Below are positions 1-27,332 of a stretch of 27,332 nucleotides of DNA, one piece after another. This DNA is from a virus, in IMG/VR virus record IMGVR_UViG_3300047551_002822, positions 1 to 27,332 of that record, one strand, 5' to 3'. The first letter of the stretch is position 1, and the number at the start of each line of letters is the position of its first letter. The position numbers and the translations under genes are program-made. The notes under the pieces are model-generated. The model was not told where the DNA came from. It was given only the letters and a program-made list of their open reading frames with translations, and did no database searches.

Positions 1-18
1 TTTCTAGGAGGTGTAAAG
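1..18 (+). repeat. Cassette repeat, copy A (right arm only, cut by window edge)
   Basis: The first bases read TTCTAGG-N3-TGTAAAG, which matches the right arm of copy D at 16710-16726 with identical internal spacing. The left arm would lie before the window. The same bases supply an AGGAGG ribosome-binding site for the gene starting at 18, so the resemblance could partly reflect a Shine-Dalgarno context (7048 and 7814 also have CTAGGAGGT). The exact TGTAAAG half argues for a true repeat copy. Confidence 0.5.
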
Positions 19-539
19 TGGCAGGGCCATTGCCAGTTATTAACGTTAGCACCGGGGAAACCTTTGTCAGTCTGGAGGAGGCGGGGCGCTCTATTGGTCG
101 TCGCGGTACTGAAATATCCAAAGCCATCGCCCTTGGGCATCGGTGCGGAGGGCATGAGTGGCGGTTTGCTCAAAAGTCCGTATCACCCCGGATTGGCCAC
201 GGGTCGGGTCGGAAGCGGCCGGTGCGGCGACTAGATACCGGGCAGTGCTTTCCTAGCGCCCAGGAGGCCAGCCTATCGCTAGGGACTGGATCAGCTACGT
301 TGGTGTGGATCGCTATTGCCATGGGGAGACGATGCGGCGGAACGTTTTGGGAGTATCTTGACAGCCCGCTTGACCCGCTTCCGGTGCGACGAGGGACACG
401 AATCCTCTGTGTTGAGACACGCATTGTTTACGATTCTGCCAGCGCGGCGGGCAAGGCGTTATTTGTTTCTGGGTCGGCTATCGGTAACGCCGCAAGGACT
501 GGCAAGACCTGTCTGGGCTACCACTGGCGAAGAATTTGA
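18..539 (+). CDS. Triple NUMOD1-like DNA-binding protein
   Basis: The 173-residue protein is built from three successive units of about 45-50 residues. Each has the pattern of a NUMOD1-type helix-turn-helix module of homing-endonuclease accessory regions: a short strand, a 'tGe.F.S..eAg..lg' stretch, then a helix and 'G..cGG..W'. The units lie near residues 7-50, 68-113 and 126-173. No HNH, GIY-YIG or LAGLIDADG nuclease motif is present, so it looks like a stand-alone DNA-binding protein or a nuclease that has lost its catalytic part. The GTG start is supported by AGGAGG six bases upstream. It sits between cassette repeats A and B, which suggests a mobile or exchangeable gene. The family call is by pattern and the function is unknown. 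Confidence 0.75.
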   Translation: MAGPLPVINVSTGETFVSLEEAGRSIGRRGTEISKAIALGHRCGGHEWRFAQKSVSPRIGHGSGRKRPVRRLDTGQCFPSAQEASLSLGTGSATLVWIAIAMGRRCGGTFWEYLDSPLDPLPVRRGTRILCVETRIVYDSASAAGKALFVSGSAIGNAARTGKTCLGYHWRRI

Positions 540-542
540 GCG

Positions 543-598
543 ACTTTACAGGCCCTAGAAAAAATTATTTTCAGTATGTGAAAAGCGGAGACTATTAG
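543..598 (+). repeat. Cassette repeat, copy B
   Basis: This is a 56-bp copy of the direct-repeat family: ACTTTACA, then CCCTAGA, an A/T-rich centre with AATTATTTTC, GTGAAAAG and finally AGACTATTAG. It ends exactly at the ATG of rusA, so its last 20 bases also serve as that gene's leader (GCGGAG as ribosome-binding site). Other copies are at 16157, 16684 and 26456, all in plus orientation and all between genes. Confidence 0.85.
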
Positions 599-955
599 AT
601 GAACTATGTCCTTGAATTAGAGGGTTGTGTCGTCCCCAAGGCGCGTCCACGGGGCAATAACAAAGGCACGTTTTATACCCAGACCAGCTACAGGCTTTGG
701 AAAGATGCGGCCATTGCTCACCTTAGAAAGCAACAACCCCCGCTCAAATTGTCAGGGGTTCGGCTCGATGTGGTGTTAGAAGGGAAACATTCCCGCCGGG
801 GAGATGCGGATAACATTATCGGGTCACTGATGGACGCCTTGGTGCAAGCCGGGATTCTAGCTAACGATAATCTGGTTTGTGTGACGGGGATTAGCCTGGA
901 GCTTAACTATAACCAGGACAACCCCAGAACCTATATTGCTATCTCGCCCGCTTAG
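599..955 (+). CDS. rusA: RusA-family Holliday-junction resolvase
   Basis: The 118-residue length is normal for RusA. The N-terminus has the family PKARPR motif (residues 13-18), and the core has GDADNII followed by LMDAL and ANDN. The acidic residues D69 or D71, D79 and D90 match the catalytic aspartates of RusA, which binds Mg2+ and cuts four-way junctions symmetrically as a dimer. In phages it resolves branched replication or recombination intermediates before packaging. The start abuts repeat copy B. The end overlaps the convergent DUF2163 gene by four bases. Confidence 0.9.
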   Translation: MNYVLELEGCVVPKARPRGNNKGTFYTQTSYRLWKDAAIAHLRKQQPPLKLSGVRLDVVLEGKHSRRGDADNIIGSLMDALVQAGILANDNLVCVTGISLELNYNQDNPRTYIAISPA

Positions 956-1779
956 CTTGGGTAGGCGTTCAGGTCGGAACTGGTGGGCATCCAATTCCCG
1001 CCAGTGAAAAAGCCTCCAAAATTATCGGTATTAGCGAACTCGGTGCAACGTGTCCAAGTGCCATTGCAGGCGGGGATGGCCATCACCTCATCGCCCACCT
1101 CAAAATCATAGGGCGGAGTGTTTTTAAGTCCAATGGTACTGCCGGAGACAAAATCGATGTCTAGCCTAAAATACTGATTCGCCCCGGAGAGAACTTGGAC
1201 ATAACCCCCGGCGGAGGACTGATTGAACCATTGAGGCTCATCAAAGGATGCGCTGATGGTGAACTGAAATTGTGAGCTAACAGCGGTGATGGTTCCTGTC
1301 ACGGCAAAGAATGTTTTGTCCAGCCCGCATCGATCATCATCTAAGCGCTTTGTCCAGCGGCAAACGGGGCTAATGGATTGATTAACTGCCTGGTTAAGCT
1401 TGTCCTCTTTGGAACGGATTTCAAAGTAAAAGGTTGAATCATCCAGGGAAATTTCCCCGACCTGTCCTTTGGCAAGAATAATGCCATCATCAATAGTGGC
1501 GGGAAGGTCAATAAAGTCAACAATAGCGGCGGTTACTGTAGCGCCTTGGTATAGCCCGCCTCTGATGTCTTTTGAAGAGATTATGTCAGCATCAAGAAAA
1601 GATTTGACCTCAAAATTGTCGGGGGAAAGGTCTAATTTCTTGGTGAATGCGGTGGGGTCTAGGGCTGTATTTGCTTGGTAGGTTAGCCCATCAATAACCA
1701 AATCCTGATCGTGCGAGGTGAACCCTAGGGAAATATCGTCTCTGGTTGTGATCTTGACGCAGTAACAAAGGGTTTGCAT
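952..1779 (-). CDS. DUF2163 / phage BR0599-type tail-hub protein
   Basis: The 275-residue protein resembles the DUF2163 family, the tail-hub protein equivalent to gp13 of the Rhodobacter gene-transfer agent. Typical features are the opening 'CVKITTRD....GFTSHDQDL.IDG..Y' and the C-terminal part with conserved cysteines (CRWTKRLDDDRCGLD around residues 139-153, then ACNGTWTRCTEF around 237-248). The expected partner, a DUF2460 protein, is also present (3997-5373), but a divergent plus-strand cassette separates the two, whereas they are normally adjacent. The start is only 24 bases from the divergent endolysin gene, and I see no clear ribosome-binding site. The family call is from sequence pattern. 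Confidence 0.75.
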   Translation of the reverse strand: MQTLCYCVKITTRDDISLGFTSHDQDLVIDGLTYQANTALDPTAFTKKLDLSPDNFEVKSFLDADIISSKDIRGGLYQGATVTAAIVDFIDLPATIDDGIILAKGQVGEISLDDSTFYFEIRSKEDKLNQAVNQSISPVCRWTKRLDDDRCGLDKTFFAVTGTITAVSSQFQFTISASFDEPQWFNQSSAGGYVQVLSGANQYFRLDIDFVSGSTIGLKNTPPYDFEVGDEVMAIPACNGTWTRCTEFANTDNFGGFFTGGNWMPTSSDLNAYPS

Positions 1780-1803
1780 TTTAGTATTGGCTGGACATAG
1801 TTA

Positions 1804-2469
1804 ATGTTAATTATGAAGCTCCAGCATCTGCTAGGTATTAATGACACGTTGGCAGTCGATAGACTACCGCAGGAAGCGTCCAAAGAACTGCAACTAGCGC
1901 TAACCTCTCTGGGCTATAGCGTGGGTGATATTGACGGCATTGTAGGGGCTAAAACCCGCTATGCCTGGAAGCGGTTTAAGGAGGATAATCACCAGGACAG
2001 AGTCGGAGAAATCGGGTCGGGTTCTATTGCTATTTTGCAGTCTAAGTTGTTGAAGTCTCCCGTCGCCCAGGAGGCTATTGACTGGCGCAATGAGAAGCAA
2101 AAGATTTCAGAGTATTTCACCGTGGGGGAGGTAACAAAGGGCGACCCTCGGCGTATTCCATCTGACCCCAAGGTTATTAAAAACATTCTGAGTCTGGCGA
2201 GGGAGTTGGACAAAGTTCGGGAGGCGTGGGGCAGTCCGATTCGGGTAACGTCCTGGTATCGGCCTCCGGCGGTTAATGCGTCCGTGGGAGGAGCAAGGAG
2301 TAGTCAACACTTAACCGGCTCAGCGGCGGACATAGCCCCCCATGATGGAAGTATCCAACAATTTCAGTCCTGGCTAGATAAGCGGTGGGATAAAGCTCTG
2401 GGGTACGGGGCAAAAAAAGGCTTTGTCCATGTTGATCTGCGTCCTGGCAGGCTTCGTTGGAATTATTAG
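1804..2469 (+). CDS. Endolysin: peptidoglycan-binding domain plus M15-type zinc peptidase
   Basis: The N-terminal part (residues about 25-85) matches a PG_binding_1 domain with 'LGY.VGDIDGIVGAKTR.A...F'. The C-terminal part (about 100-221) is a peptidase M15 domain with SSQHLTGSAADI and GFVHVDLR...RWNY. H169, D176 and H209 are the predicted zinc ligands. Such enzymes cleave D-Ala containing peptide cross-links, and the predicted role is host lysis. No signal peptide is seen, so a holin would be needed; candidates are at 9002-9860. An alternative ATG lies at 1813 (MKLQHLL); neither start has a good ribosome-binding site. This is the first gene of a four-gene plus-strand cassette. Confidence 0.88.
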   Translation: MLIMKLQHLLGINDTLAVDRLPQEASKELQLALTSLGYSVGDIDGIVGAKTRYAWKRFKEDNHQDRVGEIGSGSIAILQSKLLKSPVAQEAIDWRNEKQKISEYFTVGEVTKGDPRRIPSDPKVIKNILSLARELDKVREAWGSPIRVTSWYRPPAVNASVGGARSSQHLTGSAADIAPHDGSIQQFQSWLDKRWDKALGYGAKKGFVHVDLRPGRLRWNY

Positions 2470-2497
2470 TATTTAAGCAAGTTTTATAGGAGAAAAA

Positions 2498-2812
2498 ATG
2501 GCAACGATTACGCCCAAGTTTCTAGGCGGCATAACGCTAACCAGTACGCCAACAGACGCTTACGTTTGTCCGGCAGATACTACGACACGGGTAGAGCATC
2601 TGATTATTTCTAACGGCTCAACAGCGGGAACCGTGACAGTTGCCTTCCGCCGGTCTAGCACAGATCGAGAGTTGCTAAATGGCTATACAATTACCGCCAA
2701 TGGCATTCTAGAGTTGTTCAACGTGATTTTAGAGGCTGGGGACTCTATCAGGGCTTCGGCTACTACTACCACTGGCGCAAAAATCACTTTGTTTGGGACT
2801 GAAAGTGTTTAG
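2498..2812 (+). CDS. Small beta-rich phage structural protein, unrecognised
   Basis: The 104-residue protein is rich in Thr, Ser, Ala and Gly and predicted to be mostly beta strands, with no cysteine pair or catalytic motif. A good ribosome-binding site (AGGAG, six bases before ATG) supports the start. It sits between the endolysin and two fibre-like genes, so it is probably a virion surface or fibre-associated protein. I recognise no specific family. Confidence 0.7.
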   Translation: MATITPKFLGGITLTSTPTDAYVCPADTTTRVEHLIISNGSTAGTVTVAFRRSSTDRELLNGYTITANGILELFNVILEAGDSIRASATTTTGAKITLFGTESV

Positions 2813-3302
2813 AACTGAGACGCTCAGAACGGATCTAGCCTTTGCTACCAATCAGGGGACGACGCAGGCATCTAGCGACTTCCCCGGACTTCAGTCTGGC
2901 GTCAGAGCAAACATGGGGCAGGCTGAACCGGCGGAGTCTAGTCCAGCTATTGTTGCCTCCCCAGTTCGCGTCGATTTGGGGCGGATAACTATTCCCTCTG
3001 GGCGGAAAACCCAACGCATTGCATCTGTATCAACGGAGCAGGTTCTGACTCTTTCCAGCGAATACTGGCAGTTTTTGACTCCCACTGTATCCAGTGTTGT
3101 GGTTAAGTTGCCATCGGTTACGGGTAGCGATTATTTTGAGTGTGAGATTGCCAATGTAGGTGCTGGAACTAATGCGTTGGCTATCCAAGAGTTCAGTGGT
3201 ACGGCAATTGTTACTCTGGTGAATTCTGGGGATAAAAACCGTTCTATTTATGCCTATTGGGATGGCTCCACTTGGCAGGTATGGATTAGAGGATATTATT
3301 AA
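2805..3302 (+). CDS. Putative tail-fibre or baseplate-associated protein
   Basis: This protein is about 165 residues long. The GTG at 2805 overlaps the previous stop codon, a typical coupled arrangement; a TTG at 2793 is the alternative. The C-terminal half (about residues 80-165) is a beta-rich segment ending in YWDGSTWQVWIRGYY, similar in style to C-terminal repeats of phage fibre and appendage proteins that describe a vector of 'values' on a beta scaffold. Its stop shares a base with the next ATG (TAATG). No enzyme motif is visible, and the structural role is inferred from context and composition. Confidence 0.65.
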   Translation: MFRTETLRTDLAFATNQGTTQASSDFPGLQSGVRANMGQAEPAESSPAIVASPVRVDLGRITIPSGRKTQRIASVSTEQVLTLSSEYWQFLTPTVSSVVVKLPSVTGSDYFECEIANVGAGTNALAIQEFSGTAIVTLVNSGDKNRSIYAYWDGSTWQVWIRGYY

Positions 3303-4000
3303 TGGCTAATATTGTTTACAAAGGGCGTAGTATTATAGGTGAGCCGGGTGTAGATAGTCTTATATCAAGCGTTAGTCTTGTTAATAACTTTTTATACTCA
3401 AAGGATCTGGAGTATTTTGGCGTAAGAAGTGGGAGCCCTTCTATTTCAACTGAACAGTGTAAGTGGGCAAGCCTTGGCTTTACTAGGTCTCTGAAAATAC
3501 CCACCGGAGCATGGATACAAATAAATAGCGGTGGAACCGGAATCTTTGACGGCAATTTTACCGTTGAGGGGTGGGTTTATCCCCTCTCTATTGCATCGGA
3601 TCAGGTTATTCTTAGTTGCTCATCCACCGGGGACAACTTTAATGCGTATACGTTTCTATTACAGGTGTCTTCTGGTGGTGCTGTAAGGTTCGCCATTGGC
3701 AACGAAAATGGGACGGGCTACCGATACGACCAGACAAGTGTGACCGGAGTTATTGCCGCAAATACCTGGAGTTTTATCCAGGTTACCGTCACTGGCACGA
3801 GCGTATCAGTGAGGTTAAATGATAACCGAATACTATCGGGCAATTTGTCTGGGGCCGTAGCTCACGCTTTTTCGACCTATAGAATAGGAAGGCTTGGGGC
3901 TGGATTAGACCGTTTTTACAATGGCTACCTTCAGGGAATACGGATAACTCGGGCCGCCCGTATTGAGTCCGTCCCCACAGCCCCCTTTTACAACCTTTAA
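3302..4000 (+). CDS. LamG / concanavalin A-like lectin-fold phage protein
   Basis: Residues about 65-232 show the LamG-like jellyroll pattern: 'FTVEGWVYP', 'TFLLQV..GG.VRFAIGN', 'ANTWSFIQVTV', 'YRIGRLG', ending with 'YNGYLQGIRITRAARIES...PF'. The closing signature is typical of LamG_3 domains in phage fibres and appendages that bind carbohydrate. The role in host recognition is inferred. It is the last gene of the plus cassette, and its stop codon overlaps the stop of the convergent DUF2460 gene by three bases, leaving no room for a terminator between them. Confidence 0.8.
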   Translation: MANIVYKGRSIIGEPGVDSLISSVSLVNNFLYSKDLEYFGVRSGSPSISTEQCKWASLGFTRSLKIPTGAWIQINSGGTGIFDGNFTVEGWVYPLSIASDQVILSCSSTGDNFNAYTFLLQVSSGGAVRFAIGNENGTGYRYDQTSVTGVIAANTWSFIQVTVTGTSVSVRLNDNRILSGNLSGAVAHAFSTYRIGRLGAGLDRFYNGYLQGIRITRAARIESVPTAPFYNL

Positions 4001-5373
4001 GGCAACCAGACAAACTTTAACCTTACTTGACAACTCGCTCCACTAAAGGGGCCCAAGTTTTGGGGATCGTTTTCTATAGCTGTTCCTGATACGGTTGAGC
4101 CGGTACCTATTAACACATCTGGCCCCGTTTCATAGAGCGCTGTTCCAACATCCTCCCAATTGTAAGCGTACTGAAATAGCGTTCCTGGCGTTAGTGACGG
4201 CGTGGTAAAAGAGCCTATTGTACCCTGAGAGTCCCAGAGTCCCTTGACTAGATATATTTGCGCGGTTTCTGGAACGCTGACATTGGTTGTCGTAAAAGTA
4301 AAACTCCATGTGGTGCCGATCTCGGCAGGTTGAGGACTGAAATACGAAAAATCCTCGATGTGTTCTATTGGATCGGGCGGTGGTGGGGGAGCCAAGGCCA
4401 ATTCCGTTGCAACGACCTCTAACCCTGACAACTGCCAGACGGATTGTTCCCCCAGAGACAATTCAAGCTGAGCGGTCAAGTTATCTGATGCAAACCTGAC
4501 GCCGACCCCATCATAGGTAAACCCTAGTTTGCGGCCTTTGCAGGCATTAAACAAAGCACAAAATAGATCAACCTCTTTTTGATAGAGGGCGTTATCCCCA
4601 AACTTGTAGATTGCTTTGTTCCCAGACAGCGTTATCCGCGCTTCTTTTTTAGACTGACTCGATTCAATCCGAGTAACGGTGCTTGTCCCCTTGGTTACTT
4701 CCGGCAATGGCGAGGGTTCAAAGGTATAGATTAAGTCCGTAAAATCAGCTTCGGTGTAGCCGTAGACCTTGGGATAATTGTCCTCAACCAATTGCAGTCC
4801 AATTACCCGATAAGCGTCATAGGAACCGTACTCAGCGCTTTCCATGGTGAGCAATTCTAGCTCAATCTCATCCAGGTCAAAGCGCACCGGCAAATCGTAC
4901 TCACACTCAACCGTCAGCCCCGCACTGCCCCCGGTGACAATACCAGAATTTAAGTCAATGGTTGGGCCGCTCGTCGGACTTCCCCCAGAGTAAAAAACTG
5001 TTGTCCCTGCCTTGACTTTGCGGATGGTTTTATAACAATTTACCCCAGCAACTGTGTATCGTTTGGCTAGCTGATACTCCCCAGCAGTTGCTGTCTCAAT
5101 TAATACGCCCTGTGTGGTTACGTCCGGTGCTAACTCAACCTCAACACCGGAAGTTTTATAATCCAAGGGATTAGCGAATCGGAAGCCCTCATACTTACCC
5201 TTTCTGGCTTCAAAGAATCCCTTCAGGTAGATAAATTCATCCTTAGTTAATATCATGTCCGAGGCGGAGAAACTATAGCGCGGCTCCACAATTCGGGAGT
5301 AGCGTATCTCCGCCCCCGCCCCATTTTGCAGGATCAGCGTATCAAACGATACGACCACCTGCCATTTGGTCAT
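3997..5373 (-). CDS. DUF2460-type tail protein with duplicated core and C-terminal extension
   Basis: I chose the ATG at 5373 (MTKWQVV) over an in-frame codon at 5481, because the longer version would overlap the upstream gene; a weak GGAA precedes it. Residues about 1-180 match DUF2460, the gp12-like distal tail/hub component of gene-transfer agents: 'GAEIRYSRIVEPRYSF', 'FFEARKGKYEGFRFANP', 'PVRFDLDEIELELL'. A second, weaker copy follows, with 'LFNACKGRKLGFTYDG' near residues 274-289. A proline run near 329-333 then links to a beta-rich C-terminal domain of about 120 residues. The tandem duplication and extension are unusual for the family. Confidence 0.78.
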   Translation of the reverse strand: MTKWQVVVSFDTLILQNGAGAEIRYSRIVEPRYSFSASDMILTKDEFIYLKGFFEARKGKYEGFRFANPLDYKTSGVEVELAPDVTTQGVLIETATAGEYQLAKRYTVAGVNCYKTIRKVKAGTTVFYSGGSPTSGPTIDLNSGIVTGGSAGLTVECEYDLPVRFDLDEIELELLTMESAEYGSYDAYRVIGLQLVEDNYPKVYGYTEADFTDLIYTFEPSPLPEVTKGTSTVTRIESSQSKKEARITLSGNKAIYKFGDNALYQKEVDLFCALFNACKGRKLGFTYDGVGVRFASDNLTAQLELSLGEQSVWQLSGLEVVATELALAPPPPPDPIEHIEDFSYFSPQPAEIGTTWSFTFTTTNVSVPETAQIYLVKGLWDSQGTIGSFTTPSLTPGTLFQYAYNWEDVGTALYETGPDVLIGTGSTVSGTAIENDPQNLGPFSGASCQVRLKFVWLP

Positions 5374-5405
5374 GAATAATTCCAGTCGGGATTCATTGAA
5401 GCTCG

Positions 5406-5762
5406 TCAAACCGCCCAACCCCCACAGTAATAATTGGTAAATAACCGTTGGAGCCTTGCCCCATAGCTCGTCAAACTCCAATCATTCGGGGAGATGTTGC
5501 TATTATTGCCAGACCCAAATTCAACCTCATCGTTGCGGGACTTGAGCCGTTTCACATCACCCCTGGCAGAAACACCACCAACATTGTTTTCTAACTGAAG
5601 ATAATGGGCCACGGCTAGCCCTAGAGCCTGGGGTTGAACATTTTCAGGAAAGCCAATAAAGCCGTTATACTCCAGCCCGATCTGCTCAATCATCTGCTCA
5701 ACAAGGGACTGGTCTAGGGACTCAAAAGCCGGGAACTTGGTTATAAATTCGGTGTAGGTCAT
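5406..5762 (-). CDS. DUF4054-type head-tail connector protein
   Basis: The 118-residue protein fits the DUF4054 family of head-completion or adaptor proteins: 'FITKFPAFESL', a helical bundle with 'LAVAHYLQL', a 'GGVSARGDVKRLKS..DEV' segment, and 'WSLTSYGARLQRLFTNYY' at the end. Such proteins assemble on the portal to link head and tail. It begins with an ATGA overlap with the preceding gene, showing translational coupling. It lies three genes after the major capsid protein, the usual place for adaptors. The family call is by pattern. Confidence 0.68.
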   Translation of the reverse strand: MTYTEFITKFPAFESLDQSLVEQMIEQIGLEYNGFIGFPENVQPQALGLAVAHYLQLENNVGGVSARGDVKRLKSRNDEVEFGSGNNSNISPNDWSLTSYGARLQRLFTNYYCGGWAV

Positions 5763-6070
5763 GCTTTAGAAACCCGAGGCTTAGCGACTTTCTCAATTTT
5801 GGGGGTTTCGACCACTGGGTTTGGCTCGTCCCGAACGTCAACCACGGGAACACCTTCTAAATGCTTTGGCGCACAACTGGGAGCAGAAACAATATCAAAC
5901 TTACCGCTTTCCAGATAAGACAAAAACAAGGTATGTTGCTTCAATAGATCAACATCTTCATCCGGCACGTTGAGGGTAACACCGGGCAATAATTGAATTT
6001 GTTTAACACCGTTCCCCGCCTTGTAGCCAATCGTATAGGGGCGTAATGTATTGTTTCGGATAGTAGCCAT
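5759..6070 (-). CDS. Small head-region protein, unrecognised
   Basis: This 103-residue protein starts at ATG 6070 (MATIRNN); a TTG two codons upstream is the alternative. The N-terminal 60 residues look folded ('PYTIGYKAGNGVKQIQLLPGVTLNVPDEDVDLLK'). The tail is proline- and lysine-rich and probably disordered. The position between major capsid protein and adaptor matches the small genes that often sit there in phage head operons. No clear ribosome-binding site is seen. It lies immediately after a strong terminator, so its expression depends on readthrough or on an unseen promoter. Confidence 0.7.
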   Translation of the reverse strand: MATIRNNTLRPYTIGYKAGNGVKQIQLLPGVTLNVPDEDVDLLKQHTLFLSYLESGKFDIVSAPSCAPKHLEGVPVVDVRDEPNPVVETPKIEKVAKPRVSKA

Positions 6071-6092
6071 AATCAATATTTATTTAGACACC

Positions 6093-6121
6093 AAATAATA
6101 ATGGGAGGCTTTCACCTCCCA
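6093..6121 (-). terminator. Rho-independent terminator after the major capsid gene
   Basis: On the minus strand a 7-bp G/C-rich stem (TGGGAGG with CCTCCCA, loop of six) is followed by TTATTATTT. It lies 10 bases past the capsid stop. Partial termination here would give more capsid mRNA than downstream connector mRNA. Confidence 0.85.
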
Positions 6122-6130
6122 CTATCAAGC

Positions 6131-7048
6131 TTAAAGCCCTTCGGCGTACCGCATAGAATACGGCTTTAGCAATTGAATCCCGCCCGTCCGCATCATGTTT
6201 GGGGTGATATATTTCAGCCCAACACGCTCGGGAGAAAGGGACATAAATTCCTGAGGAACGTGGAAGCGGATCTTATCAGCCCGAGGACGGAAAGAAACCA
6301 TCATTCCAGTGTTACCAGAACCCTTGCCAGAAAGGTAAGGAACAGGAATCACTTGACGAACGCCACCAGCAAACATCCGTTGATTTTCAAGGAAGAAAGT
6401 CAGCAGGGTTTTGCCCGTAGAAGCGGGAAATTCAGTCTCAACCAAGACATCGAAGTGCTCAGCAGAGATCAGGATAATCTCAGGCATTTCAACATACTTG
6501 GTTTCCGTCCGAGTTTCCTTAGCAAAGTTGGTCAGATCTCGGTAAATCAGAGAAGCGCTTTTGGTGCTCCAGAGGGTGCTAGTACCAGTCCCATCATTGG
6601 GAACCGTATAGCTAGGAACGTTAGGATGATCCAAGAAACCCAGCAGGTTATGCTCGGCGGAACCGTTCCAGGCCACGTTATCCAGTTCCTGCTCCATGAC
6701 CTCCCGAGCGGTGATCGCCAGGGTAGAATCCAGAGGAACATTAGCCGTCCGCGCCTGCTCCATTTCCTGATAGGAGTAGGAATATTGGTTGGCAATAGTC
6801 CGAACATAGCCGGTTCGTTCTTCCAGAAAAGCACTCACCTCGGGAAGATCGTCGGCGCTATTGGCAAGAATTTTGGCAGTACCAACCTTAGTCAGGATTT
6901 TATAGACGTAGGATTCAACCCAGGGGGAAAGGCTGGTATCAATCGGAACGAGCCGACCACTAGCCATCATCCGTTCGGGAAAATCCTGCTCGACAACTAG
7001 ATTCTGGATTTGCTCCAGTGCATTGCGTTCAAATAACGTTAGGGACAT
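6131..7048 (-). CDS. Major capsid protein, DUF2184 (HK97-fold) type
   Basis: The 305-residue protein matches the DUF2184 branch of HK97-fold capsid proteins: an N-terminal helical stretch with 'FPERMMASGRLVPIDTSLSPWVESYVY', a central 'ELDNVAWNGSAEHNLLGFLDHPNV', a P-domain segment 'VEMPEIILISAEHFDVLVE', and a C-terminal 'PQEFMSLSPERVGLKYITPNMMRTGGIQLLKPYSMRY'. Its start has a near-perfect AGGAGG ribosome-binding site, as expected for the most abundant virion protein, and a strong terminator follows. The upstream neighbours are the cement and protease/scaffold proteins. The 275-residue open frame on the opposite strand (6173-7000) is an antisense shadow. Confidence 0.88.
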   Translation of the reverse strand: MSLTLFERNALEQIQNLVVEQDFPERMMASGRLVPIDTSLSPWVESYVYKILTKVGTAKILANSADDLPEVSAFLEERTGYVRTIANQYSYSYQEMEQARTANVPLDSTLAITAREVMEQELDNVAWNGSAEHNLLGFLDHPNVPSYTVPNDGTGTSTLWSTKSASLIYRDLTNFAKETRTETKYVEMPEIILISAEHFDVLVETEFPASTGKTLLTFFLENQRMFAGGVRQVIPVPYLSGKGSGNTGMMVSFRPRADKIRFHVPQEFMSLSPERVGLKYITPNMMRTGGIQLLKPYSMRYAEGL

Positions 7049-7058
7049 TTGTTACCTC

Positions 7059-7814
7059 CTAGACCAGTAACTCAAGTTCGGCAAGTCCGGCCCCAGAGGT
7101 CTTAGAAACCCATTTGGCCTTGGTAATTTGATCACCCCGCGCAATCGTGCCACTGTCAGCGGTGGAGCTAATATTGGCGTTGGTCTTGGCGAAGGTGAAC
7201 GTGTTGGCGGTAGGAACGGATGCGACCTCATAGGTTCCATTCAAAGCGGTCGTGGTCAACCCAACAATCGTCACGGACTGCCCAACGGTCAGCCCGTGAG
7301 CCGCGGCGGTAATGGTGGCTACGTTAGAGGTCAGGGCAACGTTGGTAATGGTCAAAGTATCAGCGTCTTTGCGGAAGTTGCCCCGGACATTAGCGCCATT
7401 GGTAATCGCCCGTAGAAACACGCTGTCACCAGGGGCAACGGCCTGCTCGGAGTGAACCCAAATCCGCCCTTTAGTACGAACCGTGATGGAGTCGCCCGCC
7501 AGATATTCGCTATCCTGAGTTCCGGTAACAACATCCAGAAAGTCAGGACGATCATAGGTCGGCTTTTGGATGCGCTTGGTTACGCCCACAAAAGTCCCCC
7601 CGATAGCGGTAGGAACCTTTACCTTGGGGCTAGAGCCAACGTAGCCAGCATCACGGGATTCAGTACCAGCATTGGCGCTATCGTAAACAACGCCTAGCCC
7701 AAACTCAACGGCAAGCGTTGCGTAGGCAGAAATATCCTCCTGAACGCCAGAGCCAGCTACTTGCCCTTTAATGGCAATAGTATGGTCAAAATTGTAAGCA
7801 GTTTGAATCGGCAT
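7059..7814 (-). CDS. Capsid cement/decoration protein with inserted beta domain
   Basis: The 251-residue protein has the arrangement of structural-cement proteins (DUF2190 / gp24-like): 'YLAGDSITVRTKGRIWVHSEQAVAPGDSVFLRA' followed by 'GNFRKDADT', and a short C-terminal return 'KAKWVSKTSGAGLAELELLV'. Residues about 155-225 form an insertion, 'ITNVALTSNVATITAAAHG...VGQSVTIVGLT', of the Ig-like kind often grafted onto phage surface proteins. The start has a strong ribosome-binding site (AGGAGG six bases upstream). The gene lies just upstream of the capsid gene. The family call is by pattern and position. Confidence 0.7.
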   Translation of the reverse strand: MPIQTAYNFDHTIAIKGQVAGSGVQEDISAYATLAVEFGLGVVYDSANAGTESRDAGYVGSSPKVKVPTAIGGTFVGVTKRIQKPTYDRPDFLDVVTGTQDSEYLAGDSITVRTKGRIWVHSEQAVAPGDSVFLRAITNGANVRGNFRKDADTLTITNVALTSNVATITAAAHGLTVGQSVTIVGLTTTALNGTYEVASVPTANTFTFAKTNANISSTADSGTIARGDQITKAKWVSKTSGAGLAELELLV

Positions 7815-7824
7815 TTTTCACCTC

Positions 7825-8406
7825 CTAGTCAAATTTACCGAGTCGGTTTTTGCGCTTGTTGATGTCAGCAACTTTTTTAGGCTGACCCTCGGTGGGCTGA
7901 GCTTTATCCAGCGCAGTTTTAAGCTCATCCGTCGCCTTAGACGTAACAGAGGCAACCGCCCAAACGCCTTCGATAAATTCATCGGGCTTACCGTCAATAG
8001 CAATGGCGGGATTGACCGATTTCAAGTAATGCTTTTTAAGCTCCACAATGGACATCGAGAACGGGTCAACACCGTCCAAAGAAACAGCACCCTTGACGGC
8101 TTCGTAGGTCTTAAACCACTCCGCCATCGCCACGCCATCCATCGCAGGACGAGACTCCAATTCCTTGACCTTAGACTCCAGTTCAGAAACACGGGTTTTT
8201 AGCCCAGCGTTTTCACCTTCCACACGGGAAAGTTCTTTAACCTGGGAATCAAATTCAGCGGTTTTCTGAATCAGAGAATCGCTAGCTTTGTCTAGTTGCC
8301 CACGCAGACCATTAACGAGTTCGACAACCTCATTGGTGTCTTGCGCGTGGTATTCAATCACTCTATTTAGTGCAGGATCTAAAATCGACCCTTTCTTTAA
8401 ATCCAT
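7825..8406 (-). CDS. Probable nested scaffold protein (internal start of the protease gene)
   Basis: The ATG at 8406 lies exactly where the protease domain ends and the scaffold region begins. It is preceded on the minus strand by TAGGAGT with a 7-base spacer, a strong ribosome-binding site inside a coding region. The product would be 193 residues (MDLKKGSILDPALNRV...), containing the coiled coil and charged C-terminus without the protease. Protease genes with an independently translated scaffold at the 3' end are well known in other phages, such as lambda C/Nu3. Whether both products are made here is inferred. Confidence 0.65.
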   Translation of the reverse strand: MDLKKGSILDPALNRVIEYHAQDTNEVVELVNGLRGQLDKASDSLIQKTAEFDSQVKELSRVEGENAGLKTRVSELESKVKELESRPAMDGVAMAEWFKTYEAVKGAVSLDGVDPFSMSIVELKKHYLKSVNPAIAIDGKPDEFIEGVWAVASVTSKATDELKTALDKAQPTEGQPKKVADINKRKNRLGKFD

Positions 8407-8994
8407 AGTTTTTACTCCTATAGAATTGTCAATTACTTCAATATTAATACTATCCCAGGTAGCATTGGAACCCGCCCGAGCAAATTGCACCAGAGCCACA
8501 TGATTCCCCTCAATATCCCGCATGATTTCATCGTAGGGATAAGTCTTGCCGGGTTCCCCCTGGACACCATCGGTATCAACCCATTCCCCCGGCGTTGCAT
8601 CAATAACAAACGTATAGCCACAGCTTAATTGGCGATGGGTTGATGTTGCCGCTTTGACCGCATCCGCATGGGTGATTTTCAAGTCGGACTCCACCCAGCC
8701 ATCCTTGTAATTACTATTTTGGGAGAGTCCTTTTAAGTATTTTGCGGCGTTATCTGCCGTTACCGGATAGTCGGGAGGATGGTCTAATGTAACCGCTCGG
8801 TCGTTGAAGGAAGGCGCAGATTTTGCCACCTCCTCCGGTGGTCTAAACCGCCGGATAACCTGACCATCTTCCCCTAGATATTCCTGAACGCCAATCCTAG
8901 CAATCCTGGCTGATTGAATAAACAAATAACCCTCATCGGTAATAATTGCCGACTTGGGGAGCTTTACATAATCCGTTGCGTATAATCTGGACAT
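7825..8994 (-). CDS. DUF2213 capsid maturation protease fused to scaffold
   Basis: The N-terminal about 180 residues match DUF2213, phage head-maturation protease-like proteins: 'VTLDHPPDYPV' with H72, 'QLSCGYTFVID' with S124, and 'IEGNHVALVQFARAG' at 162-174. H72 and S124 are plausible catalytic residues. After a short linker, residues about 205-280 form a heptad-rich coiled coil and the rest is charged, as in internal scaffolds. An in-frame ATG at 8406 (residue 197) has a far better ribosome-binding site than the full-length start, whose leader has only AAGAAA. A separate scaffold is therefore likely made from the same gene. It is the first gene of the head operon. Confidence 0.78.
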   Translation of the reverse strand: MSRLYATDYVKLPKSAIITDEGYLFIQSARIARIGVQEYLGEDGQVIRRFRPPEEVAKSAPSFNDRAVTLDHPPDYPVTADNAAKYLKGLSQNSNYKDGWVESDLKITHADAVKAATSTHRQLSCGYTFVIDATPGEWVDTDGVQGEPGKTYPYDEIMRDIEGNHVALVQFARAGSNATWDSINIEVIDNSIGVKTMDLKKGSILDPALNRVIEYHAQDTNEVVELVNGLRGQLDKASDSLIQKTAEFDSQVKELSRVEGENAGLKTRVSELESKVKELESRPAMDGVAMAEWFKTYEAVKGAVSLDGVDPFSMSIVELKKHYLKSVNPAIAIDGKPDEFIEGVWAVASVTSKATDELKTALDKAQPTEGQPKKVADINKRKNRLGKFD

Positions 8995-9001
8995 TTTTCT
9001 T

Positions 9002-9085
9002 ATGGGACTACTTCTATTCTTAATACTACTCTCTGTCTACGGTTCATTGTTCGCCATACTGGTAATCTATCGGACAAGGTTATGA
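9002..9085 (+). CDS. 27-residue single-helix membrane peptide
   Basis: A short frame encodes MGLLLFLILLLSVYGSLFAI followed by LVIYRTRL: one hydrophobic helix with a positively charged end. Its stop overlaps the next ATG (ATGA at 9082), a hallmark of coupled translation that would be unlikely for a chance frame. No ribosome-binding site is evident, and it starts only seven bases from the divergent head-operon start. The composition suits a small holin-like or regulatory membrane peptide; function is unknown. Confidence 0.45.
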   Translation: MGLLLFLILLSVYGSLFAILVIYRTRL

Positions 9086-9360
9086 ACACCATTTTGCTCG
9101 ACTATGGAGACAAACAAGTTCGCATCACGTTTGTCTACTCTATCCGGTTGTCCGATGGTATTTTCTGGACTGGCAAGGATGATAATGCCAATTACTGGAT
9201 TGGTTTCTTAGACGACAATAATCAATTTACTACTATTTTCCTCCGCCCTGAATACGCCCTGTTAGTCGTCCGTCAGCTACAGGATTATATCCGCTCCCAT
9301 ACAAGCAACACGGTTGATCAAACCCTTCGCTACTTGTATCAGGAATGGTTCTTTGATTAG
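9082..9360 (+). CDS. Hypothetical protein, 92 residues
   Basis: A small protein with regular alternation of polar and hydrophobic residues and many aromatic and acidic residues ('SDGIFWTGKDDNANYWIGFLDDNNQFTTIFL'). It has no cysteines, no signal peptide and no recognised motif. Its ATG overlaps the stop of the preceding membrane peptide. It precedes a candidate holin gene on the same strand. I do not recognise the family. Confidence 0.65.
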   Translation: MNTILLDYGDKQVRITFVYSIRLSDGIFWTGKDDNANYWIGFLDDNNQFTTIFLRPEYALLVVRQLQDYIRSHTSNTVDQTLRYLYQEWFFD

Positions 9361-9386
9361 TATTTAATATCTTAGCGGTAGGTTTT

Positions 9387-9860
9387 ATGATGGTTCCTGA
9401 AATCCTGTCTGTTATTATTGGTATCGCCGCATCGGCAACAGCTTGGGGTGCTAGGGGATTATGGGAAACCAAGCAAGAGATCGGGCGAGAGCGATTCCGG
9501 GCTGAATTGTCCGTCAAAATGCAAGAGTTTGTAAAAGTTGAGCTAGCGGAGTCATCCCAGTACGTCCAGGCGACCTTGGATCCCCTTAAGGAAGCCGTCA
9601 AGGAGGTTAAGTTTTCTTTCAAAGAAATCCAGGAAGACTTGGCGGAAATTCGGGACTCGATCAAAAATATTCGCTCCCGTGTTTCTGACATGGAATTCCG
9701 CCAGCAGGCCACTTTGGAGGTCTGGGATAGTGAACTAAGCGCGGTGCTGACGGCCGCCACGGGAAACCCCGTCTCCGTGGCGTTGTTCAGGAATGCTTGC
9801 AATATCAAAGACCAAACGCCTCCAAGGAATACTGAAAAGGATTCCCAGGAATCGCCTTGA
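9387..9860 (+). CDS. Candidate holin-like protein: one membrane helix and a long coiled coil
   Basis: Residues 4-23 form a hydrophobic segment (ILSVIIGIAASATAWGARGL). Residues about 28-110 are predicted to form a long coiled coil rich in Lys and Glu, followed by a polar tail. One N-terminal transmembrane segment plus a coiled coil is seen in hemolysin XhlA-like and accessory holin proteins, but an inner-membrane spanin or tail-chaperone role is also possible. It has no catalytic motif. The end overlaps the convergent thyX gene by 56 bases. A 191-residue frame on the opposite strand (9233-9808) is a shadow. Confidence 0.6.
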   Translation: MMVPEILSVIIGIAASATAWGARGLWETKQEIGRERFRAELSVKMQEFVKVELAESSQYVQATLDPLKEAVKEVKFSFKEIQEDLAEIRDSIKNIRSRVSDMEFRQQATLEVWDSELSAVLTAATGNPVSVALFRNACNIKDQTPPRNTEKDSQESP

Positions 9861-11463
9861 CCTGACTCAACATCTCCTTGGCGACAAGTCTGATCTCTAA
9901 TTGGGCGTGCTTGCTATTCCTTAAGCCCTGAAAGTGAACAAACGAGCGGAAGTTGAACTGAACATCGAAGTCTAACTGCTTGCTATAGGGCAGGAAGTAA
10001 CGGGCTGATTCTTTGGCTCGTTTACGCCCTAGGACTGGCGTTAGTTGCTTGACCGCCAAATGATAAAGCTGGTGCCCCATCCTGGCGTAGTGATCCAAGG
10101 CTTCTGCCCAGGAAAAACATTCGTTGTCGAACAGATAATGCTCCGCTTCTTCCCAAAGCGCGACCCCTTCCTCTTGGCAGTTAACACCAGGGTACAAAAC
10201 GTCAATACCCTCCCAATCTTTCGGGATATACCACTTGTCTTCTAACTCTTTATAGCGAGCCGATTCTGAGTTATGAACAATAAGTCCATTGCAGGTAAAG
10301 TTATGATAAGGGGACTCGACCTCTAGGTCATAAGTTCGTTGAATAGACACAAATTCCTTGTCCTTGATTGGGGCAAATACTGCTCTATTTTTTGGTGATC
10401 CTGCGTGAACACTAGAGCAAGCGTAGTCTTTTTTATTTTCTTCGTCTGTTCCCCAGGCTAAATTGCAGGCGCGATTGTCATAGGTTACGGAGTTAAGATG
10501 ACGCACCTGGGGTTTGCTATCTGGGTTTTCAACAAAGGCAAGCGCAACAAGCCTAGATACAAGATGCGCCTTTCCTTTGAGCGACACAACAAGCCGCCCC
10601 TGTTTGTTATCAACTTGTTCCTTGATTACAGGAGGTAAGTCCTTTCTTAAATAGCGATTTCTGTAATAAGAACGAATACGCCCCTGATTTGATACCTCAT
10701 AACCTTCTACATCCGTGGGTTTCCACACTTCACTATTTACATCGATCTCAGGACTTCTCCTTTGTTTATAGACGCTTAAGTCTGAAGTGTGGCGCTTTAC
10801 GGCCACTCGAATGTTTTGAACATATGCCTCTTCAATTGTCATCCACCCTGACTCCGTTAAAACCCGATGATTTTCAGTGCAAACAATGTCGTCACCTTCT
10901 ATCAAGTATCGGTAAGTTGGGTTCTCGCCTCTGTAAATCACATCGACTATATGGTTGGCAAAAAACTCTCCAGTATCTTCGTTGTAGGATTCAAGATTCA
11001 TTCCACGAATACGCTCTCGCTGATAAAGCATATCTTTTTGCGTATTTTGATGAGAGCGACCTTTGTTCCATCGACAAAATAACTCGTCAAGAGTCCAATT
11101 TAACTTACTCAGGCTCTCCCCGTTACTATTCCAAAACTGAATAGTATTGCTACCAGCAAGACAATTGATTGATACGCCAATACGGTGTTTTAAAAACTGG
11201 ATCTTTGTAGCCAAGTCCGTTCTCAGTTGAAAATGTAATGTGCTTTTTTCAAATGGGGTATGATGCCCATCATTTGCCAGCATTGTCAGCAATTCCTGGG
11301 GAGTTTTTTTCTTGGACTTTACCGTTTTATCGAACAATAGGTCGATACGGGAATTGATGTTTTTGGTGTAACTAAAATCAATCCCGGTAGATTGCCAAGC
11401 GCTTAAACAGTGCGTTTTATCTCCACCGTAATAGCCGATTAATGTTACTTTATTTTCTGCCAT
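9805..11463 (-). CDS. thyX: Flavin-dependent thymidylate synthase ThyX, interrupted by an intein
   Basis: The enzyme makes dTMP from dUMP using methylene-tetrahydrofolate and FAD. The precursor has 552 residues, but residues 101-398 are an intein; the joined exteins give 254 residues, a normal ThyX length. Extein residues around the junction read 'FLKHRIGVSIN' plus 'SESARYKELEDKWYIP', the ThyX signature region (RHR...S.R.Y), with Lys in place of the first Arg. The C-terminal part has 'RSFVHFQGLRNSKHAQLEIRLVAKEM', typical of ThyX. Start ATG 11463 has AGAGGAAA upstream. A terminator lies 28 bases before the start, so separate regulation is likely. ThyX is common in phages that replicate many genomes. 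Confidence 0.93.
   Translation of the reverse strand: MAENKVTLIGYYGGDKTHCLSAWQSTGIDFSYTKNINSRIDLLFDKTVKSKKKTPQELLTMLANDGHHTPFEKSTLHFQLRTDLATKIQFLKHRIGVSINCLAGSNTIQFWNSNGESLSKLNWTLDELFCRWNKGRSHQNTQKDMLYQRERIRGMNLESYNEDTGEFFANHIVDVIYRGENPTYRYLIEGDDIVCTENHRVLTESGWMTIEEAYVQNIRVAVKRHTSDLSVYKQRRSPEIDVNSEVWKPTDVEGYEVSNQGRIRSYYRNRYLRKDLPPVIKEQVDNKQGRLVVSLKGKAHLVSRLVALAFVENPDSKPQVRHLNSVTYDNRACNLAWGTDEENKKDYACSSVHAGSPKNRAVFAPIKDKEFVSIQRTYDLEVESPYHNFTCNGLIVHNSESARYKELEDKWYIPKDWEGIDVLYPGVNCQEEGVALWEEAEHYLFDNECFSWAEALDHYARMGHQLYHLAVKQLTPVLGRKRAKESARYFLPYSKQLDFDVQFNFRSFVHFQGLRNSKHAQLEIRLVAKEMLSQVKAIPGNPFQYSLEAFGL
10270..11163 (-). mobile_element. Intein with NUMOD4/HNH homing endonuclease inside ThyX
   Basis: The intein spans residues 101-398 (298 aa). 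It begins with Cys (CLAGSNTIQF, block A), has block B 'CTENHRVLT' near 195-203, and ends with 'TYDLEVESPYHNFTCNGLIVHN' (blocks F and G), followed by Ser as the +1 nucleophile. All residues needed for splicing are visible. Residues about 245-347 hold a NUMOD4 module ('WKPTDVEGYEVSNQGRIRS') and an HNH-type region ('VRHLNSVTYDNRACNLAW'). The usual VHRL before it reads VSRL here, which might weaken activity. It sits in the most conserved active-site motif, a classic homing target. Confidence 0.9.
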
Positions 11464-11490
11464 GGGTTTTCCTCTAACTCTGACAGATAC

Positions 11491-11514
11491 TAAAAAGCCA
11501 GGGGTGTCCCTGGC
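11491..11514 (-). terminator. Rho-independent terminator upstream of thyX
   Basis: A perfect 7-bp stem (GCCAGGG with CCCTGGC, loop of four) is followed on the minus strand by TTTTTA. It lies after the 70-aa gene and 28 bases before the thyX start, so thyX is either read through at reduced level or has its own promoter overlapping this region. Confidence 0.85.
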
Positions 11515-11527
11515 GATAAACTTACTA

Positions 11528-11740
11528 TCAAACTTTCGTTACCTTGTAGGCAAAATCATCACCGACATCCCGCAGGAGATAAATCGACTTCCTAGCAAGC
11601 AGTTGTCTGGCATCTTTTTCGGAAATCTCCTCTCTACAGTTTGCGCCATAAATTAAGTTATGACTTTTTACAAAACCGCTCAGAGACGCAAAACTCCAAA
11701 ATATCGTTGGATAGTATGAATCGTCAACCGCAACAATCAT
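11528..11740 (-). CDS. Hypothetical protein, 70 residues
   Basis: A small soluble protein ('YYPTIFWSFASLSGFVKSHNLIYGANCREEISEKDARQLL...') with a basic C-terminus. It has no recognisable motif. An AGGAG ribosome-binding site lies upstream of ATG 11740. It is the third gene of a short operon behind the promoter at 12296-12324 and is followed directly by a terminator. The function is unknown. Confidence 0.65.
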   Translation of the reverse strand: MIVAVDDSYYPTIFWSFASLSGFVKSHNLIYGANCREEISEKDARQLLARKSIYLLRDVGDDFAYKVTKV

Positions 11741-11763
11741 TAGACTCTCTCCTACTCAAACAA

Positions 11764-11988
11764 TTATAGATCACGAACCAGGCAGGCTACTTGTCTCAAG
11801 AGTTCAGACTTGTAACTTTTTAGTAATTTTCTAGCACGTTCAGCATCGCGCCTTGACTCAAAAACAAACTCATCTCTTACGCCAATCGGATCGTTTGTCA
11901 GCAGGTTTATGGCGTAACTCTCGCCATAGGCGTACTTAACTGCAATTATTTCTAATTGATTGTGATAGTTTACAAACCAAAGCTCCAT
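11764..11988 (-). CDS. Hypothetical protein, 74 residues
   Basis: A small protein with an alpha/beta look ('ELWFVNYHNQLEIIAVKYAYGESYAINLL', then a basic helix 'RRDAERARKLLKSYKSELLRQV'). The ATG follows the previous stop after one base, and GGGGAG from the end of the preceding gene serves as its ribosome-binding site, so the two are coupled. No family is recognised. Confidence 0.68.
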   Translation of the reverse strand: MELWFVNYHNQLEIIAVKYAYGESYAINLLTNDPIGVRDEFVFESRRDAERARKLLKSYKSELLRQVACLVRDL

Positions 11989-11989
11989 A

Positions 11990-12265
11990 CTACTCCCCTA
12001 AAATAGCTTTTCCTTTTTCGGTCAGGATATAGCGGCGATTGGTTACATAGCGTGTCCGGTAACCGTTATATGCGCGGGACAATTGCTTTCGCTCACTAGA
12101 AACGAGTTGCAGTATCCCCGCAGTCGTCAGTCCCTTAAGCGTGTTTTGGTTGCACTCAGTTAACCAATCGCTAATGTCCTTTTCCGACATTTGCATTCCC
12201 AGTCTGGCAATTCTGCCGATTTCAAGCTTTAGCTCATTGATGACCTGTAGCTGATTTGTTTTCAT
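11990..12265 (-). CDS. Putative small winged-helix DNA-binding protein
   Basis: The start is set at ATG 12265 (MKTNQLQV), not at the longer frame from 12331, because the longer version would contain the -10 box and leader of its own promoter. The 91 residues form helices with 'SEKDISDWL....QNTLKGLTTAGILQLVS' and then 'RYVTNRRYILTEKGKAILGE', the strand-turn-strand ending of winged-helix proteins ('Y.LT.kG...l'). The DNA-binding role is an inference. An AGAGGA ribosome-binding site is present. It heads the operon that ends near thyX. Confidence 0.7.
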   Translation of the reverse strand: MKTNQLQVINELKLEIGRIARLGMQMSEKDISDWLTECNQNTLKGLTTAGILQLVSSERKQLSRAYNGYRTRYVTNRRYILTEKGKAILGE

Positions 12266-12295
12266 TCCCGTATCCTCTCTGTGTGGCATATAAAT

Positions 12296-12324
12296 AATAT
12301 AACAAGGGCGACGGAGGATGTCAA
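12296..12324 (-). promoter_or_regulatory. Sigma70-type promoter, module copy 1
   Basis: On the minus strand TTGACA (12324-12319), 17 bases, TATATT (12301-12296). The leader after it contains CCACACAGAGAGGA, shared with the promoters at 16595 and 26988. It drives the 12265 gene. Confidence 0.88.
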
Positions 12325-12353
12325 CCACCACAGAGAATTTTTTTTAGGCGAGC

Positions 12354-12396
12354 AATCTGGAGAGTAATACACCGCTAATCTGGACAGTAATACACC
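12354..12396. repeat. Two tandem 20-bp repeats with 23-bp period
   Basis: AATCTGGA[G/C]AGTAATACACC occurs at 12354-12373 and again at 12377-12396, differing at one base. The pair lies between the stop of the 172-aa gene and the promoter at 12296-12324, beginning 30 bases upstream of its -35 box. It could be a regulator-binding site or the remnant of a transposon end. No transposase is nearby. Confidence 0.8.
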
Positions 12397-12914
12397 TAGC
12401 GACGGATAAGTCGCCGGTTGGCCAGCGTGACCTGCACCCCCGGCACGATTTCATCCAGGGCGACATACTGCCAGGCCATTACGTTAACGATGTCCTCCTC
12501 CGGTATAGCGTCATCAGTCCAGACACCAAACACCTGGGCCACCACATCCCGGATCTGGCAGTCACCTTTTTTGCTGGCTCTAAACAGAAAACCCGCATTC
12601 ACCCCTAGGCTGATTAATCGCTTGTCCTCGGTGCATTTCCCCATATAAAGGGTCGCCAAGAAATCCTCAACACTGACGCTATCAGGGACATCAGCATGAT
12701 CCATGGCAATCTGGAAGCGGCGGCGACGGCTAGAGCAAGGCCTTTCCACCTTGATCCAGTGCAATTCGATGAGTTCAGTTTCAATTTCCGTCTCTTTATT
12801 CCATTCGATGCTGTACCAGAGAAACGAATTGCTGGTATTTTGACCGAATCCCTTTGGGGCTAGAGATTTGGCTCGGGATTTTGCTATTCTGCGCTTGAGT
12901 CCTGATAAAGCCAT
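12396..12914 (-). CDS. Hypothetical protein, 172 residues, last gene of the early operon
   Basis: The N-terminus is a basic helix (GLKRRIAKSRAKSLAPKGFG). The rest is acidic, with 'DSVSVEDFLATLYMGKCTEDKRLISLGVNAGFLFRASKKGDCQIRDVVAQVFGVWTDDAIPEEDIV'. No family is recognised. The ATG shares one base with the preceding stop (TAATG), and GGAG lies nine bases upstream, showing coupling to the DUF551-like gene. The basic tail suggests nucleic-acid contact, but this is a guess. Confidence 0.7.
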   Translation of the reverse strand: MALSGLKRRIAKSRAKSLAPKGFGQNTSNSFLWYSIEWNKETEIETELIELHWIKVERPCSSRRRRFQIAMDHADVPDSVSVEDFLATLYMGKCTEDKRLISLGVNAGFLFRASKKGDCQIRDVVAQVFGVWTDDAIPEEDIVNVMAWQYVALDEIVPGVQVTLANRRLIRR

Positions 12915-13126
12915 TAGTTGGACTCCTTTGGTGCTTCGGGCGACGGAGCCCAGTGGCTAAAGGCGGCCTCGGGCCATAAATTGGCATAGGTTTTCTCCAT
13001 CCAAGTCGTAGGCGAAATGGCGAGATCTTCCCGCCAAAAAACGGAAATAGGACAGCGATAAACACGATGCCAAGCAAGAATTACTGTTCCATCCCGAGGG
13101 GCCGTTTCAATTGGTTGCCAGTTCAT
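12914..13126 (-). CDS. DUF551-like phage protein
   Basis: The 70-residue protein opens with 'NWQPIETAPRDGTVILAWH', the hallmark of the small phage DUF551-type family, and continues with tryptophan-rich 'SVFWREDLAISPTTWMEKTYANLWPEAAFSHWAP'. The biochemical role of this family is not established. ATG overlaps the upstream kinase stop (ATGA), so it is co-translated in the early operon. Confidence 0.75.
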   Translation of the reverse strand: MNWQPIETAPRDGTVILAWHRVYRCPISVFWREDLAISPTTWMEKTYANLWPEAAFSHWAPSPEAPKESN

Positions 13127-13716
13127 TGGTTAGCCCCTCCATTGACCTCTAGCCATAATGAAATTTTGTTTCCCCCCTGCCGTAGGAACCCCTCAACGGT
13201 TCCGGTATTTCCAAGCACGGTGCGGCTAATGGATAGCTTACGGAGTACAGAATCTGGGTAATAACCACGGGAATCCCCATTAAAATCACACATCGGACGG
13301 TAGATTTTAACCACCAGAATATTCTCTCCACCCAACTTTTCCGCGACTGGAATCAATTCCTCGATTAACCCTCCATCACTGGCAATGAAAATCTCTTTAT
13401 TGATTAGGTCAATTTTTTCTAGTAACCTTTTTCCAAAAAAATCCATACCGTGAACGGGCTTAACGTATTGCTCCGAGACGGCAATATAAGCTTGCCTGGG
13501 TGTTAGCCCATAAAATAATGGGCTGGGTTCGTCTTTGCAATGTTCAAATTGTGCAATATCCTCCCCGTAAGGCGCGTTATACAATCGGTGGGTCATCCGC
13601 TTTAAGCCGTCTGCAAATTTCACATGACAGGCACCAAACTCAACAAAAATATGCTCTGCAAGCGTATCCTTACCGCACTGCGGCGGCCCGTTTAGAATAA
13701 TTAACTTTTTGGTCAT
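13123..13716 (-). CDS. Deoxynucleoside monophosphate kinase-like P-loop enzyme
   Basis: Starting at ATG 13716 (GAGGA eight bases upstream) the protein has 197 residues. It carries the P-loop GPPQCGKDT at residues 10-18, followed by 'FADGLKRMTHRLY', 'SPLFYGLTPRQAYIAVSE' and 'FGKRLL', as in phage dNMP kinases of the T4 gp1 style. Later 'IFIASDGGLIEELIPVAE' resembles the core strand of this fold. The likely reaction is phosphorylation of dNMPs to dNDPs for phage DNA synthesis, in step with ThyX. An adenylate-kinase-like activity is the alternative. It is part of the coupled early operon. Confidence 0.8.
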   Translation of the reverse strand: MTKKLIILNGPPQCGKDTLAEHIFVEFGACHVKFADGLKRMTHRLYNAPYGEDIAQFEHCKDEPSPLFYGLTPRQAYIAVSEQYVKPVHGMDFFGKRLLEKIDLINKEIFIASDGGLIEELIPVAEKLGGENILVVKIYRPMCDFNGDSRGYYPDSVLRKLSISRTVLGNTGTVEGFLRQGGNKISLWLEVNGGANQ

Positions 13717-13720
13717 AATC

Positions 13721-13888
13721 TTAGTCCTCAAGAATTTTTTCTAAAGCATTCCAATCCCCGTTTAGGGAGCTATAAAACCTTGACTTGTAATAAATTTTCC
13801 AACAGGAAAATCGACTTTTAATCAAAAGACGCCAATCTTCAACCGCATAATAAAAGTTGTAGAAACCATTTAAAAAATCTCTTAGCAT
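13721..13888 (-). CDS. 55-residue aromatic basic protein
   Basis: A short frame runs from ATG 13888 (four bases after the PhoH stop) to TAA at 13721, four bases before the kinase start. Its product (MLRDFLNGFYNFYYAVEDWR...) is rich in Tyr, Phe, Trp and Arg, ending in 'DWNALEKILED'. AGAAGGA upstream can serve as ribosome-binding site. The exact fit between two genes, with no other use for the space, supports a real gene. No family is recognised. Confidence 0.6.
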   Translation of the reverse strand: MLRDFLNGFYNFYYAVEDWRLLIKSRFSCWKIYYKSRFYSSLNGDWNALEKILED

Positions 13889-13892
13889 TGCA

Positions 13893-14597
13893 TTACAATC
13901 CTTCTAATCGTTTCATTAACTCCGCCAATATCGGATGGCGAATAATATCCTCTTCCACAAACCGCACTACCCCAACATCGGGAGCACCTTGCATCACGTC
14001 ACAAAGCCTACCCAAAAGCCCGTCATAGCCTTTTAGATCGCTCTGTCCACAGTCTCCCATTAGCACCAGCTTGGAACCGTGGCTAATGCGGGACATGGCG
14101 GTTTTAATGCCGTGCTTGGACAGGTTCTGGGCTTCATCTACAATCAGGAAGGTGTTAGCCAAGCTTCTCCCTCGGAGGAGAGACACCGGAAATACCTGGA
14201 TTTTGCCGTACTCAAATAAAGCCTTGATTTGCCCCTGTTGCATAAACTCGGATAAGTTATCAACAATGGGGTAGGACAACATCATCGCTTTATCGATTAG
14301 CTCACCAGGAACCGCCCCGATGTCCCTCTCCTCTCTAACTCCAACATTGGCGCGGACATAGACAATGCGCTCAATGTCGGACTTAGGGCTATTGATTAGA
14401 CAAACCCCCGCGTGTAAAGCAAGTAGAGATTTGCCCACGCCAGCCACTCCATGAGCAAGAGTGACAGTATTCCCCAACAAAGATTTAACATAACGCTGTT
14501 GGTTGAGTGTGCATGGTTTTATAAAGGCTTGAGTCTCGATCTTGGCAGGGGTATAGCTCCCCTCGGTGATGTATTTGGCGGCCTTCTTTTGGGACAT
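13893..14597 (-). CDS. phoH: PhoH-like ATPase
   Basis: From ATG 14597 (MSQKKAAKY) the protein has 234 residues. It shows Walker A GVAGVGKS at 50-57, 'ERIVYVRANVGVREERDIGAVPGELIDK', Walker B FLIVDEAQN at 150-158 and GDCGQSD at 181-187, all diagnostic of PhoH. This P-loop ATPase family, related to superfamily-I helicases, is widespread in cyanophages and other phages; its role is still debated (RNA or phosphate metabolism). A TTG at 14633 overlapping the upstream stop would add 12 residues; neither start has a strong ribosome-binding site. Confidence 0.9.
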   Translation of the reverse strand: MSQKKAAKYITEGSYTPAKIETQAFIKPCTLNQQRYVKSLLGNTVTLAHGVAGVGKSLLALHAGVCLINSPKSDIERIVYVRANVGVREERDIGAVPGELIDKAMMLSYPIVDNLSEFMQQGQIKALFEYGKIQVFPVSLLRGRSLANTFLIVDEAQNLSKHGIKTAMSRISHGSKLVLMGDCGQSDLKGYDGLLGRLCDVMQGAPDVGVVRFVEEDIIRHPILAELMKRLEGL

Positions 14598-14629
14598 AAA
14601 GCACCAACGACTTTGCCCCAATATTAAGG

Positions 14630-14785
14630 TCAAGGCTTCAGGATAACTTCCCGCTCTAGACTCTCAATCAGATTGTTCCAAGCCCGCCGGGTAATCCAGT
14701 CCCAGCAATCCTGACAATAAAAGTTTTTCACTACGTCTTGCTGTTCACACCGTAGACAACGGGGCTTGAATTCCTCTTGTTGCAT
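14630..14785 (-). CDS. Small zinc-ribbon protein
   Basis: The start is ATG 14785 (MQQEEFKPRC), supported by GGAGGA five bases upstream; the longer frame from 14878 would swallow the promoter. The 51-residue protein has CLRC and CQDC separated by 10 residues, a four-cysteine zinc ribbon, and then a Trp-rich basic helix. Such proteins usually bind nucleic acid or RNA polymerase. It is the first gene of the early operon and so may be an early regulator. That role is inferred. Confidence 0.78.
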   Translation of the reverse strand: MQQEEFKPRCLRCEQQDVVKNFYCQDCWDWITRRAWNNLIESLEREVILKP

Positions 14786-14813
14786 AACGTCCTCCATGTG
14801 GTTGATTGCAATA

Positions 14814-14842
14814 ACAATACCAGACCCCAAGGGAAAATGCAA
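14814..14842 (-). promoter_or_regulatory. Promoter of the early operon
   Basis: On the minus strand TTGCAT (14842-14837), 17 bases, TATTGT (14819-14814), with the ATG at 14785 preceded by CCACATGGAGGA. The leader partly resembles the CCACAGAGAGGA of the three promoter modules. Confidence 0.78.
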
Positions 14843-14893
14843 TACTTTTGATGAGGGTATATTGCAGAATGATAACAATGTTTTAAGGAAAGT

Positions 14894-14936
14894 TATAATT
14901 AATGGAAATGCTCAGCGACGTTAGCGCGTCCTGAGC
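14894..14936 (+). promoter_or_regulatory. Plus-strand -10 box and 5' leader hairpin
   Basis: A consensus TATAAT lies at 14894-14899, without a recognisable -35 box. Eleven bases after it begins a stem-loop, GCTCAG-CGACG pairing with CGTC-CTGAGC (14910-14936, one bulged base, 6-base loop). The hairpin would be at the very 5' end of the 14966 gene's mRNA, where it could stabilise the transcript or bind a regulator. Confidence 0.6.
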
Positions 14937-14965
14937 GGCGACAACCCTTACCTATCAAGGATCGT

Positions 14966-15661
14966 ATGAAAGATAATAACATCGCTAAAGCCGTCCGCGT
15001 CGGAATCAGTTTGGGCGCTATCCCCTTGAATGTTTACCAAATGCCAAGCGGAGTTTATAAATTGGCCGGGCGAAATGTGACGGATGCCATTGAAAAGCAT
15101 GATTCAAGCCTGCGTGAAATAATGGGCGTAAAATCGCTGAAAGCCTTACCCCACGCGGATCAAGCCCTGCTTGAAGTTCGTGCCGACTCTGGTGAGAAGT
15201 TTATCCCAGTAGCAATAGAAGATGCTGTTTCCTATTGGGCGATCATGGCTCAAAAAGGGAATCAAAAGGCTGTTGCTATCCTGGCGGCCTGCGCCATCGA
15301 AGCCATAGAGCGACGGGCGGACAAGGCGCTAGGAATCATGGTGTCTGAACAAGAGCGCGACGCCCGCATGGAATTGCGTATGAAGCGAATTGCAACCCGT
15401 CGCAAATGGACGGATGCCCTTAAGGATCGTTATGTCGCCTTGCATGGTGTGGAGCCTTCCCCAGAGCAATACCGAGAATGGACGGTCAAGGCTAACGAGG
15501 CGCTATTTTCCCGAAAGCATTTTAAGTGTGACCGGGACAATATGACCGAGACGGAACAGCACATCATTGAGTCCTTTGAATTCCTCTGCTGTCGGTGGGC
15601 GGGCAAATACGACAGTAAGGAGCCGGATGAAATCTTAGAAATGGTCTTGGATACCTTTTAG
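14966..15661 (+). CDS. Antirepressor-like phage protein of cyanobacterial type
   Basis: The 231-residue protein begins with a small beta-rich module ('IPLNVYQMPSGVYKLAGRNVTDAIEKHDSSLREIMG'), then 'PVAIEDAVSYWAIMAQKGNQKAVAILAACAIEAIERRADKALG'. The latter pattern, residues moving through a region 'W....a.KGN..A..l' followed by 'A.ErR', is typical of Bro/KilA/Rha-like antirepressors, where a DNA-binding part precedes an alpha-helical one. The remainder is helical and basic. AAGGA precedes ATG. The assignment rests on pattern alone; a regulator of the lytic switch is the most likely role. Confidence 0.55.
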   Translation: MKDNNIAKAVRVGISLGAIPLNVYQMPSGVYKLAGRNVTDAIEKHDSSLREIMGVKSLKALPHADQALLEVRADSGEKFIPVAIEDAVSYWAIMAQKGNQKAVAILAACAIEAIERRADKALGIMVSEQERDARMELRMKRIATRRKWTDALKDRYVALHGVEPSPEQYREWTVKANEALFSRKHFKCDRDNMTETEQHIIESFEFLCCRWAGKYDSKEPDEILEMVLDTF

Positions 15662-15670
15662 CCTGCACTG

Positions 15671-15690
15671 GTGGCCGTGATCACGGCCAC
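15671..15690. repeat. Perfect 20-bp palindrome
   Basis: GTGGCCGTGATCACGGCCAC is a perfect two-fold palindrome, nine bases after a stop codon. It is not followed by a T-run, so it is not a standard terminator. It could be a dimeric protein-binding site or part of a bipartite transcript end with the terminator at 15735. Confidence 0.9.
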
Positions 15691-15734
15691 GCTAGGTGAG
15701 TAATATTCCGCTATACCTTCCCTGTGGCAAAACT

Positions 15735-15765
15735 AACCCCGTCCCTCTCGGCGGGGTTTATTATT
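15735..15765 (+). terminator. Rho-independent terminator
   Basis: A 7-bp stem (AACCCCG with CGGGGTT, 10-base loop) is followed by TTTATTATT. It lies between the 14966 gene and the zinc-ribbon gene. Confidence 0.78.
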
Positions 15766-15794
15766 GCACATCGTTGTTGTTGAGTATTTTTACC

Positions 15795-16085
15795 ATGTCT
15801 GAAATTAAATCTTGCCCCACCTGTTCCGCCAAGGTGGTCGATGGTCAACATTATTGGTCAACGGGAAAGCCGGGGAATTTTCTAGACCTCGCTGGGCTAG
15901 TTTGCAATCCCTACTCCAAGGGCCGCGCTTGCATCAATCCTTGCCGTGGGTTAGCCGGTGGGCAGACCTGGGAGGATCGTGCCGCTAACGTGGATGTCAT
16001 GCTATCGGAGTTTGATTTGACCCCCGCGCCAAGGGTGGATGTTGAGGCGATGGCGGTTAGTATTCTGGGTACACCGGACGAGTAG
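15795..16085 (+). CDS. Small cysteine-rich (zinc-ribbon) protein
   Basis: The start is ATG 15795 (MSEIKSCPTC), because the longer frame from 15696 would include the terminator hairpin. The 96-residue protein has CPTC at 7-10, then HYW, a central 'CNPYSKGRACINPC' with three more cysteines, and a C-terminal helical part ('VDVEAMAVSILGTPDE'). A zinc-binding fold is likely. No specific family is recognised. A terminator follows directly at 16119. Confidence 0.68.
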   Translation: MSEIKSCPTCSAKVVDGQHYWSTGKPGNFLDLAGLVCNPYSKGRACINPCRGLAGGQTWEDRAANVDVMLSEFDLTPAPRVDVEAMAVSILGTPDE

Positions 16086-16118
16086 CTTAGCCGGTTGTGC
16101 CGTGTGGTTATTACCTCA

Positions 16119-16142
16119 AGCCCTGCTCCGGCGGGGCTTTTC
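16119..16142 (+). terminator. Rho-independent terminator
   Basis: An 8-bp stem (AGCCCTGC with GCGGGGCT) closed by a TCCG tetraloop is followed by TTTTC. It ends the zinc-ribbon gene transcript. Confidence 0.85.
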
Positions 16143-16156
16143 GTTGCTTCCCAAAA

Positions 16157-16212
16157 ACTTTACACCCCCTAGAAATAATTTTTTCTAGAGAGTGAAAAGA
16201 GGATCGTATTAA
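16157..16212 (+). repeat. Cassette repeat, copy C
   Basis: The copy begins ACTTTACACCCCCTAGA, continues with AATAATTTTTTCTAG and GTGAAAAG, and ends with GTATTAA. It shares its first 17 bases with copy E. Together with copy D it brackets the minus-strand gene at 16249-16566 and its promoter. Confidence 0.85.
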
Positions 16213-16248
16213 GCGGCTAGGTGGGGCTCAAGCCTCTCCCTAAAGAAT

Positions 16249-16566
16249 TTATCCGGCGTAATGCTCTAGGTGCCGGGATAGCTCCAAGCATTCCTGATCG
16301 TGAGACTCAACCCGTAGCCCCTTGCTGTCCAGCACTAACTGGTACTTGTCGAGAAGGCAAGGAGTGAAAACAAAGCTGATTTCTTGGTTCCCCATCTCCG
16401 GGGTGTAGGCAAACATATCAACACAGTCCAGATACTTGCAAAGCGTTTCCCAGAGTGCGCTGGCTTTTTCGGATAGGGTAGCATCCGTCTCCTCGATGGC
16501 TTTGACTTTCTTGGCTTTGTAAAGACTGACTCCGAGTAGCAGACTGATTTGGGTTTGCGTGTTCAT
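16249..16566 (-). CDS. Hypothetical protein in a repeat-flanked cassette
   Basis: The start is ATG 16566 (MNTQTQISLLLG); the longer frame from 16662 contains the promoter and is rejected. The 105-residue protein is helical at the N-terminus and has cysteines scattered through 'LCKYLDCVDMFAYTPE' and 'FTPCLLDKYQLVLD', with no metal-binding spacing I recognise. It lies between repeats C and D and is the only gene there, with its own promoter. Function is unknown; an accessory gene of the cassette type is inferred. Confidence 0.7.
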   Translation of the reverse strand: MNTQTQISLLLGVSLYKAKKVKAIEETDATLSEKASALWETLCKYLDCVDMFAYTPEMGNQEISFVFTPCLLDKYQLVLDSKGLRVESHDQECLELSRHLEHYAG

Positions 16567-16594
16567 TTGCGTTTCCTTTGTGTGGTATGTAAAT

Positions 16595-16623
16595 AATATA
16601 ACAAGGGTTATGGGAAAAGTCAA
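16595..16623 (-). promoter_or_regulatory. Sigma70-type promoter, module copy 2
   Basis: On the minus strand TTGACT (16623-16618), 17 bases, TATATT (16600-16595). The last spacer bases (CCTTGT) and the following leader (ATTTACATACCACACAAAGG) match the other two modules. Confidence 0.88.
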
Positions 16624-16683
16624 GCCTTTTTCCTGGGAAATCTCAGAATTAGCCCAAGCCATTGCCGCGCAAGGGTTTCAGCG

Positions 16684-16740
16684 ACTTTACACATCCTAGA
16701 TAAAAGATCTTCTAGGGACTGTAAAGCCCAGACCATTAGA
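16684..16740 (+). repeat. Cassette repeat, copy D
   Basis: This copy is the most symmetric: ACTTTACA-N2-TCCTAGA on the left and TCTAGGGACTGTAAAG on the right are near-inverted arms around AAGATC. It ends AGACCATTAGA, like copy E. It lies between the divergent 16566 and 16793 genes. Confidence 0.88.
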
Positions 16741-16792
16741 CCAGTCCCACGGCTCCCGGTGGCGCTCGTTAATATCTGGTAGTCGTTTTGAA

Positions 16793-18028
16793 GTGCCTAT
16801 GTTGGAAGTTCAACAAATCGAGTTGTCAAAGCTCAAGCCGTACCCCGGCAATGCCAAGAGTCACCCCCAAAGTCAGATCGATCTACTGGTGAAACAGATT
16901 GCCGAGGGATTCGATCAGCCCATTGTGGTGGATAAGGATTTTGTCATCATCAAGGGTCACGGGCGACGGATGGCCGCCATGCAGATGCAACTGAAAACTG
17001 TCCCGGTGATCGTGAGGGATGACCTGACACCCCAGCAAGTCAAAGCCGCCCGGATTGCGGATAACAAGCTGGCTGAGACGGATTGGGATATGGAGTTATT
17101 GGCGCAAGAACTGGAAGCCCTGGACGCCGGTGGCTATGACCTGGGGGATCTGGGGTTTGATGAATCCGAACTAGAAAGCCTACTGGGTGATCTTCAGGAT
17201 GATGGGGGAGACCTGGAGGACTTGGGGGAGGTTGAGGAGGACGATTATGAGATCCCGGAACAGATAGAAACAGATATTGTTGTTGGCGATCTATTTGAGA
17301 TTGGCCCGCATCGGTTGCTGTGTGGCGATAGCACCAAAAGCGACAATGTTGCTCGATTAATGAATGGACAAAAGGCGGACATGGTATTTACGGATCCACC
17401 ATACAACGTATCGTATGAAGGCGGAAGTAAAAAAAGAACAGCTATACAAAATGACAATATATCAAACTTTTATTCGTTTCTTTACGATTTTTACTTTAAT
17501 TGTTTTTCTGTAATGAATGATGGAGCACCGATTTATGTTGCACACTCTGAGTTAGAAAGGGTTAATTTTACATCGGCTTTTCTTGATGCTGGATTCAAAT
17601 TATCTAGCATCATTGTTTGGGTAAAGAATAATGCTACATTTTCCATGAACAAAGACTACAAGTGGCGACATGAGCCAATCTTGTATGGATGGAAACAAGG
17701 AAGGACACGGATTTGGAGTGCAGGCAACACAGAGGATACAGTTTGGAATATTGATCGCCCAGTGAGGAGCGATGAACATCCTACGATGAAGCCTGTTGAT
17801 TTGTGTGAAAAGGCTATAGCCAATAGCTCTGTTAGTGGCTCATTGGTTTACGAGCCATTTTGTGGCTCCGGATCGACCATGGTTGCGGCGCATCAACTTA
17901 GACGTAAATGCTATGCAATGGAGTTGGATCCAAAATATTGTCAGGTTATCTTAGAAAGAATGATCGCACTAGACCCGTCTTTGACTGTCTTAAAAAACGG
18001 GAAAGATGTAACCGAGCAGTTTAAATAG
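16793..18028 (+). CDS. ParB-domain / N6-adenine or N4-cytosine DNA methyltransferase fusion
   Basis: Residues about 1-95 are a ParB/Srx-like domain ('LSKLKPYPGNAKSHP', 'IIKGHGRRMAAM', 'RIADNKLAE'). A very acidic linker (about 110-158) leads to the methyltransferase: LLCGDS (175-180), DPPY (201-204, motif IV), then YEPFCGSGST (353-362, motif I, AdoMet binding). Motif IV preceding motif I marks the beta class. This architecture is common in phages and prophages. Likely roles are protection from host restriction or epigenetic control. A GTG at 16793 and ATG at 16799 are both possible starts. The methyltransferase half is much more A/T-rich than the ParB half. Confidence 0.9.
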   Translation: MPMLEVQQIELSKLKPYPGNAKSHPQSQIDLLVKQIAEGFDQPIVVDKDFVIIKGHGRRMAAMQMQLKTVPVIVRDDLTPQQVKAARIADNKLAETDWDMELLAQELEALDAGGYDLGDLGFDESELESLLGDLQDDGGDLEDLGEVEEDDYEIPEQIETDIVVGDLFEIGPHRLLCGDSTKSDNVARLMNGQKADMVFTDPPYNVSYEGGSKKRTAIQNDNISNFYSFLYDFYFNCFSVMNDGAPIYVAHSELERVNFTSAFLDAGFKLSSIIVWVKNNATFSMNKDYKWRHEPILYGWKQGRTRIWSAGNTEDTVWNIDRPVRSDEHPTMKPVDLCEKAIANSSVSGSLVYEPFCGSGSTMVAAHQLRRKCYAMELDPKYCQVILERMIALDPSLTVLKNGKDVTEQFK

Positions 18029-18035
18029 ATAGAGC

Positions 18036-18076
18036 AAAAGGCGGGAATGACCCCGCCCTTGCAAATGTTTGACTAT
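18036..18076 (-). terminator. Hairpin of the pair ending minus-strand transcripts, copy 1
   Basis: A GGCGGG/CCCGCC stem (18040-18057) reads on the minus strand as a terminator followed by TTTTGC; the flanking AAATGTTTGACTAT is shared with the element at 19461-19504. It could end transcripts from the 18604 gene, or serve the methyltransferase transcript as a bidirectional hairpin. Confidence 0.6.
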
Positions 18077-18101
18077 CCTCATTGCGGCGAAATTATTTGA
18101 A

Positions 18102-18302
18102 ATGACCAAGCGGGAAAAGTTGCAAGCAATCGTGGATGAAGCCTTGTCCAAAAATGATTCTTTGCATCAGTTCTGGGTTGAATATCGCCCTTTTCAGGGA
18201 TGGTATGCCGTTTGTGAGCCAAGATGGTTTGGGGATGATGGAGAATACCTGGGAGCAAACTATTCCCAAGCAAAAAGGGGATTAAGACATCTGGGACTCT
18301 AA
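18102..18302 (+). CDS. Small phage protein, possibly truncated by an in-frame stop
   Basis: From ATG 18102 the protein has 66 residues ('MTKREKLQAIVDEALSKNDS...FWVEYRPFQGWYAVCEPRWFG...'). The frame continues past the TAA at 18300 for another 18 codons to a TGA at 18357, and that extension ends CPSCGHEF, a zinc-ribbon half. This suggests an ancestral longer protein or readthrough. The N-terminal part has an aromatic beta-hairpin look. No family is recognised. A possible promoter (TTGACT at 18069-18074, A/T-rich -10) lies upstream. Confidence 0.6.
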   Translation: MTKREKLQAIVDEALSKNDSLHQFWVEYRPFQGWYAVCEPRWFGDDGEYLGANYSQAKRGLRHLGL

Positions 18303-18367
18303 CAAACAGAAGAGCAAGCCACGTTAATGACTTGCCCTAGCTGTGGTCATGAGTTTTGATTAGGGAT

Positions 18368-18604
18368 TTACAAGTTACTCAATGACAACTCATAATCCCA
18401 TTGCAGTAAACGGGCAGATGCCAGCAAGCAAGCTACGGGTATTTCGTGTTTCCAGATAAAGCCCTGTCCTACCATAGTCCCCGCATAAGCTTCGGAGGAA
18501 TACAGGTTGCAGGCATCAAAGTCGGAAACTAGACCAAGGTTCAAATGAAGATCACGGGTGATTTCTTTTATCATCACATCGTCTTGAAATGGCGATAAAG
18601 GCAT
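18368..18604 (-). CDS. Hypothetical protein, 78 residues
   Basis: A small protein ('FQDDVMIKEITRDLHLNLGLVSDFDACNLYSSEAYAGTMVGQGFIWKHEIPVACLLASARLLQWDYELSLSNL') with no recognised motif. Its ATG lies three bases after the stop of the antirepressor-like gene, and it is presumably its cotranscribed partner. Confidence 0.6.
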   Translation of the reverse strand: MPLSPFQDDVMIKEITRDLHLNLGLVSDFDACNLYSSEAYAGTMVGQGFIWKHEIPVACLLASARLLQWDYELSLSNL

Positions 18605-18607
18605 CGC

Positions 18608-19393
18608 TTACGCCTCCCCAATTAGGTATTGACGACGATTGCTATAAACAATGGCAATGGCTTCATCTAGTTTTTCTGGGATGATATATTCATTGGTCTG
18701 CGGCCGACTGACGGGAACCAGTAGATCATCTCGTCCCGCCTCACGGATAGCATCAGTGAATTGCTTCATTGACTTGAGGGTTTGTCCCGTGCGTTTCTTT
18801 ACTTCTCGCTTAAGTTGATCCGCCGATAGGATGCGGGTCGATGTTCCCGTGGCGGGTTCAACCACTTCTGTTACTACCACCTCACGGGTAATGAATTGGT
18901 CACGGCATCCACGAAGAGCAAGGATGGTCTCCCGTCCGTGCATCAGCATCATAGCATCGTCTTTTTCCTTGTTCTTGAGCCGCAATTGCTCCAGTAGAAT
19001 CAATTTATCTGTTTCCGACTGATCCACTTGGGCGGCCACTGCCGGAAAGTCTCGTTGAACAGCCCGCCACCGTTTTTCGGCTTCGATGAAGTATTGGCGA
19101 ATCTGGCGACCCTCCTGGGTATGAGCCATCAAACAAAAGTGCTTAAAGGCATCGCAAGTCATTCCGATCAACTCGCTGGAACGCCCGCCAGTATTGCTTT
19201 TCATACCTTGGGAAGAAAAATCAATGCCTTTTTCTAGCTTGTTTAATCCCTTGGCTTTGGCGTTTGCCTTGGTAGAATAGCCTGCAATCTGCCACGCCAG
19301 GTCAAAGGGAACCGGGAACTGAACGCCTTTAGATTCTTGTTCTAGCCATCCATCAATCAGGTTGGCGATGTCTTGCTTTACAATACTTGTCAT
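18608..19393 (-). CDS. AntA/AntB-like phage antirepressor
   Basis: The start is ATG 19393 (MTSIVKQDIANL), with AGGAA eight bases upstream; the longer frame from 19456 is unsupported. The 261-residue protein has an AntA-like N-terminus: 'FDLAWQIAGYSTKANAKAKGLNKLEKGIDFSSQGMKSNTGGRSSELIGMTCDAFKHFCLMAHTQEGRQIRQYFIEAEKRWR'. 'G.q.R.yFIeaEkr' is diagnostic of the antirepressor group. A coiled region and a C-terminal KilAC-like part ('ILSADQLKREVKKRTGQTLKSMKQFTDAIREAG') follow. Such proteins relieve phage repression. A palindrome (19432-19445) lies 39 bases upstream. Confidence 0.68.
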   Translation of the reverse strand: MTSIVKQDIANLIDGWLEQESKGVQFPVPFDLAWQIAGYSTKANAKAKGLNKLEKGIDFSSQGMKSNTGGRSSELIGMTCDAFKHFCLMAHTQEGRQIRQYFIEAEKRWRAVQRDFPAVAAQVDQSETDKLILLEQLRLKNKEKDDAMMLMHGRETILALRGCRDQFITREVVVTEVVEPATGTSTRILSADQLKREVKKRTGQTLKSMKQFTDAIREAGRDDLLVPVSRPQTNEYIIPEKLDEAIAIVYSNRRQYLIGEA

Positions 19394-19431
19394 AGGTGAA
19401 TTCCTAGTTTGCTTAGGGTTTACAGTCTTTG

Positions 19432-19445
19432 GGAGTGGGCACTCC
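19432..19445. promoter_or_regulatory. Palindrome upstream of the antirepressor gene
   Basis: GGAGTGGGCACTCC is a perfect inverted repeat with a 2-base centre. Nearby (19418-19424) GGTTTAC repeats one arm of the switch operator at 20472-20488. A control site for the 19393 gene is possible. Confidence 0.5.
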
Positions 19446-19460
19446 GCGAAAGACAATAGA

Positions 19461-19504
19461 TATTAAAAGCGGGAGAGATCCCGCTTCTCAAAATGTTTGA
19501 CTAT
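19461..19504 (-). terminator. Terminator after the Rha-like gene, copy 2 of the hairpin pair
   Basis: A 7-bp stem (AGCGGGA with TCCCGCT, GAGA loop, 19468-19485) is followed on the minus strand by TTTTAAT. It lies seven bases past the stop of the 20158 gene and is flanked by the same AATGTTTGACTAT as the element at 18036. Confidence 0.82.
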
Positions 19505-19510
19505 GACCCG

Positions 19511-20158
19511 TTATTTGTAGGCTCTGAGTATCCCGATGGTGGATTCAAGCAATAATCCATACCGATTTAGGTGCGCGGCTAGTTGATTCATCAATTCCAG
19601 CGGAGATGGCACAACCCCATAGAGCGCTAGGTACTGACTCTCTTCGTTGCCGACCGGGCGATGGTGAAAGACCGGAATCCATTTATCCTCAAAAGCCATT
19701 TCTAGGATGGCGGTCGCCCCATAGGGTATTACCCGGAATTTATCGACTGGACGTTGAGCTTTGCCCATATCAGCCAATTGAGCTTTGAGCTTGGCATTTT
19801 CCTCCAGTAGCTCGACACATTTAGGGACGAGCTTTTCCTTGATGGCTTGCTTGGCATCGTAGAAAGCACGAACCAAGTTTTGCTTACACTGAATCACTTT
19901 TGGGGTGTTCCGCGATAGGGTCATAACAAAGGTCGCTTGCTCCTCATTGAGGTATGCAAAAACTTCCTGTGTGCTGTTCCCCTGGGCAGTTTTGAACTCT
20001 CGCGTTTCAAACGCAACAGCTCCAAAATACTCAATTGCTGTCTGGTGACAACGGATATTTTGAATTAAGTTCTTGTGCTGAATCCCCAATTCTTTGGCAA
20101 TCATACGGGAATCGACAACTAAGGTTTCGTTGATTTCGGTGACAGTGATATTAGACAT
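19511..20158 (-). CDS. Rha-family phage regulatory protein
   Basis: The start is ATG 20158, with AGAGGAA upstream. The 215-residue protein matches the Rha / phage pRha family: 'ETLVVDSRMIAKELGIQHKNLIQNIRCH', 'FETREFKTAQGNSTQEVFAYLNEEQATFVMTLSRNTPKVIQCKQNLVRAFYDAKQAI'. The end, 'PLELMNQLAAHLNRYGLLLESTIGILRAYK', is an extra C-terminal part. Rha proteins interfere with host or phage gene regulation and are often found near lysogeny switches. Its operon is driven from the divergent switch promoter, and a strong terminator follows. Confidence 0.85.
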   Translation of the reverse strand: MSNITVTEINETLVVDSRMIAKELGIQHKNLIQNIRCHQTAIEYFGAVAFETREFKTAQGNSTQEVFAYLNEEQATFVMTLSRNTPKVIQCKQNLVRAFYDAKQAIKEKLVPKCVELLEENAKLKAQLADMGKAQRPVDKFRVIPYGATAILEMAFEDKWIPVFHHRPVGNEESQYLALYGVVPSPLELMNQLAAHLNRYGLLLESTIGILRAYK

Positions 20159-20169
20159 TGTGTGTTCCT

Positions 20170-20391
20170 CTAGAATTCGGTTTGCATGGTGGTGTCGGCA
20201 GTCCATAGGTCAATCAGGCGATAACCCGTATTGGCGGCTTTGAGCTTGGATAACTCAGCCCCCGTGGGTTCGCCTGGGAATCGGACGTATTTGGTTTCTG
20301 GTTCTCCCGTCTCCGGGTCGTAATCGTAGTTATGGGCGAAGATTGCGGTAGTGATAACCCCAATTTCAGCCCCGCTAGTGAGTGCTACCAT
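20170..20391 (-). CDS. Small hypothetical protein, first gene behind the minus-strand switch promoter
   Basis: The 73-residue protein ('MVALTSGAEIGVITTAIFAHNYDYDPETGEPETKYVRFPGEPTGAELSKLKAANTGYRLIDLW...') has a KOW-like or OB-like small beta look but matches no family I know. AAAAGGAA eight bases upstream of ATG supports the start. It occupies the position of Cro in lambdoid switches but shows no helix-turn-helix pattern. Confidence 0.65.
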   Translation of the reverse strand: MVALTSGAEIGVITTAIFAHNYDYDPETGEPETKYVRFPGEPTGAELSKLKAANTGYRLIDLWTADTTMQTEF

Positions 20392-20469
20392 GGGCGTAAT
20401 TCCTTTTCAAAATGGAATCAGCAGAGGGCGGTTCGTTTTCCAGGCAATCCGCCCTTGCCTATACCGAGA

Positions 20470-20498
20470 GTGTAAACCAGGGGTTTACTGTTTGTCAA
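20470..20498 (-). promoter_or_regulatory. Minus-strand switch promoter with operator O1
   Basis: On the minus strand TTGACA (20498-20493) is followed at 16-17 bases by a weak -10 (TTTACA or TTACAC, 20476-20470). Between and over the -10 lies GTAAACC-N3-GGTTTAC (20472-20488), a perfect 17-bp inverted repeat, here called O1. A protein bound at O1 would block this promoter. Confidence 0.72.
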
Positions 20499-20524
20499 GC
20501 ACTTGCATATAGTGTAATATGCAA
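20492..20524 (+). promoter_or_regulatory. Plus-strand repressor promoter with operator O2
   Basis: TTGTCA (20492-20497), 17 bases, TAATAT (20515-20520). The inverted repeat TTGCATAT-N6-ATATGCAA (20503-20524), here O2, covers the spacer and -10. The -35 box overlaps that of the minus-strand promoter, so RNA polymerase can occupy only one at a time. Confidence 0.82.
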
Positions 20525-20552
20525 TTGTTGTTAGATTGAAAGTGAGTTAGTT

Positions 20553-20810
20553 ATGGCGAGTCCAATGAAGGTAAAAAAGGTCATTACCAAAGAGGTGGAG
20601 GTTTCCGGCTTGGGTGGGAAAATCCGGGAGGCTAGGATGTCCTTGCCCAGGAGTGGAAAATCGCTTGAGGCTTTGTGTGGAGAGGTCGGGATTTCTCGCA
20701 CTTACTGGTATGACATTGAGAAAGAGCGAATCAAGGGCGCGTTATCGTTTGAACTTTTAAGATCTATCGAATCCGCCCTTGGTGTAGACTTGGGGGTAAA
20801 AATCGAGTAA
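20553..20810 (+). CDS. XRE-family HTH repressor, candidate switch regulator
   Basis: The 85-residue protein has a Cro/C1-type helix-turn-helix at about residues 20-80: 'IREARMSLPRSGKSLEALCGEVGISRTYWYDIEKERIKGALSFELLRSIESALGVDL'. It is shorter than full repressors and lacks a protease or dimer domain. It is transcribed from the plus-strand switch promoter, so it may bind O1 and/or O2 and autoregulate. The ribosome-binding site is weak. A lipoprotein gene follows after four bases. I infer it keeps the phage quiet or limits Rha expression. Confidence 0.82.
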   Translation: MASPMKVKKVITKEVEVSGLGGKIREARMSLPRSGKSLEALCGEVGISRTYWYDIEKERIKGALSFELLRSIESALGVDLGVKIE

Positions 20811-20814
20811 TGCT

Positions 20815-21060
20815 ATGAGAATAATTGGGTTAGCTGTCCTGGGGTTATTGTTGGCGTCCTGTGCTGATTCGGCTACACAGTGTCAATGGGCAAAGGATGA
20901 CTACCAAGAGGCAGAGAGGGAAATAGAACAAGCCCAACGGGAGCTAGACACAGGGGTAATGTCTATGTCTGATGTGATGCGGGCTAGCTCGGTTTTGCAA
21001 CCTTTGGTCACCAAAAAGTCTGAGGCGGAAAGGAAAATGTCGGAATACTGCAAGCAATAG
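20815..21060 (+). CDS. Small lipoprotein encoded with the repressor
   Basis: The 81-residue protein has a signal sequence with lipobox 'LLLASC' (Cys at 16), so the mature part of about 66 residues would be a lipid-anchored helical coiled coil ('YQEAEREIEQAQRELDTG...KKSEAERKMSEYCKQ') with two more cysteines. It follows the repressor in a two-gene unit. Because it is expressed with the repressor it may be a superinfection-exclusion lipoprotein; an Rz1-like outer-membrane spanin is the alternative, although no Rz-like partner overlaps it. Its stop lies four bases from the convergent head-morphogenesis gene. Confidence 0.75.
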   Translation: MRIIGLAVLGLLLASCADSATQCQWAKDDYQEAEREIEQAQRELDTGVMSMSDVMRASSVLQPLVTKKSEAERKMSEYCKQ

Positions 21061-21064
21061 CCCT

Positions 21065-21706
21065 CTAACCCAAATCCTCGGGAAATCTGGCGTATCGAAT
21101 CGAGCAACGACAATTCCCCCGACAGACGCAATCCTGTCCCGGCAATGGCAGGCTATCACTCAATTGCACACCCATCTGGGCATAGCGGAGACAATCGGGG
21201 CAATTCCGCGCATCCATCGCCCCTAGAAAGCGTCGGGCGTATCGTTTTGGGCTAATCTCGGCTAGACGGGTTTTCCTGCCCTGCTCGTAGCTAATTTTTG
21301 AGCTACGGACATAATTCACCAGCCTGGCGCGGAGTTGAGCGGGTGACAATTTCCCATCACTCAGATCCTGAAATAATTGCCGCAGGGCCGGGTATTCCGC
21401 CGTCCTTAGCTGATTGGCTACATCCAGATAATGAATCCCATAGGTAGCATCCCGCCCGCCCCGGCCGAGCCGCATCATTGAAACATGGGCGTCCTTGATT
21501 TCTCTGGCGACTTGGTTTTGATAATCCTGATAGTTTAGATTACCGGACAATAACCGATTGGTCAGGTAATCAATGGACTTGATGTAATCATTTTGCTCCC
21601 GACGGATAAGGCGCATTAACTGGGAATCCGATACCCGTCGCCCCGTGGACTTGTAGCGGTAAAATCCATCTTTATCCCATTGGAGATCGGCTCTAGTCTT
21701 CGTCAT
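21065..21706 (-). CDS. Phage head-morphogenesis protein (Mu gpF / SPP1 gp7-like)
   Basis: The 213-residue protein is mainly helical and ends in 'ARRFLGAMDARNCPDCLRYAQMGVQLSDSLPLPGQDCVCRGNCRCSIRY', the C-terminal cysteine-rich motif of minor head proteins of the Mu gpF / SPP1 gp7 type. It comes directly after the portal gene, as usual. The ATG at 21706 overlaps the frame of the 51-residue membrane gene by 14 bases. The stop is close to the convergent lipoprotein end. In other phages this protein aids DNA ejection or head assembly. Confidence 0.78.
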   Translation of the reverse strand: MTKTRADLQWDKDGFYRYKSTGRRVSDSQLMRLIRREQNDYIKSIDYLTNRLLSGNLNYQDYQNQVAREIKDAHVSMMRLGRGGRDATYGIHYLDVANQLRTAEYPALRQLFQDLSDGKLSPAQLRARLVNYVRSSKISYEQGRKTRLAEISPKRYARRFLGAMDARNCPDCLRYAQMGVQLSDSLPLPGQDCVCRGNCRCSIRYARFPEDLG

Positions 21707-21848
21707 AGCAACGCTCTAGATAGTCCTCGATAATCTCTTCCTCATCCAGTTCTGCTTGACGGGTTAGACCATACCAAAACAGCGCCGCAAAACAGACCGT
21801 CGTTGAGATAAAGAACCCTAGGGTAAAGCCAACCAGAAAGCTAATCAT
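21693..21848 (-). CDS. 51-residue membrane protein inside the head operon
   Basis: The frame MISFLVGFTLGFFISTTVCF followed by AALFWYGLTRQAELDEEEII encodes one hydrophobic segment (residues 3-26) and an acidic cytoplasmic-type tail. GAGGA nine bases before ATG gives a ribosome-binding site inside the end of the portal gene. The ATG overlaps the portal stop by eight bases, and its stop overlaps the next gene by 14, so all three are translationally linked. It is too short for most gene callers. A pore-forming or head-assembly membrane factor is possible; function is unknown. Confidence 0.7.
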   Translation of the reverse strand: MISFLVGFTLGFFISTTVCFAALFWYGLTRQAELDEEEIIEDYLERCYDED

Positions 21849-23325
21849 TATTAAAATCCTCGGTTTCTAGGTCTTCTAAAATCCGGTCATAGTCCGAAAG
21901 AGGGATAAGCGAATTATCTGGCAGTACAATCTTGCCTGTAACAGGGTCAATCTTAATTGAATCCTCTGCCGTTTCCACATCCTCCGATTCAGGGGCTTCT
22001 TCCTCTTCAACGTCTTCTGGCTCCTCGTTTTGTAATGTAATTTCAGTATTAAAATCAGTCCCACCAAAGCGGGATTCCCGAACCTCTTCCGTCATAAGCA
22101 CCCCGGCTGTAATGTATTTAGTATCCGCGTCAGCATAGAGATTTCTTAACTCCGCCTGCTCCTTATCCGTTAACTGGAGAATGCTAGGAAATCTGACTTG
22201 ATACTTAATAGTATTTTGTCGATTCGGCAATAGATACCAAGCCAATAATTCTAGATTAGATTTCCAGTTTTTAACTTGCCAAGCATGAACCTTTTGCGAC
22301 CATTCATAGCGGTCGGATTGTCCTCCTTCGCTGAAGGCTGAGCTATTGGAAGACCCCAATAATTTAGAGCGGGGCATATCGGAAACCGCCACAAAAATAT
22401 CGAGAATGAGGCTCGTTAACGTATCCACCCCGGAGTATTGCCGCTGGATAAAATCGGCGTCTTCCATATTGGCGTCGAAAAATAGCCCACCAATGCTATT
22501 CAAGCCGAGCATAATGCTGGTGAAACGATTAACCAAAGTCTCTTGCCCCTGAGTCCCTTTTAAGGACGATAACCCCGCTAGTTTGTACTTAAAAATAGAA
22601 TGACTTGATAGCATTCCCGCCCCGGCATTCACCGAGTTAATAAACCGGCAAAACTCGGAAAAGATCGCCTGAACAATGGAATCATTGCGATAACCATTAT
22701 CCTTAAACAACTCCCCTGGTAATTTCTTGCCGGCGAAGGATAGCACCCTGGATTCATGGATATAGCGAACACCCCTTAAGCTTTCTACGCCAGAGCGAAT
22801 ATCGGTAGAAAACTGATAGAAATCCCGCCGGGTAGCGTCCCTGGTGAGATAATTCCCAGAGCAACAATAAAGCCAATCTACCGAGCGGATGGCTAGATCA
22901 TTAACCGGCTGGTCAAAGTCCTGCCCGTCATTGATGCCCATGATCAGAAAGCCGTCACCATCAAGGCGGGACAATACGCTTGCCTCAACAAAGCCGTTCA
23001 TTGTCCCCGTGTAGGACTCTCCAGTGTTATAAACCTTGAGATCCCTTAACGCCTGCTGGAGGGCATCAACGTCCAGGACATCATCGTCGGTAACGTCCCA
23101 CTCCGGTTCCATCATTGCTGATTCCTCCGGGTAGGTATCAACAATTTTCTGGATAAACTTTGACTGCTGGTAAAGCTGGAAACAGGTACGGGAATCAAGG
23201 CGCTCCACGGTGTCCGGCAATGATACCGCACTATTCGGATCACCCCGCCCACCGGAGCGGGAAAAGCGGCTAGTGACAGCGCTAACCGCATTCAAAAAGA
23301 ATCCATCTAGACCAACGTTTTGCAT
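21841..23325 (-). CDS. Phage portal protein, DUF1073 type
   Basis: The ATG at 23325 (MQNVGLDGFF) shares a base with the dnaN stop (TGATG). The 494-residue protein matches DUF1073 portal proteins: 'FIQKIVDTYPEESAMMEPEWDVTDDD', 'EASVLSRLDGDGFLIMGIND', 'SVDWLYCCSGNYLT', then 'AVSDMPRSKLLGSSNSSAFSEGGQSDRYEWSQKVHAWQVKNWKSNLELLAWYLLP'. The C-terminus is strongly acidic (about residues 430-494). The portal is the dodecameric DNA gate of the head and docks the terminase. Coupling to a sliding-clamp gene is unusual. Confidence 0.9.
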   Translation of the reverse strand: MQNVGLDGFFLNAVSAVTSRFSRSGGRGDPNSAVSLPDTVERLDSRTCFQLYQQSKFIQKIVDTYPEESAMMEPEWDVTDDDVLDVDALQQALRDLKVYNTGESYTGTMNGFVEASVLSRLDGDGFLIMGINDGQDFDQPVNDLAIRSVDWLYCCSGNYLTRDATRRDFYQFSTDIRSGVESLRGVRYIHESRVLSFAGKKLPGELFKDNGYRNDSIVQAIFSEFCRFINSVNAGAGMLSSHSIFKYKLAGLSSLKGTQGQETLVNRFTSIMLGLNSIGGLFFDANMEDADFIQRQYSGVDTLTSLILDIFVAVSDMPRSKLLGSSNSSAFSEGGQSDRYEWSQKVHAWQVKNWKSNLELLAWYLLPNRQNTIKYQVRFPSILQLTDKEQAELRNLYADADTKYITAGVLMTEEVRESRFGGTDFNTEITLQNEEPEDVEEEEAPESEDVETAEDSIKIDPVTGKIVLPDNSLIPLSDYDRILEDLETEDFNND

Positions 23326-24407
23326 CACTTAACCACCGTTACGGGCATCACCAGAAAAAGACTATTCTCGTTTGAGACAACAACGGGCGTATTAAAACTA
23401 TTCATACTAATAGTAATCTCATCCTCTTCAAAGGAGGACAGCCCCGCTATCAAATACTTAGCATTAAATCCAATCTCAAATGACTCAGTTCCTACTGTGT
23501 CGCTGTCAATCGTAAAATTGCCATAGCCGGTTTCCTTGCCCATGCTAGAGATTTCTAGCTGGTCATCCTTGAAGGTGAAGATGACGGCATGGTTCTTCTC
23601 ATCAAAAATAGATACCGCCTGAATAGCGGAAATTAACTCCTTGCGCTTAACCGTTGCTTTGATAGCGTATTGGGCGGGAATCAACTGCTTATACATGGGG
23701 TAAGCCCCTTGCAAGAGTCGTCCTACTAACAGGTTCCCGCCATAGGCAAAGCTGATTAACTCCTGGTCAAAGTTGACGGTAATATCACCCTCGATCTTGA
23801 GAGATTCCAATACTTGCAGGACGCCACGGGCAACGGTCAACCCCGGCACTTCTACGCCCACATCTTTGACGGTATGACAAGCCAGGATATGCCCGGTGGT
23901 GGCCGCCAGTTCTAAGTCGTCCCCATTAGACTTAAAATGACAGCCGGTTAGCACCTGCTTCGTATCATCTGTGCTAGCGGCGTAGGTGACTTTACCCAAG
24001 CAATTCTGCAAGGAACCCTCAGGGAAAATAACCTGATTCTCGGTGGTAACAGGTAGCTCTGGAAACTCCTCCGCCGGCAATCCACTGATCACGAATCGGG
24101 CTTTAGGAGCAGTTATTTCAGCCTGCAAATCTTCTTCAACCGTGACCATTAAATGATCTTTGGGCATTTTACTGACCACCTCGGCAAACATTTTCCCCGG
24201 TAGAACAACCTTTCCGGGCGCAGTCGTTAACACAGGCAGAGTTAACGTCAACCCGCAAGACAAATCAAAGGCTGTTAATTTAAGTCTTCCTGGCGATGCC
24301 TCCAATAAAATCCCCGTCAAAATGGGGTGGGTCGCCTTGGCGGGGACAATCCGATTTAATTGTCCCAGGGCAGTCGCTAATACTTTTTGCTCAATAGAGA
24401 ATTGCAT
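23325..24407 (-). CDS. dnaN: DNA polymerase III beta-subunit (sliding clamp)
   Basis: The ATG at 24407 (MQFSIEQKVL), with GAGGAA upstream, is preferred over a TTG 12 bases earlier. The 360-residue length is that of the bacterial beta clamp. It opens 'ALGQLNRIVPAKATHPILTGILLEA' and has 'VISGLPAEEFPELP' near 105-118, three clamp-like repeats, and the ending 'LFLVMPVTVV', the family's terminal MPV motif. A clamp tethers polymerase to DNA; the phage version may recruit host polymerase or a phage enzyme to its own forks. It is the first gene of the portal operon. Confidence 0.9.
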   Translation of the reverse strand: MQFSIEQKVLATALGQLNRIVPAKATHPILTGILLEASPGRLKLTAFDLSCGLTLTLPVLTTAPGKVVLPGKMFAEVVSKMPKDHLMVTVEEDLQAEITAPKARFVISGLPAEEFPELPVTTENQVIFPEGSLQNCLGKVTYAASTDDTKQVLTGCHFKSNGDDLELAATTGHILACHTVKDVGVEVPGLTVARGVLQVLESLKIEGDITVNFDQELISFAYGGNLLVGRLLQGAYPMYKQLIPAQYAIKATVKRKELISAIQAVSIFDEKNHAVIFTFKDDQLEISSMGKETGYGNFTIDSDTVGTESFEIGFNAKYLIAGLSSFEEDEITISMNSFNTPVVVSNENSLFLVMPVTVVK

Positions 24408-24432
24408 GACGTTCCTCAATCAGTGACAAGAG

Positions 24433-24485
24433 ATAATAACGCCGCAAAATTCTCTGTTAAGATTTTATTTAGTATTCATTAATAT
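24433..24485. promoter_or_regulatory. Divergent promoters for dnaN (-) and terminase (+)
   Basis: Minus: TTAACA (24460-24455), 16 bases, TATTAT (24438-24433) for dnaN. Plus: TTAAGA (24457-24462), 17 bases, TAATAT (24480-24485) for the terminase genes. The -35 boxes overlap, so the two promoters likely compete. The plus -35 is poor, so this half is less certain. Confidence 0.6.
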
Positions 24486-24500
24486 TGATGTTTTATTGCC

Positions 24501-24869
24501 ATGTCTAAGTCCGAGCCAAGTCAAAGTTCTGTCCAGTTGGAATTATTCCCCTCTGGCAAAACTGAACAGGCCCTGACATGGAAACAGATTCTAATTAATC
24601 ACACCAAGCCTCAAGATCAAATCCTTAGAGCCTGTTACGGAAAATTTGGCAAGGCGATAACAACCGGCAACTATGACGAATTAGACGAGATTCATAAAAT
24701 CGTCGCCAGCATCAACAAAGCAGGGCAATGGAAGAAGGTCACCAGCGAGGCTTTGAAGCTGGCGGATGAGCAATTAAATGATGCAATGCTTAGAGAGGGT
24801 ATCTCCCAAGAGGAGCTTTCTAAAATGTCTGATGAAGAGTTGAAAGAAGCGGTTTTATCGTGGATTTAG
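24501..24869 (+). CDS. Putative small terminase subunit or terminase-linked protein
   Basis: The 122-residue protein is helical, with a basic middle ('LTWKQILINHTKPQDQILRACYGKFGKAITTGNYDELDEIHKIVASINKAGQWKKVTSEALKLADEQL') and an acidic C-terminal helix. It lies immediately before the large terminase, with a 10-base overlap, the normal place for the small subunit that recognises the packaging site. The sequence itself does not match a terminase family I can name. The role is inferred from position. Confidence 0.6.
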   Translation: MSKSEPSQSSVQLELFPSGKTEQALTWKQILINHTKPQDQILRACYGKFGKAITTGNYDELDEIHKIVASINKAGQWKKVTSEALKLADEQLNDAMLREGISQEELSKMSDEELKEAVLSWI

Positions 24870-26419
24870 AGCAACGGCAATTAATAGCGGCTAGATGCAA
24901 GCATGACCTGGAATACCGCGCCAGGGTAACGGAACTTTGCAAAAGGGATACTGTGTTTTGGATAAACACCTTTGCTAACACCTTTGATCCTCGCGTCATC
25001 CCGTCAGATCTCCCGTTTTTGCTATTCCCCAGGCAGGAGGAAATTATTCGCTACTTTGATACAATGTATGCGGAGAAACGCCGGTGTCTCCTGGAAAAAT
25101 CTAGGGACGTTGGCGCAACATGGCTAGTGGTAGCATTCCTGGTAAAGCACTGGTTATTTACTCCCGGCTTCAAAGGTTCCCTCGGTTCCCGCAAGGCAGA
25201 ATTGGTTGACAAGCAGGGCGATCCTGATTGCATTTTTGAGAAGGTCAGAACCTTAATCAAATCCCTGCCGGATTGGATGGCCCCCGTCGGCTGGGCTAAC
25301 ATCAGCCGAACCTTCCTAATCAAGAACCCGGCGAACAATTCTACCATTACCGGGGAAGGTGGGGATAATATGGGCCGGGGCGGACGTTCCTCGATCTACT
25401 TTGTGGATGAGGCGGCCTTTATCGAGCGATCCCGAAAAGTGATTGCCGCGCTTTCCCAGAACACGGACTGTCTGGTTCAGCTATCAACGCCTAACGGAAC
25501 CACTAACGAATTTTACAGGGCCGCATCATCGGGAAAGTACCCTATCCTCTCGATTCACTGGAAGGATGACCCTCGCAAAAATCAATGGGTAGCCCCGGAC
25601 GACTCAACAGGAAGCGGGCGGAATGCTCCCGTCGGCGCGATTTATCCCTGGTATGAAAAGCAATGCCGTGATCTAGACCCTGTGACCGTTGCCCAGGAAC
25701 TTGATATTAATTACACTGCCTCAGTCGAGGGTGTCTACATCCCCTCCCAATGGGTCACGGCCTGCATTGATGCCCATCTGAGAATAGAGGGCATTGGTGG
25801 CGACACCTTCCACGCTGGACTAGACGTTGCCACCGAGGGCAGTAATAAAACCGTCATGATTGTCCGAGCGGGCGGGGTCGTCCAATCCATCCAAGAATGG
25901 CAAGGCACAGATACCACACAGACCAGTTTCCGGGTTCACGATTATATGATTGCCGAGGGAATCGAGCTATTGACCTTTGACGCTGATGGGGTGGGTGCGG
26001 GCGTAGCGGGAACCCTGGCGGCAATCTCCGATAAACCCTATTGGGTCGAGGTTTTCCATGGGGCGGGCAGTCCTAACGAACATCTCTACTGGGAGGGGGA
26101 GAAAAAAACCTCCAAGCAGAAGTTTGCCAACAAACGAGCCGAAGCCTGGGGAATTTTGCGGGAACGTATCAAAAAAACCTACGAAGTTATCTCCGGCATC
26201 AAAGAGCATCCCGCCGACGAATTAATCTCAATCCCCAATGATGGCGAACTAATCACCCAGTTATCTCAGCCAGTGGTGAAATACAATGCCAGTGGCAAAA
26301 TCCTTTTGGAGTCTAAACAGGATCTACGCGAGCGCGGGTTATCCTCTCCTGATAAAGCCGATGCGTTGGCCCTGGCGTTTTATCCCTCGACTAATCTGGG
26401 CTGGATGAATGAACTGTAA
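24860..26419 (+). CDS. terL: Terminase large subunit
   Basis: The 519-residue packaging motor has a Walker A-like 'KSRDVGAT' at 80-87, Walker B 'YFVDEAAF' at 180-187, the coupling motif 'LSTPNG' at 208-213, and an RNase H-like nuclease domain with 'HAGLDVATEG' (D322), 'TFDADGVGAG' (D374, D376) and 'SPDKADALAL' (D498, D501). It translocates DNA into the prohead and cuts it to genome length. The GTG start lies inside the end of the previous gene, so translation is coupled. Repeat copy E follows its stop. Confidence 0.93.
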   Translation: MDLEQRQLIAARCKHDLEYRARVTELCKRDTVFWINTFANTFDPRVIPSDLPFLLFPRQEEIIRYFDTMYAEKRRCLLEKSRDVGATWLVVAFLVKHWLFTPGFKGSLGSRKAELVDKQGDPDCIFEKVRTLIKSLPDWMAPVGWANISRTFLIKNPANNSTITGEGGDNMGRGGRSSIYFVDEAAFIERSRKVIAALSQNTDCLVQLSTPNGTTNEFYRAASSGKYPILSIHWKDDPRKNQWVAPDDSTGSGRNAPVGAIYPWYEKQCRDLDPVTVAQELDINYTASVEGVYIPSQWVTACIDAHLRIEGIGGDTFHAGLDVATEGSNKTVMIVRAGGVVQSIQEWQGTDTTQTSFRVHDYMIAEGIELLTFDADGVGAGVAGTLAAISDKPYWVEVFHGAGSPNEHLYWEGEKKTSKQKFANKRAEAWGILRERIKKTYEVISGIKEHPADELISIPNDGELITQLSQPVVKYNASGKILLESKQDLRERGLSSPDKADALALAFYPSTNLGWMNEL

Positions 26420-26455
26420 CTCTTGCCAGCCTTGAGTCCTGGCTATTCTGAAAAA

Positions 26456-26512
26456 ACTTTACACCCCCTAGAGAGAATTATTTCTAGCAACAAAAAAGCC
26501 TAGACCATTAGA
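26456..26512 (+). repeat. Cassette repeat, copy E
   Basis: It begins ACTTTACACCCCCTAGA, continues GAGAATTATTTCTAG, and ends TAGACCATTAGA like copy D. It lies after the terminase and before the minus-strand gene at 26561-26956, which is controlled by the same kind of promoter as the gene between copies C and D. Confidence 0.88.
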
Positions 26513-26526
26513 CCTTGGTGCTGGGC

Positions 26527-26551
26527 AAAATAAAACCCTCCGTGGGGAGGG
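26527..26551 (-). terminator. Rho-independent terminator of the 26956 gene
   Basis: On the minus strand a 6-bp stem (CCCTCC with GGAGGG, 4-base loop) is followed by TTTTATTTT. It lies nine bases past the stop. Confidence 0.88.
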
Positions 26552-26560
26552 CTGTTCGCT

Positions 26561-26956
26561 TTACTCAAACCAAGACCAGATTTCTTCCATTGTGATGATG
26601 TCTGGGCTAGCTTCTTGCGGTTGCGGCTCCTCCGCCTTTAGGTAGCAGGGGTAGCGGTAAGATTCCTCGGCGGCGGCAATGGCGCGGGTCAGGTCGCCCC
26701 ATTGGCTCTTTTTGGTGCGGGCCATGCTGACGTATCCATCAACTTCGATTGCCATCATTTCGCGCTCTTCCCGGCGCGTTCGGGTGTTAATCACTTGGAT
26801 TGCGGTAGTGAGCCGCATCTCAACATTATGACGAGCATTGAAGTCCTGGATAGCTTCAACCACAGATTTCTTGGTGGCGCGGCTAGCGGTTTCGTTCAGG
26901 ATGAGGTCTTTCAGGTTGTCGCTGTTGAAGTTGGTGATGTCGATGATGGCGGTCAT
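26561..26956 (-). CDS. Hypothetical protein in a repeat-linked cassette
   Basis: The start is ATG 26956 (MTAIIDITNF); the longer frame from 27040 contains the promoter. The 131-residue protein starts with a mixed alpha/beta stretch ('NLKDLILNETASRATKKSVVEAIQDFNARHN'), then 'AIQVINTRTRREEREMMAIEVDGYVSMARTKKSQWGDLTRAIAAAEESYRYPC', and an acidic, proline-rich tail. No family is recognised. The basic central part might contact nucleic acid. It has its own promoter and terminator and lies right next to repeat copy E. Confidence 0.72.
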   Translation of the reverse strand: MTAIIDITNFNSDNLKDLILNETASRATKKSVVEAIQDFNARHNVEMRLTTAIQVINTRTRREEREMMAIEVDGYVSMARTKKSQWGDLTRAIAAAEESYRYPCYLKAEEPQPQEASPDIITMEEIWSWFE

Positions 26957-26987
26957 TGGTTGCTTCCTCTCTGTGTGGTATATAAAC

Positions 26988-27016
26988 AATATAACAAGGA
27001 TAAACAGAAAAGTCAA
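26988..27016 (-). promoter_or_regulatory. Sigma70-type promoter, module copy 3
   Basis: On the minus strand TTGACT (27016-27011), 17 bases, TATATT (26993-26988), followed by GTTTATATACCACACAGAGA and GGA. The 5' leader is nearly identical to that of the 12265 and 16566 genes. Repeats lie just upstream (27021-27078). Confidence 0.9.
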
Positions 27017-27020
27017 GCCC

Positions 27021-27078
27021 CTTCCCCAAATCTTCCCCACTATTTTGGGAATTATGGGAAAAATGGGAAGTATGGGAA
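27021..27078. repeat. TTCCCCA repeats and an exact 9-bp tandem array
   Basis: 27021-27042 holds two CTTCCCCA-type units. 27043-27078 holds four tandem 9-mers ending TGGGAA (TTTTGGGAA, TTATGGGAA, AAATGGGAA, GTATGGGAA) with no gap. The block sits directly upstream of promoter module copy 3. It has the look of an operator array or iterons. It is non-coding; plus-strand open frames through it are shadows. Confidence 0.88.
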
Positions 27079-27102
27079 CAGTCAGAGAGCGCGGAAAGCC
27101 TT

Positions 27103-27179
27103 GAAAAGCAAAGGACTCGCGGTAAAACGAGTCCGTCTAGCAATCGGAGGGTGATGGTTCCAGCGCTCTTGCTAGACGG
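27103..27179 (-). terminator. Terminator hairpin plus a longer 11-bp stem
   Basis: On the minus strand GGACTCG/CGAGTCC (27113-27134) is followed by TTTGCTTTT and would end the partial gene at the window edge. Overlapping it by two bases is a second stem, CCGTCTAGCAA with TTGCTAGACGG (27133-27143 and 27169-27179), with a 25-base loop. The second stem is longer than needed for termination and may be a structured 3' end or small RNA. Confidence 0.65.
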
Positions 27180-27191
27180 GCGTTTTGGGGG

Positions 27192-27227
27192 TGGGGAAGC
27201 AATTTCTTCCCCAAAATTTCCCCACTA
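27192..27227. repeat. Inverted and direct TTCCCCA repeats
   Basis: TGGGGAAG (27192-27199) and CTTCCCCA (27206-27213) form a perfect inverted repeat with a 6-base centre. 27206-27227 repeats 27021-27042 at 20 of 22 positions, 185 bp apart. Together with the 9-bp array this makes a compact repeat-rich region. Confidence 0.85.
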
Positions 27228-27332
27228 GAACGGGATCACCTCTCCCACGGCAACGCCGGGCTGATGGGTTTGGACAACGACGCCGCCACCTAGTCGAGGG
27301 TCATGGGTGGCGACCCAGAGAGCCGGATGAAA
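27225..27332 (-). CDS. C-terminal end of a gene cut by the window edge
   Basis: An open frame enters from the right edge and ends with TAG at 27225. The visible 35 residues (FHPALWVATHDPRLGGGVVV then QTHQPGVAVGEVIPF) contain a glycine/valine-rich stretch and end in IPF. The N-terminus and most of the protein lie outside the window, so no function can be given. The IPF end recalls single-strand DNA-binding protein tails, but the acidic residues expected before it are missing. The terminator at 27103-27134 would serve it. Confidence 0.55.
   Translation of the reverse strand, partial: FHPALWVATHDPRLGGGVVVQTHQPGVAVGEVIPF

Follow-up and report, generated by a model that had tools for sequence, protein, structure and literature searches.

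What is the role of a short repeat that recurs between the genes of an uncultured phage, and does it mark places at which single genes have been exchanged? We analyzed a 27,332-base sequence (the window), complete as an IMG/VR record but only a fragment of a phage genome, so that the copy number of the repeat refers to this fragment only. A first-pass annotation of the sequence had described four full copies and one partial copy of a direct repeat around an imperfectly palindromic core. The repeat family is real: the window contains four full copies (B to E) and a truncated copy at its left end (A, Table 1). Profiles calculated from three full copies recovered the fourth in every combination, with scores of 30-35 bits (E 1e-8 to 1e-10); no match above 11 bits arose in 100 shuffled windows. 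Copy A was recognized by its exact right arm. The full copies share the consensus ACTTTACA-n3-CCTAGA-n10-TCTAG-n4-TGTAAAG/TGAAAAG, and the sequence AGAC(C/T)ATTAGA follows in three of the four, with a weaker version at copy C. Across the full copies, the core is a 42-bp imperfect palindrome, CTTTACA-n3-CCTAGA-n10-TCTAGG-n3-TGTAAAG, which is formed best by C and D. TTCAG replaces TCTAG in copy B, and the last arm of copy E is degraded.

Table 1 Repeat copies and adjoining features of the window
Feature	Position	Strand	Details
Copy A	1..18		Right arm alone, the rest lost at the contig end; TTTCTAG-n4-TGTAAAG, matched exactly here and at no other place in the window
Gene between A and B	18..539	+	173-aa protein; three repeats resembling NUMOD1, recognized by eye; Pfam match to NUMOD1 below cut-off (E 0.04)
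Copy B	543..599	- (presumed)	Abuts the RusA start codon at 599; leave-one-out E 1.4e-9
RusA-like resolvase gene	599..955	+	Pfam RusA E 9e-14
Copy C	16157..16213	- (presumed)	Adjoins the 3' end of gene 16249-16662 (minus strand); leave-one-out E 1.9e-9
Accessory gene without clear family	16249..16662	-	Between C and D
Sigma-70-type promoter of gene 16249-16662	16595..16623	-	TTGACT-17-TATATT, predicted from sequence
Box of copy D	16659..16682	-	CTGAAACCCTTGCGCGGCAATGG; aligns with the CCTTAcggggTAAGGG box of the relatives
Copy D	16684..16740	-	Palindrome upstream of box and promoter
DNA methyltransferase gene, ParB-like N-terminal domain	16793..18028	+	Palindrome side of D
Copy E	26456..26512	- (presumed)	Between the 3' end of terL and the 3' end of 26561-27040; leave-one-out E 3.5e-10
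Accessory gene beside E	26561..27040	-	Promoter TTGACT at 27016, of the type also found at the C-D gene

The gene contexts were as annotated, with A and B bracketing one gene, C and D bracketing another together with its promoter, and E lying beside a third gene, which does share its promoter type with the C-D gene. The similar A-B and C-D spacings (about 570 and 527 bp), to which the annotation had drawn attention, are probably a coincidence. A Pfam search of the protein encoded between A and B found no nuclease domain. The C-D gene more likely starts just past its promoter and leader than at the listed ATG at 16662. Only copy D has a clear box and promoter in the window, and none were seen at B, C or E. 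Copies C and E sit between convergent gene ends, near terminator-like sequences.

A third promoter of the same sigma-70 type precedes gene 11990-12331. The promoter and leader are conserved at 12268-12334, 16567-16633 and 26960-27026, and the three minus-strand genes that follow are unrelated. Part of this promoter/leader is similar (81% over 56 bases) to a leader of Synechococcus phage ACG-2014f, the sole hit when element and cassette DNA was searched against collections of phages and plasmids; the element itself had no match there.

We searched for related phages. The nearest relatives by terminase are contigs at 56-57% identity (G002/G006, G003, G004 and G005), and G002 and G006 represent one phage over about 42 kb. 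Genes in these contigs were called with a simple script. Portal and capsid queries gave no closer relatives of the window phage, and exact and degenerate patterns of the window's repeat found none in IMG/VR and GTDB genomes outside the known contigs. Thus, the repeat-pattern, portal and capsid searches found no relative close enough for a comparison of the window's own cassettes. A terminase profile retrieved only two distant proteobacterial MAG fragments from the GTDB genomes. The best annotated phage relatives by terminase, such as Acinetobacter Ab105-1phi, show about 40% identity, and the window portal matches phrog_146. The motif GCGATCGC characterizes many cyanobacterial genomes. It is abundant in the relatives, whose three large contigs contain 28, 49 and 33 copies where about 0.4-0.5 would be expected, but the window has 0 copies. 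The hosts are therefore putative; the lineage of the window phage and its relatives probably infects cyanobacteria.

A single profile identified 21 distinct intergenic elements in G002/G006, G003, G004 and G005; one of them, at G005 6029, is weak (16.9 bits), and no clear copy was seen in G001. The elements consist of a widely spaced inverted repeat and a box around GTAAGGGTTT, often followed by a sigma-70 promoter with leader and a short gene. The box side faces the 5' end of a co-oriented gene in 17 of the 21, and a TTGAC lies within about 30 nt of the box in 11 of them by hand count. Both orientations occur within one genome. The annotation had offered a late promoter as one possible function; the promoters that adjoin the elements are of sigma-70 type and mostly precede short accessory genes.

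When the window alone was searched with the relatives' profile, copy D gave a minus-strand match (16725-16659, E 3.8e-4). This match lies just upstream of the C-D gene's promoter, at a distance from it similar to that in the relatives; there was no comparable match to B, C or E. The proposed homology between the two sets of elements is based on this one 62-column match. The half-sites are 28 bp apart in the window, compared to 24-25 bp in the relatives. In the relatives, the arm that adjoins the box varies less than the other, and the corresponding arm is the better conserved one in the window. The copies had all been assigned to the plus strand; their common orientation stands, but the relatives' profile reads D on the minus strand, and the directions given for B, C and E are taken from D and are presumptive.

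Gene order reveals gene exchange around the elements of the relatives. At the PhoH, SSB-like, protease/scaffold and dnaN-side positions, G002 and G003 have a conserved gene on the palindrome side and different genes on the box side, and the same was seen at the dCTP deaminase position between G002 and G005. Two box-side genes recur behind other neighbors (G002 22939 with G003 12115, and G002 37713 with G003 8536). From the dnaN-side gene to the sigma-factor gene, G003 contains two additional genes as well as a terminator-like sequence beyond the element, whereas the same site in G002 is empty, with element and promoter and no gene. The copies are also more alike within a genome, with a mean identity of 72-74% within G002 or G003 versus 60-67% at matching positions between them (p 0.0016, labels shuffled over all G002 and G003 copies). 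The annotation's view of the repeats as cassette borders is therefore upheld in the relatives by box-side swaps, recurring genes and an occupied/empty site; for the window's own cassettes, no close relative was found. Gene order registers shuffling near the elements, which differs from crossover within them. We infer that crossovers took place inside the elements and that exchange also occurred in the window's own lineage. The gene at L058:1217-1945 (G002) contains a sigma-70 region 2 and is preceded by an element in G002.

We considered whether the palindrome acts as DNA or as RNA. The palindromes of the relatives are 34-38 bp long, and only their outer 5-7 bases pair consistently. RNA families searched with the repeat gave no match. 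The mismatches between arms (11 G-T and 26 A-C in the final count) speak against a stem on the element strand and are compatible with a stem on the other strand. Bidirectional terminators or RNA stem-loops that insulate neighboring genes would fit the position of C and E between convergent genes near terminator-like sequences, and also the folding of C, D (both strands), the plus strand of E and one G002 copy, all of which fold better than shuffled sequences. However, the folds of B, the minus strand of E and the tested G003 copy do not surpass those of shuffles, the palindromes are not followed by a T-run, and about 7 outer base pairs and no more are kept in most relatives, and we regard this function as very unlikely. 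Because only the outer half-sites pair consistently and several hairpins are no more stable than shuffles, the sequences point more to a DNA dyad recognized by a protein than to a terminator or an RNA stem.

We consider it probable that the elements are regulatory junction elements, combining a protein-binding DNA dyad with an early promoter, which also serve as homology for the shuffling of modules. The core would be a DNA inverted repeat with half-sites of TTGCA, TTTCA or TTACA type about 24-28 bp apart, most likely bound by a dimeric, sequence-specific protein from the phage or its host. The bound protein would control the sigma-70 promoter past the adjacent box, and perhaps also the gene on the opposite side; a promoter is recognizable by sequence at D and at about half of the relatives' copies. 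With so many similar copies in the intergenic regions, accessory genes may have been exchanged, inserted and removed through homologous recombination at the elements. Gene conversion could keep the copies of one genome alike, as could their co-evolution with the binding protein. Alternatively, the elements may be dispersed operators of one phage repressor or activator, similar to stoperators and without a role in recombination, such that the differing neighbors merely reflect the need of accessory genes for regulated promoters. The conserved half-sites and dyad layout, the nearby promoters and the concerted change between phages are all consistent with such operators, as is a window HTH protein (20553-20810) that matches a phage regulator family and whose gene is a candidate regulator gene. 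On their own, operators do not explain the recurrence of a gene behind different elements or the occupied/empty site, and the location of C and E between convergent gene ends also counts against them. We view this as possible but doubtful.

The annotation had further suggested a recombinase target or a homing site. On such a reading, a phage recombinase or endonuclease would cut the palindrome and move single-gene cassettes. The relatives' palindromes, at 34-38 bp, have a length common among tyrosine recombinase sites, the cassettes at element sites differ, and G002 and G003 encode a tyrosine recombinase (PF00589), the only such match among the contigs. However, the recombinase gene adjoins a different, unique palindrome, AGAAGTTCT...AGAACTTCT, at L059 about 11257-11365 (G002 29257-29365). 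A search of all contigs found no resolvase (PF00239), and the window, an incomplete genome, matched neither PF00589 nor PF00239. Copies in both orientations within one genome would moreover be unstable. Active site-specific recombination or homing at the elements is thus highly improbable, and the suggestion of a recombinase target is not supported. The AGAAGTTCT...AGAACTTCT palindrome has a counterpart in G003 near 15150 and could be the tyrosine recombinase's own core site. Integron attC sites were also considered and set aside, since a genome can hold elements of either orientation and the contigs yielded no integron-type integrase. We find it unlikely that a dedicated phage protein recognizes the palindrome, actively directs module swaps and co-evolves with all copies; if true, phages would possess a programmed system of cassette exchange that differs from integrons and from the passive recombination of promoter-early stem-loop (PeSL) cassettes.

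The annotation knew of no described element with this layout. There are relatives in kind, namely PeSL cassettes, ESAS repeats, the intergenic repeats of HF2 and the HGTV-1 motif. The PeSL cassettes of T4-type phages, reportedly described by Arbiol 2010 and Comeau 2014, are the closest in behavior. Our elements are nevertheless not PeSL, since they have no terminator-like stem-loop and the phages are unrelated, with PeSL defined as in papers that cite the original descriptions. In the accounts of PMC4503421 and PMC3950731, PeSL are mobile regulatory cassettes of T4-type phages. As far as these accounts go, both are intergenic and repeated, contain an inverted repeat and mark the shuffling of accessory genes. 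PeSL join the inverted repeat to a sigma-70-type early promoter; here, promoter-like sequence accompanies copy D and about half of the relatives' copies, and none was seen at B, C and E. PeSL-type modular shuffling at the elements is present in the relatives by gene order. The differences, on the same accounts, are that the palindromes of the window and its relatives are not terminator-like, a defining feature of PeSL (no T-run, several folds equal to shuffles), that the phage group here is not T4-like (closest annotated terminase about 40%, portal phrog_146), that several window copies have no promoter, and that the copies here differ between genomes in a concerted manner. The SAS/ESAS repeats of Cluster K mycobacteriophages are imperfect inverted repeats tied to a 13-bp GGGATAGGAGCCC at the translation start (PMC3203893). 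Like our elements, ESAS occur repeatedly upstream of a subset of genes as imperfect inverted repeats, with a spacer that varies and one better conserved arm; they stay with the same gene families (PMC3203893), whereas the box-side gene changes in our elements. The 13-bp GGGATAGGAGCCC was not found in or after the window copies.

The halovirus HF2 has 58-bp repeats between genes that were shown to carry promoters (PMC8707807). Related viruses retain both these repeats and their locations (PMC8707807), in contrast to the junctions of changed gene content seen here. The HGTV-1 motif, as far as PMC3950731 recounts it, combines a promoter with an inverted repeat and has a suggested role in regulation and shuffling; the likeness is one of layout, an inverted repeat adjoining a promoter, and the virus is archaeal. 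Mycobacteriophage stoperators are likewise protein-binding sites dispersed in large number across the genome (PMC9283540), as our elements may be. They are asymmetric with a known repressor, while the sites here are dyads with a putative binder. If the elements are regulatory junctions that double as homology for shuffling, the PeSL principle that regulatory elements are recombination seams would extend to an unrelated, uncultured phage lineage. The comparison offers as support one side conserved and the other exchanged, an occupied/empty pair, and concerted change of the copies in each genome. It would also provide a testable link between phage regulation of accessory genes and their acquisition.

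Other repeats and insertions were observed in these genomes. A second direct repeat of the window, 40 nt long and 78% identical, is hairpin-like, ends in ATGTTTGACTAT and occupies 18037-18076 and 19465-19504. Two of the relatives contain arrays of degenerate 5-base units, at L003 6416-7207 (GTCNN-like) and L005 11753-12805 (AACTC/GACNN-like). At 9805-11463 of the window, the thymidylate synthase ThyX is split by an intein with NUMOD4 and HNH domains.
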